57,219 nt of DNA from Ruminococcus sp. (GTDB taxonomy: Bacteria > Bacillota > Clostridia > Lachnospirales > Lachnospiraceae). The notes below the pieces were generated by a model. It was not told where the DNA came from, ran no database searches, and saw only the letters and a list, made by a program, of their open reading frames with translations. This document shows positions 1-57,219 of the stretch, piece after piece. Made by a program: the position numbers and the translations under genes. Every line of letters starts with the position of its first letter. Within the stretch, counting starts at the first letter, position 1. Location: positions 1 through 57,219 of the forward strand of contig JAMPIB010000018.1 of NCBI GenBank assembly GCA_023663085.1, given 5' to 3'.

Positions 1-50
1 GACCTCCTGGTCCCAAACCAGGCGCTCTAGCCAAGCTGAGCCACACCCCG
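1..50 (-). tRNA. tRNA-Pro (UGG), 3' end cut by window edge
   Basis: Reading the minus strand from 50, the sequence begins CGGGGTG, has a D-arm GCTCAGCTTGGCTAGAGC, and an anticodon stem CCTGG/CCAGG enclosing the loop TTTGGGA, so the anticodon is UGG. The variable loop, T-arm and acceptor 3' strand lie outside the window. Confidence 0.93.
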
Positions 51-177
51 GCAGGTATCACGAGCATCTTTTCTCTGTTCACAACGCAAATCATATTATA
101 TAATATGGCTTTTTGTCTGTCAACCTCTTTTCTTATTTTATCCACAAATATTTCTATCGAAAAATTCTCGAAAATTT

Positions 178-657
178 CTATAAATAATTAATCGTATAAT
201 GCGCCTCTCCTGCTCTGTCCAATTCCATGATAATATAAGAAGGTCTCCGTCCTTCCTGCCTTGGATAACTGAGACTGCCGGGGTTTATGAGCGTCAGATC
301 ATTGGCGATATCCACAACAGGTTTATGCGTATGCCCGCACATGACAATATCGACGTCCCTGTCTCTGGCTTCGTTTTTTATGTTCTCGTAATTCATGGAA
401 ACATAATAATTATGACCATGCGTAAGCCACACTTTATACCTGCCGATCATGAATTCTTTTTCTCTGGGCACTCTGGAAAGGAAATCGTTATTTCCCTGTA
501 CAACCTGGATCGGGCAGCCTGCGGCCTTTTCCAGTATATCCTCGCTGCCTTCGGCGTCTCCGCAATGCACTACCAGATCAAGCGGCCCGACTTTCTCCAC
601 AATCTGGAAAAAATTCTCGTTCCGACGATGCGTATCGCTGACAATCAGTATTTTCAT
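178..657 (-). CDS. YfcE/MJ0936-type metallophosphoesterase
   Basis: A 159-residue cytosolic calcineurin-like phosphodiesterase of the small YfcE/MJ0936 family. All metal-site motifs are visible: D8-x-H10 in SDTH, GD at 33-34, GNND at 55-58, GH at 81-82 and GHTH at 108-111. The length is normal for the family, whose members hydrolyse phosphodiesters with Mn or Ni; the physiological substrate is unsettled. It is the last gene of a minus-strand run (methyltransferase, amidase-like, rdgB, yfcE), 11 bases after rdgB, an arrangement common in clostridia. No clear T-tailed hairpin follows; the stretch down to tRNA-Pro is A+T rich. Confidence 0.9.
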   Translation of the reverse strand: MKILIVSDTHRRNENFFQIVEKVGPLDLVVHCGDAEGSEDILEKAAGCPIQVVQGNNDFLSRVPREKEFMIGRYKVWLTHGHNYYVSMNYENIKNEARDRDVDIVMCGHTHKPVVDIANDLTLINPGSLSYPRQEGRRPSYIIMELDRAGEAHYTINYL

Positions 658-668
658 ATGTCCACCTG

Positions 669-1265
669 CTATATCCTTTTCTCAAGTTCCTCTCTCATTT
701 TCCGTAACGCTCTGCCCCTGTGACTTATTGCGTTTTTCTCTTCTTCGCTTATCTGTGCGGAAGTACAGCCGTATTCGGGCAGATAAAAAATAGGATCATA
801 GCCGAAGCCGTTTGCACCTTCTATCTGATGAGCAATCCTGCCCTCCACAATCCCCTGTGTAGTCACAAGTTCTCCATCAGGAAACACCGCCGCGATCGCA
901 CAGATGAATCTGGCTGTTCTTTTTTCTTCCTCCACGCCTTCCATGCGCTTTAGAAGCTGTGCGTTCTTGATATCATACGGCGTATCTTCTCCTAAATATC
1001 TGGCTGAATAGATTCCCGGCTCTTTATGCAGATAGTCGATTTCCAGTCCGGAATCATCCGCCAGTACGATATGGTCAGTCTTAGCCGCTACCGCTTTGGC
1101 TTTGATAATGGCATTTTCCATAAAAGTCGTTCCGTCTTCTACGATATCGGCGGTAATGCCCGCCTGTTTCATAGAGAGGATCTCTGCGTCCATGCCTTCC
1201 AGGATCTGTCTGATCTCCCGCATTTTTCCTTCGTTTCCGGTAGCAAAAATAATCGTCCGCTCCAT
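669..1265 (-). CDS. rdgB: XTP/dITP diphosphatase (HAM1/RdgB)
   Basis: Non-canonical purine NTP pyrophosphatase that removes dITP, XTP and ITP from the nucleotide pool. Visible family motifs are the N-terminal FATGNEGK phosphate-binding loop, DDSGLEID with catalytic acids, PGIYSARY, GFGYDPIF and the C-terminal SHRGRAL. The start was placed at ATG 1265 (MERTIIFATGN) because AGGAG lies about 10 bases upstream. The longer frame from 1295 would have its GAGG touching the start codon and adds ten residues not typical of the family. The product is 198 residues, a normal length. It sits between the amidase-like gene and yfcE and is probably co-transcribed with them. Confidence 0.93.
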   Translation of the reverse strand: MERTIIFATGNEGKMREIRQILEGMDAEILSMKQAGITADIVEDGTTFMENAIIKAKAVAAKTDHIVLADDSGLEIDYLHKEPGIYSARYLGEDTPYDIKNAQLLKRMEGVEEEKRTARFICAIAAVFPDGELVTTQGIVEGRIAHQIEGANGFGYDPIFYLPEYGCTSAQISEEEKNAISHRGRALRKMREELEKRI

Positions 1266-1297
1266 TTTTTCATCTGCTCCTGTATACTTCTCCATCC

Positions 1298-2476
1298 TCA
1301 GTTCTCATACGCTGTCATAATTGCCTGATAGATACCGGTGGCGATCTTCTCGACATAGTCTTCTCTGTTTAGCAAAATAGCCTCCTGTCCGTTGCTGACA
1401 TAACCGACACGGATCGTTGCCGCCGGGACAGTAGCCTGGTTGATGACCGCATCTTCCTCCGCCGATTCCACGAGCCCGTTCGCCTTGCCGCTGATAGCCG
1501 TAACGACCTCGCGTTCCAGCAGATCGGCCAGTTCTATACTGCCGAATCCGGGAATGAAGAATTTACTGTTATATACGGCCTCCGTGCCATAGATCTTGGT
1601 ATCTTCGTTTTCATTGACTTCAATACGGATCAGCATATCCGCTCTGGCCGCATTAGTCAGCCCAATGCGGTTTTCCTCGGAAGGATTGCTGTCATCCATT
1701 CTTGTATAATAAACTTTGATATCCGTCTCATCCAGTTTTTTCTTGAGGGCACGCGCAATTTCGATGGTGATATTTTTCCCCTCCAGATCGCCGGAAACGG
1801 CTCCTGTCTCATCTGCACCATAAGCCGGATCAATAACGACAATCCTGTCATATACTTCCTTGGGCGGAACAAATTCAATATAGAGTTTACCATCCTCGAA
1901 AATACTATGGTATTCATAAACATCATTTAAGTGGAATTTCAGCCAGAAGGTATCTTCTCCACTCTCATAATAGCCGTCCATGACCGCGTTACGGTTTCCA
2001 TAGACGCCCTGTGTCTGATAAAAATCCTCATAGGCTTTCGTTTCTGTGACCTGGCTGATGCTCACCCACAGTTCCTTGTCCATATAGTGGTTTTCCACCG
2101 CCACATTCTCCGCCTTGACTTCCGTATGCAGGGGAATGCAGAAATAGTTCATTTCCTGCCCGCTCTGCGCAAATATAATGGCATTTTCGGCATTGACTGC
2201 CGCCTCCTGCGTCTGTGCTGTTTCCTGTATGCCGGTTTCGCTGTTTTGCGCGTTGTTTTCGCTGTTTTGCGTGCTGTTTTCGCTGTTTTGCGTGCTGTTT
2301 TCGCCGCTTACTCCGCCCTGTGTGCTCTGTACCACTTCATCCTGCGCCACATCCGCGATGACAACAAGCTTGTGTGTCGAGTAATAAAAAATTGACGCAA
2401 GGGCACAAACAGTAAACAGGCACGTATAAATTGCTGTTCTTTTCATAAGTCGGTTCTGCTGCATTTTACTGATCAC
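1298..2476 (-). CDS. Amidase_3-like protein, probably catalytically inactive
   Basis: A 392-residue protein with one membrane segment (about residues 13-31), a low-complexity linker repeating NSENSTQ/NSENNAQ (about 58-82), a beta-rich middle region and a C-terminal N-acetylmuramoyl-L-alanine amidase (Amidase_3) fold from about 210. The fold is recognisable from VVIDPAYG, the GKNITIEIA helix, YYTRMDD, NAARAD and GYVSN. The catalytic residues of the family are not there: the His of DPGHGG is Tyr219, the Glu of the G..EK motif is Gly233, the His of SIHxN is Glu286, and the Glu before GF is replaced in TIRVGY. So it may bind wall or a partner without cleaving. GTG 2476 has AGGA eight bases upstream; ATG 2464 is an alternative. 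It overlaps the methyltransferase gene by 11 bases. Confidence 0.82.
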   Translation of the reverse strand: MISKMQQNRLMKRTAIYTCLFTVCALASIFYYSTHKLVVIADVAQDEVVQSTQGGVSGENSTQNSENSTQNSENNAQNSETGIQETAQTQEAAVNAENAIIFAQSGQEMNYFCIPLHTEVKAENVAVENHYMDKELWVSISQVTETKAYEDFYQTQGVYGNRNAVMDGYYESGEDTFWLKFHLNDVYEYHSIFEDGKLYIEFVPPKEVYDRIVVIDPAYGADETGAVSGDLEGKNITIEIARALKKKLDETDIKVYYTRMDDSNPSEENRIGLTNAARADMLIRIEVNENEDTKIYGTEAVYNSKFFIPGFGSIELADLLEREVVTAISGKANGLVESAEEDAVINQATVPAATIRVGYVSNGQEAILLNREDYVEKIATGIYQAIMTAYEN

Positions 2477-3632
2477 GCCTCTCTTCCTGCTGTCTGCTGT
2501 TACGACGGGGCGGTTTAGGCCCCATGAACTGGTAATAATATGTTTTCATCATGCCGTTATAAATTTTGCGGTTCTTATCCGCCCTGCGCCCAATGTACTT
2601 CTCAGCCTGTTCATAGCTGGTGATGATATACATAGACCACGAATCCAGCGCCGCAAAGCGCTCACCGAGTGTATGGTAAAGAGCCGGCAGGTTCTCCTTA
2701 TCCTCCAGTCTCTCTCCGTAAGGCGGATTGGTGATCAGAAAACCGTATTTTTTGGCATGGCTGAGCTGATCCACACTTTTACGCTGAAAATGTATCATAT
2801 CCTCCACGCCCGCCAGCGCAGCGTTTTCTCTGGCCGCCGCCACCATTTTATCATCAATATCATATCCCTGTATATCGGGCTGCACATTCTTATCCACCAG
2901 GGAATCGGCTTCATCCATAGCGTGATACCAACACTTGCGCGGTATGATATGCTGCCAGTCTTCCGCGGTAAAACTGCGGTTCATGCCGGGCGCCATATGT
3001 GCCGCTATCATGGCCGCTTCGATTGGAAAGGTACCGCTGCCGCAAAAAGGATCGACCAGTATCCTGTTCCCCTTCCACGGTGATAACATAAGTAACGCCG
3101 CCGCCAGATTTTCCGCGATCGGCGCTTTGGCCGTAAGTTTTCTATATCCTCTTTTATGTAATGATTCGCCTGTCGTATCCAGTCCCACCGTCACCTCGTC
3201 TTTCATCAGAAAAACACGGACAGGACAGGATACTCCGTCTTCCGGGAACCATTCTTTATGATATACCGATCTTAACCGCTCTACCATCGCTTTTTTCATA
3301 ATAGACTGTATGTCTGATGGACTGAACAGCCTGCTCTTGATACTGGCCGCCTTGGCAACCCAGAATCTGCCATCCGGCGGAATATACTCTTCCCACGGCA
3401 GGCTCTTTGTCCCCTGAAAAAGTTCTTCAAATGTTTCCGCATGGAAACTGCCGATCTTTATCAACACTCGTTCCGCCGTGCGCAAAAAAACGTTGGCCCG
3501 GCAGAGTGCCTCTTTTTCACCGCTAAAAGTCAGCCGGCCATCTTCCACGGAAGATATCTCATATCCCAGATCTGTAATTTCTTTTTTCAGTACTGCCTCC
3601 AGGCCGAAATGGCATGGCACGATAAACTCCAT
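2466..3632 (-). CDS. THUMP-domain class I RNA methyltransferase (RlmL/YpsC type)
   Basis: A 388-residue S-adenosylmethionine-dependent RNA guanine-N2 or related methyltransferase. A THUMP RNA-binding domain occupies about residues 45-155. The Rossmann methyltransferase domain shows VDPFCGSGTFPIEAA (SAM loop, about 193-207) and the catalytic NPPYGER (about 303-309). This layout matches the N-terminal half of E. coli RlmL and Bacillus YpsC, which act on 23S rRNA, but the exact base cannot be told from sequence. The C-terminus is very basic (PKPPRRNSRQQEERRDQ), which fits RNA contact. It is first in the operon running to 178; a GGGA site lies upstream of ATG 3632. Confidence 0.88.
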   Translation of the reverse strand: MEFIVPCHFGLEAVLKKEITDLGYEISSVEDGRLTFSGEKEALCRANVFLRTAERVLIKIGSFHAETFEELFQGTKSLPWEEYIPPDGRFWVAKAASIKSRLFSPSDIQSIMKKAMVERLRSVYHKEWFPEDGVSCPVRVFLMKDEVTVGLDTTGESLHKRGYRKLTAKAPIAENLAAALLMLSPWKGNRILVDPFCGSGTFPIEAAMIAAHMAPGMNRSFTAEDWQHIIPRKCWYHAMDEADSLVDKNVQPDIQGYDIDDKMVAAARENAALAGVEDMIHFQRKSVDQLSHAKKYGFLITNPPYGERLEDKENLPALYHTLGERFAALDSWSMYIITSYEQAEKYIGRRADKNRKIYNGMMKTYYYQFMGPKPPRRNSRQQEERRDQ

Positions 3633-3694
3633 CGGTAGATATGTTCCCTTCTTTCACTTTTCATAGATTATTGTAAAGTGTCGTTCCTTTTCTG

Positions 3695-5410
3695 TCAATC
3701 GTTACTGTTTTCTTCATCCATATTCTTTGTATTCTCCGTACCTTCTGCGCTTTTTGCATCCTCGATATCTTTTATTCTCTCTGCATCATCTGCATTCCAT
3801 AATGTCTGTTTATTAAAATATGACACAAGAAAAACTGCCGGGGAGTTCCAGTATATTGTAATCTCATTCAGGGAATAACATCTTGCATCATCCAGATAGC
3901 ATTTCATCGGCGGTGTTCCCTTTTCAATATTCTGCATGGCAGTCTCATCACACGGCGTCTTGAACGGCCCGCCGCTGACCCAGCCGGGCATCGGCAGTTC
4001 GATACCATCGCATTCCGTCGGTCTGTTATGCGGATGCCTGTAAGCATTTTCCCCGTGCCCCGTTACATAACTGTATCCGGCCGCATTGGTTCCTAACAGG
4101 TAATGGAGCTGCGAAAGCGCTGCCTGTTCGTATACCTGTTTTTCTTTTTCACCGGATATCAGCGCCGCCAGAATAAAGAGCATCCCTCTATTGAGCACGA
4201 CCATATTGCTGCCCCAGACATAGTCTTCCGGTTCCATCGCCACCATATAACCGCTCGCCTTACTAACGTCAAGCAGACGATCCGCTTCTGTGATCACGGA
4301 CTGTCTGAATGTATTCTGAGTCCAGCCGGTCGTCTGTCCTTTTTTATCTGTCAAGACAGCCATGGAGGCCAGACCCGATACGTCCGTCCAGCCAAAATCT
4401 GTCCTGCTCAAATCCTCTTTGGCCAGCATATCCAGCGCCCGCTGGTATTTTTCTTTTCCGGTCAGTACAAAAAGTTCGGCCGCGGCCCAAAGTCTCTCGT
4501 CCTTATCGCATTCGTCATCATACTCCCCGGTATTACAGTTGTCAGGATTATGAAACCCGACATATTCCGGATGAGTTTCCAGCCAGTCCCAGGCTCTTTC
4601 CGCCGCCGTGAACAGTCTGTCGGCAAAGGCTTCATCATATGCCTTGTAAACACCGGCAGCCAGGGCCATGACAGCAGCATAGTCAGCCGTCGCCATAGAG
4701 GATACCGGAAAAAGATAAAACTGACTGTCATCTTTTTCAGGCATGATAAAGTCCGCGTGCATGGCCGATGTCAGTTTATGATAGGCGCCGCCGTCTTCTG
4801 TCTGCATTTTTAGCATCCATTCCAGTTCGTAACGGCATTCATTGAGAATATCCGGTATACCGTTGCCGCTCTCCGGTATGCCGATCTCTTCCGTGAAACT
4901 CTCCGGAAACAGTTTGAAAGCATATAATAAATGGCCGACTGCTACCGCCGCAGGGGATATATATCGGCCGTAATCGCCCGCATCATGCCAGCCGCCGGTC
5001 ACTTCTTTTAGGACATTATGATCTTCCCAGAGCATGGCCTTGCCTGTATGACAGCATGCGTGCGTGTATTCGCCGGCGTACTCTGCCTGCAGTTCACACC
5101 CGCAGCGCTGATAATAGAAGGCTTTGAGCAGATCTTTCTGCAATTCATGATAAACATCATCTCCGATGCGGAAAAAACAGGAACGATCTCCCGTATCTGT
5201 TCTTATACAATATGTACCAGGCACTTTATAAACGGAAAAATCTGCAAGAGAAACATTATCGCCAGAGGCTTCATCAAAACCGAATTTCTCCGGTATGCCC
5301 TCCAGAACCACATGATGTTTTTCATCCATCAGCCGAAATCTGCTCCCCTCCTGCACGACCGCCTTCTTTTCTCCCATTGTAAAATAACCGACCTGATCCA
5401 ATGCTATCAT
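3695..5410 (-). CDS. Cytosolic glycoside hydrolase family 9
   Basis: A 571-residue GH9 enzyme with an N-terminal Ig-like CelD_N module (MIALDQVGYF onwards) and an (alpha/alpha)6 catalytic barrel. Catalytic features are visible: GGWHDAGDYGRY (base aspartates), HPHNRPT (the substrate-binding His/Arg motif) and DDARCYSLNEITIYWNSP with the proton-donor Glu. The start at ATG 5410 has AGGAG eight bases upstream; the longer frame from 5491 lacks one. There is no signal peptide, lipobox or dockerin, so it should act inside the cell, as cellodextrin or beta-glucan trimming GH9 enzymes do, and it would complement the GH94 phosphorylase at 12.1 kb. An acidic, Asn-rich tail of about 35 residues follows the barrel. 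Confidence 0.88.
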   Translation of the reverse strand: MIALDQVGYFTMGEKKAVVQEGSRFRLMDEKHHVVLEGIPEKFGFDEASGDNVSLADFSVYKVPGTYCIRTDTGDRSCFFRIGDDVYHELQKDLLKAFYYQRCGCELQAEYAGEYTHACCHTGKAMLWEDHNVLKEVTGGWHDAGDYGRYISPAAVAVGHLLYAFKLFPESFTEEIGIPESGNGIPDILNECRYELEWMLKMQTEDGGAYHKLTSAMHADFIMPEKDDSQFYLFPVSSMATADYAAVMALAAGVYKAYDEAFADRLFTAAERAWDWLETHPEYVGFHNPDNCNTGEYDDECDKDERLWAAAELFVLTGKEKYQRALDMLAKEDLSRTDFGWTDVSGLASMAVLTDKKGQTTGWTQNTFRQSVITEADRLLDVSKASGYMVAMEPEDYVWGSNMVVLNRGMLFILAALISGEKEKQVYEQAALSQLHYLLGTNAAGYSYVTGHGENAYRHPHNRPTECDGIELPMPGWVSGGPFKTPCDETAMQNIEKGTPPMKCYLDDARCYSLNEITIYWNSPAVFLVSYFNKQTLWNADDAERIKDIEDAKSAEGTENTKNMDEENSND

Positions 5411-5477
5411 ACGATGCACTCCTTTCTTATCATCCATGTCTTTATCATATAAAATCTGTGAAACTATGTCAAACAAA

Positions 5478-5508
5478 AACGGCACAGCCATATGGCCATG
5501 CCGCTTTT
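5478..5508 (-). terminator. Rho-independent terminator of the small gene at 5513
   Basis: On the minus strand GGCATGGCCATATGGCTGTGCC forms a strong stem followed by GTTTTTG. The plus strand also has a short T-rich tail, so it may work weakly in both directions. Confidence 0.75.
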
Positions 5509-5512
5509 ATTT

Positions 5513-5671
5513 TTAGTAGTTGTTCTTCTGGCTGTTCTGCGCATTGCTGCTGGAACTGTTCTTAGAATTGTTCTTCTGGTTGTTCTGCGCATTCTGGCTG
5601 TTGCAGTTGTTAGCCTTGTCCTGCTGTTTTTCACTGTTCTGCGAATTCTGGTTATAATCATTCTTTGACAT
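5513..5671 (-). CDS. Small Asn/Gln/Ser/Lys-rich protein, gamma-SASP-like
   Basis: A 52-residue protein, MSKNDYNQNSQNSEKQQDKA and onward, ending SQKNNY. It was found by reading the minus strand, where AGGAGG sits eight bases before ATG 5671. It is almost free of hydrophobic residues and consists mainly of Asn, Gln, Ser and Lys, with one Cys. The composition resembles gamma-type small acid-soluble spore proteins (SspE), which serve as amino-acid stores, though no SspE repeat can be claimed. Upstream there is a good match to a sigma-G forespore promoter, and a terminator follows directly, so it is a single-gene unit. The function remains inferred. Confidence 0.72.
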   Translation of the reverse strand: MSKNDYNQNSQNSEKQQDKANNCNSQNAQNNQKNNSKNSSSSNAQNSQKNNY

Positions 5672-5706
5672 CTTGCATACCTCCTGATTGTTTTTTGTTA
5701 CAGAAA

Positions 5707-5737
5707 TAGTATTGCAAGTTTCACCGGAAAGTATTCA
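5707..5737 (-). promoter_or_regulatory. Sigma-G-like promoter of the small Asn-rich gene
   Basis: Minus strand TGAATA (5732-5737), an 18-base spacer, then AATACTA (5707-5713). The Bacillus sigma-G consensus is close to TGMATA-N17/18-CATACTA, so one base differs in the -10. The predicted start site is about 30 bases before the ATG. Confidence 0.5.
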
Positions 5738-5816
5738 ATGGCCATATAGGTCTTTAGTACTATTTTTTTATATATTTTCACCAAAATAGCGCATGGTACT
5801 TTGGTACTATTTTAAA

Positions 5817-5844
5817 TTGCATTTTTGTTTTTTTGGTATATAAT
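5817..5844 (+). promoter_or_regulatory. Promoter for candidate small RNA
   Basis: Perfect TATAAT at 5839-5844 with a weak -35 TTGCAT at 5817-5822 (16-base spacer). The start site would be G5851, exactly where the first hairpin of the RNA begins. Direct copies of GTACTATTTT lie upstream near 5757 and 5802 and could be a binding site. Confidence 0.55.
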
Positions 5845-5850
5845 ATAGAT

Positions 5851-5950
5851 GTAGATAGAAATACCCCTTCATTTTTCTATCTGCAAACCCTTATATATTA
5901 ATTATTTATACTCCCCTTAATAGCCCATTGTTTTCAATGGGCTATTTTGT
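5851..5950 (+). ncRNA. Candidate structured small RNA with C-rich loops
   Basis: A non-coding stretch of about 100 bases with its own promoter and terminator. Hairpin 1 pairs GTAGATAGAAA (5851-5861) with TTTCTATCTGC (5874-5884), eleven pairs with one G-U, around a loop carrying ACCCCUUC. A single-stranded linker carries ACUCCCCUUAA (about 5910-5920). Hairpin 2 pairs AATAGCCCATTG with CAATGGGCTATT around TTTT and is followed by a T-rich tail, an intrinsic terminator on the plus strand. The two C-rich unpaired motifs could pair with Shine-Dalgarno sequences, as known for RsaE/RoxS-type RNAs of Firmicutes. The 3' hairpin contains the stop codon of the convergent gene at 5942. No Rfam family was recognised. 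Confidence 0.55.
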
Positions 5951-6397
5951 ATTATTTTGAAATACTTTTACGATAAGCAATACGACAAGACCCACGATGA
6001 TGACCGGTGCAAACAGAGAAATGAGCGACGTGGCGATACCGATCACTACGATGACCGCCACCGTTATGATGACCATCAGCAGCCAGCCGGGCAGCATAAG
6101 ACCGCCACTGAAACTCCTGCCTGCACGGCTGCCGGAATCGTCAGCTATCTCTTCATCATATTCCTGATTGGAACCGTAAGAAGCACCGGCACGTTTATTG
6201 GCCTCGATAATGCTCTTAGCCAACAGTCTCGGATCACCAAGTGTCAGAAGGACTTCTTCTTCTGTTTTGCCTTTCTGGATCTCGGAGGCAATATATTCCT
6301 CATAATAGCGCACGTTCTCCGCTACCTGCGAACTGTTCAGACCACCGGCGAGCGTTCTCTGCAATTTTTCAATAAATTCGTTTTTATCCATTTCCAT
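5942..6397 (-). CDS. DUF1700/HAAS-domain membrane protein
   Basis: A protein of about 151 residues. Its N-terminal helical region (MEMDKNEFIEKLQRTLAG, YYEEYIASEIQKGKTEEEVL, LGDPRLLAKSI) is the HAAS/DUF1700 signature found in anti-sigma-like and PadR-linked membrane proteins. It ends in two close hydrophobic helices (WLLMVIITVAVIVVIGIA and VIIVGLVVLLIVKVF). The start was set at ATG 6397, where AAGGA is about ten bases upstream; the longer frame would run through the upstream terminator. No PadR regulator is adjacent, so the partner is unknown. The stop codon lies within the terminator hairpin of the convergent small RNA. Confidence 0.7.
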   Translation of the reverse strand: MEMDKNEFIEKLQRTLAGGLNSSQVAENVRYYEEYIASEIQKGKTEEEVLLTLGDPRLLAKSIIEANKRAGASYGSNQEYDEEIADDSGSRAGRSFSGGLMLPGWLLMVIITVAVIVVIGIATSLISLFAPVIIVGLVVLLIVKVFQNNTK

Positions 6398-6449
6398 ATA
6401 TTCTGTCATCCTTATACTCTGCTGTCCATCCGGCGACGGACATTTCTTT

Positions 6450-6492
6450 AAGGTAAAAAGGTGCATCACTCACAAAAGTAATGCACCTTTAT
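6450..6492 (-). terminator. Terminator of the cellodextrin ABC permease operon
   Basis: AAAGGTGCAT (6457-6466) pairs with ATGCACCTTT (6481-6490); on the minus strand the stem runs into TTTTTACC. It closes the operon that ends with the permease at 6511. Confidence 0.75.
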
Positions 6493-6510
6493 AAAGTCTT
6501 CGACCTTTGC

Positions 6511-7380
6511 TTATTCCTTGACACCGCCAAGCGCTACGCCGGCAATGATATGTTTGGAAAGAATAAAGTATACGATAAAGATCGGCAGGATTGTGATAAC
6601 CAGTCCGACATAGATGATACCATGATCGGAACGGAATCTCTCACCTCTCATAAGCTGTACGAACATCGGCAGCGTATACTTTCTCTGTGAGGTAAGCAGC
6701 ATGGAAGGCGTATAGAAGTTATTCCATGATGCAATGAAAGCGAAGATACACTGTGTTGCAATAGCCGGTTTCATTAACGGCAACGCAATCGTATTAAAGG
6801 TCTTAAATTCCGCAGAACCGTCAATTCTCGCCGCATCAACAATTTCCAGCGGCAATGCACTCAGCATATACTGTCTCATGAAGAATACCGTGGAAGGAGC
6901 TGCGATAGCCGGTAAAATAAGCGGTATATAGCTGTTTCCAAGTCCCAGTCCGTACATAAAACGGAAGAAACCGATCGAGGAAACCTGCACGGGGATCATC
7001 ATAATAGCCATGATAAAAGCCCATGCGAACTGACAGCCTTTGAATTTATATACCGTAACGCCATAAGCCGTCATCGTTGAGAAATATACCGTAAATATCG
7101 TGGAACCAAAAGCGATGATACAACTGTTTGTCATATATTTCCACAAAGGTACGTTTTCATTACACTGATATAACAGTTTCTGCCAGTTCTCCATGAAATA
7201 ATGAGAAGGAATCAATGAGAAACTGGACTGTATATCCACACTGGTTCTGGTCGCGTTTACGATCATGATCCAGAAGGGGATCAAACTTAAGAAACAGAGG
7301 AAAATACAAATAGCATTTCTAAATATCTGGGCGCCGAGGATTCTCGCATGTAATCCGCCCTTTGCGTCTTTTTCTGCCAT
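6511..7380 (-). CDS. Carbohydrate ABC transporter permease, MalG type
   Basis: A 289-residue inner membrane permease with six hydrophobic segments. The cytoplasmic EAA loop reads DAARIDGSAEFKTFNTIALP, the contact site for the ATPase. It lies two bases after the partner permease and downstream of the binding protein, giving the usual SBP-MalF-MalG order for a family 1 (CUT1) oligosaccharide importer. The LacI regulator, GH94 and GH9 genes nearby suggest cellobiose or cellodextrins as cargo. There is no ATPase gene in this operon, which is normal for clostridial CUT1 systems that share one MsmK-type ATPase. Confidence 0.9.
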   Translation of the reverse strand: MAEKDAKGGLHARILGAQIFRNAICIFLCFLSLIPFWIMIVNATRTSVDIQSSFSLIPSHYFMENWQKLLYQCNENVPLWKYMTNSCIIAFGSTIFTVYFSTMTAYGVTVYKFKGCQFAWAFIMAIMMIPVQVSSIGFFRFMYGLGLGNSYIPLILPAIAAPSTVFFMRQYMLSALPLEIVDAARIDGSAEFKTFNTIALPLMKPAIATQCIFAFIASWNNFYTPSMLLTSQRKYTLPMFVQLMRGERFRSDHGIIYVGLVITILPIFIVYFILSKHIIAGVALGGVKE

Positions 7381-7382
7381 GA

Positions 7383-8393
7383 TTATTTTGCCTCCTTTCT
7401 TGCTTTCTGTGCTGCCTTGATTGCCTTCTTTTCTTTGATGGCATCCTTATCTCTCATAATGTAGAAGAGAACCAGCGAGAAGAACAATGTGACAACGAAC
7501 AGTACAAGGGATGCCGCCGATGCCTTACCCATCTGTCTGGAGCCTGTGAAGGCCAGTTCACGGATATACATGGTAATGGTTCTCGTCGTATAATCCGGAT
7601 CGCCGTACCCGCTGGTCGTCAACAGTTTCGGGATATCATACATCTGCAGACCGCCGATAGCGGAGTTTACTAATGTAAATAACATAATAGGACGAAGCAG
7701 AGGTAATGTCACACTCTTAAAAATCTGCCAGCTTGAGGCGCCATCGACTCTGGCCGCTTCAAACAGGGAAGGGCTGATACCCAGTACGCCCGCCGTCAGA
7801 ACGATCATTGTATTACCGTACCACATCCAGAAGTTGATAAAGGAAATAATTCCTCTCGTAGACCACTTCGTATCCAGGAAACGGTAAGGTTCCGACCAGA
7901 TTCCGGAATTTACAAGTAACTGGTTGATCGGGCCGTTCGGATAATCGAACAGTTTGTAGAACAAAACGGAAATTGTGGCCGCCGTGATGATGTTAGGCAT
8001 AAAGGTCAGGATCTTATAGACACCCTGCGCTTTCATCTTGACTCTGGTATCTGTAAACCAGACTGCCAGAAGCAGTGCTAAAAGAATCTGCGGCAGGAAA
8101 TTCAATAACCACATAATGAGGGTATTTCCCAACGCTCTGAATGTATAAGTATCAAATAATGTTCCCTTATTGCTCACGAAAATGGTACTGAAGTTGGCCA
8201 GTCCGTTGAAAGTCGGGCCTACTTCCATATTGAACATCGTATCCGTATAGTTTTCACAAAATGCCAGACCCAGTGTGTAGATCAAAGGCCATAACTGGAA
8301 TATTGCGAAGATAATAAAAAACGGAGCAATAAAGAAATATCCGTAACGGCCATACTCTACTGTTTTACGCTTTTTACCATTGCTGTTTGCCAT
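7383..8393 (-). CDS. Carbohydrate ABC transporter permease, MalF/UgpA type
   Basis: A 336-residue permease with six or so membrane spans, a basic C-terminal tail (KEKKAIKAAQKARKEAK) and an EAA loop reading EAARVDGASSWQIFKSVTLP. It forms the heterodimeric channel with the MalG-type subunit that follows two bases later. The CUT1 family transports oligosaccharides delivered by a lipid-anchored binding protein; here that would be the protein encoded at 8608-10060. The start ATG 8393 is preceded by AGAAGGAAGTG. Confidence 0.9.
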   Translation of the reverse strand: MANSNGKKRKTVEYGRYGYFFIAPFFIIFAIFQLWPLIYTLGLAFCENYTDTMFNMEVGPTFNGLANFSTIFVSNKGTLFDTYTFRALGNTLIMWLLNFLPQILLALLLAVWFTDTRVKMKAQGVYKILTFMPNIITAATISVLFYKLFDYPNGPINQLLVNSGIWSEPYRFLDTKWSTRGIISFINFWMWYGNTMIVLTAGVLGISPSLFEAARVDGASSWQIFKSVTLPLLRPIMLFTLVNSAIGGLQMYDIPKLLTTSGYGDPDYTTRTITMYIRELAFTGSRQMGKASAASLVLFVVTLFFSLVLFYIMRDKDAIKEKKAIKAAQKARKEAK

Positions 8394-8607
8394 GTGTTCA
8401 CTTCCTTCTCTAAATTTTGTCGGTCATTTTCTCCGCCTGTCCTGCGCCACAGGCATTTGACAATGTTTCGTACCCGAAACCCTCTCAAATATCTGTGCCG
8501 CAGTCCTCCTCAAAAATGCCCTTATAATATCTGTACCGACTATAAAAGCCGGTACAGAATTATATTTATCATTATCCATAGACAGGCAGCTATTGCTGCA
8601 CTTTCTA
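8394..8607 (-). other. Spacer with processing hairpin between binding protein and permease genes
   Basis: A 214-base gap. CTGTACCG (8531-8538) pairs with CGGTACAG (8550-8557), with further A-T pairs outside, and no T-run follows. Such hairpins after binding-protein genes usually stabilise the upstream message and lower permease expression. The rest holds no convincing ORF. Confidence 0.5.
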
Positions 8608-9824
8608 TTATTCTACGGTTACTGCCGGATAAGCTTCAGCTACAGCCGTCTTGAAGTCTGCGATAGCTGTGTCTTTGTCCTTTTCACCTTTTGCATATGC
8701 TGTTACCTGTGTATCAAGTAACTCATTAACTTTCTGGTCATATGCACTCATCCAGGATACGTCTACATCTTCTGCCAGAGGAGCGAAGATAGAGATAAAG
8801 TCCTGACCGCCTAAGAAGTCGTATGCACCCTTACCAGCATCAGACAGATTCTTCATAGCTGCCTTGTTGTTTACATAGTCAAGAGTCTCTTCGGAAAGTT
8901 TCTCCATAACTGCTGTATCACAGCAAAGAGTTCTCATGATCGTACCAGCAAGTTCTGTATCAGAACATCCTGCTGTTGCACCGAACCATGTACCGCCCCA
9001 GTAGAAAGGAGCCGGACCCTGGCACATGTTCCAAAGACCATATGTGCCTTCGCCTGCTGCTTCACCGCCGCAGTTAGCCTTGATCGTCCAGTGTAAGAAC
9101 CATGTACATCCGAAATAACCGAATACAGCGTCAGTAGAAGGGCCAGCGTTCCATTCGTCAGACCACTGTGCAGTCTTCTGTGTTAAGTCTTCCTGCTCTA
9201 ATGTCTTAACAACGTCCATGTACTCTTCCATAGCAGCGTCCATATGGAATACGCCATCAGAAGTTACCCACGGGTCAGTCTTGTTGGACATGAATGTGTT
9301 TACAACGTCACCGTTAGAAGAAAGGATTCTTGTTGCATCACCGGATTTTTCCTTAATTTCTCTTGCTGTTGCAAGGAAGTCATCCCAGGAACCGATCTTA
9401 GCCTGCATTTCTTCAGGGCTTGTTACGCCAAGAAGGCTTTCTGCGAGGTCAGATCTGTAGATGAAGGAACCAGGACAAGCCTGCCATGATACACCTTTTA
9501 AAGAACCATCTCTCTGATCTGTAGCGATTGTAATTGTGTAAGGATACATCTCTGTCAGATCAGCATCTGTGATACCACAGTCCGTTACAGGGATCGTGAA
9601 ATCGCTGTTCGTATACTTCATGATATAACCAGCTTCGAAAGCGATCATATCAGGATAGTCTTCTGCGTCAGGAGTCTGTAATAACTGGTCGATCTTCTCC
9701 TGGTAAATTGCAGAGTCACCAACGTTTACATATTCGATTCTGTCTTCGATCTCAGGATAAACTTCATACACATAAGCAAGTCTTTCCTGTACTTCTGTGT
9801 TCCAGGAGTAGATATAGAATTTAT

Positions 9825-9833
9825 CCCCCCCCC
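9825..9833. repeat. Nine-base C/G homopolymer at the frame break
   Basis: Nine C on the plus strand (nine G in the message) at the junction of linker and binding domain. Tract lengths of 8 or 11 would restore the reading frame; 9 or 10 close it. Confidence 0.9.
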
Positions 9834-9836
9834 GCT

Positions 9837-9956
9837 GCGGATGTGTCTGCTGCCGCGTCATCTGCGGATGTATCTGCTGCTGCATCATCTGCGGATGTGT
9901 CTGCTGCTGCATCATCTGCGGATGTGTCTGCGGATGTATCTGCTGCTGCAGAATCA
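9837..9956. repeat. 27-bp tandem repeats in the lipoprotein linker
   Basis: Units of 27 bp at 9837-9863, 9864-9890, 9891-9917 and 9930-9956, with a 12-bp partial copy at 9918-9929. Each begins GCGGATGTRTCTGCTGC on the plus strand and encodes ADDAAADTS-type linker units in frame, so copy changes alter linker length without breaking the frame. Confidence 0.88.
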
Positions 9957-10161
9957 TTTGTTGTTGCACTGTCTGATGCACTGTCGTTTCCACCGCAGCC
10001 AACAAGCAGGCTTGCTACCATAGCTGTAGAAAGAAGTGCACTAAGTAACTTTTTCTTCATTTGATTGTTTCCTCCCTTTGAGAATTTTTGATGTAACATT
10101 GCTGTTACTCGTTACTTTTGCATTTATAAGATTATCAGTTGCCTGATATAAATGCCGTTCT

Positions 10162-11178
10162 TTATACGTTCAGATCTGCTACCGATCTGCCGGCAAATAC
10201 TTCTCCCGGCACGACGATCTGTTCTATAAGCGTCGTTTTGGGATGTTCTATCAAAGCGATCAGTTTCTCCGCCGCCTTCTGCCCTAACTGCTTCGTATCC
10301 TGTTTTAACGTTGTCAGCTGCGGTTCGATATGTCTGGCAACCTGGATCCCGTCATAACCGGCCACGGAAATGTCTTCCGGTATCCGTAATCCCCGCTCCG
10401 TAATGGCCCTGATCCCGCCAAAGCAGGCGAAATCATCGGGAAATAAGATACAGGTCGGCCGCTCTTTCAGATCGAGGATGCGCATGGTTTCCACATAGGC
10501 CGCCTTCGTATCACGATAGGGCGCTTCTGATACATATTCATCCGGAACATCTATTTTCAGTTCAGCCAGTGTCTTATAAAAAGATGCCAGCCGGCTCTTG
10601 GCCACTGAAGATTCTATTCCGTGGATATAAGCTATCCGGCGGTGTCCTTTTTCATATATATAATATATCAGATCCCGTATCCCCTTCACGTTATCCGACA
10701 TGATCGCACAGACATTGTCAAAAATATGATCTATCGTCACGGTCGGGATATCGCTTTGTACAAGTTCGAGTACTTCGCGCGCAGAGAAGTCGATACAGGC
10801 GATCACTACGCCGTCAAACCCTCTGTATCTGCAATGTTCCAGATAGGATAATTTATTCGCTCTCGTCTTGCATCCGTTAATGAAAGTGATATCATATCCT
10901 TTCGCTTCTACAGTACGTTTCAGGCTGTCCAGTACATAGGCAAAATAATCATGCGTCAGACCGCTCTGGTCATCATCTACAAATAATACGCCGATATTAT
11001 ATGTACGGTGCGTCTTTAACGCTTTGGCCGCAGCATTGGGCAGATAGCCCATTGCTTTCGCAGTCTGTTTGATACGTTCTTTCGTTTCTGTTCCAATATC
11101 ACTGTGATCGTTAAGCGCCTTACTCACAGTGGCAATGGATACACCGCATTCTGTTGATATATCTTTCAATGAAACCAT
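10162..11178 (-). CDS. LacI-family transcriptional regulator
   Basis: A 338-residue repressor. Residues 1-55 hold the LacI helix-turn-helix and hinge (SLKDISTECGVSIATVSKALNDHSDIG, then GYLPNAAAKALKT); the rest is a periplasmic-binding-protein-like sugar sensor (YNIGVLFVDDD, AYIHGIES, ISVAGYDGIQVARHIEPQLT). It is upstream of the binding-protein gene by about 100 bases and divergent from the GH94 unit. Repeated ACTTAATCG(TTTTC) sites in the divergent region, with the central CG typical of LacI-family operators, suggest it represses itself and the cellobiose genes. The inducer is inferred to be a cellodextrin or related sugar. Confidence 0.9.
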   Translation of the reverse strand: MVSLKDISTECGVSIATVSKALNDHSDIGTETKERIKQTAKAMGYLPNAAAKALKTHRTYNIGVLFVDDDQSGLTHDYFAYVLDSLKRTVEAKGYDITFINGCKTRANKLSYLEHCRYRGFDGVVIACIDFSAREVLELVQSDIPTVTIDHIFDNVCAIMSDNVKGIRDLIYYIYEKGHRRIAYIHGIESSVAKSRLASFYKTLAELKIDVPDEYVSEAPYRDTKAAYVETMRILDLKERPTCILFPDDFACFGGIRAITERGLRIPEDISVAGYDGIQVARHIEPQLTTLKQDTKQLGQKAAEKLIALIEHPKTTLIEQIVVPGEVFAGRSVADLNV

Positions 11179-11251
11179 TCGCGTCTGCCCCTATCCCATA
11201 AAGGTCTGGCCATATCCTGCCATGTGACCCTGAGAGGAACCAGCCTAAATC

Positions 11252-11270
11252 ACTTAATCGTTTTCGTGAT
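11252..11270. promoter_or_regulatory. LacI-type operator 1
   Basis: ACTTAATCGTTTTCGTGAT, on the other strand GAAAACGATTAAGT. It lies 74-92 bases before the lacI start, placing it for autoregulation. Confidence 0.55.
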
Positions 11271-11416
11271 ATCAGTGTATATCATTTTCGATAATTTTGC
11301 AAGCTACTTTTTCCCTTTTTTGTTTATTTTCAATAATTTTGTGTATTTTTCACATTTTGGCTCATTATTTTTCTGTGCTTTTGCACAGTTATTTAACACT
11401 TTGTTTACAATTTGGA

Positions 11417-11440
11417 CTTAATCGCAGTAAACGTTTTCGC
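11417..11440. promoter_or_regulatory. LacI- or CcpA-type operator 2
   Basis: Contains ACTTAATCG followed by GTAAACGTTTTCGC, a central AAACGTTT palindrome close to a catabolite (cre) box. It lies upstream of the plus-strand promoter. Confidence 0.45.
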
Positions 11441-11490
11441 AATGTTTCGCTAAAGCACCTGATTTCCTTCATAATGCTGATAATTTTTCA

Positions 11491-11519
11491 TTGCATTTTC
11501 CATATTTTTTCTGTATAAT
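11491..11519 (+). promoter_or_regulatory. Promoter of the membrane protein / GH94 unit
   Basis: TTGCAT (11491-11496), a 17-base spacer, TATAAT (11514-11519). The start site would be near 11526, just ahead of two operator-like copies. Confidence 0.65.
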
Positions 11520-11528
11520 TTTTTTATC

Positions 11529-11570
11529 ACTTAATCTTATGTTTCTGCAATAACTTAATCGTTTTCTTGT
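11529..11570. promoter_or_regulatory. Paired LacI-type operators 3 and 4
   Basis: CACTTAATCTTATG (from 11529) and AACTTAATCGTTTTCTTG (11552-11569), 23 bases apart, directly downstream of the predicted transcription start, where a bound repressor would block elongation. Confidence 0.5.
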
Positions 11571-11583
11571 TTTCGGACAGTCC

Positions 11584-12105
11584 ATGAGGTACGCACATGC
11601 GGAGGATAAACTTATAAAAAAATTCACGATAAGAGTTTTGTTTTTATTTTGCGGATTATATTTGTTATATTTTCTATTATGTCTGATATTCTCTATAGTG
11701 GCGGTAACTAATATACGTACATTGAGTTATCAGTCCATAGGCTGGGGCGTGGTTCTGGTGGAATATAAGTTTGATTTTGCCGACGATCTGGTCGAAGTAA
11801 ATTATTACGATTATGACGAAACGCTCCATACCCACAGGGAAGATACCTTTTCACCCGAACAGCAGAAAAAACTCAGACTGGCCTGCGCTTTTTCCCTTAT
11901 GCCCGTCTGGAAATGGAGTTACCATAACCCGGCAGTTTCTGACGGTGATCAGTGGGAAGTAATGATTACTTATAATAATGGAAAAGAAAAACGCACATAT
12001 GGCAGTAACGCATATCCGCTTTTATACCCTCTTGCACATGATACCATCACATCAATTTCTGATACGCTCAGGCAGACAGAAATTGAGCAGGATGCGATTC
12101 CGTAA
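11584..12105 (+). CDS. Hypothetical single-span membrane protein
   Basis: A 173-residue protein not recognised as a named family. A basic N-terminus (KLIKKFTIRV) leads into one long hydrophobic helix (about residues 16-42: FLFCGLYLLYFLLCLIFSIV), then a mostly polar, Tyr- and Asp-rich domain, probably outside the cell, with VEVNYYDYDETLHTHREDTF. The ribosome site before ATG 11584 is poor, so the start is uncertain. It is placed between the operator/promoter region and GH94 with 34 bases to the next start, so it should be co-expressed with cellobiose phosphorylase. A role in sensing or uptake is possible but not shown. Confidence 0.65.
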   Translation: MRYAHAEDKLIKKFTIRVLFLFCGLYLLYFLLCLIFSIVAVTNIRTLSYQSIGWGVVLVEYKFDFADDLVEVNYYDYDETLHTHREDTFSPEQQKKLRLACAFSLMPVWKWSYHNPAVSDGDQWEVMITYNNGKEKRTYGSNAYPLLYPLAHDTITSISDTLRQTEIEQDAIP

Positions 12106-12139
12106 AACGAGTTAAAAAAATTAAAAAGGAGAACGTACT

Positions 12140-14575
12140 ATGAAATTTGGTTTTTTTGATGATGCTAACCGGGAGTATGTCATCACCACCCCCAAAACAC
12201 CTTTACCCTGGATCAACTACTTAGGGTGCAACGACTTTTTTACCCTGATCTCCAACACATGCGGCGGCTATACTTTCTATAAGGACGCCAAGCTGTTACG
12301 TATGACGCGTTATCGTTATAACGATGTGCCCAATGATATCAATGGTAAATACTTCTATATTAAAGATGGCGGCTGCATCTGGAATCCGGGCTGGAAACCG
12401 ACCCAGACGGAGCTCGACAGTTATGAATGCCGCCACGGTATCGGCTACAGCCGCTTTACGGGCGCTAAGAATAACGTAGAAGCGTCTGTACTGACTTTTG
12501 TACCGATGAATGACACCTGCGAGATCAGCCAGGTCAAACTGACCAATAAAGGCGATGCGGCCAAAGAAATCTCACTCTTTTCCTATGTAGAGTGGTGTCT
12601 TTGGAATGCGGATGACGATTCCAGAAATTTCCAGAGGAATTTAAGCACAGGTGAAGTCGAAGTGATCGGCTCTACGATTTATCATAAAACAGAATACAGA
12701 GAGCGCAGGAATCATTACGCCATCTATTCCGTAAATACACCGGTAGATGGCTTTGATACAAGCCGCGACGCTTTCCTTGGCGCATACCGCGGTGCTGCCA
12801 ACCCCGAAGCCGTAGAAAATGGAAAATGCACGAACTCCATGGCCAGCGGCTGGTCTCCTATCGCCTCCCAGCAGATCAACGTATCTCTGGCGCCCGGTGA
12901 GACGAAATCTTTTGTATTCGTGCTTGGTTATATCGAGAATCCCGAAGAGGAGAAATGGGAATCTCCCGGCATCATCAATAAAAAACCCGCCAATGCCATG
13001 CTGGCAAAATATCAGTCTGACGCTGACGTGGACAAGGCTTTTGCAGAACTTAATGAATACTGGAGTGCGCTTTTATCCAAATACAGCGTGAAATCCTCCA
13101 ATGATAAAGTAGACCGTATGGTAAATATCTGGAACCAGTATCAGTGTATGGTAACTTTTAACATGTCACGTTCCGCCTCTTATTACGAATCAGGTATCGG
13201 CCGCGGCATGGGATTCAGGGATTCCTGCCAGGATCTGCTCGGTTTCGTGCATCTGATCCCCGACAGGGCAAGACAGAGAATTATTGACATCGCATCCACA
13301 CAGTTCCAGGATGGCAGCGCTTATCACCAGTACCAGCCTTTGACGAAAAAAGGCAATTCCGATATCGGCAGCGGCTTTAACGACGACCCGTTATGGCTGA
13401 TCGCTGGAACGTCTGCCTATGTACGTGAAAGCGGCGATACTTCTATCTTAACGGAAATGGTTCCTTTCGATAACGATATGTCGGTGGCTGCTCCTTTGAT
13501 GAACCACTTAAAACGCTCCTTTGATTATATTGTCAATCATAAAGGGCCTCACGAGCTGCCGCTGATCGGGCGCGCCGACTGGAATGACTGTCTGAACTTA
13601 AACTGCTTCTCCGAGCATCCGGGCGAATCGTTCCAGACTTTCGGGCCTTCCGAAGGGCCTGTCGCAGAGTCCGTATTCATTGCCGGTATGTTCGTTAAAT
13701 ATGGTGAAGAATACGCACAGTTATGCGAACTGATGAACGACCAGGCAGAAGCTGACAGAGCAAGAGCCGAAGTGAAGAAGATGTATGACGCTATCTTAAA
13801 AGACGGCTGGGACGGCGAGTGGTTCGTCCGCGCTTATGACGCTTACAGCCACAAGATCGGTTCCAAAGAATGCGAAGAAGGCCAGATTTATATCGAGCCG
13901 CAGGGATTCTGTGTTCTGGCGGGCGTCGGCGTAGAAGAAGGTCTTGCCAAAAAAGCGCTGGATTCCGTAAAAGAAAAACTGGATACCAAATATGGCGTTA
14001 TGATCTTACAACCCGCTTATACCAAATATCACTTAGAACTCGGCGAAGTTTCTTCCTATCCGCCGGGATATAAGGAAAACGCCGGTATCTTCTGCCATAA
14101 CAATCCGTGGGTTTCTATCGCCGAGACGGTCATCGGACGCGGCGACCGCGCTTTTGAAATTTATCAGAAGACCTGCCCTGCTTATGTAGAAGAAATCAGC
14201 GAAATTCATAGAACGGAACCGTATGTATATTCCCAGATGGTAGCCGGAGCGGACGCCAAGTTCCACGGTGAAGCCAAGAACAGCTGGCTGACCGGAACCG
14301 CTGCCTGGACATTCGTAAATGTCTCCCAGTATATTCTGGGCGTATACCCTACCCACACGGGCCTTAGCATCAACCCCTGTGTTCCGAAGGGATTCGGCGA
14401 TTTTGAACTCACCAGAAAATTCCGCGAGGGAACCTACCATATCAAGGTCGTAAATCCCGGCAATGTGGAAAAAGGTGTGAAGTCCATTACCGTAGACGGA
14501 CAGAATGTCGAAGGATGCGTCGTACCTTATGTAAAGGGTAAAGAATCCTATGATGTTGTGGTAACTATGGGATAG
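12140..14575 (+). CDS. Cellobiose phosphorylase, GH94
   Basis: An 811-residue cytosolic enzyme that splits cellobiose with phosphate into glucose 1-phosphate and glucose, saving ATP. The N-terminal beta-sandwich starts [20 protein letters not shown]; the (alpha/alpha)6 barrel contains [20 protein letters not shown] and [11 protein letters not shown], the latter carrying the catalytic acid Asp. Length and motifs match the cellobiose-specific branch rather than cellodextrin or chitobiose phosphorylases. AAAGGAG lies ten bases before ATG 12140. It is under the LacI-type operators and is the metabolic endpoint for sugar brought in by the ABC system at 6.5-10 kb. Confidence 0.95.
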
Positions 14576-14606
14576 TACACGAAAAATCTTATATGCTAAA
14601 GAAATC

Positions 14607-14636
14607 CGGGCCCTGCGAAAGCAGGGTCCGTTTTCG
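14607..14636 (+). terminator. Terminator after GH94
   Basis: CGGGCCCTGC and GCAGGGTCCG pair around a GAAA tetraloop (14607-14630), followed by TTTTC. Confidence 0.85.
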
Positions 14637-14716
14637 ATGGAATAAGACGTCACAACTTCCGCATCACAATCCAGTCAAATATTTTCACAGATACTATTGC
14701 CAAAAAGCCAAAAATA

Positions 14717-14744
14717 TGTCATAGTAGAATATGCAACTATGACA
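14717..14744. promoter_or_regulatory. Palindromic operator upstream of MerR gene
   Basis: TGTCATAGT (14717-14725) and ACTATGACA (14736-14744) form a perfect nine-base inverted repeat with a ten-base spacer, 59 bases before the MerR start. A TAGAAT -10-like element overlaps the left arm, so binding would affect the promoter. Probably the target of the MerR protein itself. Confidence 0.6.
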
Positions 14745-14802
14745 CAAGGTTAGAGTTATATTCACAAAACAGATGAATACCCTACATACAAAGGAGTACC
14801 CT

Positions 14803-15654
14803 ATGGCCTCACAATATCTCTCTATCGGTAAAGTTTCCAAACTGAAAAACGTCAGCATCAAATCTCTCCGTTACTATGACCGGATCGGCATCTTAAAACC
14901 GGCTTTTGTCAACGCGGAGACCAACTACCGCTACTATACGCAGGATCAGCTTTATCTTCTGGATGCGATCACGCTTTGTATCAAGCTGGGGATTCCCCTG
15001 AAAGACCTGAACCAGTATGTGGAACATGATACCATTAATTTACAGAAACTGCTCTATGATGGCAAGATCCTTGCCGAAGAGAAGATCATGGAAATCCATC
15101 AGTCTCTGGAGGCCCTGCAGGATACGCTGCGCAGCCTCTCTACTTCCGTAGACGGTATGGCCAGGATACCGGAAAGCAAGTCGGGCCTGCTGCTGCCGGA
15201 CGGTTTTTATCAGAATACCTTCCGGTCACGTACCGTTCTGACCGTTCCCTTAGAGGAAATGGATACGCCCAAATATTACGGGCAGTATATTCTGAAACTT
15301 TTCGTAAACGCACAGCAAATGGAAATCAACGTTTCCTATCCTTCGGGTATCCTGCATGAATACAGCCAGGGGTATCTGCACAGGTATATGTTCCTCTGTG
15401 TCAACGAAGAAGATGTTGCCAAAGCATCCGTACCGGAAAACAAAGATATCGTCCGCACGCTGCCGGAGGGCACCTATATCTGCCGCAAAATCTCTACCCA
15501 TATGGTAGGGTCTGTGCAGGAAGAAATGAAGGAAGTTTTACGAAGCGATTCCTTCTGTATCATTGAAACTGATACCTCTTCGGCCCAGAATAAAAAAAAC
15601 GGTTATCCTTTTGAATTACAGTATTATCATTCTTCGAACGGTCTGACCCTGTAG
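14803..15654 (+). CDS. MerR-family regulator with effector-binding domain
   Basis: A 283-residue regulator. The N-terminal winged helix reads LSIGKVSKLKNVSIKSLRYYDRIGILKP, with YRYYTQDQLYLLDAI following, both classic MerR features. A coiled-coil dimer helix spans about 85-120. The C-terminal part, about 125-283, looks like a GyrI/BmrR-type ligand-binding domain, so the signal is likely a small organic compound rather than a metal. The start at 14803 follows AAAGGAG; the frame opening at 14773 adds ten unneeded residues. No plus-strand target gene follows, so besides autoregulation the regulon is unknown. Its 3' end overlaps the convergent radical SAM gene by 28 bases. Confidence 0.85.
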   Translation: MASQYLSIGKVSKLKNVSIKSLRYYDRIGILKPAFVNAETNYRYYTQDQLYLLDAITLCIKLGIPLKDLNQYVEHDTINLQKLLYDGKILAEEKIMEIHQSLEALQDTLRSLSTSVDGMARIPESKSGLLLPDGFYQNTFRSRTVLTVPLEEMDTPKYYGQYILKLFVNAQQMEINVSYPSGILHEYSQGYLHRYMFLCVNEEDVAKASVPENKDIVRTLPEGTYICRKISTHMVGSVQEEMKEVLRSDSFCIIETDTSSAQNKKNGYPFELQYYHSSNGLTL

Positions 15655-16229
15655 GTCACGCCCAGTCTGTCGCATATGGCCTGACACTGTGCTTCTTCTT
15701 CCGCCGTGATGGTTGTCGCCACGGTAGTAAGGACTACATTGGGTACATATCTACTGACATTTCCGGCGAAACGCAGCATCGCATCATGCGAGCCAAGCCC
15801 GAATTTACTGCGGGTCAGTTTAAAATACTCTTCCCTGTTTGGAGTGTTTAAACTGATGGAGATCGTATCGACAAGCCCCTCATACATCGGCGCCGTATCT
15901 TTATCATAGAGCAGGTCGGAAAGACCGTTCGTATTGATGCGGATGGCGATATGGAATTTTTCTTTGGCGAAAGCCGCTACTTTTAACAGATCATCCAGAC
16001 GCTCTGTCGGCTCTCCAAAACCGCAGAATACCAGTTCCTTATATTTACTCATATCAAATTTATCAAATTCCGCAATGACTTCTTCCACGCCCGGTTCTCT
16101 CTCCAGCCAGAGACTGCCGGAATGATTCATCTCATCCATAGTCTGACGCAGGCAGAAGGTGCAGGCGCAGGGACAGCGGTTCGTCATATTCACATATAGA
16201 TTTTCGTGCACTTCATATAAAATTACCAT
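15627..16229 (-). CDS. Radical SAM protein, TatD-associated type
   Basis: A 200-residue small radical SAM enzyme. The cluster motif is CPCACTFC (C-x3-C-x2-C) near residue 19, followed by ELVFCGFGEPTERLDDLL (GGE-like SAM contact), IRINTNG and TISISLNTPN. Size and motifs fit the short TatD-linked radical SAM family (TIGR04038-like), whose reaction is not known. No tatD gene is next to it here. The pyridoxal kinase gene lies 62 bases upstream on the same strand. The ribosome site is weak (GGTGAACC). The gene end lies inside the MerR coding region. Confidence 0.82.
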   Translation of the reverse strand: MVILYEVHENLYVNMTNRCPCACTFCLRQTMDEMNHSGSLWLEREPGVEEVIAEFDKFDMSKYKELVFCGFGEPTERLDDLLKVAAFAKEKFHIAIRINTNGLSDLLYDKDTAPMYEGLVDTISISLNTPNREEYFKLTRSKFGLGSHDAMLRFAGNVSRYVPNVVLTTVATTITAEEEAQCQAICDRLGVTYRVRPFEE

Positions 16230-16291
16230 ACAGGTTCACCATACCTTTCTCTTAATACCTTTCTTTCAGCCCTTTTCTTTTTAATCCCTTT

Positions 16292-17116
16292 TTAATCCCT
16301 TTTTAATTGAAACAATATCTCTTCAAAGCAGACTCCATCCGTTTTGGGAATCTCCAGTTCGATAGACTTTAAGATACATTTTTTCACAAACCCGGAGGCT
16401 TTTCTGACAGACCTCTCGAAAGGTACTCCGTTTACGGCATCCGCCGCAATGACCGAAGCAAAGACGTCTCCCGTCCCGGAGCGTTCTGTCCCCACTCTGT
16501 GGGTACGGATCTGCCGCGGTTCTTTTCCTTTTTCATAAATATAATTGGCGATAAACTCTCCCTGTCGAATACCGGTGATGACTACCTTTTCCGGCCCCTG
16601 TGCGGAAAGCGTCTGCGCCATCGCATATAATTCTTTTTTCTTCCAGCCGCGGTCTTTATAAGGCGTATCTGTCAGATTACAGCATTCCGTCAGATTCGGG
16701 GTGATAATATCCGCATACGATATCAACTGTTTCATCTCTTCACACAACTGTCTGGTATAGGTGGAATACAGCCTGCCGTTGTCTCCCATGACCGGGTCGA
16801 TGACGATAAGCGTATCTTCCCTGGAAAAATCCCTTATGAACTCTTTGACGATCTGTATCTGTTTTGCAGACCCCAGAAATCCGGTAGCGATTCCTTCAAA
16901 GACAAGACCGAGTTTCTTCCAGTTCGCTATGTATTCCGCCATCCTGTCCGTATAATCATCAAAAAAGAAATGTGGATAGCCTGTATGATTGGAAAAAACA
17001 GAAGTCGGCACCGGACAGCACTGTACGCCCAGATAAGAAATAATGGGCAGAGACACCGCTATGGAGCAGCGCCCGAAACCTGATATATCATTGATCACCG
17101 CGATTTTTTTCTGCAT
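16292..17116 (-). CDS. Pyridoxal/pyridoxamine kinase, PdxY type
   Basis: A 274-residue ribokinase-fold kinase that phosphorylates vitamin B6 forms. Visible features: INDISGFGRCSIAVSLPI (substrate loop), VIDPVMGDNGRLYSTY, ITPNLTECCNLT and the anion hole with catalytic Asp in GTERSGTGDVFAS. The length is usual for PdxY and ThiD-like PdxK enzymes; the DxxG...GTGD arrangement fits the B6 kinases better than HMP kinases. It precedes the radical SAM gene on the minus strand. The short gap after it contains three TTTTTAATCCC-like copies (about 16278-16305). Confidence 0.87.
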   Translation of the reverse strand: MQKKIAVINDISGFGRCSIAVSLPIISYLGVQCCPVPTSVFSNHTGYPHFFFDDYTDRMAEYIANWKKLGLVFEGIATGFLGSAKQIQIVKEFIRDFSREDTLIVIDPVMGDNGRLYSTYTRQLCEEMKQLISYADIITPNLTECCNLTDTPYKDRGWKKKELYAMAQTLSAQGPEKVVITGIRQGEFIANYIYEKGKEPRQIRTHRVGTERSGTGDVFASVIAADAVNGVPFERSVRKASGFVKKCILKSIELEIPKTDGVCFEEILFQLKRD

Positions 17117-17200
17117 ATAACACCCAGCCTTTCCTGCCTGTTTTAGCAGGTCTGACTTTTCCCCTTGGGAAAGAATCAGCCAACCATCATACTATCACTA

Positions 17201-17236
17201 AAAAAGCGGAACTGCAACTGCAATTCCGCTTTTTAA
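17201..17236 (-). terminator. Terminator of the sigma/anti-sigma operon
   Basis: AAAAAGCGGAA (17201-17211) pairs with TTCCGCTTTTT (17224-17234), giving T-tails on both strands. It lies after the anti-sigma gene and upstream of pdxY. Confidence 0.85.
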
Positions 17237-17283
17237 AGACCAACCGTCTGCCACGCTGCGATTCCGAAGCCAGGGCAGCCTCT

Positions 17284-18084
17284 TTACTGCGCATTTATGA
17301 TCTCTTCGGCCATATCCAACATTTCCTCCGCGCCAAGCGTCACATTAAACCCATACAATGTATAGAGGATACCGTCTTTTTCCCACCTTACGGACATAGA
17401 CTGGTTGATCATCACACTGTCTGAACCGACAGCCAGATTATAGTCATCTCTTTCCATATTGGCCTTATCTTCGTCGGTCAGTTCATAGTCTACCGGCACG
17501 AATTTATTGGTGATAACATCATAATACATTGTAACGTTTCCGCATGTTCTCACACTGTCAGCTGTATTCGCCGAATAAACCTCCCAGGAGCTTTCCCGGT
17601 TCTGCTCAATATCCAGATTCAGATCAGCCCCGCCTTCTTTTTGATAACGGATGCTCAGCCCTTTTTCTGTATAGACCGTATTCCTGTTTTCATCCTTCGC
17701 TTCTATATGGGTTGTCACCGCCCCCGCAAAATGATAACCGTTGCCAAAATTCTCCACATAATCTGCGGAATATCCAATTTTTTCTTCCGCACGGGACAGC
17801 TGTTCATAAGATGTGTATTCCGGTCTGGAAGAAGAACTCATGACAAACCCTGAAACGTGTCCGGCAAATACGGAACCCGACACGAGCAGACATGCTGCTG
17901 CCACGCCGATCGCCATTTTTTTCATACTGATCCTGCTCATACTTTTTTCCTCCTGTTTTCTGTTGATCTGTTCGTCAATCCTTGCCTTTAGCTGTGACGA
18001 AGCCGAAACAGCTTCACATTCACGCTCTAATGCCGCCTTTAAACTCTGCCCGAAGTTTTTATCTTTTTCCATCATATCCATCAC
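17284..18084 (-). CDS. Transmembrane anti-sigma factor, DUF4367-like
   Basis: A 266-residue membrane protein encoded with an overlap of four bases (ATGA) after the ECF sigma factor, the hallmark of a cognate anti-sigma. Residues 1-55 are cytoplasmic and charged (KDKNFGQSLKAALERECEAV), a single span follows (MAIGVAAACLLVSGSVFAG), and the rest is extracellular with a DUF4367-like C-terminus (VRWEKDGILYTLYGFN...LDMAEEII). No zinc HxxxCxxC anti-sigma motif is present. It is likely to hold the sigma factor at the membrane and to sense an envelope signal. Confidence 0.8.
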   Translation of the reverse strand: MMDMMEKDKNFGQSLKAALERECEAVSASSQLKARIDEQINRKQEEKSMSRISMKKMAIGVAAACLLVSGSVFAGHVSGFVMSSSSRPEYTSYEQLSRAEEKIGYSADYVENFGNGYHFAGAVTTHIEAKDENRNTVYTEKGLSIRYQKEGGADLNLDIEQNRESSWEVYSANTADSVRTCGNVTMYYDVITNKFVPVDYELTDEDKANMERDDYNLAVGSDSVMINQSMSVRWEKDGILYTLYGFNVTLGAEEMLDMAEEIINAQ

Positions 18085-18641
18085 GCCTTTCTCTGGTTAC
18101 CGGTCCATTCCGGCTCCTCTAATGCTTTTTTCATATACTTTCTTGCCGTGTGGAGCCTGGATTTGACCGTACCTTCCATAATACCGAGCATTCCCGCGAT
18201 CTCGCTGACGCTTAACTCATTATAGTAAAAAAGTATCACCACCACCCGCTGCTTAACGGGAAGTGTTTTTACTACGGCACCAAGTCTTTCGGCTTCTTCA
18301 CGCTGCATGACTTCGTCTAAGGTAGAAGGTTCTATTCTATCCTGCGCTCTGCTCACCGCCTCTTCGTCAGGGATTTCCCTGCTTTTCTTTCTGGCGCTGC
18401 GCCAGGCCGTCCTCACAAGGATCCGCATCATCCAGGCCTTAAATCCACTGTTATTTTTAAGCTTAGCGCTGTGCAGATAGATTTTTACAAAAGTATCCTG
18501 CACGATATCTTCACTGTCCGCCAGATTTCCTGTAATCAGATATGCCGTGTGGAGAGCCGGATTCCTGTATTTTTCATACAGCGCGTCAAATGCCGCCCTG
18601 CTGCCTTCTTTAAGCTGTTCTACCAGAATTTCTTCCTTCAT
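18081..18641 (-). CDS. ECF RNA polymerase sigma factor
   Basis: A 186-residue extracytoplasmic-function sigma factor. Region 2 shows AFDALYEKYRNPALHTAYLITGNLADSEDIVQDTFVKIY; region 4 shows LPVKQRVVVILFYYNELSVSEIAGML and GTVKSRLHTARKYMKKAL. The start was placed at ATG 18641 (MKEEILVEQL) with AAAGG just upstream. It forms a two-gene operon with the anti-sigma protein. Target promoters are not identified; autoregulation is likely. Confidence 0.9.
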   Translation of the reverse strand: MKEEILVEQLKEGSRAAFDALYEKYRNPALHTAYLITGNLADSEDIVQDTFVKIYLHSAKLKNNSGFKAWMMRILVRTAWRSARKKSREIPDEEAVSRAQDRIEPSTLDEVMQREEAERLGAVVKTLPVKQRVVVILFYYNELSVSEIAGMLGIMEGTVKSRLHTARKYMKKALEEPEWTGNQRKA

Positions 18642-18828
18642 AACCTTTTTTCCTTTTTTTCGGTGCACCTGTTATAAAGAGTCTCCTATTTTCAGATTGG
18701 TTCATTTTTTTCTTTTTTTCTTGCTATCTTACCGATTTCCTATTATACTATAATAAGGATGAAATACCATTCGGGGAATATTATTCCATATCGAAAACAG
18801 AATTTATCAATGCAGGAGAGAAATCACT

Positions 18829-20532
18829 ATGAAAAAAAAGCCAAGTATCATCGTAATTTTACTTTTGTTATGCCTGTTACCCACTATTTTATCTATTTCT
18901 GTCAACATCATCACCTCTTCCGATTATATGAAATCTACTGCGGAAAATGAAATTGAAACCACGCTGATGGCCACCGGATATACGCTGTTGGAAACCCTGG
19001 ATGCGCTCGACAGCGGTACATACAGACTGTCTGGTGAAACACTGTATAAAGGCGGAACCAATATGGCCTTTAATCTTGATATTGTAGACTATATTAAAGA
19101 AAAGACAGATGTAGACTGTACACTGTTTTACGGTGATACCCGTTATATGACAACGCTCATTGACGCTACAGGAGAGCGTATGCTTCTGACACAGTGTTCC
19201 GATACGGTCAGGGAAATCGTTCTGGAACAGGGAAATACCTATTTTGCCAAAAATATTGATATCGGCGGCACGGACTACTATGGCTACTATATTCCGATCG
19301 AACAGAAAGCCGGTATCGTCGGCATGATCTTCACCGGTAAGCCGAGTTCTGAACTGACAGCGGCAACGAACAGCTATTTAACTTATATCCTGCTCATATC
19401 CCTTGGCCTTACTGTTGTTATCATTGTTGTAGCTTTTCTGGTTGGCAGGATAATTGCCAAACGTATTCAGGTTCTTCGGGATGATACCGTAATGCTCTCC
19501 CAGGGCCGGCTGGATTTCCAGATAACAAATAAAAACATGATCCGGGAATTGTATGATGTTGCAGCGGCGGCCGAAACGCTGCGTACACAGTTAGTCGATG
19601 TTGTACAGATGATCTTAAGCTGCGCCGGTACGGTGGATACTTCCGTGGCTCACGTAGACGACTCCCTTAATAACTGTTCACAGGCAGTCAAAGATCTGAG
19701 TACTACTATGGAAGAACTTGCTTACGGCGCACAGAGTATGGCTTCGGCTGTTGAGAAGCAGTCTTTTAGTATGAGTGAGATTTCCGATAATATCACACAG
19801 ATCGCAAGCAGTTCCACGGCAACCCAGGAAGTAACAAGAGAAGTGGCCAGTGTCAGCAATACTGCCAAGAACAATCTCGGTGAATTACTGGATGCCAACA
19901 GTTATACTACAACAAGCGCCAACAATGTTATCACCAGTATCAGCAGCGTGAGTGATGCCGTACAGCAGATCACAACCGCGGCGCAGATGATAATGGATAT
20001 CTCCGATCAGACCAATCTGCTCTCCTTAAATGCAAGTATCGAAGCGGCCAGAGCAGGAGAAGCGGGAAGAGGATTTGCAGTCGTAGCCGGTGAGATCCAG
20101 AAACTGGCGGAACAGTCCAATTCTTCTGCACAGCAGATCCAGTCTATTATAGAAGAGATCACCTCCAAGACCGAGGAATGTACGAAGATTGCAGGACAGA
20201 TCCAGGATGCAGTCGGCAAAGAAGCAGACGCCCTCAAAGATGTAAGCCAGAGTTTCGATAATGTAGACAGCAACATAGACGAAGCAGCCTCCGCTGTAAA
20301 CCGTATCACGGAGATCGTGGAAGTCGTAGATAAGAGCAAGGTCAGCGTTCTGGATTCTGTCAGCGACTTATCCGGTATCTCGGAAGAGAATGCTGCTTCT
20401 GCCGAAGAAGCAAATGCCTCTACGGAAGAACTGAGAGCCAATATAGAAGAAGTTGCCGGACAGGCCAATGAACTGAAATCAGTTATCGAACAGCTGAATA
20501 ACAGTGTTGCTTTCTTCCACCTTGGATCATAA
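18829..20532 (+). CDS. Methyl-accepting chemotaxis protein (sCache type)
   Basis: A 567-residue chemoreceptor. An N-terminal span ([17 protein letters not shown]) and a second span ([20 protein letters not shown], about 185-205) bracket an extracellular Cache-like sensor containing [17 protein letters not shown], typical of single Cache domains with small ligands. A HAMP segment follows, then the cytoplasmic coiled coil with the signalling tip [26 protein letters not shown] is upstream of ATG 18829. It stands alone between the ECF operon and tRNA-Arg. Confidence 0.92.
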
Positions 20533-20557
20533 GCCATTCTTACTTATAACAGGAAAA

Positions 20558-20602
20558 CAGCCGGCAGACGGGATGCAAAATCCGATTGTCGGCTGAATTT
20601 TT
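20558..20602 (+). terminator. Terminator after chemoreceptor gene
   Basis: CAGCCGGCA (20558-20566) pairs with TGTCGGCTG (20587-20595), one G-U pair, followed by AATTTTT. Confidence 0.75.
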
Positions 20603-20626
20603 ATAGATTTTTATAGATTTTTATAG
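20597..20626. repeat. Three perfect copies of ATTTTTATAG
   Basis: Three tandem ten-base units at 20597-20606, 20607-20616 and 20617-20626, between the terminator and the tRNA-Arg promoter. The period is close to one helical turn, so it may act as a curved or UP-like element. Confidence 0.85.
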
Positions 20627-20652
20627 CTGACAGAAAAATTACGCTATATCTC

Positions 20653-20681
20653 TTGACATTTCCTGCAAAACTATATATAAT
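20653..20681 (+). promoter_or_regulatory. Promoter of tRNA-Arg
   Basis: Consensus TTGACA (20653-20658), a 17-base spacer and TATAAT (20676-20681), a full match to the housekeeping sigma. Confidence 0.85.
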
Positions 20682-20711
20682 TTCATGTGTTGTGAGGTTT
20701 TCACAAGATAC

Positions 20712-20785
20712 GTGCGCTTAGCTCAGCTGGATAGAGCGTTTGGCTACGGACCAAAAGGTCGGGGGTTCGAATCCTCTAGCGCACG
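20712..20785 (+). tRNA. tRNA-Arg (ACG)
   Basis: Acceptor GTGCGCT pairs with AGCGCAC; the anticodon stem TTTGG/CCAAA encloses CTACGGA, giving anticodon ACG (read as ICG). The T-arm GGGGGTTCGAATCCTCT is present. CCA is not encoded. Confidence 0.96.
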
Positions 20786-20867
20786 CTTTTCTGTTTTTTT
20801 AGATAGAAAAACCACCCTTGTATACTTGACCGTAGCGAGGATGGCAATTCTGTCATATTTGTAAGGT

Positions 20868-20894
20868 CAACCACCTTGTGGGCGGTTGTTTTCT
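20868..20894 (+). terminator. Terminator downstream of tRNA-Arg
   Basis: CAACCACC pairs with GGCGGTTG around TTGTG, one mismatch, followed by TTTTCT. The 80 bases between tRNA and this hairpin hold no gene. Confidence 0.65.
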
Positions 20895-20928
20895 CATGTG
20901 TATAATATAGCATATCCTTTTATTTTAT

Positions 20929-21498
20929 TCAAGTGATTTTCAAAGAAAGAAATTTCCCGTTCCAGAAATAAAACCCCCACTCCCACTTTGTATGACTGAC
21001 CAGTTTCATACCGATCTCACGCATCCGGTCATTCAGTCTGTGATACATAATATCATATTCCCAGCGGATACCTGCGATATATTCCCGTTCTCTCACAGAA
21101 AGGCAGGATAAGAACTGCTCCTGTTTATCCAATCCCGTTTTCCGCCACATGCCAAAGGGGCATTCCATATAGGAATTTTCTTCTCCGTATTCTGCTATAT
21201 TCGCTGCAATGGCCTCCGCCATTTTCCCGTTATTTTTATCCTGTAAAAAAAGAGCCTGCATCCTGCCCTCTTCCACCGGCAGCTTCGCCAGCAGGATACC
21301 GGATTCCTGCAGATGCCTGTAGACAGCCTTTTCAATTCTGGCGCGCGGGGCAGGATAAGAAAGCTGTGTCATGATCTGTTCCACAGAAAATCCTCTGTCT
21401 ACCAGATGCCTGATAGCGCCGCCAGCCGCCGCGTCAAATACAAAATCAGAGAGCGCCTCTTCAAAATATCCTTTTTTTCCTGTTCTTTCTTCATTCAC
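20929..21498 (-). CDS. Hypothetical protein
   Basis: A 189-residue soluble protein, not recognised. GTG 21498 is the start, with GGAGG ten bases upstream. The N-terminal half is helical and holds GGAIRHLVDRGFSVEQIMTQLSYP and RARIEKAVYRHLQESG, which could be a small helix-turn-helix-like DNA- or protein-binding region. The C-terminal half has many aromatic residues and ends WEWGFYFWNGKFLSLKIT. It stands alone, convergent with tRNA-Arg and divergent from the lipoprotein gene at 21682. Confidence 0.65.
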   Translation of the reverse strand: MNEERTGKKGYFEEALSDFVFDAAAGGAIRHLVDRGFSVEQIMTQLSYPAPRARIEKAVYRHLQESGILLAKLPVEEGRMQALFLQDKNNGKMAEAIAANIAEYGEENSYMECPFGMWRKTGLDKQEQFLSCLSVREREYIAGIRWEYDIMYHRLNDRMREIGMKLVSHTKWEWGFYFWNGKFLSLKIT

Positions 21499-21681
21499 GT
21501 TCTGTCATCCTCCGGTATCCTATTGAAAACATTGTACTAAAATCCTGCCTTCTTTTCAATATTTCTCCAATATTCCCTGCTTTTATGCCCCAATATTCGG
21601 TGTTTTTCACATTGACAGAAAATCCTCCCGCTGATTATAATATGCTTTGTTCAGTTATAAAAATCAAGATGGAGGGTGGAT

Positions 21682-22845
21682 ATGAAAAAGATAGTAACAT
21701 TATGTCTTATTGCTGCCATGAGTTTACAGCTAATGGCCTGTGCAATAGGCAATAAAGACGCATGGATTGAAGAAAACACCGGCAAAGTCGGATCAACCCT
21801 TGACTGCGGTCAGTTCGTTGTCAATGGAGAGGTTTATTCTTTTCCCGGCGAAATAGCAGACTGGCTTAGCAGCGGTTGGCATATTTCCAATAATTATGAA
21901 AACAAAGATACTTTTAAACTGGAAAGCAATGTTGATTCCAACGAATTTGAACTTTTTAACGACGAAGTAAGTTCTCAGTATGTAAGTATGCTGGCGATCA
22001 ATCTGAATGAGGAACCGTCCAAGATCGCAGACTGCTCCATCGAACAGGTAGAGATCAATGTATCGACCGATAATGACAGCGTGAAACTGGTTCTTCCGGG
22101 CGGCATCACTTATAAGAGTACAAGAGAAGATGTCATCGCCGCTTATGGCGAACCTGTTCTGGAAGAAGATGGCGGACATCTGTATTATCAGTACACATCC
22201 GCTGATGACTGGGATGTAAACGTAGAGATTGATATCCGTTCCGATGCAGTCTATAAAGTAACTTATTATCTGTCAGAGACCAACTGGGGGTATATCGGCA
22301 ATGCAGATGACTGTATCCAGTATGTTGATGATGCGTTAAAGGCAAGTTTCTATGGCGATTATGCTCACTATGTAGAAACCAAATTTGATACGGAAGAAGG
22401 CGCACAGGAATTATATGCGGCAGAAATCGAATATTATACACAGGGTCTGATGTATTACCTTGATGTAGACTATGATACGATTGATCCTTCCATTATAGAC
22501 AGCTACCGTGATCTTGCTGCCGAAGTACTTTCCAGATTCAAATGGGATACCCCTGTTGTTGACCTTGACGATGGTGCAGACTACGGTGAAGTGACGCTGA
22601 CCATGTATCCTACAGATTTTCTGGATATCATTCTTCCGGACGCACAGGCAGTTGCCGACGCATCCGCCGATATGACCGAAGATGAATATGCGGAAAACAT
22701 GCTGGCCGCTATCAGTCCCCTGGTATCAGAGATTTCTTACAGAGATCCTATCACCTACACATATGATATTGATTTAACAAGCGGTATCATTTCTTCAGAT
22801 GATTGGGATGAAATCGACGATATCCTTATGGATTTTGCAGAATAA
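21682..22845 (+). CDS. Hypothetical lipoprotein
   Basis: A 387-residue protein with a lipoprotein signal, MKKIVTLCLIAAMSLQLMAC, the lipobox Cys being residue 20. ATG 21682 has GGAGGG five bases upstream. The mature protein is very acidic. A segment around KLVLPGGITYKSTREDVIAAYGEPV and VEIDIRSDAVYKVTYYLS resembles the SmpA/OmlA-like beta-alpha repeat often seen in clostridial lipoproteins. The C-terminal half has the DUF5105-like look of secreted Lachnospiraceae proteins, but no firm family is claimed. It is a single-gene unit closed by a long hairpin. Confidence 0.75.
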   Translation: MKKIVTLCLIAAMSLQLMACAIGNKDAWIEENTGKVGSTLDCGQFVVNGEVYSFPGEIADWLSSGWHISNNYENKDTFKLESNVDSNEFELFNDEVSSQYVSMLAINLNEEPSKIADCSIEQVEINVSTDNDSVKLVLPGGITYKSTREDVIAAYGEPVLEEDGGHLYYQYTSADDWDVNVEIDIRSDAVYKVTYYLSETNWGYIGNADDCIQYVDDALKASFYGDYAHYVETKFDTEEGAQELYAAEIEYYTQGLMYYLDVDYDTIDPSIIDSYRDLAAEVLSRFKWDTPVVDLDDGADYGEVTLTMYPTDFLDIILPDAQAVADASADMTEDEYAENMLAAISPLVSEISYRDPITYTYDIDLTSGIISSDDWDEIDDILMDFAE

Positions 22846-22861
22846 TACAATTTTCTATATA

Positions 22862-22929
22862 AGAACAAACAGCCATTTCCGTCTGGCAGGTATAGAATCT
22901 GCCGGATGCGAAAATGGCTGTTTTGTTCT
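22862..22929. terminator. Two-stem bidirectional terminator
   Basis: AGAACAAACAGCCATTT pairs with AAATGGCTGTTTTGTTCT, enclosing an inner CTGGCAG/CTGCCGG stem. Both strands end in T-rich tails, so it serves the lipoprotein gene and the convergent YbjQ gene. Confidence 0.8.
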
Positions 22930-22942
22930 GTTATTTATATAA

Positions 22943-23257
22943 TTATGCTTTGAATTTTACGGCTGTACCATATGCCATAACTTCCGCTGCTCCCTGCATA
23001 ACAGCCGCAGACGCATAACGTACATTGACAATGGCGTCCGCTCCCATAGTCTGCGCTTCTTCTACCATACGTTTGGTAGCCAGTGCCCTGGCTTCGCTCA
23101 TCATTTCCGTATAGGCTTTTAATTCGCCGCCTACTAATGTCTTAAAACCCTGTGTGATATCCTTTCCAAAATTTTTGGACTGAATGGTACTTCCTTTTAC
23201 CATACCTAACATTTCCAGTTCTTTTCCACTGATATAATCAGTATTGACTAAGATCAT
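22943..23257 (-). CDS. YbjQ/UPF0145-family protein
   Basis: A 104-residue pentameric-type small protein of the YbjQ (DUF74) family: ILVNTDYISGKELEMLGMVKG, ARALATKRMVEEAQTMGADAIVNVRY and the C-terminal MAYGTAVKF are the standard motifs. Members are tagged as heavy-metal-binding on thin evidence and often lie near SPFH proteins, as here. It overlaps the preceding small membrane protein gene by 20 bases and is last in a four-gene minus-strand run. Confidence 0.9.
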   Translation of the reverse strand: MILVNTDYISGKELEMLGMVKGSTIQSKNFGKDITQGFKTLVGGELKAYTEMMSEARALATKRMVEEAQTMGADAIVNVRYASAAVMQGAAEVMAYGTAVKFKA

Positions 23258-23462
23258 CTTCTTCTCCTCCTTTAATCTCTTTGATCCTGCTGATCAGAGC
23301 ACCAAGCATCACCGCCGCCAGAAGCAGGGGTACTACAATAAACAAAACTCTGACGATCACAGGAACCGGCATCATCATAAAAATTACCGCAATCCCAATA
23401 TAGTATAGCACAAAAAACACCGCAATAACAATCGGAGCTATCATCTTTTTTCCATGATCCAT
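23238..23462 (-). CDS. Small two-span membrane protein
   Basis: A 74-residue protein starting at ATG 23462 (MDHGKKMIAP) with AAAGGAGG eight bases upstream. It has two hydrophobic helices (IVIAVFFVLYYIGIAVIF and IVRVLFIVVPLLLAAVMLGALI) joined by a short loop, and a charged cytoplasmic tail KEIKGGEEDDLSQY. No family is recognised. It overlaps the YbjQ gene and follows the ribbon-helix-helix gene, so the products probably act together at the membrane. Confidence 0.75.
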   Translation of the reverse strand: MDHGKKMIAPIVIAVFFVLYYIGIAVIFMMMPVPVIVRVLFIVVPLLLAAVMLGALISRIKEIKGGEEDDLSQY

Positions 23463-23499
23463 ATACGGGTCCTCCTTTCCCATCGTATGTGTCAAAAAT

Positions 23500-23703
23500 T
23501 CATTCTATGTCCAGTTCCGGCGGCACATCTATCTCATCAGAAACATATTTTCCGTTCTTCTTACGCTGCCTCACACACTCTGTCAAAAGATATTCAATCT
23601 GTCCATTGACGGAACGGAAATCATCTTCCGCCCAGGATGCGATAGCCTCATATAATTTGGCTGAGAGCCGGAGCGGAACCTGCTTTTTACCCGAATCACC
23701 CAT
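23500..23703 (-). CDS. Arc-like ribbon-helix-helix protein
   Basis: A 67-residue protein. [41 protein letters not shown] is split here as a beta strand (VPLRLS), helix A ([13 protein letters not shown]) and helix B ([15 protein letters not shown]), the Arc/MetJ fold used by many antitoxin-type repressors. It follows the SPFH gene by 14 bases. It may autoregulate the cluster; no toxin gene is recognisable beside it. Confidence 0.8.
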
Positions 23704-23717
23704 ATCATCATTCCTTT

Positions 23718-24719
23718 TTAATACAGACTTCCCGAATTCACTACCGGCTGTGCATCATGATTGCCGCATAAAACAACGAGCAGATTGGATACCATAGCGG
23801 CTTTACGTTCTTCATCCAGTTCCACCGTATGCCTTTCATTCAGGCGCTCCAAGGCCATTTCCACCATACCGACCGCACCATCCACGATCATCTTTCTGGC
23901 GTCAATGATAGCCGACGCCTGCTGTCTTTGCAGCATGACCGCCGCGATCTCCGGTGCATATGCCAGATAAGTGATGCGTGCCTCCACAATTTCGATTCCC
24001 GCTTCTAAAACTCTTTCCTGTATCTCATCACGTATGCGGGCCGCGACCACTTCGCTCGAACCCCGAAGACTGCCTTCATCCGCAACACCGTCGCCGCTCG
24101 TATCCACATTCGGCGCTACATCATAAGGATAAAGGCGCACGATATTTCTCAGCGCACTGTCGCATTGCAGGGAAAGAAATTCCTTGTAATTATCCACGTT
24201 GAAGACCGCCTTCACCGTATCGGTGATACGCCATGTGACTGCAATGCCAATCTCAACCGGATTACCCAGACAGTCGTTGATCTTCTGGCGGCCGTTATTC
24301 AGCGTCATGATCTTTAAAGAAATCTTCTTGCTCGCTATCTCTATCGCCGCATTCGCCGACACATGCCCGGCCGCGTCGCCGACGTCGCCGCTCTGGCTAA
24401 GCCTCGTCCCGGCCGCCGGATTCACGCTGCTGCAAAAAGGATTCACATAATAAAATCCATCGCCCTTTAACGTGCCGATATATTTACCGAACAATGTAAG
24501 TACAAGTGCCTCCTGCGGCTTTAATACCTTTAATCCGGGTAAAAAGATCCATGCCAGTAACAGAACGACCACGCTGATAATAACAAGCGCCGGGCTTTCT
24601 CCCCGATCCGCCATGATCCCGCCGAATATGGCGCCCGCTATGGCCAGCGCGTATACCAGCAGAATTGCCAGTAAAACCGCCATTCCATGTTTTTTCCCTG
24701 TTAAAATTTTTTCTTCCAT
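23718..24719 (-). CDS. SPFH/Band 7 membrane protein
   Basis: A 333-residue protein from ATG 24719 (GGAGG upstream). Two N-terminal spans ([20 protein letters not shown] and [19 protein letters not shown]) lead into a Band 7 domain: [71 protein letters not shown] coiled coil ([32 protein letters not shown]) ends the domain. SPFH proteins form large membrane-attached rings that organise lipid domains and proteases. It is first in a cluster with an RHH protein, a small membrane protein and YbjQ. Confidence 0.9.
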
Positions 24720-24872
24720 AAGTATCCTCCATTCCTGTCTGTAAAAGTATAAGATCATCTTTCTGATATCATTATGATATCATATTAATTCTTTTTGTCA
24801 AGAGGATATGGGCGGAAACTCACATTATTTTTTGCTTTTCTTTTAGCGGATTTAATGATATACTGGTTATAT

Positions 24873-24943
24873 GCAGATATAGTTCATCGGTAGAACGCCA
24901 GCTTCCCAAGCTGGAGAGGCGGGTTCGATTCCCGTTATCTGCT
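24873..24943 (+). tRNA. tRNA-Gly (CCC)
   Basis: Acceptor GCAGATA pairs with TATCTGC; the anticodon stem CCAGC/GCTGG encloses TTCCCAA, anticodon CCC. T-arm CGGGTTCGATTCCCG. CCA is not encoded. Confidence 0.96.
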
Positions 24944-24945
24944 TT

Positions 24946-24977
24946 ACGCTGAATCGGAGGATGTTCAGCGTTTTTTA
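24946..24977 (+). terminator. Terminator of tRNA-Gly
   Basis: ACGCTGAA (24946-24953) pairs with TTCAGCGT (24964-24971), followed by TTTTT. Confidence 0.85.
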
Positions 24978-25015
24978 TTTTAAATATGAAAAAAACAGCC
25001 ATTCTGGCATCTCTC

Positions 25016-26041
25016 CTATTCCAGGCTCAAATTTTCCGCATGCTTAAACTGTATGATATCCCTCGGTGCAGTCTTTATATAGGCTTCTTCTTTATGCATG
25101 GCACTCACAATCTCATCTTTTGAGGCCATTCCAAATCGTTGTATTATCACATTAAGAATTTCTATATCATCTGGCGCCAGATGCGGATATTCTTTATCCC
25201 TTGTCGGCAAAAATTGATATGCCGTTCCATCGCCTATCTCAATTTCTTCATAATGTATTCCACTTAAGTCGATAATGAAATCATGCGCAATCGGCACGGC
25301 GCCCATCGGCAGCGCCTGATATGCCATTCCGGTCATCGCATACTGCCTGCGTTTATAAGAAAGTGCATCCGAATACCATAACATTTTCATAAGCTTAACT
25401 TTATAAAGGCTGGTTACCAAACTGGAATCAGCAAAGTAACGAATCATATCCACTACTATATCCAACGACAGCTTTCTGTTTCCAGTGATTTCAGGAGCAT
25501 TTAAAAAACAAGCATATTTGGAGAAAATTGCCCTCCTCAAATAAAGATCATAATCTCTCTCATAAAGCTGTACTCCTGCCTTTTGATACTTGCTATATGC
25601 TGCCGGAGATAAGGAGTCCTTCACTGACTTTAAAAGTGTCAGAAACCACTCCGGATCATCAGCAAGTTTCCTTAAAATTGTGTCATGCGCATTATCCTGC
25701 ACCTGATGCCCCTCGTACCGGGTAATGGTCTTACCTCCCCAGCCAAGAAGCAGGCACAGATCACTCTGTCCAATACCATATTTTCTCCGAATGGCAATAA
25801 TTTCATCGGTTGTTAAAAGACCACAAGTCCTGCGATAAGCATTCTTCATGGCAATATCGTTTACCTTAATCATTTCTTCATCAGCATAAATTTCGTCTGC
25901 ACGACCACAGTAAAAATATTCTGCCTCATAATCAATGGAAACACTTTTAAAAACATTATTTTCTTTTATAAGTACCCTCTGCACATCATGAACTTCCATG
26001 CAGCACTCACACAGTTTTTTTTCTGTTTCTACTATCTTCAT
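25016..26041 (-). CDS. Panacea (SocA/DUF4065) antitoxin with MqsA-like N-terminus
   Basis: A 341-residue protein starting at ATG 26041, with GGAGG nine bases upstream; its start shares one base with the toxin stop (TGATG). The N-terminus resembles MqsA: a zinc knuckle C11-x2-C14 and C45 within YFYCGRADE, but the expected fourth Cys is Ala48. An Xre-like HTH follows (about 77-125: LLTTDEIIAIRRKYGIGQSD, GGKTITRYEGHQVQD). The C-terminal SocA/Panacea domain lies at about 190-310 (KVKLMKMLWYSDALSYKRR, AYQALPMGAVPIAHDF). Panacea domains neutralise many unrelated toxins; the HTH should repress the operon via the palindrome at 26511. Confidence 0.85.
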   Translation of the reverse strand: MKIVETEKKLCECCMEVHDVQRVLIKENNVFKSVSIDYEAEYFYCGRADEIYADEEMIKVNDIAMKNAYRRTCGLLTTDEIIAIRRKYGIGQSDLCLLLGWGGKTITRYEGHQVQDNAHDTILRKLADDPEWFLTLLKSVKDSLSPAAYSKYQKAGVQLYERDYDLYLRRAIFSKYACFLNAPEITGNRKLSLDIVVDMIRYFADSSLVTSLYKVKLMKMLWYSDALSYKRRQYAMTGMAYQALPMGAVPIAHDFIIDLSGIHYEEIEIGDGTAYQFLPTRDKEYPHLAPDDIEILNVIIQRFGMASKDEIVSAMHKEEAYIKTAPRDIIQFKHAENLSLE

Positions 26042-26457
26042 CAAACTGCACCTCCCTGCTTTTTGTATGGAAACATATCTGGTGTAAAAGACTTCTCTGC
26101 ATAATGAAATGACATTACAAATACCGTATGGTTTCCGGACGCGGACAAAAGTTCAACACGAATTTTAATATATACATCATCGGTTCCATTATACACTTTC
26201 CCGAACTCCCTCATCTCACTTCTCTTCGGAAAACGAATATCCCTCACAGTCCGCATATACTCTTCCACAGTAAGCGTCTGTAATTCTCTTTTCAAGGCAT
26301 CCGCCGGATTTTCGTCCGGAAAAAGTTCTGCTACGGTAAAATGGTTGGTATACTGTATATCTCGTTTCCGGTCAACCTGTCGTTCTTCTTGAAATGTAAG
26401 GGTTGCTCCATTAGCAAGCGCATACTTTAATCCTTGTATATATCCCTGAACTGCCAT
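26041..26457 (-). CDS. Probable toxin, MqsR-like
   Basis: A 138-residue protein directly upstream of the Panacea antitoxin, the toxin-first order of mqsRA. By eye the C-terminal two thirds fits the MqsR/RelE-like fold: LTVEEYMRTVRD resembles MqsR LSESDFYKSM, and GKVYNGTDDVYIKIRVE with TVFVMSFHYAEK resembles DVYRPRLVTGQVYLKITV with VLIVSFKEK. MqsR is an mRNA interferase cutting at GCU. The match is weak enough that a different RNase-type toxin is possible. The ribosome site before ATG 26457 is poor, which is usual for a toxin that must be made less than its antitoxin. Confidence 0.6.
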   Translation of the reverse strand: MAVQGYIQGLKYALANGATLTFQEERQVDRKRDIQYTNHFTVAELFPDENPADALKRELQTLTVEEYMRTVRDIRFPKRSEMREFGKVYNGTDDVYIKIRVELLSASGNHTVFVMSFHYAEKSFTPDMFPYKKQGGAV

Positions 26458-26510
26458 TTCACTTTCAATTCTTATATTTTCTTCAGATATAAAATTTCTC
26501 CAATAGTATG

Positions 26511-26555
26511 GGTATCATTTGATACCATTCTAATATTATATGATATATTTGTCAA
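26511..26555 (-). promoter_or_regulatory. Promoter and operator of the toxin-antitoxin operon
   Basis: Minus strand TTGACA (26550-26555), 17-base spacer, TAGAAT (26527-26532). Right after the -10 lies GGTATC-AAAT-GATACC (26511-26526), a six-base inverted repeat covering the start site, similar in design to MqsA-controlled promoters. Confidence 0.7.
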
Positions 26556-26660
26556 GCTAATGACAATAACAAATCCAAAAAAAGAAACATCCCCCCACAA
26601 CCACTCCCGGCCATGGGGCAATGCTCCCTTTTTTAATCTTTCAACACAATTTCTGATCAT

Positions 26661-27698
26661 CTATTCCGCTCTGCTCATCGCAGTCTTGAAATCCTTCTGA
26701 TCTGTAAAGATTTCATTCGTATACGGGTTCTTCTTCTGTTTCTTAGCCCTTACCAGAATTGCCGCAAATACCGCAATATTCACCACGATAGAAAGCACGG
26801 AGATAATTCCCTGCGCCGTCGGATTGGCCGCCGTAGGCATCGCCTCGCCGAAAGCTGCCGCCGCGCCGCCTGATGCGTATACGGAAGATACCGTCGTAAA
26901 ACGGCTCGCATCCTGAAATAGCGGAAATACCTGCGCAAACATACACCATAACGCCAGTGTATTGGCACGGTTCTGGATCCAGCCGCCCTTATTCCAGAGT
27001 GCATTGGCAACGGTAGGCGCCAATAACAGAGCGAAACCGCAATACCAGGCATGAGTCGGCAGGTTCAGATAGGTATACTGGAAATTCCAGATATCATAAG
27101 CCAGAATAAAGCACCATGTCATATCCGGCCAGAGCATATCTTTTTTATCCTTCGAGGAATAAATTCCCCACCAGCCTGTCATACAGAGAATATTGAGGAG
27201 TCCCGCAATACCGTTGAGAATATTCCACCAGCCGCCATAGAGCCACACGCCCTCGGAAGATTTCCACCAGCCGCCCATGATACTGCCGCCTCTGATCACC
27301 GATTCAAAATCGGATGCGACGGCGATCAGGATATTGATTGCCACAATAACGAACGGAAAAACTTTAAAAGCATGGGATTTCCCCAGTTTTCCCCAATGGT
27401 ACTTAATGACCATAAAACCGATACACCCGGTCAATGCCGCATAGAGTTTGGCATAATGGAACCAGCTGTTCATATGCACATAGGTCTGGTTATTTAACGC
27501 CCACTCGGCTCCCATCGCCGCGCCTGCATAAATAGCGATAAAATAGACCGTCAATACCGCGGGAATCCCGAAAAAGCAGATACAGCCTCCAATCTTCGTG
27601 CGACGGGCGATCTCGTTCATGATGATCAGTCCAGCAAACACCATGACCCAGCCTAAAATCTGCCATAAAGTACTTCCGTCATAAATTTGAAAAATCAT
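26661..27698 (-). CDS. Polytopic membrane protein, DUF5692-like
   Basis: A 345-residue protein with about nine hydrophobic helices and many Trp residues (IMGGWWKSSEGVWLYGGWWN; MTGWWGIY). It appears to be the DUF5692 family, found in Firmicutes and of unknown function; the family name is from memory and not checked. Conserved-looking polar features in the membrane part include YDIWNFQYTYLNLPTHAW. It lies 112 bases after hypA on the same strand and has its own GGGAGAG ribosome site and an upstream 32-base element also found before hypB. No charged transporter signature is seen. Confidence 0.7.
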   Translation of the reverse strand: MIFQIYDGSTLWQILGWVMVFAGLIIMNEIARRTKIGGCICFFGIPAVLTVYFIAIYAGAAMGAEWALNNQTYVHMNSWFHYAKLYAALTGCIGFMVIKYHWGKLGKSHAFKVFPFVIVAINILIAVASDFESVIRGGSIMGGWWKSSEGVWLYGGWWNILNGIAGLLNILCMTGWWGIYSSKDKKDMLWPDMTWCFILAYDIWNFQYTYLNLPTHAWYCGFALLLAPTVANALWNKGGWIQNRANTLALWCMFAQVFPLFQDASRFTTVSSVYASGGAAAAFGEAMPTAANPTAQGIISVLSIVVNIAVFAAILVRAKKQKKNPYTNEIFTDQKDFKTAMSRAE

Positions 27699-27729
27699 TA
27701 TCTCTCCCTCTCTTTCTTTTACACTTTAG

Positions 27730-27761
27730 TAACTATGCCTTTCTCTCAGCCTGCGATATTT
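27730..27761. repeat. Direct repeat copy 1 (hyp cassette, downstream side)
   Basis: A 32-base stretch beginning TAACTATGCCTTTCTCTCAG matches 29 of 32 bases of 31699-31730. It lies upstream of the DUF5692-like gene, just past the end of hypA. Confidence 0.7.
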
Positions 27762-27784
27762 GTGACTGAAAGGAACAAATTTGC

Positions 27785-27811
27785 GGTTGAAAAATTTTAA
27801 ATTTTTCAACC
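27785..27811. repeat. Perfect 13-base palindrome at the end of hypA
   Basis: GGTTGAAAAATTT and AAATTTTTCAACC around a single T, touching the hypA stop codon. No T-run follows on the minus strand, so it may be a processing or weak termination hairpin. Confidence 0.7.
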
Positions 27812-28155
27812 TAGTATACTTCTATTTCTTTGATATTAAATTCGCTCCCCTGCAAAAGCCAGGTATCGGGGCTTTGGCAGTAAGGACATATTTTCCCGTA
27901 TTCCACAGTCGGATAAGTCTTCTCACACCCTTCGCAGTATGTGATGGCGGGAAGGGTCTCTACGATCAGTTCGGCCCCGTCAAAAAGCTCCCGCTTCTTA
28001 GCCGCCCATTTCCAGCAGTTTTGCAGATAGGACTCGATGACCGTCGATACCTCCCCAAGTTCGAGTACGACTTTGGAGATTTTTTCCGCCTCGTTTTCTG
28101 CGGCTACTTTTTCCAAAGTATCCATGATGTGGAATACTACGCCTAGTTCGTGCAT
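27811..28155 (-). CDS. hypA: Nickel metallochaperone HypA
   Basis: A 114-residue HypA/HybF protein that hands nickel to [NiFe] enzyme targets. The N-terminal nickel site MHE is intact (MHELGVVFHIMD), and the zinc site is CEGC ... CPYC (about residues 74-77 and 90-93). It follows the flavoprotein gene by eight bases and, with hypB, brackets it. No hydrogenase structural genes or hypCDEF are in the window. Confidence 0.93.
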   Translation of the reverse strand: MHELGVVFHIMDTLEKVAAENEAEKISKVVLELGEVSTVIESYLQNCWKWAAKKRELFDGAELIVETLPAITYCEGCEKTYPTVEYGKICPYCQSPDTWLLQGSEFNIKEIEVY

Positions 28156-28163
28156 GATCTACC

Positions 28164-30950
28164 TCAATCCTTCTTTTTCGCAAATTTGACCTTGATGGAC
28201 TGTTTGACCATATTGGGCAGGACATATTTTAACTTATCCTCGGATTTCACCATCTCGGAACAGCCCGGCAGTTCCCTGTGGAGCGAAATTGCATCAAAGA
28301 CGCATTTGGTCGTACAGACGCCGCAGCCGATACATTTATTCGGATCGACTACCGAGGCGCCGCAGGAAAGGCAGCGTGAAGTCTCCGCTTTGACCTGCTC
28401 CGCCGTCAGCGTATGAGACAGGTCGCGGAAGGAACGAAGCTGTGCTTCTTCCGCTTTCTCCGGCCGCTGTCTGTCCGTATTATCATAGCTGGCAATGTAA
28501 ATATCTTCTTTATCCAGTTCGATGAAATCTCTGCGGTTTCTGCCGATTGTCAGCGTACAGTGCTCCTGTACGAACCTGTGCAGGGAGATTGCGCCCTCGC
28601 GTCCTGCCGCAATCGCATCTATGGCAAATTTCGGCCCGCTATAAACGTCGCCGCCGACGAAAATATCCGGCTCCGCAGTCTGATAGGTCAGCTTATCGGC
28701 GATCGCGCCGCCGTTCGGACGAAGTTCCACTTTCGTTCCTTTCAGAAGTTCTCCCCATTCGATTCCCTGTCCAACACTGAAAATGACATTCGTACAGTTG
28801 ACCGTCATAGTCTCTTCTTCGTTATAAAGCGGTGCAAACCTGTGATTCTCATCATATACACGGGTGCATTTCTTGAACACGATACCTGTCACTTTATTAT
28901 TTTCTGACAGTATCTCTTTCGGGCCCCAGCCGTTATTGATAACGATATTCTCTTCCGAGGCTTCGAGTATCTCTTCTCTGCTGGCGGGCATTTCATCCCT
29001 GCTTTCCAGACAGAACATGGAAACTTTGCCCTGCATGCAGCGTCCGGCCGTCCTTGCCGCATCAATGGCCACATTACCGCCGCCGATCACGACTACCTCG
29101 CCGCCCAGTTCAAAGGCTTCATTTCTGCCTGCCTCCCGCAGAAATTCTACCGCCGTATAAGCGCCTTCTGCATTCTCTCCGGGGATGCCGGGTTTTCTGC
29201 CGCCCTGACAGCCGATGGCAATATAGAAGCCTTTATAGCCCTCTTTACGAAGCTGTTCTATTGTAGTATCTTTGCCGACTTCCACGCCATATCTGATCTC
29301 TACGCCCATAGCTGTGATCACATCCACCTCGGCCTGGATCAGGTCTTTTTCCAGTTTATAAGAAGGCACACCGTAAGTCAGCATACCGCCCGGTCTGTCA
29401 TTTTTTTCAAAAACTGTCGGTTTATATCCTTTATCCGCCAGATAGTATGCACAGGAAAGTCCTGCCGGGCCCGCGCCGATAATGGCTATTTTTTCATCAA
29501 AATGACCTTTTAACGACGGTACTGTCGGTTTCGGGATATAACGCGTCTCAGCCTTCAGATCCTGCTCTGCGATAAATCGTTTCACCGCATCGATCGCCAC
29601 GGCTTCATCTATTGTTCCGCGGGTACACGCATCCTCGCACCGTCTGTTACAGATCCGTCCGCAGATCGCCGGCAGCGGATTGTCCTTTTTGATAAGTGCC
29701 AGCGCCTCCTGATAGCGTCCTTCTTTGGCTAACTGCAAGTATCCCTGAATGGCGATATGCGCAGGGCAGGCCGTTTTACAGGGCGCTGTACCGGTATCGT
29801 AACAGTTGATCCTGTTCACGTCACGGTAGTTGTGCGTCCACATATGTTCTCCCCACTTCTGTTCCTGCGGAAGAGGCATCTTCGGATATTCTACCTCGCT
29901 GCCGTCTTTTTTACATAATTTCTGTCCGAGCTTCACCGCGCCCGCCGGGCAGGATTCCACACACTTGCCGCAGGCTACGCACTTGGATTTATCTACTTTG
30001 GCTATGTATGCGGAGCGCGACATATTCGGCGTATTGAAAAGCTGGGAAGTACGCAGGGCATAGCATACGTTCACATTACAATTACAGATGGCGAAAATCT
30101 TATTGGCGCCATCGATATTCGTGATCTGATGCACAAACCCGTTATCTTCCGCCTGTTTAAAAATAGCCAGCGCCTCTTCACGCGTAATATAGCGGCCGTC
30201 CTTATTTGTTTCCACGACATAATCCGCCATATCGCCCACAGCTACGCACCAGCCTTCCGGGTCGTCTCCGCACCCTTCATCATGCGTCAGTCTCGAACGA
30301 CGGCAGGAACACGGACTCGCCGCGTATTTGCCTTCGTACTTCGTCAGCCAGTAGGAAATGTGCTCCAGATCGATGGATTCGCTCTCCATTTCAATCGCTT
30401 TTTCCACCGGGATAACGTGCATACCGATACCGTTTCCGCCCTCGCCGACAAACGGCGTAACATGCTCTAAAGGCAGTCTGGACATATGCTCGAAAAACAG
30501 GCTGACTTCCGGATTCTTCGCAATAACGGATTTATTCATATTGAAAAATTCCGCCGCCCCCGGCACGAACATCGGCAGCACATACTGCTTCTCATGAGCC
30601 GGATTTTCCCAGTTGTACTCTAAAAGTCCCTTAACAGACATCTCCTCCAGCATCTGCTCCAGTTTCTTTTCCTCCATCCCGGTCAGCCTGACCATTTCCG
30701 GCAGAGTCTTCGGTTTCCGTACCCCCATTTTCAGAGCGATCTCCGCTTCTTCGTCAGTCACCACTCCCGCAAGTCCCCAGTACTCAGGATCATCCTGTGT
30801 GATCTTCTTTATCCCCAGCTTCTGCGGAATCCTGTCCGTTATCATCTTGCCCAGCTTGACGATACTCTCCCTGACAGGTTCGTCGTGATCCGCCTTATGT
30901 TCGGGATAAACATAATCCGGATATAGTTCTTTGTCTAACGTTTTTCCCAT
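28164..30950 (-). CDS. Multi-cluster FAD oxidoreductase (GltD-like) with ferredoxin domains
   Basis: A 928-residue fusion from ATG 30950 (GGGAGGA upstream). In order: a winged-helix-like region (about 60-115), a Cys-rich segment SPCSCRRSRLTHDEGCGDDP (about 213-240), a 4Fe-4S ferredoxin domain CVACGKCVESCPAGAV (about 325), the GltD/DPYD N-terminal cluster domain (CKTACPAH ... CGRICNRRCEDACTRG), an FAD site IIGAGPAGLSCAYYLA, an NAD(P)H site VVIGGGNVAIDAARTA, and a C-terminal ferredoxin CIGCGVCTTKC. This is the architecture of NAD(P)H-ferredoxin electron-transfer flavoproteins related to NfnB/glutamate synthase beta. The substrate is unknown; its place between hypB and hypA ties it to nickel metabolism or hydrogen. 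Confidence 0.88.
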   Translation of the reverse strand: MGKTLDKELYPDYVYPEHKADHDEPVRESIVKLGKMITDRIPQKLGIKKITQDDPEYWGLAGVVTDEEAEIALKMGVRKPKTLPEMVRLTGMEEKKLEQMLEEMSVKGLLEYNWENPAHEKQYVLPMFVPGAAEFFNMNKSVIAKNPEVSLFFEHMSRLPLEHVTPFVGEGGNGIGMHVIPVEKAIEMESESIDLEHISYWLTKYEGKYAASPCSCRRSRLTHDEGCGDDPEGWCVAVGDMADYVVETNKDGRYITREEALAIFKQAEDNGFVHQITNIDGANKIFAICNCNVNVCYALRTSQLFNTPNMSRSAYIAKVDKSKCVACGKCVESCPAGAVKLGQKLCKKDGSEVEYPKMPLPQEQKWGEHMWTHNYRDVNRINCYDTGTAPCKTACPAHIAIQGYLQLAKEGRYQEALALIKKDNPLPAICGRICNRRCEDACTRGTIDEAVAIDAVKRFIAEQDLKAETRYIPKPTVPSLKGHFDEKIAIIGAGPAGLSCAYYLADKGYKPTVFEKNDRPGGMLTYGVPSYKLEKDLIQAEVDVITAMGVEIRYGVEVGKDTTIEQLRKEGYKGFYIAIGCQGGRKPGIPGENAEGAYTAVEFLREAGRNEAFELGGEVVVIGGGNVAIDAARTAGRCMQGKVSMFCLESRDEMPASREEILEASEENIVINNGWGPKEILSENNKVTGIVFKKCTRVYDENHRFAPLYNEEETMTVNCTNVIFSVGQGIEWGELLKGTKVELRPNGGAIADKLTYQTAEPDIFVGGDVYSGPKFAIDAIAAGREGAISLHRFVQEHCTLTIGRNRRDFIELDKEDIYIASYDNTDRQRPEKAEEAQLRSFRDLSHTLTAEQVKAETSRCLSCGASVVDPNKCIGCGVCTTKCVFDAISLHRELPGCSEMVKSEDKLKYVLPNMVKQSIKVKFAKKKD

Positions 30951-30980
30951 ATCTTCCTCCCTCGTTTGTATATTTTTAAT

Positions 30981-31014
30981 GGTATTGAAACACGCAGGCA
31001 CGCGCCTCAATATC
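30981..31014 (-). other. Intra-operon hairpin between hypB and flavoprotein gene
   Basis: On the minus strand GATATTGAGGCGCGT pairs with GCGTGTTTCAATACC allowing several G-U pairs and one mismatch, a stem of about 14-15 pairs lying 31 bases before the flavoprotein start. No T-tail follows. It may set processing or relative expression. Confidence 0.5.
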
Positions 31015-31021
31015 ATTTATA

Positions 31022-31693
31022 TTACCGTTTTCTCCAATTTACCACTTCTTCTTCCAGCCAGGCCGCCCACTCTTCGATTCCCTCGCCGGTTCTGGCGCAT
31101 ATGGGGATGATCCTGGCTTTTGGATTGCGCATATGGATATATTCTTTACATTTCTCCATGTCGAAGTCAAAATAAGGCAGTACGTCAATCTTATTGATCA
31201 GCACCACGTCGCAGATAGAGAACATCAGCGGATACTTGAGCGGTTTGTCGTCCCCTTCCGGTACGGATAAAATCATGGCGTTTTTAGAAGCGCCTGTGTC
31301 AAATTCCGCCGGACAGACCAGATTTCCCACATTTTCCAGGATAGCCAGTTCCACGTCGCCGGTATCCAGACCTTCGAGCCCCTGTCTGGTCATCTCCGCA
31401 TCCAGATGACACATCCCGCCCGTATGGAGCTGGATTGCTTTTGCTCCCGATCCTGCGATGGTCTTAGCGTCCACATCCGAGTCGATATCCGCCTCCATAA
31501 CACCGATCTTTACTTTCTCTTTCAGCGCGTCAATCGTGCGCAGTAGTGTTGTTGTCTTGCCGGAGCCGGGCGACGACATCAGATTTAATAAAAAGACGCC
31601 CTTTTCTTTCAGTTCCCGGCGAAGTTCCTCCGCCTGCCTGTCGTTATCCGCATATACGCTCTGCCTGATCTCTAAAACCCGCACTTCTTTCAT
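31022..31693 (-). CDS. hypB: Hydrogenase/urease nickel incorporation GTPase HypB
   Basis: A 223-residue SIMIBI GTPase that drives nickel insertion. G1 is SSPGSGKTTTL, the metal-site region is GMCHLDAEM (Cys and His), ENVGN is the switch and NKID is G4. There is no N-terminal His-rich nickel store or CxxCGC motif. ATG 31693 (MKEVRVLEIRQSVYADND) matches the usual family start; a start at 31705 is possible. It is first in the hypB-flavoprotein-hypA operon, with a predicted promoter at 31788-31815. Confidence 0.93.
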   Translation of the reverse strand: MKEVRVLEIRQSVYADNDRQAEELRRELKEKGVFLLNLMSSPGSGKTTTLLRTIDALKEKVKIGVMEADIDSDVDAKTIAGSGAKAIQLHTGGMCHLDAEMTRQGLEGLDTGDVELAILENVGNLVCPAEFDTGASKNAMILSVPEGDDKPLKYPLMFSICDVVLINKIDVLPYFDFDMEKCKEYIHMRNPKARIIPICARTGEGIEEWAAWLEEEVVNWRKR

Positions 31694-31698
31694 GATAA

Positions 31699-31730
31699 TA
31701 ACCATGCCTTTCTTTCAGCCTGCAATATTT
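31699..31730. repeat. Direct repeat copy 2 (hyp cassette, upstream side)
   Basis: TAACCATGCCTTTCTTTCAG and the next 12 bases match 27730-27761 at 29 of 32 positions. The copy contains the AAAGAAAGG ribosome site of hypB. Confidence 0.7.
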
Positions 31731-31787
31731 TGCCTGCTCTTCCTGATTTTACTATTTTTTATCAAATTTCCGATATCTCCTGATTCT

Positions 31788-31815
31788 ATTTTAACATGAC
31801 GGCGCAAAATGTCAA
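31788..31815 (-). promoter_or_regulatory. Promoter of the hypB operon
   Basis: Minus strand TTGACA (31810-31815), 16-base spacer, TAAAAT (31788-31793). The leader to hypB would be about 85 bases. Confidence 0.65.
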
Positions 31816-31900
31816 TTCGCCACGATAAAGCGCCGCTTTTTCGCCATCCAGATGAGAAGAGGAACAGGAACAGAAAGCGAAGATTTTTTCATTTTTCAGA

Positions 31901-31954
31901 TTGTCGTCAACGCGCAGTAATGCTATAATATCCGTATGTGCCTCACGCACATAC
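31901..31954 (+). promoter_or_regulatory. Promoter with start-site palindrome for the 31992 operon
   Basis: TTGTCG (31901-31906), 17-base spacer, TATAAT (31924-31929). GTATGTGC (31934-31941) and GCACATAC (31947-31954) form a perfect inverted repeat at the predicted start site, either an operator or a 5' stabilising hairpin. Confidence 0.65.
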
Positions 31955-31991
31955 ATACTAAAAATCAAATACATAAAGGAGAAATTTAACC

Positions 31992-32588
31992 ATGAAAGAA
32001 TTGGAAAATGAAAAATTTGAAAAATATGGAAGTTTTTTCTTCCTGCTCGTTCTGGGACTGGGAATCGTTCTCCCGCTTGTCCTCGGTCTGCTCGTCGGTA
32101 TCGCCGGATCGGCGCCGCGTATGGATGTCATTTTACCGATGGCGCTTATTTTCGCCTTCATGATCTGGATCTTTTTGTTGATGACAATTGCCTGGGGCAG
32201 TCTGACCAAACCTTTTGTAAAACGTACCGCCAAAAAAGTCGGCGACCTTCCTTATCACTTCAACAGTTCTTTTACGAGCAGAGCCGGTATACTCTATATT
32301 GACTTAGAAAACGGCATGATTGGTTTTATTTCCGCTTATAACCCGCAGAAAATCCAGATTTTTAACGCCAGAAGAGTCACTGAACCGAAAACGGTCGCCT
32401 CCACCATGAGCGGCGTCCGTTTCGTCTTTTATCTGGATGGCAAAAAAATTACGATGTATACGTTACTCTCCAACAGAATGGTCAACTTAAAATCCGGCAT
32501 GGGCGCCGAGGCAGTTTCCAAAGCCGATGCCTTCGTTGAACTTCTTCAGGCTGCGAAAAGCCGCGCAGAAGGAGGAATGCAGGGATGA
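31992..32588 (+). CDS. Hypothetical two-span membrane protein
   Basis: A 198-residue protein with two N-terminal spans (FFFLLVLGLGIVLPLVLGLL and VILPMALIFAFMIWIFLLM) followed by a soluble beta-rich region (about 75-170: GILYIDLENGMIGFISAYNP, VRFVFYLDGKKITMYTLL) that has the look of a PH-like or bacterial PH domain. No family is claimed. GGAG lies before ATG 31992, and the stop overlaps the next start (ATGA). Confidence 0.7.
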   Translation: MKELENEKFEKYGSFFFLLVLGLGIVLPLVLGLLVGIAGSAPRMDVILPMALIFAFMIWIFLLMTIAWGSLTKPFVKRTAKKVGDLPYHFNSSFTSRAGILYIDLENGMIGFISAYNPQKIQIFNARRVTEPKTVASTMSGVRFVFYLDGKKITMYTLLSNRMVNLKSGMGAEAVSKADAFVELLQAAKSRAEGGMQG

Positions 32589-33031
32589 GCCTGACTGATT
32601 ATCTGCCGGCGATCATTATTGTGATCGTTGCCATCGCTGTGATCGCCTTTGTTTTTTCTTTTGTTAAGAATCTGATCCGGGAAAAGAAAGGCCAGATCAC
32701 CTGTCCGCATTGCAAGGCCGCCGCAGAAAAAATCTCTCATTATCCTTATCTGTTCCTGCTGCCCGTTTCCTTTGGAGATCATTATGCAGAGCCGGAAAAA
32801 TATCTTCTGCGGAACATGTATCCGATCCGCAGTAAAGAACAGATTCCTACCGGCAGGCGTGCATGTAAGGCGACGGTTTTCAGTTGTTCCCGCTGTAATA
32901 AACAGCTTGTGGAGATCACGGATTTTTTACAGGTCCGTGGAGAAGAATATCCGAAAGAGTATCATACCTTCGACCACGATCCGTTTCGGCCTCTGTTAGA
33001 GGCTTGGGAAGGAATGGCGAATGGCCAGTGA
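32585..33031 (+). CDS. Hypothetical membrane-anchored zinc-ribbon protein
   Basis: A 148-residue protein with one N-terminal span (YLPAIIIVIVAIAVIAFVFSF) and two Cys pairs, CPHC (about 40-43) and CSRC (about 99-102), separated by about 55 residues, a split zinc ribbon in the cytoplasm. It overlaps the preceding membrane protein by four bases, so translation is coupled. No family is recognised. Confidence 0.7.
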   Translation: MSLTDYLPAIIIVIVAIAVIAFVFSFVKNLIREKKGQITCPHCKAAAEKISHYPYLFLLPVSFGDHYAEPEKYLLRNMYPIRSKEQIPTGRRACKATVFSCSRCNKQLVEITDFLQVRGEEYPKEYHTFDHDPFRPLLEAWEGMANGQ

Positions 33032-33080
33032 AAATAAAGATCATTAAGATAAAAGACTAATTTGACCTTCGAGTCAGAAA

Positions 33081-33136
33081 AAGAGCGTATCACAAACCCG
33101 GTTTTTCCCCATTTGCGGTACGCTCTTAGTTTTTTC
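33081..33136 (+). terminator. Terminator of the 31992-33031 operon
   Basis: AAGAGCGTA (33081-33089) pairs with TACGCTCTT (33119-33127) followed by AGTTTTTTC. Confidence 0.8.
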
Positions 33137-33139
33137 ATC

Positions 33140-33334
33140 TCAGACCTTCCTGCTTTTTTTCTTATTCAACATTTCAAGAAGTTCTGCGGCTCCGGCCTTT
33201 GTATCTGCTACTATCTCTGCCGGTGTCATATACTCATATCTGGATGCATTGTATGCGCGAATTTTCCTGATATCATTTAAATCAAAACGTTCGCTTATTT
33301 CAAGTTCATTCCTTATCATTTCCACAATTTTCAT
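33140..33334 (-). CDS. Small protein partnered with PIN toxin, possible antitoxin
   Basis: A 64-residue charged protein, MKIVEMIRNELEISERFDLN and onward, with ASRYEYMTPAEIVADTKAGA in the middle and a basic end NKKKSRKV. It overlaps the PIN gene by 29 bases in another frame, so the two are translationally linked. No standard antitoxin DNA-binding fold is evident. Small size, coupling and position suggest the antitoxin of the pair, in the less common toxin-first order. Confidence 0.6.
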   Translation of the reverse strand: MKIVEMIRNELEISERFDLNDIRKIRAYNASRYEYMTPAEIVADTKAGAAELLEMLNKKKSRKV

Positions 33335-33806
33335 CCTCCTCTTCCAATAATGCTGACGGCGGGTATATCATCAAGTCTTTATATCCTTCATATGTTGTGA
33401 CTGCTTTGATACCGCGAATTGTCCTGACGTTCACAATATGCTTAAAATTCCATGATATGATAAAATCACATCCTGCCATGATTGCTGCCGCTATATGTCT
33501 GCAATCATCATAACTTTTCCTCTTCAGAAATCCAAAATCAATAAACTTTTCCGCTAAAATTACCGTATCTTCATCTGTTTCAATTATAGTATACTCTATC
33601 TGATCTAAATAACTCAATAATATTTTTCGTTTTTCCACACTACATTTACCAATCTCATATACTACAATATCGGAAATGTATATCTCATACTGTCCTCTTT
33701 TGAAAAGTTCCCATACATCTTGTGTTTCTTTCATTCTCTCAGGTGCATCCACCTGATCAAGATAACTGATCACAGATGTATCTAAATATACTTTTATTTT
33801 ATTCAT
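33306..33806 (-). CDS. PIN-domain protein, VapC-like
   Basis: A 166-residue PIN-fold nuclease. Acid residues expected for the Mg site are present: D9 in VYLDTSVISYL, E47-region VVYEIGK, DDCRHIAAAI near 100 and DFIISWNFKHI near 112-122. The C-terminal MIYPPSAL is typical of the COG-type PIN subgroup found in toxin-antitoxin pairs. VapC toxins cut initiator tRNA or rRNA loops. It is followed by an overlapping small gene likely to encode its antitoxin. Confidence 0.82.
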   Translation of the reverse strand: MNKIKVYLDTSVISYLDQVDAPERMKETQDVWELFKRGQYEIYISDIVVYEIGKCSVEKRKILLSYLDQIEYTIIETDEDTVILAEKFIDFGFLKRKSYDDCRHIAAAIMAGCDFIISWNFKHIVNVRTIRGIKAVTTYEGYKDLMIYPPSALLEEEDENCGNDKE

Positions 33807-33831
33807 TTAACATCCCTTCCTTTCTCGCGCA

Positions 33832-36105
33832 TCAATAAAAATACACTCTGGCGCGGTAATAAAAATATGTCCTCTTTTTCTTTTCCTTTAACAGCAAAAG
33901 CAGCTTTCTGCCCTCGTTTCCGGCTTCTGCCACCGTCTCCTCCTCCACGCTTTTTTCTCCATATAAAAGCGCCTCGTATTTTTCTATAAAGCTCAATTCA
34001 TCTTCCGCTATCCCCAGTCCCAGCGCGGCGCGTATCCTGAACTCCTGCAAAGTTTCCGTCTCCATTCTGCGCAGGCCAAGCCATGATAAAATGCGCAGAT
34101 CATTCTGCAGCGCCATACGAAACTTCTCCGCCGTATCCAGTTTCCGATAACGCCTTTTTTGGATGACTCGTTCCAGCCAGATGAATAATGCGCCCGCCGC
34201 CATAAACAGCAAAGCCGCATATAAAGCTATTTTCAAAACGTCTCCAACGATACCGCTCCCACGCAGGCCAGCTTCTTTTTCTGACACTTTTGTCAGTTCT
34301 GTCGAATACAGCGAAGAATCCGCCGCTCCCATTTCGTCCTGTGCATATTCTCCATAACCATCGGGCGAAAGAACTTCCGCTCCTTCCCGCTCCCGCTCGG
34401 TCTCCCAGGGCGTATAGCGCAGATCTCCATATCCCGGAGTCGGTTCAAACGCTATCCAGCCCACGCCCTCTATGTAAACTTCCGGCCAGGAATGCCCCAT
34501 ATCGCCATAGACTACCGTCTCGCCGCCCTTTTCCATAGGGACGCAGAATCCCTGCACATAGCGGGCCGGAAATCCCTCCGCTCTTGCTAAGAGCGTAAAC
34601 GCCGTGGCAAAATAGGTGCAATACCCCTCCCGGCTCTCCAACAGAAAATAATCCAGAAAACTCTCCGCATCCGTTACAGTTTCCGGCAGCTTACCGGGTG
34701 ATTTTGTATAAGTATAAGAAGCAAGCGCCGATTCGATCATCCGCAGCTTCTCGATATCGCTGCCGGCATATCTGGTTATTTCTTCCACATAGGCTCTTAC
34801 TTCGTCGGAGAGCGGCGTCTCTTCCGTATCCGGCTGCCTGCCCTCTTCCTGCATCTGTGTCAAAAACATTTCAAAGTCCCAGGAACCTGCGTTTAACTGA
34901 TAAAAATCCGCCTCATACTCCGTGCCGTATCCTCTTTTATCCGCCTTTCCATGCGTATCGGCAAAAAGTATGCTCCCACCCTCGCAGATGACCGTCAGGT
35001 TTTGATTTCCTTCCCTGATATTTACTGTCTTAAGCGGGCTAAAAACATAGGCGGTATTAAAATACTGATAGCGGATATGCAGCGTCGTCAGAGACAGAAA
35101 GTCCCGCACATGGCCTTCTCCAAATGACATGGCGGCCTGATGCGTCTGTTTCGCATCCATAAATATATCATCTGCCGCATAGCGATCTTCCTGATACCAC
35201 TGTCTGCCGTCAAACGTATCATAAACCCGCCCCGTCAGATAGACATTGCCCGCAAGATCATCTTCTCCCCTCACGATCATAATGGCACGGCGCTCGTCTT
35301 CCAGATCACCCTGCAGTTCACCATCTTCCGGGAATCCGCTGAGCGCCGTATCAAAATTCTCCTTTTTACCGTTCATGATATTCTGCGTCAATGCCGTCAA
35401 AGACTCCTGCACCTGTGAAAAAGCATCCTTCGCAAACTGCCAGCTAAAGGGCTTCTGTGGCGCGGGCATCCATAACATGAACAGCACATATACGGCCATA
35501 AAAGGCATGATCCAGAACATATATGCCCTTTTATCTTTCTTTTTTTCCTTTTCCCAGAAATGCTCCGTCCACTCTCCGGCAAACAGCGCAATATAGGCCA
35601 GCATAAAAACGACGCCCGCATGTTCTATATACTTCCCAGTCAGCAGGCAGAATAATAAAGTACAGACAAATGCACACATTAGCGTCACTTTAAGAAAAAA
35701 ATACTTTTCCAGGATACATTGCACAAGATAGCACAGTATTGCCGCCAGGGCCGCCTGCAATACTTCGTATCCTGCCAGCCAGTCTGCTTCCCATGTGTCT
35801 GTCCCGATCAGCCAGCGGCCGTAAGAGGCCAGAAACATAAGACAGTTTCTGACTCCCAGCGTGGCGCCCGTTATAAGCAAAAGCACCAGAAATAAAAAGA
35901 ATACGAAAAGCCGTCCTTTTCCCGTCAGCCTCCGCATCCCAAACGCAGCGCCAAACACCGCAAAAGCCATTAGAAAATGCAGCGCCCCCGCATCACCGGC
36001 TCCCCAGAATTCTCCCGCGCCAAAAAGCAGGATGCTAAAAAGGAGCGCCGCCTGCACGAACCGGTAGATTTCCTGTGTTTTCATCCGCAGTATCTTCTCC
36101 CTCAT
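33832..36105 (-). CDS. Transglutaminase-like membrane protein (TgpA type)
   Basis: A 757-residue protein. Six or so N-terminal spans (residues 12-215, TgpA_N) precede an extracellular region and a transglutaminase core: catalytic Cys in REGYCTYFATAFTLLARAEGF, His in GHSWPEVYIEG, and FEPTPGY where the acidic residue is Glu rather than the more usual Asp. A further span (VLKIALYAALLFMAAGALFIW) and a cytoplasmic DUF4129-like tail follow. It completes the MoxR-DUF58-TgpA trio, and overlaps the DUF58 gene by four bases. The substrate is unknown; a role in assembling or trimming surface proteins or peptides is a family-based guess. Confidence 0.88.
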   Translation of the reverse strand: MREKILRMKTQEIYRFVQAALLFSILLFGAGEFWGAGDAGALHFLMAFAVFGAAFGMRRLTGKGRLFVFFLFLVLLLITGATLGVRNCLMFLASYGRWLIGTDTWEADWLAGYEVLQAALAAILCYLVQCILEKYFFLKVTLMCAFVCTLLFCLLTGKYIEHAGVVFMLAYIALFAGEWTEHFWEKEKKKDKRAYMFWIMPFMAVYVLFMLWMPAPQKPFSWQFAKDAFSQVQESLTALTQNIMNGKKENFDTALSGFPEDGELQGDLEDERRAIMIVRGEDDLAGNVYLTGRVYDTFDGRQWYQEDRYAADDIFMDAKQTHQAAMSFGEGHVRDFLSLTTLHIRYQYFNTAYVFSPLKTVNIREGNQNLTVICEGGSILFADTHGKADKRGYGTEYEADFYQLNAGSWDFEMFLTQMQEEGRQPDTEETPLSDEVRAYVEEITRYAGSDIEKLRMIESALASYTYTKSPGKLPETVTDAESFLDYFLLESREGYCTYFATAFTLLARAEGFPARYVQGFCVPMEKGGETVVYGDMGHSWPEVYIEGVGWIAFEPTPGYGDLRYTPWETEREREGAEVLSPDGYGEYAQDEMGAADSSLYSTELTKVSEKEAGLRGSGIVGDVLKIALYAALLFMAAGALFIWLERVIQKRRYRKLDTAEKFRMALQNDLRILSWLGLRRMETETLQEFRIRAALGLGIAEDELSFIEKYEALLYGEKSVEEETVAEAGNEGRKLLLLLKEKKKRTYFYYRARVYFY

Positions 36106-37280
36106 AGGCTCCCCTCCAGTTCTCCTTCTATGGAAAGGGGGATGATCCGCAGGCGCAGACTGCTCAATTTCACATACTCCTGTACATCCTCCCCGGTGAT
36201 CAGATATACCACCACGATCACGCCTCCGGCCGCTGTTTCCTGGGCTATCCTGCCGATAGTCTCATTCCATTCATGCAGGAGGATAAAGACCACTTTGCTG
36301 TCGCGGATACCGCCTCTTATCATAGCCTCGGTCAGCGTTTCTCCGGCATCTTCCGCCTCGTCAAAACTGATCTCCGAAATTTTTTGGTAAAACTCTTCAA
36401 AATCCCTGATACTGTCCACATGGCTTTTTCTCAGCCCCCGCTGCCCATAACAGGCCGTAAACGTGATATTCCGCTCGGCAAAAAAGACCCCCAGCGCCAG
36501 CATCACTTCCAGTATCCGGTTCTCCAGCGGCAGATACTCCCTGTTATCCTTACTGTAACGCTTCGTATCACAGATAAGCGAAATACCCTGTTTCTGCTCC
36601 CCGATGCGCGTCCTGACTTTTAACGTCTGCTCCCGCGCCGTCGCCTTCCAGTGGATTGTATGCAGAGCATCTCCCTGCACATACTCTCTGACCGGCACAT
36701 CCATCTCCGTCTGCAGCGCCGGAGCGTCTTTTTGTAACAGCGAGACGATATCTGTAATACTGTCCAGTTCCTCCACCCGCACGATCTTCGGTCTGACCAG
36801 CGCTTTAATTGGCGCAGAAAGCGTATACGTGAGTCTGAAAATACGGAAAAAGTCAGTGATGATTATTTTTTTGACCCCCACTTCATACTCTCCCCGGTAT
36901 TTACAGACAATTTTCGTTCTATAAGTGAATTTATCTCCCGGCAGCAGTTCGTACTCGATACCGTCCGGAAGCTGTTCCACATAGGAAAAAGAAGAAAATA
37001 ACCTGACGCTGACGCTTGAAAAAGCAAAGAGATCATCATTCTGCAGAACAAAATAATATGGCACCGCCTGACCGCATACCATATTTCTATTCTCCACTTC
37101 CTGATAGATCCTGAATCTGCAATAGACAAAAAATAAATATAACAGTGATATAAACGGCAGTATCGTCACGCCGAAAAAGAAGCCGTAACTGACGGTTCCG
37201 CCATAGAAACTGATGGCCGCCAGCGAAAGAAGCCACAGTCCAAACAGCATCCACCTGCGCATTTTCATTTTAATAACCAT
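36102..37280 (-). CDS. DUF58 (VWA-like) membrane protein
   Basis: A 392-residue protein with two spans near the N-terminus (MLFGLWLLSLAAISFYGG and FFGVTILPFISLLYLFFVY), a beta-sandwich region and the DUF58 signature VREYVQGDALHTIHWKATAR with an adjacent LICDTKR. DUF58 proteins have a degenerate von Willebrand A fold and always go with MoxR ATPases, forming an AAA-VWA chaperone-like pair. It is encoded between moxR (30 bases) and the transglutaminase (4-base overlap). Confidence 0.9.
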   Translation of the reverse strand: MVIKMKMRRWMLFGLWLLSLAAISFYGGTVSYGFFFGVTILPFISLLYLFFVYCRFRIYQEVENRNMVCGQAVPYYFVLQNDDLFAFSSVSVRLFSSFSYVEQLPDGIEYELLPGDKFTYRTKIVCKYRGEYEVGVKKIIITDFFRIFRLTYTLSAPIKALVRPKIVRVEELDSITDIVSLLQKDAPALQTEMDVPVREYVQGDALHTIHWKATAREQTLKVRTRIGEQKQGISLICDTKRYSKDNREYLPLENRILEVMLALGVFFAERNITFTACYGQRGLRKSHVDSIRDFEEFYQKISEISFDEAEDAGETLTEAMIRGGIRDSKVVFILLHEWNETIGRIAQETAAGGVIVVVYLITGEDVQEYVKLSSLRLRIIPLSIEGELEGSL

Positions 37281-37310
37281 GCTCCTTTCTCAACCTTGCC
37301 GCACTTCCTT

Positions 37311-38243
37311 TTATACCGGAATCTTTACTTTCAAGATGAGGCCCTTTAAAATAGAGGCGGCGTCTTCCTTACGTATCCGGGCTTCGGAAGAAAGCGACAG
37401 CCTGTGTAGGAGCACGTGCATCGCCACATCTTTGACATCATCCGGCTTCACATAATCCCTGCCCTTTATAAAAGCCCTGCCCTGTGAAGCGCGCATCAGG
37501 GCGAGCATGGCCCGCGTACTGGCTCCAAGGACAAAACGCTCTTCTTGTCTGCTCATTTCCACGATATCTTCCATATAGGCAAGCAGCGGCTCTTCAATAA
37601 TAACATGTGTTATTATTTCCTTGATGCGCAGTATATCCGCTGTCGTACATACCGCCCCGGCTTTTTCCGGCGTCTTTCCCTCCAATACCTGTCTGGCCAG
37701 TTCTATCTCCTGTTCCCTTGCCGGATATCCGATAGACAGCCGCATCATAAAACGGTCCATCTGCGCCTCCGGCAGCGGATACGTCCCCAGAAATTCCACC
37801 GGGTTCTGTGTGGCGATCACCATAAATGGCTGCGGCAGCGTATGAACGGCGCCATCCACCGTCACCTGTCCCTCCGCCATAGCCTCCAATAAAGCCGCCT
37901 GCGTCTTGGGTGCCGTCCGGTTGATCTCATCCGCCAGCAGGATCTGGTTCATGACCACGCCTTCCCGGTATTCAAACTCGCCTGTTTTCATATTATATAT
38001 GGATACGCCGGAGATATCGCCCGGTAACGTATCCGGCGTAAACTGGATCCTGCCGAAACTGCAGGCGATGCTTCTGGCAAGCAGCGCCGCCAGCGTTGTC
38101 TTCCCCACGCCCGGTACGTCTTCTAACAGCACATGACCGCCCGTGAGCAGACAGACTAACAGATTCTCTACGACGTCTTCCTTGCCGATGAAAAAAGCGT
38201 TGATATTATCTTTTAATTTTGTAATGGTTTCGTGATCGTTCAT
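37311..38243 (-). CDS. MoxR-family AAA+ ATPase
   Basis: A 310-residue AAA+ ATPase. Walker A is GVGKTTLAA in HVLLEDVPGVGKTTLAALLA, Walker B LLADEINRTAPKTQAALLEAM, sensor 1 VIATQNPVEFLGTYPLPEAQ, and a C-terminal lid with GASTRAMLALMRASQG. MoxR proteins remodel client complexes with DUF58/VWA partners. Its start overlaps the MerR gene stop by four bases (ATGA), so regulator and ATPase are co-translated. Confidence 0.93.
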   Translation of the reverse strand: MNDHETITKLKDNINAFFIGKEDVVENLLVCLLTGGHVLLEDVPGVGKTTLAALLARSIACSFGRIQFTPDTLPGDISGVSIYNMKTGEFEYREGVVMNQILLADEINRTAPKTQAALLEAMAEGQVTVDGAVHTLPQPFMVIATQNPVEFLGTYPLPEAQMDRFMMRLSIGYPAREQEIELARQVLEGKTPEKAGAVCTTADILRIKEIITHVIIEEPLLAYMEDIVEMSRQEERFVLGASTRAMLALMRASQGRAFIKGRDYVKPDDVKDVAMHVLLHRLSLSSEARIRKEDAASILKGLILKVKIPV

Positions 38244-39112
38244 TCCTGATTTCCCACTTCCTGAACAATAGTATCTTCCACAGGCAGCACAAGCTGTGAA
38301 CAGTACCTCTGCGGATCAATTTCTTTCCCCACGTAAGGAGCGACCAGGGCGATTGCCCGGACATATCCGGCAGGCGTAAGTCCACGCTTATGTAACTGTT
38401 CGCCCAGATAAAGATAAGCTTCATCGATTTTGCTATAGTTACCATAACACAGCAGGGACAGGGCTGTGCAGGCGGGAACGTGAACCACATCCTCCGGCGC
38501 CTGTTCCGGTAAAACGGGGATACAGATATAAGAATCAAAGGGTGCGGAAGAAAGTTTTCCCTCCAGATAGTCTGTGCGCTCATTAATGATAAAAAACGGC
38601 TCAGGTGCAAGAGCAATTCCTTTTTCTACGCATTCATGAAAAAAATCATACGAGGCATGATATTTATCCTGCACCAAAGGGCCCTGAAACCTGCGCACAC
38701 AGCATACGGTTTCCGGAATCTTTATTATGGATAAAGACCTGTTGGGTACATTGTGGGAACGCAGACGCATTTCTTCAACCTGCTGCTGCAATATGGACAG
38801 TTTCTGTTCCAAAGTGGCAAGAAGCCCATCCGCTCTGCCGCCGCTTGCATAGTAGGAGAGGATTTCTTCCGAACTGAAACCCATCCACTGAAATTTCTGG
38901 ATCTGCAGGATGCGGCTGACGTTATTGTTATCATAGTAACGGTATTTGCTCTTTGCATCGATATAGGCCGGCGTGAGCAGCCCTTTTTCCTCCAGACGGA
39001 TCAGACTGGAACGGGAAATGTTACAGGCATGCGCCGCCTGCCGGATAGTAAATAAGCTGTAGTCGCTTTCATTTGTAGTGCTGTCAATGGAGACGTCCCT
39101 CTTCATAACCAT
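38240..39112 (-). CDS. MerR-family regulator heading the moxR operon
   Basis: About 290 residues. The MerR winged helix (FTIRQAAHACNISRSSLIRLEEKGLLTP, KYRYYDNNNVSRILQIQKF) is followed by a coiled coil (LEQKLSILQQQVEEMRLRS) and a C-terminal GyrI/BmrR-like ligand domain (VHVPACTALSLLCYGNYSKIDEAYLYL). The start is uncertain: ATG 39112 or 39106 have a modest GAGAG upstream. The four-base overlap with moxR means the regulator is part of the operon it presumably controls, so the MoxR system may respond to a small ligand. Confidence 0.82.
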   Translation of the reverse strand: MVMKRDVSIDSTTNESDYSLFTIRQAAHACNISRSSLIRLEEKGLLTPAYIDAKSKYRYYDNNNVSRILQIQKFQWMGFSSEEILSYYASGGRADGLLATLEQKLSILQQQVEEMRLRSHNVPNRSLSIIKIPETVCCVRRFQGPLVQDKYHASYDFFHECVEKGIALAPEPFFIINERTDYLEGKLSSAPFDSYICIPVLPEQAPEDVVHVPACTALSLLCYGNYSKIDEAYLYLGEQLHKRGLTPAGYVRAIALVAPYVGKEIDPQRYCSQLVLPVEDTIVQEVGNQE

Positions 39113-39266
39113 GTCTTTCTCTCTTCCTTTTTTCATAAAGTCCAAAAAAATATCAAAAATCACTTGAGTTGTTCATGGGTGGTTATGTTATGATAGTAAT
39201 AATGTACAAGTTACAAATAAAATTGTCAAGAGTATTCTTGTGTATACAGAGGAGGAATTCATTTTT

Positions 39267-40979
39267 ATGAAAAAAAGCGAACAGATTTTTTATGAGAGAT
39301 TGAAAACAAAGAAGGTAAAAGAAAAATTAGAGTACACATCTTCTCTGACAGTACTGCTTACACTGGTGTGTATCGTGATCGCCCTTATCGGTTTGATTTT
39401 TTTATCAAGCAGGGTAGAAAGATTTTATCAGCTTTCTTATAACAATGTAAAGCTTGCAAACCAGAGCCAGTCCAATCTGCAGGAAGGCGCAAAGAATATG
39501 CTCCATGGCTGTCTGATACAGGATGATGAAGTAACGCCTCAAAGACTTGATATGGCAAGAGCCAACTTTGAAAAAATGACAGCCATGTTAGAGGAACTTA
39601 GTGAAACATCCTTTGCGGACGCCGAATTATTTGAAGTAACTCTGGGAAATATGGAACAGATCAATTCCCGGTTTATCGAATTTGAAACGCCGGCGCTCGC
39701 ACATGACCCGGAAGGCGCATTCGCTATATACAATGGAGTATACTTAAGCCTTTTTGCCCAGATGGCAGGAAATATAAGCACCATTGAAGAAATTGAAGAT
39801 CAAAATGCCGCCAGTATGTATCATCTGGCAACCATAATCAAATATATTTGTATTGTTCTGGAAATTCTGATCGGCTGTATCAGTATCTTCCTGAGCAGAA
39901 GCATGTCAACTTTCCTTGCAAAAATGCTGAGTAACAGCATTTTTGAATTAAAAGATTCGGCAATGAAAATGACCAAAGGTGATTTTGACATTGAAATTGC
40001 CTATGAATCACAGGACGAACTTGGCGAGCTGGCTGACGCAATGCGCAATATGGTTTCCAATACCCGCCTTATTATATCTGATACAAGCAGAGTTCTTGAA
40101 GAGATGGCGGATAATAACTTTGACATACATACAGACGCAGAAGTCCATTACGCAGGCATTTATGAGAACCTGCAGTTATCCATAGATAAGTTGAATAACC
40201 GTCTGAATGAAACGCTGCATGATATCAGCGAGGCCTCCGAACAGGTAAGCACCGGTGCGCTTCAGCTTGCACAAAACGCACAGATGCTTGCAGAAGGGGC
40301 TACTGACCAGAGCAGCGCCATCGAGAGACTGACTGCAACCATTGAAGATATTACAAATATGGCCATGGAAAGCGCGCAGACCCAGCAAGACGCGGCACAA
40401 AACGTAAGCCAGGTTGTCAAAGAAGCCGTTAAGGGGAAAAATGAAATCGCCAGACTTTTAGATGCCATGGAAAAGATCAGTATTGCTTCAAAAGAAATTG
40501 AAAATATTACTCTGTCCATTGAAGATATAGCCTCCCAGACCAATCTGCTCTCCTTAAACGCTTCGATCGAGGCGGCGAGAGCAGGAGAATCCGGAAGAGG
40601 ATTTGCAGTTGTTGCGGACCAGATTGGCAAGCTGGCGACAGACAGTGCACAGTCGGCTGTCGATACAAGAGAATTAATCGCCAAGTCTCTGGAAGAAATT
40701 GAAAACGGCAATAACATTACACAAAGTACGGCTGCCGTGTTAGAAGAAGTCTTAAATTCCATGAACGAAGTACAGGAAATTGTGAAAAACGCAAGTACTG
40801 CATCGCAATCGCAGGCTGAAATGCTAAAGGATATTTCGCATAACATTGAAGCAATTTCTTCGGTTGTGGAAACCAATTCTGCTTCTGCAGAAGAAAATTC
40901 CGCCACAAGCGAGGAACTTACCAGCCAGTCAGACTCCATGAACAGTATGATCTCGGAATTTAAACTTCGCAAAAGTTAA
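39267..40979 (+). CDS. Methyl-accepting chemotaxis protein with HAMP
   Basis: A 570-residue chemoreceptor from ATG 39267 (GAGGAGG upstream). Two spans ([20 protein letters not shown] and [20 protein letters not shown]) enclose a roughly 130-residue helical sensor that looks like a four-helix-bundle (4HB) domain. HAMP follows ([16 protein letters not shown]...[10 protein letters not shown]) and the signalling tip is [20 protein letters not shown]. It is convergent with the histidine kinase gene at 40992 and divergent from the MerR gene. Confidence 0.92.
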
Positions 40980-40991
40980 GTTCTACGGTTT

Positions 40992-41909
40992 TTAAACAGA
41001 AAAAGATAAAATAATCCGCAGCCGCCTTACCTCCGAAGCAGGTTCCTCATCAAGTTCCGCCTTCACGTCACCTTTCATCCGCGTCATCAGTTCTTTGACG
41101 ATAAAAAGGCCCAGCCCGGAAGACCCCTTCCGGCGGGCCGACTCACCCTTATAAAAAAGTTCAAACATTCTTTCCGGCGCCGGCAGGGCATCTGCGGGCA
41201 GCGTATTTTCAAAAACGAGAGAATTGCCTTTTTGTACGATGAGGATATCTCCGTTTCCGTGGAGCAGCGCATTCTGTATCAGATTCAAAAAGACACGTTG
41301 CAGCGCTTCTTCATCCGCAGGTACGGAAAATGTCTCCTCTTCAAATCTTATCTCTGGAGAGACGCCTTTTTCCTCGAAACGGGTATAAAGGCCCAGCAGA
41401 CAGTTACTAAGAATCGGTAACACCTGTAATTTTCCTATGGAAAGTGTAAAGTCTTCTCCGGTCAGCTTTGTATATAAGAACAATTCTTCCAGCATATCTT
41501 CCAGATCCGCCAATCTGCTCTCCGCCGCCTGCAGGTAATGCTCTCTCTTATTATCAATATCACAGTCCGCCTCTATCGCCCCGCACTCTCTGGCCAGCTG
41601 CACGTATCCGGATGCGCCCGTCAGCGGCGTCCGGATATCATGCGCGAGTCCCGTAATGTTCTGTTTTAATTGCTTTTCAGACTTTTCATATTGCAGATAT
41701 GACTTGTCTTTTTGTATTAAAACACGATTTAATATTCTGCATAATGTCAATATCACCCTGTCACGGCCATTTACTGTCAGTTCCATATGACTGCCTTTTT
41801 CTATTTCTTCCAGCTGCATATTCAGAACATGAATATTCTGTCGAAGCCGGATATATGCTGCGATAAACACTATACATAAAAGCGCCGGTACAAGAGATAT
41901 AATCCACAT
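40992..41909 (-). CDS. Sensor histidine kinase
   Basis: A 305-residue kinase with one N-terminal span (WIISLVPALLCIVFIAAYI) and almost no external domain. HisKA shows GLAHDIRTPLTGASGYVQL with the phospho-His; the ATPase domain shows LIQNALLHGNGD (N box) and GSSGLGLFIVKELM (G box). It resembles the intramembrane-sensing kinases paired with peptide-antibiotic ABC transporters. It ends the response regulator-ATPase-permease-kinase run at 44562-40992, so the transporter is its likely partner in sensing. Confidence 0.9.
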   Translation of the reverse strand: MWIISLVPALLCIVFIAAYIRLRQNIHVLNMQLEEIEKGSHMELTVNGRDRVILTLCRILNRVLIQKDKSYLQYEKSEKQLKQNITGLAHDIRTPLTGASGYVQLARECGAIEADCDIDNKREHYLQAAESRLADLEDMLEELFLYTKLTGEDFTLSIGKLQVLPILSNCLLGLYTRFEEKGVSPEIRFEEETFSVPADEEALQRVFLNLIQNALLHGNGDILIVQKGNSLVFENTLPADALPAPERMFELFYKGESARRKGSSGLGLFIVKELMTRMKGDVKAELDEEPASEVRRLRIILSFSV

Positions 41910-42011
41910 TTAACACCAATCCTCACATTTCTTTACATTTATCAGTCAGGTATTCTTTCTAACTATCCTATCACCTAACAGCAGTTTCCTAACATTCATC
42001 TTGTGCAGAGA

Positions 42012-42821
42012 TTAGGCAGCATCCTGCTTTGTCAATATAATAACAGATATTATTGAATATATGATAAAAAATGCTCCGCCGATCATGAATACTTTCAAGT
42101 CGGCCAATCCTCCATAAGAAGACGGGCCGTAAGTAATATTATAATACAGGGTAGCAGCAAACCAGCCGTCTGCACGAAACCACCGTGTAATACTGGCAAG
42201 CGGTACCTGCACAAGCCCGCTGCCAAGCAATATGGCTGCCGTCACTCCCACCGCCATATTTCTCGAAAAGACACAGATCATAAGGATCAGCGCGGCAAAG
42301 GCCATGGTGACAAGCCAGAGCCACAATAAATAGAACAACACATCCTGCCATCTGCCAAAAGGTACCATATAGGAAAAGAGCACATTCATCAAAGCCCCAA
42401 AGCCAAAGCAGAGCAGTAAATAAATAACATCTGCAATCCCTATGACCATCAGCTTACCGGCCACATATTTCCAGCGTTTCCGGTGCAGAGACATGATATT
42501 CTTGATAAAGCCGCTTTGAAAATCCATGCAGACAAAAATGGCCACCAAAAGACCGAATGTCAGATTATATGCACCGCCATCCATACAGGAATTTCTAATC
42601 ATCTGCACAAAGTCCACGCCTTCTAAGATATCTTCTTCTCCGTCTGTGTCCACAAGCTGAGACATGCCGATTTTGGGCGCAAGTTCCTGCCCCTTGGGTG
42701 TCCCCACCAAAAACAGCATGGCATAGCAGAGAAAAATGGTAACTAGCAAAAAGGCCAGACAGCCGTATAATGCCTTACTTCTTTTCAGCCGATATAAATC
42801 CATACGCAATAGATTAAACAT
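42012..42821 (-). CDS. ABC-2 type permease, lantibiotic-immunity/BcrB-like
   Basis: A 269-residue protein with six hydrophobic helices (starting ALYGCLAFLLVTIFLCYAMLF) and a short external loop, the ABC-2 family pattern seen in lantibiotic immunity (LanE/G) and bacitracin BcrB-type exporters. Its gene overlaps the ATPase gene by eight bases. With the adjacent two-component system it probably removes or resists an antimicrobial peptide. Only one permease is present, unlike the usual LanFEG trio. Confidence 0.83.
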   Translation of the reverse strand: MFNLLRMDLYRLKRSKALYGCLAFLLVTIFLCYAMLFLVGTPKGQELAPKIGMSQLVDTDGEEDILEGVDFVQMIRNSCMDGGAYNLTFGLLVAIFVCMDFQSGFIKNIMSLHRKRWKYVAGKLMVIGIADVIYLLLCFGFGALMNVLFSYMVPFGRWQDVLFYLLWLWLVTMAFAALILMICVFSRNMAVGVTAAILLGSGLVQVPLASITRWFRADGWFAATLYYNITYGPSSYGGLADLKVFMIGGAFFIIYSIISVIILTKQDAA

Positions 42822-43761
42822 TATTAATTTCCCCCTTTTCTCCGCTCTCCATATGATCCATCCGCTTCAGGAAATATTCTTCCAAGTCCATATGATGAAA
42901 TCCCGACGAATATATCTGTATCCGATTCTCAAAAAGCAGTTTGTTCAGTTCCACGCCTTCTTTTACCTCATACAAACGTATGATATGGTCATCACATACC
43001 TCCGCCTGAATACCCGGTTTTTGCTCCATAATAAGAGATAACGCCCGTTTTGTATTGTCAACTTCTATCTGAAAATAATCCATACATTTCTTTTCCAGAT
43101 TTTCCCTGCTGATCTGCTCGACTAAAATGCCCTCCTTGATAATGCCGTAATGTGTGGAAATCCTGCTGAGTTCTCCCAATATATGCGAACTGATGATAAA
43201 AGTCTTTCCTTCTGCGTTTAAATCCAGAATTAACTGTCTGATCTCCCTGATCCCCTCCGGATCAAGACCGTTGATCGGCTCGTCCAGTATCAGCAGATCC
43301 GGATTCCCCAAAAGCGCGATGGCAATGCCCAGACGCTGCTTCATACCCATGGAAAACTGTTTCACTCTCTTTCCCCCGGTATCCGCTAACCCCGTTATGG
43401 CTAACGCCCCGTCGATGCTCTTTTCATTCGCAAGGCCGAGACACTTCGCCTTCATCACCATATTCTGTCTGGCGCTCATATGCGGATACAGGCCGGCCGA
43501 CTCGATCAGTGCGCCGACCCGTCTGGCCAGCATGGGGTCTGTCAATTCCCTGCCAAATAATCTGATATCCCCCTGCGTCGGTCTGGCCAGACCGCACAGC
43601 ATTTTCAGGGTAGTCGATTTCCCCGCGCCGTTCCTGCCGATAAACCCATAAATTGCGCCCGCCCTCACTTTCATATCTACGTGGTCTACTGCGGCCTTTC
43701 CCTTATATACTTTGGTAAGCGCCATAGTTTCCACTACCAGATCTCCCTTTGTCTCTGTCAT
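42814..43761 (-). CDS. ABC transporter ATP-binding protein, BcrA/LanF type
   Basis: A 315-residue ATPase from ATG 43761 (GGAGGA nine bases upstream); the frame opening at 43845 reads through the promoter. Walker A is GFIGRNGAGKSTTLK, signature VKQFSMGMKQRLGIA, Walker B LLILDEPINGLDPEG, with a C-terminal BcrA-like extension. It energises the permease that overlaps it. Direct repeats of the kind bound by OmpR-family regulators lie upstream. Confidence 0.92.
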   Translation of the reverse strand: MTETKGDLVVETMALTKVYKGKAAVDHVDMKVRAGAIYGFIGRNGAGKSTTLKMLCGLARPTQGDIRLFGRELTDPMLARRVGALIESAGLYPHMSARQNMVMKAKCLGLANEKSIDGALAITGLADTGGKRVKQFSMGMKQRLGIAIALLGNPDLLILDEPINGLDPEGIREIRQLILDLNAEGKTFIISSHILGELSRISTHYGIIKEGILVEQISRENLEKKCMDYFQIEVDNTKRALSLIMEQKPGIQAEVCDDHIIRLYEVKEGVELNKLLFENRIQIYSSGFHHMDLEEYFLKRMDHMESGEKGEINNV

Positions 43762-43816
43762 TTTATCTAATCCTCCGTTCCATTTTGCAGCACATGCTGT
43801 CATCATTACAACTAAC

Positions 43817-43871
43817 AGTATAAACATGGGAGTTTTAAAAAACACTCAGAAAAGTTAAAGAAAGGTTAAAG
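43817..43871 (-). promoter_or_regulatory. Response-regulator-type promoter of the ABC exporter
   Basis: Minus strand -10 TATACT (43817-43822), 17-base spacer and a poor -35 GTGTTT (43840-43845). Upstream are two direct repeats CTTTAAC at 43854-43860 and 43865-43871, eleven bases apart, one helical turn, as bound by OmpR/PhoB-family regulators. Confidence 0.55.
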
Positions 43872-43884
43872 ATATACAAAAAAG

Positions 43885-44562
43885 TTATACCAGCTTAAAA
43901 CCAAGGCCCCATACTGTCTGGATATAACCGTCCGTCCCGCTGTCTTTCAGCTTTGCACGGATATTACTGATATGTACATTGATGGTCTTATCCTCGGCAA
44001 GGTATTCCTCGCCCCACGCATATTCATAGATCATCTGTTTAGAAAACACCCGTTTGGGATTTCTGATAAAAAGCTCCAGGATCAAAAACTCATGTTTCGT
44101 CAAGTCTATCATCTGGCCGCCTGCTGCCATCTCCTGTGTATCCGGGTTCAGCGTCCACTCCTTATAACGGTACGCGACTCCCGCCGGTTCCATGCTTTCC
44201 GTTCTCGAATCCCGGCGGCGCAGCTGCACCTGGATCCGCACCAGCAGTTCCGGCAGTTCAAACGGTTTGCAGATATAGTCGTCCGCCCCTGATGAGAGAA
44301 CGTCCACTTTACTCTCCAGACTGCTCTTGGCTGACAATACAATAACAGGTGTTTTCTTTGTAAACACAGAAACCAGCTCTTCACCGGAGATTCCCGGAAG
44401 CATTAAGTCCAGTAAGACAAGGTCATATTCATTCATAGAAAAAAGCAGTTTTCCTTCGCTGCCGGAAAATGCCTGCGTACATTGATAACCATGATTTTCC
44501 AGATACTCTCTGATCATCTGATTATTCCCTGCATCATCTTCTACGATCAATATATGTTTCAT
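43885..44562 (-). CDS. OmpR/PhoB-family response regulator
   Basis: A 225-residue regulator. The receiver domain has EDD near the start, the phospho-Asp in LVLLDLMLPG (about residue 52) and the conserved Lys in ICKPFELPELL. The winged-helix DNA-binding domain shows LTKHEFLILELFIRNPKRVFSKQMI, TINVHISNIRAKL and TVWGLGFKLV. It is the partner of the kinase at 40992 and likely acts on the repeats at 43854-43871. Confidence 0.93.
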   Translation of the reverse strand: MKHILIVEDDAGNNQMIREYLENHGYQCTQAFSGSEGKLLFSMNEYDLVLLDLMLPGISGEELVSVFTKKTPVIVLSAKSSLESKVDVLSSGADDYICKPFELPELLVRIQVQLRRRDSRTESMEPAGVAYRYKEWTLNPDTQEMAAGGQMIDLTKHEFLILELFIRNPKRVFSKQMIYEYAWGEEYLAEDKTINVHISNIRAKLKDSGTDGYIQTVWGLGFKLV

Positions 44563-44618
44563 CTTTTCTGTTCTCCTTCATGCTCCCGGATTGCCGGATG
44601 CCATTTATAAATGCCTGT

Positions 44619-45455
44619 CTAAACCAGAACATCTACCGGCACATAATGTCTCACCGGAGCGATACCTGCCGCTGCGATATCTTCCGCCACGGTTTCTGCG
44701 GCATCCGCATTTTCCGGCGTACTGCCATCAGCCGTCTTTTCCCCGGCCTTCTCTGCGCCTTTTTCCTCTGTACCATTTGCTTCTGCCCTGCCCGCTTCTG
44801 TTTTGCTCTCTTTTGTTCCGTCTGCGTCCGCTTTACCCTCTTCTGCCGCCGCATTCTCCATAGCTTTATCGGCTTTTGCCAGAGACGCCATCTGGGATGA
44901 AACCGCATCCATCGCCTTTTTCTCCACAGCGGCAAGTTCCTCCTGCTTGCTCTCTATCGTGCTGCCGCCGCCACGTCCTGCATCCAGTGCGATCTCCGCT
45001 TTTAATACGCCGGCCCTGTTTTCCATCTTAGAGGCTGTGCTGCCCTGCACTTTCGCCTGTCCCATTGCCGCATCCGCAGAGATCATGGCCTCCATGCTGG
45101 CCGTCGATATACCATTACTTTGTCCTTTGGCATTTCCTTTGCCGCTCTTTTGCCCACCGCCGAGCATGTCGTCAAAAGATTCCCTTTCCTGCTGTTTTGC
45201 CCTGCGTTCCTCGATCTGATGCTGGCGCAGCTGCATATTCAGATCGCTGATCGTCTTTTGCAGTTCCTGCCGTTTTTTCATCTTCTCTTCCGTGCTTAAA
45301 TCTTTATTCGCCGAAAGTTCCTGTAACTGTTTCTGCGCTTCGGCGATCTGACGCTGTAAATTTTTGCTGACCGGATCAGACGCCTGCGACATACCGGAAC
45401 CGCCTGCCGCAATATTTCCGCCGATTCCGTTTACTCCATTTACTGTCATTGTCAT
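44619..45455 (-). CDS. FlxA-like protein
   Basis: A 278-residue protein. A coiled-coil segment (about 30-95: SKNLQRQIAEAQKQLQELSA, EEKMKKRQELQKTISDLNMQ) matches the FlxA-like family, whose E. coli member is under flagellar sigma control. The rest is Ala/Glu/Lys-rich and of low complexity, with the C-terminus ending VRHYVPVDVLV. AAAGGAGG lies upstream of ATG 45455. No signal or membrane segment. The role is unknown; presence beside chemoreceptor genes fits a motility-associated protein. Confidence 0.75.
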   Translation of the reverse strand: MTMTVNGVNGIGGNIAAGGSGMSQASDPVSKNLQRQIAEAQKQLQELSANKDLSTEEKMKKRQELQKTISDLNMQLRQHQIEERRAKQQERESFDDMLGGGQKSGKGNAKGQSNGISTASMEAMISADAAMGQAKVQGSTASKMENRAGVLKAEIALDAGRGGGSTIESKQEELAAVEKKAMDAVSSQMASLAKADKAMENAAAEEGKADADGTKESKTEAGRAEANGTEEKGAEKAGEKTADGSTPENADAAETVAEDIAAAGIAPVRHYVPVDVLV

Positions 45456-45610
45456 TTTCCTCCTTTATGCTTTCTGTGACATCCCTCTATCCTCCGGCGC
45501 ATCCGGACATCCCTTTGCCCGACAGATAGAGCCGATATCTGTTATCTCCTATATCGGCCATACGATATAAGAAACAGGGAAAATGTTGTAGACGCATTAT
45601 TTTCCGGTGC
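45456..45610 (-). promoter_or_regulatory. Structured leader of the FlxA-like gene
   Basis: On the minus strand GCCGATAT and ATATCGGC form a palindrome around AGGAGATAACAG (about 45510-45555); then CTCTATC...GATAGAG encloses TCCGG/CCGGA (about 45485-45535), and GGGATGTC occurs twice. GCCGATAT equals the flagellar sigma -10 consensus, but no TAAA -35 is found at the right distance. No known riboswitch was recognised. Confidence 0.4.
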
Positions 45611-45641
45611 GAAAATGTACACTAATGTATCTTAACGTACC

Positions 45642-48194
45642 TTAACGTATCTTATCAGGCATCCACTTCCTGATCAGGTGGTACATCTCCTGCATGTCAA
45701 TCGGTTTGGCCAGATAGTCGCTCATACCGGCCTGTATATATTCCTCGCGCTGTTCTTTCGCCGTATTGCCCGTCAGCGCGATAACAGGCACTGTTTTATA
45801 ATAACTGCCTTCCAGTTTCCGAATGGCCTGTGTCGCCTCGACACCATCCATAACAGGCATCAGATGATCCATAAGTATCATATCATACCTGCTCTTTTGC
45901 ACCATTTGTAAAGCCTGTTCTCCATCCGAGGCCAGATCTATCTTCATTTGTAACGGTTTCAACATTTCCTCGGCTACCATACAGTTGATCTCGTTATCAT
46001 CAACAACCAGAATTTTGGCATCCGGCGCCGTAAACTCTCTCTCGCTGCCCTTTGTCCGGACTGTGCCATCTTCTGTTTCTCCATCCTCGTCATTTTCCGT
46101 CCCCTTCTCATGTTTCAGAAGCGCACAGAACGGCGCGCTGTAGAGCGGCTTCTTTATCGTCAGCAGATCTTCCGGGAGATCTCCTTCCAGCATAGGATTA
46201 TGTAAACCGCACACTACGGCATGCAGCATACGCAGCCTTTCTTTTTCTTCCGCAGGTAATTCCTCATATCTGTCCGTAAAATAATATAATTCCCCTTCTG
46301 TCTGTGCCAGCAGTATTTTATCCGTCATCACATCTTCTACAAAATCAACGCCATAACTTTCGGCCAATTTTCTGATCGCGTCCATAGCCGTGGAATTTTT
46401 CATACTTCCCGCCACGACGGCGCGGCACTCTCCGGAAAGTTCCGCCGCCCGCTTTTTATCCGTAATGCGCTGATGGATTGTGAAATAGAACTCGCTGCCC
46501 TTTCCATACTCGCTCTTTACGCCAATCGTACCGTGCATCAGCTCCACCAGCTGTTTGGATATGGACAGTCCAAGTCCGGTGCCTTCCTTATGATGGTTTT
46601 TCTTCGCATCCACCTGCTGGAACGTACTGAACAATTTGCCGATATCCTCCTCACGGATTCCCTGTCCGGTATCTTCTATCGCTAAGAACAGTTCGATATC
46701 GTCCCCTTTTATTTCCTGCACTTTGACAGTCAGGCGAACATATCCTTCCTCCGTAAATTTGGTGGCGTTATTCATTAAATTAATGATGATCTGCCGGATA
46801 CGCAGCGCATCGCCGTAAAGTCCGGCCGGAATATCCGGGTCGATATCAAAGAGCAGTTCCACAGGCTTCGCGCCGATCCGATTCAAAATGATCATGCCAA
46901 GGTCACTCAACATACTCATGAAATCATATTCTTCGTCCACAAGTTCCATTTTTCCCGATTCTATCTTGGACATATCCAGAAGGTCGTTGACAATAGTCAG
47001 GAGTGCATTACCCGAATTCTGGATATTAAGCAGATATTCCCTGTCCTGTTCCGGCAAATCCCTGCGCAGCATGATCTGCGTCATACCGACGATGGCGTTC
47101 ATCGGTGTGCGTATCTCATGGGATACGTTGGAGACAAAGGCTGACTTGGCCTGATTGGCCGCATCCGCTCGCTCTTTTTCCTGCCGCACGCGCTCCATCA
47201 GTTCATACTGCTCCGTAATATCCACCAGAAGCAGGCTGTAGCCGGACAACTCCCCTTTTTCCCGTATTTCCATGACCTTCTTATTATAATATTTCCCATG
47301 TATCCGCTGTATTTTCTCCGCATCTGTAAAAAGATGGATCATATCTCCCGAAACCATTTCGTTCTGGTGTTTATGATCTAATTCCGGGAAGATTTTCCCA
47401 GCGTAAACATTGGAGTCCAGATACCCATACATCTCGTCTACAATAATAAAAGCATCCTGCATCTGCTCGAACACCCACCGCTGCCCTAAATCCGTGATAC
47501 CGAAAAATTCGTCACGCTGCACACTGATAATAATAGACAGAATCGACAATGATGCGCAGATCGGTACGATATCAAAGGAAAAATTAAATCGCAGCATTAA
47601 CATCAGAGAAGAAAAAATAACAAACTGTGCTCCTACCAGTTTCGCCAGATTATTCCTCCCTGACTCAATCGGTGTCAAAAACATCCGCACTGTCGTATAG
47701 ATCATGCCACAGAGCAATATAATACACATGACGCTGTAACGCATTAAATACAAAATCCCCGGAACTGACCGAAACAGCACCAGTCCCCATGCCTCGATCC
47801 GCATAAAATCCAGCCTTTCAAACACCAGATGGAAGGTATCACCGCTCCAGAGAAGCACCATAAATGCCACTTCCAGTATTGCCCAGAAAGCAACCGGCAG
47901 CTTTGTCCAGCTATGCCGTTTTAGTTTCAGATAAGACCAGAGAAACAGGCCAAACATCAGATAAAAGACCGCGCTGCCGAGATATTCCATTTCAAAGGCG
48001 ATGATCGCGCCTTCATAAGTCGTCGTCTGCAACAGGAGCATATAACTTGCATTGATGATAAAACAGCCCAGATTGGCCATCATCAGGTACATGGATGCCC
48101 TGCTGCGCGCTTTTTTCAAAAGACTGACGAAACCTGCGAACGGGACTAACATGCCGATAAGTTGGACTAGGATAACAAGGATACGAATGAACAT
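45642..48194 (-). CDS. Hybrid sensor histidine kinase/response regulator with 7TM input
   Basis: An 850-residue protein from ATG 48194 (AAAGG upstream). Seven N-terminal spans (histidine-kinase 7TM type, residues 1-215), a PAS-like segment (VFEQMQDAFIIVDEMYGYLD), a coiled coil, HisKA with VSNVSHEIRTPMNAIVGMTQ, an ATPase domain with NLMNNATKF and GTGLGLSISKQLV, a degenerate receiver-like region (about 600-705), then a full C-terminal receiver with phospho-Asp in DMILMDHLMPVMDG and LAKPID. No HPt domain is included, so a separate phosphotransfer protein is needed. Confidence 0.9.
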   Translation of the reverse strand: MFIRILVILVQLIGMLVPFAGFVSLLKKARSRASMYLMMANLGCFIINASYMLLLQTTTYEGAIIAFEMEYLGSAVFYLMFGLFLWSYLKLKRHSWTKLPVAFWAILEVAFMVLLWSGDTFHLVFERLDFMRIEAWGLVLFRSVPGILYLMRYSVMCIILLCGMIYTTVRMFLTPIESGRNNLAKLVGAQFVIFSSLMLMLRFNFSFDIVPICASLSILSIIISVQRDEFFGITDLGQRWVFEQMQDAFIIVDEMYGYLDSNVYAGKIFPELDHKHQNEMVSGDMIHLFTDAEKIQRIHGKYYNKKVMEIREKGELSGYSLLLVDITEQYELMERVRQEKERADAANQAKSAFVSNVSHEIRTPMNAIVGMTQIMLRRDLPEQDREYLLNIQNSGNALLTIVNDLLDMSKIESGKMELVDEEYDFMSMLSDLGMIILNRIGAKPVELLFDIDPDIPAGLYGDALRIRQIIINLMNNATKFTEEGYVRLTVKVQEIKGDDIELFLAIEDTGQGIREEDIGKLFSTFQQVDAKKNHHKEGTGLGLSISKQLVELMHGTIGVKSEYGKGSEFYFTIHQRITDKKRAAELSGECRAVVAGSMKNSTAMDAIRKLAESYGVDFVEDVMTDKILLAQTEGELYYFTDRYEELPAEEKERLRMLHAVVCGLHNPMLEGDLPEDLLTIKKPLYSAPFCALLKHEKGTENDEDGETEDGTVRTKGSEREFTAPDAKILVVDDNEINCMVAEEMLKPLQMKIDLASDGEQALQMVQKSRYDMILMDHLMPVMDGVEATQAIRKLEGSYYKTVPVIALTGNTAKEQREEYIQAGMSDYLAKPIDMQEMYHLIRKWMPDKIR

Positions 48195-48320
48195 TTTATC
48201 TGCCTTTCTATGTATTGTGTAGGAATGATTTATTCTATCTATCATATGTTAGCATATATTTGCCATTTTGGGCAATCTATATTAAAATATATTAATACAA
48301 AACCAAAGAAAGGCCCACAC

Positions 48321-48974
48321 ATGAAACCAACTATTAAAAAAGAAAACGTACAACCTTTATTTACATCCAGATTCCTAAACATCTACGACCTGCAATACGC
48401 CCCGGACAGCCACTACTACAACGCCAGCCGCCGCTCCTTAGATAATCTGGCGGCCATAAAAACTGACGAGGAGTTCCGCGCCATGCTGCCGGACGCCGTA
48501 TCCTGCGTGGTAATTGTCCGGGAACGAGGCGGCGAACCGAAACTCCTTTTATCACAGGAATACCGCTATCCGACAGGGCAGTTTCTGCTCAGTCCGCCTG
48601 CGGGGCTTTTAGATGCGGAAGATGCCGCGGAGGGAGAACCCGTTCTGGCCGCCGCGAGAAGAGAGATTGAAGAAGAAACCGGTCTTAGGCTCAAAGAATC
48701 AGACCGCCTTTTTATCGTCAATCCGCTCTTATTTTCCTCACCGGGCATGACAGATGAAAGCAATGCGCTGGCCTGTGCGGTCGTGGATCTGGAAGATTTA
48801 TCCTCGCTTACGCAGGCGGGGGCCGTGGGGAGCGAACTATTTGACGGCTTTAGGCTGTTGTCCATGGAAGAAGCCAGAGAGACTCTGCGTGCCGGAAAAG
48901 ACGCGGACGGCATCTTTTATTCTGTTTTCACCTGGGCAGTGCTCATGTACTTTGTATCAGACTTATGGAGGTAG
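48321..48974 (+). CDS. NUDIX hydrolase, ADP-ribose pyrophosphatase-like
   Basis: A 217-residue NUDIX enzyme. The NUDIX box is GLLDAEDAAEGEPVLAAARR followed by EIEEETGL; the motif carries a four- to five-residue insertion after the first Gly compared with the strict GX5EX7REUXEEXGU spacing. The N-terminal beta region (FTSRFLNIYDLQYAP) and PGMTDESN fit the ADP-ribose/sugar-nucleotide branch. The start at 48321 follows AAAGG. The DUF2971 gene comes three bases later, so both form a small operon. Confidence 0.85.
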   Translation: MKPTIKKENVQPLFTSRFLNIYDLQYAPDSHYYNASRRSLDNLAAIKTDEEFRAMLPDAVSCVVIVRERGGEPKLLLSQEYRYPTGQFLLSPPAGLLDAEDAAEGEPVLAAARREIEEETGLRLKESDRLFIVNPLLFSSPGMTDESNALACAVVDLEDLSSLTQAGAVGSELFDGFRLLSMEEARETLRAGKDADGIFYSVFTWAVLMYFVSDLWR

Positions 48975-48977
48975 ACC

Positions 48978-49799
48978 ATGCTATATCATTACACAGATTT
49001 TGCCGCCTTCGACGGCATCATCCGCTGTGCGGAACTTAGACTCAACAACATCCTGAATATGAACGATACCTCGGAGATGCGTCTTTTTATGCACGGTATC
49101 TGCCGGGCGGTGGTCGATAAACTCAACGCCGACGGCGAGAAAGAAAAAAGCCGTCTGATAGAGCGCTTTTTTCATAAAGAAATGGAAGAAGAATTTCATT
49201 ATTCCGCCTACGCGGCCTGTTTTTCCAAATACCGGGACGACGCTTCACAGTGGGAACGTTATGCGCATCTCGGACAGGGCGTCTGCATCGGTTTTCACGA
49301 GGAACTGATGCATCGGATGATCGGCGGCGCCGTATCGCTACAGACCGTATACTATCAGGAAGATATGCGGGAACACCGCCTTGTGGACGAATTTTATCAA
49401 TTAATCAAAAACTCCAAAAACTTCTCTGTGGAAATGCCGGAACTGCAGAACATGATGAACGACGCCTGGATACAGTCGGTAGCCTTTAAACATCCGTCTT
49501 TTGCGAGTGAAAAGGAATCCCGTCTGGTCATCTCGCCTTTCGTGCTGAATGAATTTGCAGTAGAACCGAAATACCATGTATCGGTGGAAAGGATCAAGAA
49601 ATATTATCCGCTCGATCTCAACAGACTCTGCGGCAGACTGGGGATGCACTTCTCCGATCTGATCGGCGAGATTATCATCGGCCCGACCTCTTCGCAGTCT
49701 ATCCCTATTTTACAGGATTATCTGATCGACTATGGTCTGACTGTTTTAAAAGACAAAATCAGTATGTCCAAGTGCCCGCTCAGGAAACCGACTTCGTAA
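48978..49799 (+). CDS. DUF2971-family protein
   Basis: A 273-residue soluble protein: MLYHYTDFAAFDGIIRCAEL, LNNILNMNDTSEMRLF, CFSKYRDDASQWERYAHLGQ and GVCIGFHEELM are the DUF2971 hallmarks. The family is distantly related to ADP-ribosyltransferase-like folds and is often found in defence or accessory islands; its activity is not established. GGAGG precedes ATG 48978. Co-expression with a NUDIX hydrolase is suggestive because NUDIX enzymes of this branch can act on ADP-ribose. Confidence 0.85.
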   Translation: MLYHYTDFAAFDGIIRCAELRLNNILNMNDTSEMRLFMHGICRAVVDKLNADGEKEKSRLIERFFHKEMEEEFHYSAYAACFSKYRDDASQWERYAHLGQGVCIGFHEELMHRMIGGAVSLQTVYYQEDMREHRLVDEFYQLIKNSKNFSVEMPELQNMMNDAWIQSVAFKHPSFASEKESRLVISPFVLNEFAVEPKYHVSVERIKKYYPLDLNRLCGRLGMHFSDLIGEIIIGPTSSQSIPILQDYLIDYGLTVLKDKISMSKCPLRKPTS

Positions 49800-49810
49800 C
49801 ACACAAGAAA

Positions 49811-49837
49811 AAGCGCAAGCTCCGCAGCTTGGCGCTT
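49811..49837 (+). terminator. Hairpin after DUF2971 gene
   Basis: AAGCGC pairs with GCGCTT and AAGC with GCTT around TCCGCA. The T-tail is weak, so it may work with the stronger hairpin at 49873. Confidence 0.5.
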
Positions 49838-49872
49838 CGTCCACTACGATTACGGCATTTGAGTATTACATA

Positions 49873-49921
49873 AAAACTCCGCAGATTAAATAACATAAGT
49901 TACTTAATGCGCGGAGTTTTA
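49873..49921. terminator. Convergent terminator
   Basis: AAAACTCCGC (49873-49882) pairs with GCGGAGTTTT (49911-49920), with an inner TAAC/GTTA stem; T-tails occur on both strands. It serves the lipoprotein gene at 49932 and the plus-strand operon. Confidence 0.8.
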
Positions 49922-49931
49922 TTGACGTCTG

Positions 49932-50666
49932 TTATTTTACTGTTACGGATGTAATGTGCGGATTTACGCCTTCATACCAGTACAGGAAACCTTCCAGATC
50001 AACGGTATCGCCGATATTCAAGCCTTTTACTGCATTGTATACATCAGTCGTATTATCGCACAGATAGGATTCTACTACGAAAGAATAAGTATTTCCATTC
50101 AGTGAAACATTAAAATACAGATCATCGCCATCCTGTCCGGAACCGTCCCAGCTGTACAGATATGCTACGTCGTTTCCGTCCGCATCCTGTCCTGCAGCTT
50201 CTACTGTCATACCCTTAAAAGCCACGAATTTATTCTGATGGTTGATCAGATCGTCGGAACCAAGTAAGGATGTAACGTCTTCTGCTTCTGCTACATAACT
50301 GCCGTCTTCAATTTCAAATGTAGCATCGGTAATCTCTACTTCTCCTGACCACTCTGATTTGTATCCGGTTACTTTGATCTTAGTACCGGGTGTCAGTTTC
50401 GCATAGTCCGCTTCAGAGCAGGCCATGTCGTACAGGAAATAACCGCCGTCCTTATCCTGTGTGTAAACAGTCGCCTTGTCTTCCCACCAGGACTGTTTTG
50501 CCTGTACATAAGTCTCAACGACAACTTCCGTATTCAGTTCAGCCGCCACGTATTCTTCATACGTCATGACACCTTCGGATTTCGCATCCGCGTCCTTAGC
50601 TGAACCACAGCCGACACATGCGAGTGTGAGTGCGGCGATCATAAGTAATGATGTAAGCTTTTTCAT
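49932..50666 (-). CDS. Lipoprotein with OB-fold-like domain
   Basis: A 244-residue lipoprotein from ATG 50666 (GAGGAGAGG upstream). The signal ends LTLACVGCGSA with lipobox Cys. The mature part is acidic and repeats a beta-barrel-like pattern: VVVETYVQAKQSWWEDKATVY, LTPGTKIKVTGYKSEWSGEV and LNIGDTVDLEGFLYWYEGVN look like OB-fold segments such as those found in bacterial tRNA_anti-like or BOF proteins. The binding target is unknown. It is a single gene downstream of the sugar ABC operon, divided from it by about 110 bases. Confidence 0.72.
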   Translation of the reverse strand: MKKLTSLLMIAALTLACVGCGSAKDADAKSEGVMTYEEYVAAELNTEVVVETYVQAKQSWWEDKATVYTQDKDGGYFLYDMACSEADYAKLTPGTKIKVTGYKSEWSGEVEITDATFEIEDGSYVAEAEDVTSLLGSDDLINHQNKFVAFKGMTVEAAGQDADGNDVAYLYSWDGSGQDGDDLYFNVSLNGNTYSFVVESYLCDNTTDVYNAVKGLNIGDTVDLEGFLYWYEGVNPHITSVTVK

Positions 50667-50778
50667 GTTTTCCTCTCCTCTTTGAAATTTCTTCAATCAG
50701 TATTTAAAGAACTTCTGTTAATAACATCGAGACTATTATACATGAAATTTCCAATAAATCAATAGTATTATTGCCGAT

Positions 50779-52407
50779 TTATGCGTGCTGCTGCCGCTTC
50801 TTTTGCACCATCTGGACAATAACATAGCAGATGATCAGTATCCAGGCACATCCCAGCGCCGATAAAAGGAGCACGGAGGTGCGCGGCAGTTTGCCCAGAT
50901 CGGTCTTTTCTGTAGAAGCGCTGTTCATGCGTCCAAGCTGGTTCAAACGGTATAAAGAACTGGTGTTATCATAAAGTCTGGCAAAATAATCTTCATCCAC
51001 CGTTTCCTTTCTCCTCACGGATTTCACCGTACTCTCAATTAACGCTCCCGCCGCGTCACGAAGAGATGTCGAGCCGTTAAAAACAGGCGTGACAAACGTA
51101 TGCTCAACATTATCCAGCAATAATTTAGATGCCTGTATCTTGATATCGTAATACAGCGAATTATCCTCGCCGCCTCTGGATAAATAATCCTGATATACGG
51201 GCGATTCCTGCGCTTTTATCGTAACGGGCACATATCCCTCCGTCCTGGCATAGGCGATCTGCACCTCATCCGATAACAGATACTGTACAAAAAGCCAGGA
51301 TGCCAGAACCTCCTGCGGGTCGCTCTTATTAAAAATACATACCGAAGGCCCCTGCGATATCATCTGCGGATTATCTGTATCAAACTGTGGAATCGGCATG
51401 ACCTGTGTCTCAAATTCCACGATCTTATCTTCGCTGATATCACAAAGCGGCGCGTCCGTCCCCATCCAGGTCGCTCCGGCCGTGGAATCTATGGCGAACA
51501 CGCACTGTCCGGCATTTAAGAAATTCGCAGGATAACTGGAAATCTTAAACGTGGAAAAGGCTCCGCTTTCTGCATGCTGTGCGACCGTCGAAAGAATCTC
51601 CTGCGTCGTATCGTTAAATAAAAGCATTTCACCCTCGTCTGTGGAATAGCCGGCATTTTTCTGCTTTAACATCTGTATCATCATATTATCAGTGGACTTA
51701 TAGATAAAAGGGATCATGACTTTTTGGCCATTTAAGATAAAATTGCCATCTGCGTCCTGCTCCATGGCCGCCTCGGAAACTTCCCAGACAAAATCCCAGG
51801 TCAGCGTCTCCGGTATAGTATATCCCAGTTTTTCCACATATGTCTTGTTGATATAGCATGCCTCGGTCGAACGCATATAAGGCAGGGCGTAATAATGCCC
51901 GCCAAACTCGCACTCATCCAGAAACTGCGGGATGATCTCTTCTTTCGCGGGCGCGTCAAAGCGCACCTCGCTTCCGCCCAGACCATATTTTTCATCCGTA
52001 AAAAGTTCTTCTAACGGCACGACAAGGTTGCTGCCCGTCAGATAAGTCGCTATATGGTCGGGATAGGTGATACAGACATTGGGCGTCGTTCCTGTCGAAA
52101 TATTTGTTATGACGTCGTTATATATCTTACCATAATCCGTATACAGGCGCAGATTCACCCTGATATTCGGATACAACGCTTCAAAATCGGCGATCGCCTG
52201 CTCATAAATATCCGTCTGCGTCTTATTGGTATCGTTTTTGGCCCAGAATGTAATTTCGTATTCTCCGGACGTATCCATCTGCTCCGGCACCTCAAAAGCA
52301 TCCAGTCCCTCTCTGCCATGACAGCCTGTCAGAGCCAGCATACAGCCAAGCGCCGCCACAGCCGGGCAAAACCCCGCACCTGTCCGTTTCAACATACGCC
52401 TCAACAT
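50779..52407 (-). CDS. Extracellular sugar-binding protein with both lipid anchor and C-terminal span
   Basis: A 542-residue family 1 solute-binding protein from ATG 52407 (GGAGG ten bases upstream). The signal ends ALGCMLALTGCHG with a lipobox Cys near residue 29. The binding fold is clear: YEITFWAKNDTNKTQTDIYE, LVVPLEELF, YYALPYMRSTEACYIN, and SWLFVQYLLSDEVQIAYA. Unusually, about 100 residues follow and end in a membrane helix (VLLLSALGCAWILIICYVIV) plus a basic tail QMVQKKRQQHA, so the protein may be fixed at both ends. It is last in the ATPase-permease-permease-SBP operon. Confidence 0.88.
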   Translation of the reverse strand: MLRRMLKRTGAGFCPAVAALGCMLALTGCHGREGLDAFEVPEQMDTSGEYEITFWAKNDTNKTQTDIYEQAIADFEALYPNIRVNLRLYTDYGKIYNDVITNISTGTTPNVCITYPDHIATYLTGSNLVVPLEELFTDEKYGLGGSEVRFDAPAKEEIIPQFLDECEFGGHYYALPYMRSTEACYINKTYVEKLGYTIPETLTWDFVWEVSEAAMEQDADGNFILNGQKVMIPFIYKSTDNMMIQMLKQKNAGYSTDEGEMLLFNDTTQEILSTVAQHAESGAFSTFKISSYPANFLNAGQCVFAIDSTAGATWMGTDAPLCDISEDKIVEFETQVMPIPQFDTDNPQMISQGPSVCIFNKSDPQEVLASWLFVQYLLSDEVQIAYARTEGYVPVTIKAQESPVYQDYLSRGGEDNSLYYDIKIQASKLLLDNVEHTFVTPVFNGSTSLRDAAGALIESTVKSVRRKETVDEDYFARLYDNTSSLYRLNQLGRMNSASTEKTDLGKLPRTSVLLLSALGCAWILIICYVIVQMVQKKRQQHA

Positions 52408-52497
52408 TATTACCACGCCTCCTTCTAAGTTCTTCGTCCTTTTCTGAACTTCAGTTTCTTCTCAAACTTTAATTCATTCTCAGACTCCAGCACCTCA

Positions 52498-53361
52498 TCA
52501 CCCTTTGGTTCCTCCTCGTGAAACACCTTCCATGATCTTTTTGCGGAATAACAAAAAGATGACAATTAACGGAAACGATATGACCACGACCGCCGCCATC
52601 ATCGCCGGGATGTTCTCACGGCCGAATCCGTTCTCCCTGATCTCCTGTATGCCGTTCGATACCAGAAAATAGGCTTCGTCATCCGTGATCAGCCGCGGCC
52701 ACACATAAGAGTTCCAGCATTCTATCACTTTCAGTATCGTCACGGTGATAAGCGTCGGCTTGGAGATCGGTATCATCACCCGCAGCAGATATTTCAGATC
52801 GGAAGTGCCATCTACCTTGGCCGCATAATATAAACTGTCCGGTATCTGTTCAAAGTTTTCCTTTAACAGATAAATATAAAAGACCGACATGACCGAAGGC
52901 AGTATCAGCCCCGGAAATGAATTACGCATATTCAAGTTCGTGACCGTAACGAAATTCGTAATGATAACCAGTTCGTTAGGAATCATCATCAGGGAAAGAA
53001 AAACCAGAAAGACAATATTTTTCCCCTTAAACTCCAATCTGGCAAACGCGAAGGCCGCCAGGGTGATCACGAATAACATAACAAGTGTTGTTATAACCGT
53101 AAAAACCGCCGTATTGAGCAGATATTTCCCTAACGGCACCGTAGTGAAGGCGTCGATATAATTCTGCATCGTCGGAGATAATGTGAAAAATTTCGGAACA
53201 TATTCCGAATTGTAGGCACTGTAACTTTTGACCGAAGTCAATAGCATCCAATAAAAGGGAAACAGCACGATAAGCGCCCAGAAAGCCAGCAGAATATAGG
53301 TAATGACGCTCATGCACGTTTTACGGATTCTGGCGCTTTTTTCTTTTTTTTCATAATCCAT
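52498..53361 (-). CDS. Sugar ABC permease, MalG type
   Basis: A 287-residue CUT1 permease with six spans and EAA loop YAAKVDGTSDLKYLLRVMIP. AGGAGG lies upstream of ATG 53361. It follows its partner by 20 bases and precedes the binding-protein gene by 90 bases. The cargo is an oligosaccharide or sugar derivative that cannot be specified; no glycosidase is in this operon. Confidence 0.9.
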   Translation of the reverse strand: MDYEKKEKSARIRKTCMSVITYILLAFWALIVLFPFYWMLLTSVKSYSAYNSEYVPKFFTLSPTMQNYIDAFTTVPLGKYLLNTAVFTVITTLVMLFVITLAAFAFARLEFKGKNIVFLVFLSLMMIPNELVIITNFVTVTNLNMRNSFPGLILPSVMSVFYIYLLKENFEQIPDSLYYAAKVDGTSDLKYLLRVMIPISKPTLITVTILKVIECWNSYVWPRLITDDEAYFLVSNGIQEIRENGFGRENIPAMMAAVVVISFPLIVIFLLFRKKIMEGVSRGGTKG

Positions 53362-53381
53362 GCTTCACAATGCCTCCTTCC

Positions 53382-54287
53382 TTAATAGTGCACGTTTTTC
53401 TTACTGATCAGCAGATTAATGCAGGTAATCGTCAGCACGATGGCGAATAGAATGATCGCCGCCGCGGAGGCATACGAAGGATAACCGCCGCTGTCACCGT
53501 AAAGCATATCGTACACATATCCTACAATTGTATTCATCCCCGCCGCATTTAAGTCCGTACCAAAAAGAGCCACCACGTCGCTGTAGGCTTTGAAAGCGCC
53601 GATAAAACCCGTAATCACCAGATAAAAGATCATCGGTGAGATCATGGGCAGCGTGATACGCAGAAAAGTCCGCGTCTTCGAGGTGCCATCGACTTTGGCC
53701 GCGTTATAGTAGTCCTGATTCACGGAAGAAAGCGCGCTCGTCAGGATCAGAATTTTAAAGGGCATGACCACCCATATCGTATAAAAACAGAGCACAAACA
53801 TCTTTGCCCAATAAGGCCCGTCGATAAAATCAACCGCACCGCCGCCGAAGAACTTGATGATCAGATTGATGAAGCCATCCGTATAAGCCGTTTTCTTAAA
53901 TAAAATCATAAAGACCAGCCCGACCGCCAGCGTATTGGTCACATACGGCAGAAAATAAACGGTCTGGAACAGATTTCTAAGCGGTCTGATAGAATGCAGT
54001 CCCACCGAAATAAGCAGGGCGATCGCCGTCGATAGCGGCACGGTGATAATGACCAGAATAAAGGTATTTTTCACCGCCTGCAAAAAATACGGGTCATGCA
54101 GAACATAAGCATAATTATAAGAACCGACGCCCATATACGTCTGTGACGCCGAATTGTACCCTTCCTCAAAAGAATATACGAAAACGTCAACTAACGGATA
54201 CACCATGAAGACGCCCAGAAACAGGAGTGCCGGCAGAAGATAAAGCCAGCCTTTCAAGCTGCTTACACACAATTTTTTCCCTTTCAT
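53382..54287 (-). CDS. Sugar ABC permease, MalF/UgpA type
   Basis: A 301-residue permease with six spans; EAA loop YNAAKVDGTSKTRTFLRITLP. Its start overlaps the ATPase stop by four bases. The N-terminus reads LKGWLYLLPALLFLGVFMVY, usual for UgpA-type subunits. It pairs with the MalG-type subunit encoded next. Confidence 0.9.
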   Translation of the reverse strand: MKGKKLCVSSLKGWLYLLPALLFLGVFMVYPLVDVFVYSFEEGYNSASQTYMGVGSYNYAYVLHDPYFLQAVKNTFILVIITVPLSTAIALLISVGLHSIRPLRNLFQTVYFLPYVTNTLAVGLVFMILFKKTAYTDGFINLIIKFFGGGAVDFIDGPYWAKMFVLCFYTIWVVMPFKILILTSALSSVNQDYYNAAKVDGTSKTRTFLRITLPMISPMIFYLVITGFIGAFKAYSDVVALFGTDLNAAGMNTIVGYVYDMLYGDSGGYPSYASAAAIILFAIVLTITCINLLISKKNVHY

Positions 54288-55372
54288 ATCCTCTCCTCCG
54301 TCTCCTTGTCAAAAAGAAAGACTTTCCGGGGTATCAGCGCAAAACGGACTGTTGCCTGCCCGGTATCTACATGGTTATCTGTGCCGATAATGGCGCGGAC
54401 TGTCGGATTCAAAGAAGCGTCATGCTTAGAAACCACACTGATATCGCGTCCCATGACTTCCACGCCGCTTAAAGAAAGCCCAAGCGGCCCGTCCTCTTTT
54501 AGGATAAAGCCCTCCGGCCGGATACCGACATACACTTCCCGCTCATCTGTGCCGGGAACATCCAGCACCGCCTCTTTTCCGATATATAACTTAGAATCTC
54601 TGACTTTTCCTTCAAAAACATTGACAGGCGGCGTTCCTAAGAACTTCGCGACAAACAGATTCTTCGGCTCGTCGTAGACTTCCTGCGGCCTGCCGATCTG
54701 CTGAACGACGCCGTCTTTCATCACCACGATCCTATCGGAGATGCTCATAGCCTCCTCCTGATCGTGCGTTACGAAAATCGTCGTGACCTTCGTTGCCTTC
54801 TGGATACGCCTGATCTCTTCGCGCGTCTGGAGCCGCAGACGGGCGTCGAGATTCGACAACGGCTCGTCCAGAAGCAGAACTTTAGGCATTTTCACCAGTG
54901 CCCGCGCAATGGCCACACGCTGCTGCTGCCCGCCGGAAAGTTCGCCGGGTTTACGGTTCATCAATTCTTCTATCTGTACAAGTCTGGCCGCTTCAAGGGC
55001 TTTCTGCTCCATCACGGATTTGGAGAGTTTATCTTTTCCTTTCAGATTCTGTAAGGGAAAAAGAATATTCTGCCTCACGCTCAGATGCGGATAAAGCGCA
55101 TAATTCTGGAATACCAGACCGATACCCCTGTGCTCCGGCTGTAAGTCTGTCACATCATCTTCCCCGAAAAAAATCCTGCCGCTCGTCGGTTTTATCAGGC
55201 CGCTTATGAGGTTGAGCGTCGTGCTCTTGCCGCATCCGGAAGGGCCGAGCAGGCCGATCAGTTTGCCATCGGGAATCTCAAATGTGAAATCATTTACGGC
55301 GATAACATCTTCCCGGTTCTTCTTATCACGACTGGGAAATTTTTTGGTCAGATTCTGCAGTACTACTTTCAT
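54284..55372 (-). CDS. Sugar ABC ATPase, MsmK/UgpC type
   Basis: A 362-residue ATPase: Walker A GLLGPSGCGKSTTLN, Q-loop LVFQNYALYPHLSV, signature LSGGQQQRVAIARAL, Walker B VLLLDEPLSNLDARLR, followed by a TOBE-type regulatory domain (about 240-360, YVGIRPEGFIL). Genes of this type often serve several CUT1 importers, so it may also energise the cellodextrin permeases at 6.5-8.4 kb, which lack one. ATG 55372 has AGG seven bases upstream; ATG 55396 is an alternative. First in the operon. Confidence 0.92.
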   Translation of the reverse strand: MKVVLQNLTKKFPSRDKKNREDVIAVNDFTFEIPDGKLIGLLGPSGCGKSTTLNLISGLIKPTSGRIFFGEDDVTDLQPEHRGIGLVFQNYALYPHLSVRQNILFPLQNLKGKDKLSKSVMEQKALEAARLVQIEELMNRKPGELSGGQQQRVAIARALVKMPKVLLLDEPLSNLDARLRLQTREEIRRIQKATKVTTIFVTHDQEEAMSISDRIVVMKDGVVQQIGRPQEVYDEPKNLFVAKFLGTPPVNVFEGKVRDSKLYIGKEAVLDVPGTDEREVYVGIRPEGFILKEDGPLGLSLSGVEVMGRDISVVSKHDASLNPTVRAIIGTDNHVDTGQATVRFALIPRKVFLFDKETEERI

Positions 55373-55484
55373 ATCAATACCTGTGCCTTTCTGCATTTTC
55401 CTGTTATATATGAAAATTGTGCTTTTTCTTTTATCAAAATTGCTTCTACTGGTAATATTTTTATTATTATACCGAAAAAGAATA

Positions 55485-56597
55485 TTATTTACAATAAGAT
55501 TTGAATTGTACGGCCCAGAATGTCAGATCACAGTCCAGACCATGACTGTTCTTATAATCTTTTTCCAGTCTTACATCCACATATGGCGTGGGATATTCTA
55601 TGTTCAGCGGTGAATAACGCCTGTTATGTGGACTGGAAAGATTCATTTTCAGGACTCCATCATCGTTTGTTGCCGCAGATATCGCCGCTAAAGATTCTTT
55701 TATGACCCCTACTTTATCCCCTACACCCAGCATGGCTATTTCCGTCAGAACCCTTCTGTAATTAATCGTATTGATATAGTCTGGGGCAAATGCCCGGATT
55801 GGCGTCACAAGCGCAAAGCAGGGCGCATAATACCTGCTTTTTACTTTCACATGTATCTGGTTGTCCGTTTTCATGATCTTGTTGATATGATTAATCGCAT
55901 CCGCCAGCATCTGAATATTTTTCTCCGTCCTCCATGCCCTGGTATAAGCCAATGTCTCTAAGGTATAGCCATTCGGAAAATATTCGTCTGACTCAATATA
56001 AGGAAGTTTATATTTTTTCTCCGCTCCTTTTCTTTTTTTCAAAATTTCATCTAAAGAGGATATCTGTAAGACCCGCTCGAACCCCTTCAAGGCAATCTGC
56101 TGAAATTCCAGCAGATCGTCATAGTCATCACCATATCCGAGTATTGCCTGCATCGTATATAGTAACGCACCGAGACAGTTCCCGTTATGGAGGCCGATAA
56201 ATCTGTTATCATATCGTTCTATCTCCGGTGGGATATAGGAAAATTCCTGCTTTAAAATATCCTCATCACGCATCGCCCTTACAAAATCCGCCACGATCAG
56301 ATGTTCCCTGGGAATTGCATAATAGCATAACAATCTGGCGGCTGTTTCCCCATCCTGTAAGGGCGTCTCGTGAAGCACTGTGCCGCGCCAGTTATTCCAA
56401 CTGTGCATACCACTCCCGATATAGCCATCCGGCTTGACATGCTTTTTCACTAATTGGAAATGCGGAAGTTCATATATTTCCTTTAAGAGCTGCTTCTCTT
56501 CCTGCGTAGAAATATCACCTGTTATTTCTTTTCTCAGCCGATATTGAATAACAGGCCCCGCATGATTTAACAAAAATTCTATTGACTTATTTTTCAT
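55485..56597 (-). CDS. Alpha-alpha toroid protein, prenyltransferase/cyclase-like
   Basis: A 370-residue soluble protein with repeated helical hairpins: IEFLLNHAGPVIQYRLRKEI, DGYIGSGMHSWNNWRGTVLH, AARLLCYYAIPREH, ALLYTMQAILGYGDDYDDLL and LKGFERVL. The layout recalls prenyltransferase/squalene-oxidase-like toroids, but the catalytic motifs of those enzymes are not seen, so the function is open. AAGGA lies before ATG 56597. It is divided from the ABC operon by about 110 A+T-rich bases. Confidence 0.65.
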   Translation of the reverse strand: MKNKSIEFLLNHAGPVIQYRLRKEITGDISTQEEKQLLKEIYELPHFQLVKKHVKPDGYIGSGMHSWNNWRGTVLHETPLQDGETAARLLCYYAIPREHLIVADFVRAMRDEDILKQEFSYIPPEIERYDNRFIGLHNGNCLGALLYTMQAILGYGDDYDDLLEFQQIALKGFERVLQISSLDEILKKRKGAEKKYKLPYIESDEYFPNGYTLETLAYTRAWRTEKNIQMLADAINHINKIMKTDNQIHVKVKSRYYAPCFALVTPIRAFAPDYINTINYRRVLTEIAMLGVGDKVGVIKESLAAISAATNDDGVLKMNLSSPHNRRYSPLNIEYPTPYVDVRLEKDYKNSHGLDCDLTFWAVQFKSYCK

Positions 56598-56674
56598 CGC
56601 GTTGTTTTCCTTTTTGTAAAAGTAAAAATGGCTTAACCTGCACTGATCACACAAATTAAGCCATTTTCTAACAA

Positions 56675-56758
56675 TGCAGGTAGCCGGACTTGAACCGGCA
56701 CGGAGTTGCCTCCGAGAGATTTTAAGTCTCTTGTGTCTGCCTATTCCACCATACCTGC
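56675..56758 (-). tRNA. tRNA-Leu (UAA)
   Basis: Minus strand acceptor GCAGGTA pairs with TACCTGC; the anticodon stem AGAGA/TCTCT encloses CTTAAAA, anticodon UAA. A long variable arm (CGGAGGCAACTCCG) identifies the Leu class. Confidence 0.96.
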
Positions 56759-56807
56759 AGATTCACTATTATATTATCATAAACTATATTACTATATGTC
56801 TGATAAG

Positions 56808-56880
56808 TGGGACCTATAGGGCTCGAACCTATGACCCTCTGCTTGTAAGGCAGATGCTCTCCCAGCTGAGCTAAGATCCC
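56808..56880 (-). tRNA. tRNA-Val (UAC)
   Basis: Minus strand acceptor GGGATCT pairs with AGGTCCC; the anticodon stem TCTGC/GCAGA encloses CTTACAA, anticodon UAC. Confidence 0.95.
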
Positions 56881-56967
56881 AACAGTAAATTTACTTCGTA
56901 AATTAACTGTACAGAACAGCCTAGCTGTTCTGTTGAGATGTGGCTGCCTTTGCAGACACTTCTCTTA
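56881..56967 (-). other. Spacer with hairpins between tRNA-Asp and tRNA-Val
   Basis: AGAACAG/CTGTTCT and GTAAATTTAC/GTAAATTAAC-type inverted repeats lie between the two tRNAs. They lack T-tails and are more likely processing stems in a joint tRNA transcript than terminators. Confidence 0.45.
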
Positions 56968-57041
56968 CGACCCGGATGGGACTCGAACCCACGACCTCCG
57001 CCGTGACAGGGCGGCGCTCTAACCAACTGAGCCACCGGGCC
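56968..57041 (-). tRNA. tRNA-Asp (GUC)
   Basis: Minus strand acceptor GGCCCGG pairs with CCGGGTC (one G-U); the anticodon stem CCGCC/GGCGG encloses CTGTCAC, anticodon GUC. Confidence 0.95.
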
Positions 57042-57168
57042 AATGTCGCTGAGTATGCTGATCCTTTATAAAAAATCGAACAAGTTCACTTTCTGATTCC
57101 ATGTCTATCTGACGACGACTTTCCTGTAAGGTAAAAAGAACAGCAATTTCCTATATAATAAAAATAAA

Positions 57169-57219
57169 TGGACCTTCGGGGACTCGAACCCAGGACCGAC
57201 CGGTTATGAGCCGGTTGCT
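57169..57219 (-). tRNA. tRNA-Met (CAU), 5' part cut by window edge
   Basis: Minus strand anticodon stem ACCGG/CCGGT encloses CTCATAA, anticodon CAU, followed by a T-arm and acceptor AAGGTCC. Elongator Met is the best guess; tRNA-Ile with lysidine cannot be excluded without the 5' part. Confidence 0.85.

Follow-up and report, generated by a model that had tools for sequence, protein, structure and literature searches.

Positions 5817–5954 of the window (the whole stretch of 57,219 nucleotides that was analysed) raise the question of whether a small regulatory RNA (sRNA) is encoded there on the plus strand and, if so, how it would act. Letters and folding together outline a complete locus running from promoter to terminator. 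A -10 box, TATAAT (5839..5844, plus strand), is followed by a predicted RNA start at G5851, the first base of an 11-pair 5' hairpin (5851..5884; arms 5851–5861 and 5874–5884) with the C-rich ACCCCUUC in its 12-base loop, a structure indicated by both folding and covariation. Next on the same strand comes an unpaired linker (5885..5918), recognized by its conservation, where two C-rich motifs, ACCCUU and ACUCCCCUU, flank an AU-rich stretch; AAACCCUU and ACUCCCCUU both lie within it, and positions 5899–5918 (TAATTATTTATACTCCCCTC) form a nearly invariant 20-base core. The locus closes with a plus-strand intrinsic terminator (5919..5954) predicted from folding, in which 5919–5930 pair with 5935–5946 (12 pairs) around a UUUU loop, followed by the U-rich tail UUGUAUUAUU; its stem letters vary among relatives while pairing is maintained. 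The initial annotation had listed the TATAAT box, the start at G5851, the 11-pair hairpin, the linker, and the 12-pair hairpin with T-rich tail, and all of these were confirmed in the letters and by folding. Folding of 5851–5950 gives -31.2 kcal/mol, whereas dinucleotide shuffles average -9.47 (sd 2.27), for a z of -9.57, and none of 200 shuffles matched it. There is no start codon inside the RNA ahead of 5928, and a core pattern search found a single copy of the sRNA in its own genome.

Conservation was examined first of all within the genus. A DNA search with 5750–5955 over 98 genomes, including its own, gave matches at E ≤ 1e-19 in 43 of 59 same-genus relatives and none in the other 16, many genomes being incomplete. 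Of the best 30 loci, 28 contained the whole RNA, two at contig edges (L027 and L032) were dropped, and removal of three identical rows left 25 distinct ones, which were aligned. Little or no variation is seen in ACCCTTATA, TATACTCCCCT, and most of the loop, while the stems change in step. With the structure taken from folding, 93.4% of alignment cells are paired, compared to 84.0% after shuffling (0 of 500 as high); both-side changes occur in 9 of 20 pairs (shuffled 6.0, with 2 of 500 reaching 9); and covariation scores 0.346, compared to 0.177 for shuffled alignments (0 of 500 reaching it) and at most 0.119 when the structure is slid. One measure is contrary: further pair types number 20, whereas shuffled alignments average 22.2, and 496 of 500 equal or exceed the observed value. 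There are 21 G-U cells to 8 A-C cells in the genus alignment, and 54 to 7 in a fitted family-wide one, which favours the plus strand as the RNA. Where the initial annotation had allowed that the hairpins or C-rich motifs might prove unconserved in relatives, the opposite was found, with covarying stems and hardly any change in the C-rich loop and linker. Judged from the sequences compared, the locus is a true RNA gene, as indicated by its conservation in the genus, stem covariation, G-U strand bias, and near-constant unpaired motifs.

A covariance model built from the 25 distinct genus rows recovered the RNA in 113 of 299 genomes of the family, nearly all from different genera. Across the order it had matches in 26 of 295 genomes, five of them from two other families and with weak E-values (1e-4 to 0.006). 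The core alone, at up to two mismatches, was found in 113 of 250 family genomes (reversed pattern, 4 of 250), and pattern and model combined gave 122 of 250, some of these (e.g., G346) represented just by a two-mismatch pattern match. A draw from the class yielded core matches in 11 of 291 genomes, three from the same family. Outside the order there were eight in 278 genomes, all with two mismatches, compared to six for the reversed pattern, which is background. In the distant family loci, the 5' hairpin varies in length and letters and the terminator stem varies wholly, while ACCC(C)UUAU..UAAUUAUUUAUACUCCCCUC is constant. An alignment of 48 distinct family rows has both-side changes in 20 of 20 pairs and a score of 0.798 (shuffled 0.220; slid, at most 0.142), although it was fitted to the structure model, so covariation is tested more cleanly at the genus level. 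Most family genomes with a match have a single copy of the core. Exceptions are G261, with four exact copies and one with two mismatches on several contigs, and G258, G198, and G125, with two each, the G125 pair lying 1.8 kb apart on one contig. Collections of plasmid and phage records, each searched with one query, gave no match. Overall, the best explanation appears to be a stand-alone sRNA gene of about 100 nucleotides, handed down vertically within the family.

The remaining parts of the gene were surveyed in 94 loci ("units"), 27 of them from the same genus. These are what remained of 96 after removal of two false out-of-order matches (L126 and L127) without the sRNA architecture; because the units were collected by means of core or model matches, the counts that follow are only a partial test of these remaining parts. 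A terminator stem of at least six pairs is present in all 94 (11 of 96 in a control 80 bases downstream), followed in 73 by a tail with at least four T among eight letters, and the terminator loop contains CCC in 56, the window's own being UUUU. A 5' hairpin of at least six pairs within eight bases of the linker is present in 91 units, by a lax test that 96 of 187 windows 200 bases away also pass, and its loop is C-rich or contains CUUC in 67. No conserved reading frame was found: linker lengths differ by numbers that are not multiples of three (measured in 93 of 94 units), and a closed ORF of at least 15 codons is present in 18 of the 94. Of 87 units, 70 have their closest downstream ORF (at least 100 codons) on the opposite strand, 14 have it on the same strand, and three have none, so the sRNA is mostly not the leader of a downstream gene.

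The promoter deserves separate mention. The -35-like hexamer TTGCAT (5817..5822, plus strand), separated from TATAAT by 16 bases, is poor, matching TTGACA at only 3 of 6 positions, and the sRNA promoter does not appear in the promoter-scan output. It is nevertheless kept in relatives: the -10 box has at least five of six letters in 91 of 94 units, compared to 707 of 1880 controls made by shuffling the letters of these upstream stretches, and a TTG stands 15–19 bases ahead of it in 72. Farther upstream there are two copies of a direct repeat (GTACTTTRGTACTATTTT / CTTTRGTACTATTTT), 47 bases apart on the plus strand: GGTCTTTAGTACTATTTT at 5749..5766, a possible regulator site, and GTACTTTGGTACTATTTT at 5796..5813, ending three bases ahead of the -35 hexamer. 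A loose 12-base form of the repeat is found within 170 bases upstream in all 27 units from the same genus and in 8 of the 67 others. In the genome itself, up to two mismatches, only the two promoter copies and one other place match; at three mismatches there are six matches, compared to 27 for the reversed control, giving no sign of a wider regulon. The repeats look like a candidate site for a regulator of the sRNA gene.

Gene neighborhoods were compared in a set of 94 units not quite the same as that used for architecture, with 1.5 kb of flank viewed. A frequent neighbor of the locus in other genera is an RlmL/YpsC-like rRNA methyltransferase (Pfam; in the window at 2466..3632, minus strand), relatives of which flank 58 units, 54 on the opposite strand and four on the same strand. 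Genera negative for the sRNA generally have this gene too (26 of 29). Upstream of it, in 24 loci with about 1.4–1.5 kb of flank (only about 0.5–0.75 kb for L170 and L183), there was no constellation of motifs like that of the control L173, although six had single scattered motifs. With the neighborhood kept and the motifs not found in the negatives, the sRNA seems to be inherited at one neighborhood and to be absent in about half of the genera sampled.

Two other features of the window are recorded here as observations in their own right. A divergent 52-codon ORF rich in N, Q, S, and K (5513..5671, minus strand) resembles, by eye, a small spore protein; upstream of it is a sequence (TGAATA...CAATACTA) that looks by eye like a promoter for forespore sigma-G, and similar small ORFs adjoin the methyltransferase in other genera (L167, L169, and L173, also by eye). 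At 8608–10099 (minus strand) is a gene for a sugar-binding lipoprotein that is split between two frames, one holding the signal peptide and 27-base repeats and the other the binding domain; nine consecutive G residues (9825–9833) at the frame junction would suggest either phase variation or an assembly error.

Copies of the core are also found on contigs of a viral collection. Four contigs have it exactly, but a reversed 22-letter control also matches two, so single string matches are no proof; what distinguishes five contigs (L244, L246, L247, L248, and L249) is a terminator stem following the core, in a phage-like setting. In L244 (749–840) the module is upstream of portal and minor head genes, in L246 (675–798) it is near a phage-type transcriptional regulator and a DNA helicase, and in L247 (84–110) it is near a DNA-binding/HNH-type gene with a relative in L246, all as assigned with PHROGs; by eye, in L248 (249–272) it is downstream of a lysin/holin-like pair and in L249 (540–675) near a DNA-binding/HNH-type gene that likewise has a relative in L246. 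In both L246 and L249 the module is directly behind a tRNA gene (a tRNA-Thr and one without assigned type), with a short C-rich stretch in between. The copy in L245 is host-like and has a promoter of its own, and L250 to L255 look like chance matches. Some of the viral copies, e.g., those of L247 and L248, are at contig edges, where host flank is possible. It may tentatively be suggested, at well below even odds, that phages took up the linker and terminator of a family-wide core regulator, placing the module near structural, lysis, or late-regulator genes and in some cases as a tRNA tail, to imitate the host sRNA or soak up its targets while infecting.

As to function, the reading preferred here, with a probability of roughly 0.7, is a stand-alone sRNA of about 100 nucleotides, the CU-rich linker of which pairs in trans with ribosome-binding sites, independently of canonical Hfq. 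RNA polymerase would start near G5851 and stop past 5946. The 5' hairpin would shield the 5' end and display ACCCCUUC in its loop; the linker (ACCCUU...UAUACUCCCCU) would contact the G-rich ribosome-binding sites of several mRNAs, with an additional contact possibly made by the C-rich terminator loop present in over half of the units; and translation initiation would be blocked as a result. In the genus, and in some others, a putative regulator would bind the GTACTTTRGTACTATTTT repeats at the sRNA promoter. A search for canonical Hfq (PF17209) was positive for the E. coli and B. subtilis controls but for none of 250 genomes of the family, so the pairing would work without it, although the family might have a diverged homolog.

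Against 353 Shine-Dalgarno (SD)-bearing start regions in 451 kb (~13%) of the genome, the linker pairs with a mean energy of -10.4 kcal/mol, compared to -6.9 for gene interiors. However, 21 of 60 dinucleotide shuffles of the linker reach the observed start-region count, so the pairing potential comes from its runs of C and not from its exact order, and pairing of the C-rich motifs with SD sequences, as proposed in the initial annotation, remains a prediction. The near-invariance of the AU-rich part (UUAAUUAUUUAUA) also exceeds what SD pairing needs, and counts against it. The best off-locus complement of the core, 16 bases long, covers the SD, spacer, and start codon of a minus-strand chemoreceptor gene (G000:C95:15973–15992, i.e., L136:1499–1520) with MCP signalling (PF00015) and sCache domains. 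The energy change for this complex is -20.5 kcal/mol, and there is a second contact, ACCCUU with AAGGGU. Homologs of the chemoreceptor (E ≤ 1e-30) occur in 56 of 60 genomes of the genus. Among the best 30 loci, in 16 of which a script assigned the start (at least two wrongly, L204 and L215), only the closest homologs, L195 and L196, pair nearly as well as the chemoreceptor gene itself, and the other assigned ones do not, all energies being calculated with the window's linker. The start-site pattern at up to three mismatches is no more frequent than its reversed control (26 and 28 of 61 genomes), and off-locus core matches over 250 family genomes are about twice as many as in the control (~8 vs. 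4), so the chemoreceptor pairing may be due to chance. Neither the start-site pattern nor the comparison of the linker with the 353 start regions identified a conserved target; the chemoreceptor start site may serve as a lead, its pairing not being widely conserved among the sequences compared. The chemoreceptor leader also contains a nine-G run. A possible link to motility was not used (flagellin in 71 of 122 genomes with the sRNA and 58 of 128 without; Fisher p = 0.044, uncorrected for kinship).

Other readings of the same conserved RNA need to be weighed against pairing in trans. The initial annotation had pointed out that the transcript is antisense to the 3' end of a DUF1700 gene, assigned here to the HAAS-domain proteins (Pfam PF22564; 5942..6469, minus strand). 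This is literally true: the gene converges on the terminator, its stop codon is at 5942–5944, the sRNA overlaps its reading frame by about 13 bases, and HAAS relatives flank 52 of the 94 synteny units, 51 of those 52 being on the opposite strand and facing the sRNA. That the sRNA is a cis-antisense regulator of this gene is scarcely plausible all the same, and antisense control looks incidental, because 42 of the 94 units have no such neighbor within 1.5 kb, the overlap falls on the terminator stem, the letters of which vary, and the conserved letters are those of the linker, away from it. A search of genome contigs with the HAAS protein led to one distant locus (L039). It is also very improbable that linker and terminator serve as an all-purpose 3'-end or termination element, available to any transcript, and not as a regulator. 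The module behind tRNA genes on L246 and L249, with its intervening C-rich stretch, would fit such an element, as would the freely varying 5' hairpin, but a general terminator would recur many times per genome, whereas this one is single-copy in its own and most positive family genomes; a -10 box accompanies it in 91 of 94 units; and letters ahead of a mere terminator would not stay invariant.

A further alternative is that the sRNA acts mainly by binding a protein (a chaperone, nuclease, or translation regulator) or another RNA through its AU/CU-rich linker, and not mainly by SD pairing. The whole linker, including the AU part, is nearly invariant across genera, as would suit a protein site; its order is no better than that of shuffles at pairing with start regions; and, with canonical Hfq not found, some other partner is conceivable. 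Against this, Hfq was the only candidate protein partner searched for, with the result already given, and several separate C-rich motifs in loops and linker are a known signature of SD-pairing Gram-positive sRNAs (PMC4132741). On balance such a mode of action is considered unlikely. Pairing in trans remains the preferred reading, and the locus has the features by which CU-rich, SD-pairing Gram-positive sRNAs are recognized: by sequence, its own promoter and intrinsic terminator in an intergenic position, and conserved unpaired C-rich motifs.

The absence of a known family match, as expected in the initial annotation, was borne out by the Rfam scans: at gathering score the whole window yielded only six tRNAs, and 20 loci of distant members likewise had only tRNAs reaching it, while at E up to 10 positions 5650–6000 gave only weak matches, the lowest E being for rli22/LhrC. 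The RsaE/RoxS type of design suggested there is supported by form, i.e., conserved unpaired C-rich motifs, covarying stems, and a terminator. RoxS/RsaE pair C-rich single-stranded motifs with SD sequences, and the iron-sparing sRNAs FsrA and IsrR resemble the window sRNA in having several unpaired C-rich patches. RoxS/RsaE (Bacillus, Staphylococcus) are also conserved between Gram-positive genera, but they are not among the Rfam results to E 10 in 5650–6000, and FsrA and IsrR have no Rfam match in the sRNA region. A role for UCCC in both RsaE and FsrA is described in PMC4132741.

The closest likeness is to LhrC of Listeria (RF01457), which had the best plus-strand Rfam score (24.3 bits, E 0.07). 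LhrC is also about 110 nt long (model length 111); it consists of a 5' stem-loop, an unpaired stretch, and a terminator, and its CU-rich (UCCC) motifs, which occur redundantly in the loop, the linker, and the terminator loop, were all three shown to bind target (PMC4132741). The window sRNA has the CU-rich loop and linker; its terminator loop is UUUU rather than UCCC, although CCC is found in this position in 56 of 94 units. In contrast, 24.3 bits is far under the gathering score of 80, LhrC is not among the matches at E ≤ 0.5 in the 20 distant loci, and its promoter and locus are unlike those here. LhrC is further characterized by LisRK-dependent induction and lapB-type targets. The passages on LhrC available from PMC4132741 give five copies in Listeria, compared to one in this genome, and do not include the invariant AU-rich core. 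Since the Rfam models fail and copy number and locus differ, the sRNA most likely has an LhrC/RoxS-like design while being a member of neither family. The core letters were not found in print in the literature searched, which covered few subscription papers, nor was any sRNA of this kind in the family, in a search that took in part of the C. phytofermentans TSS paper (PMC5171806).

We rate this as a new RNA family whose functional kind is known; what makes it unusual is how widely it occurs, how little its core varies, that canonical Hfq is apparently lacking, and that it has copies on viral contigs. These copies raise the question of exploitation by phages, and the sRNA offers a test bed for sRNA action in bacteria in which no canonical Hfq was found. 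The gene is readily located by means of its 20-base core. Mostly single-copy, and with this core kept almost unaltered in roughly half of the genera sampled from a very large family (most likely the Lachnospiraceae), the sRNA, unnamed in the sources searched, would be a core regulator of common gut bacteria.
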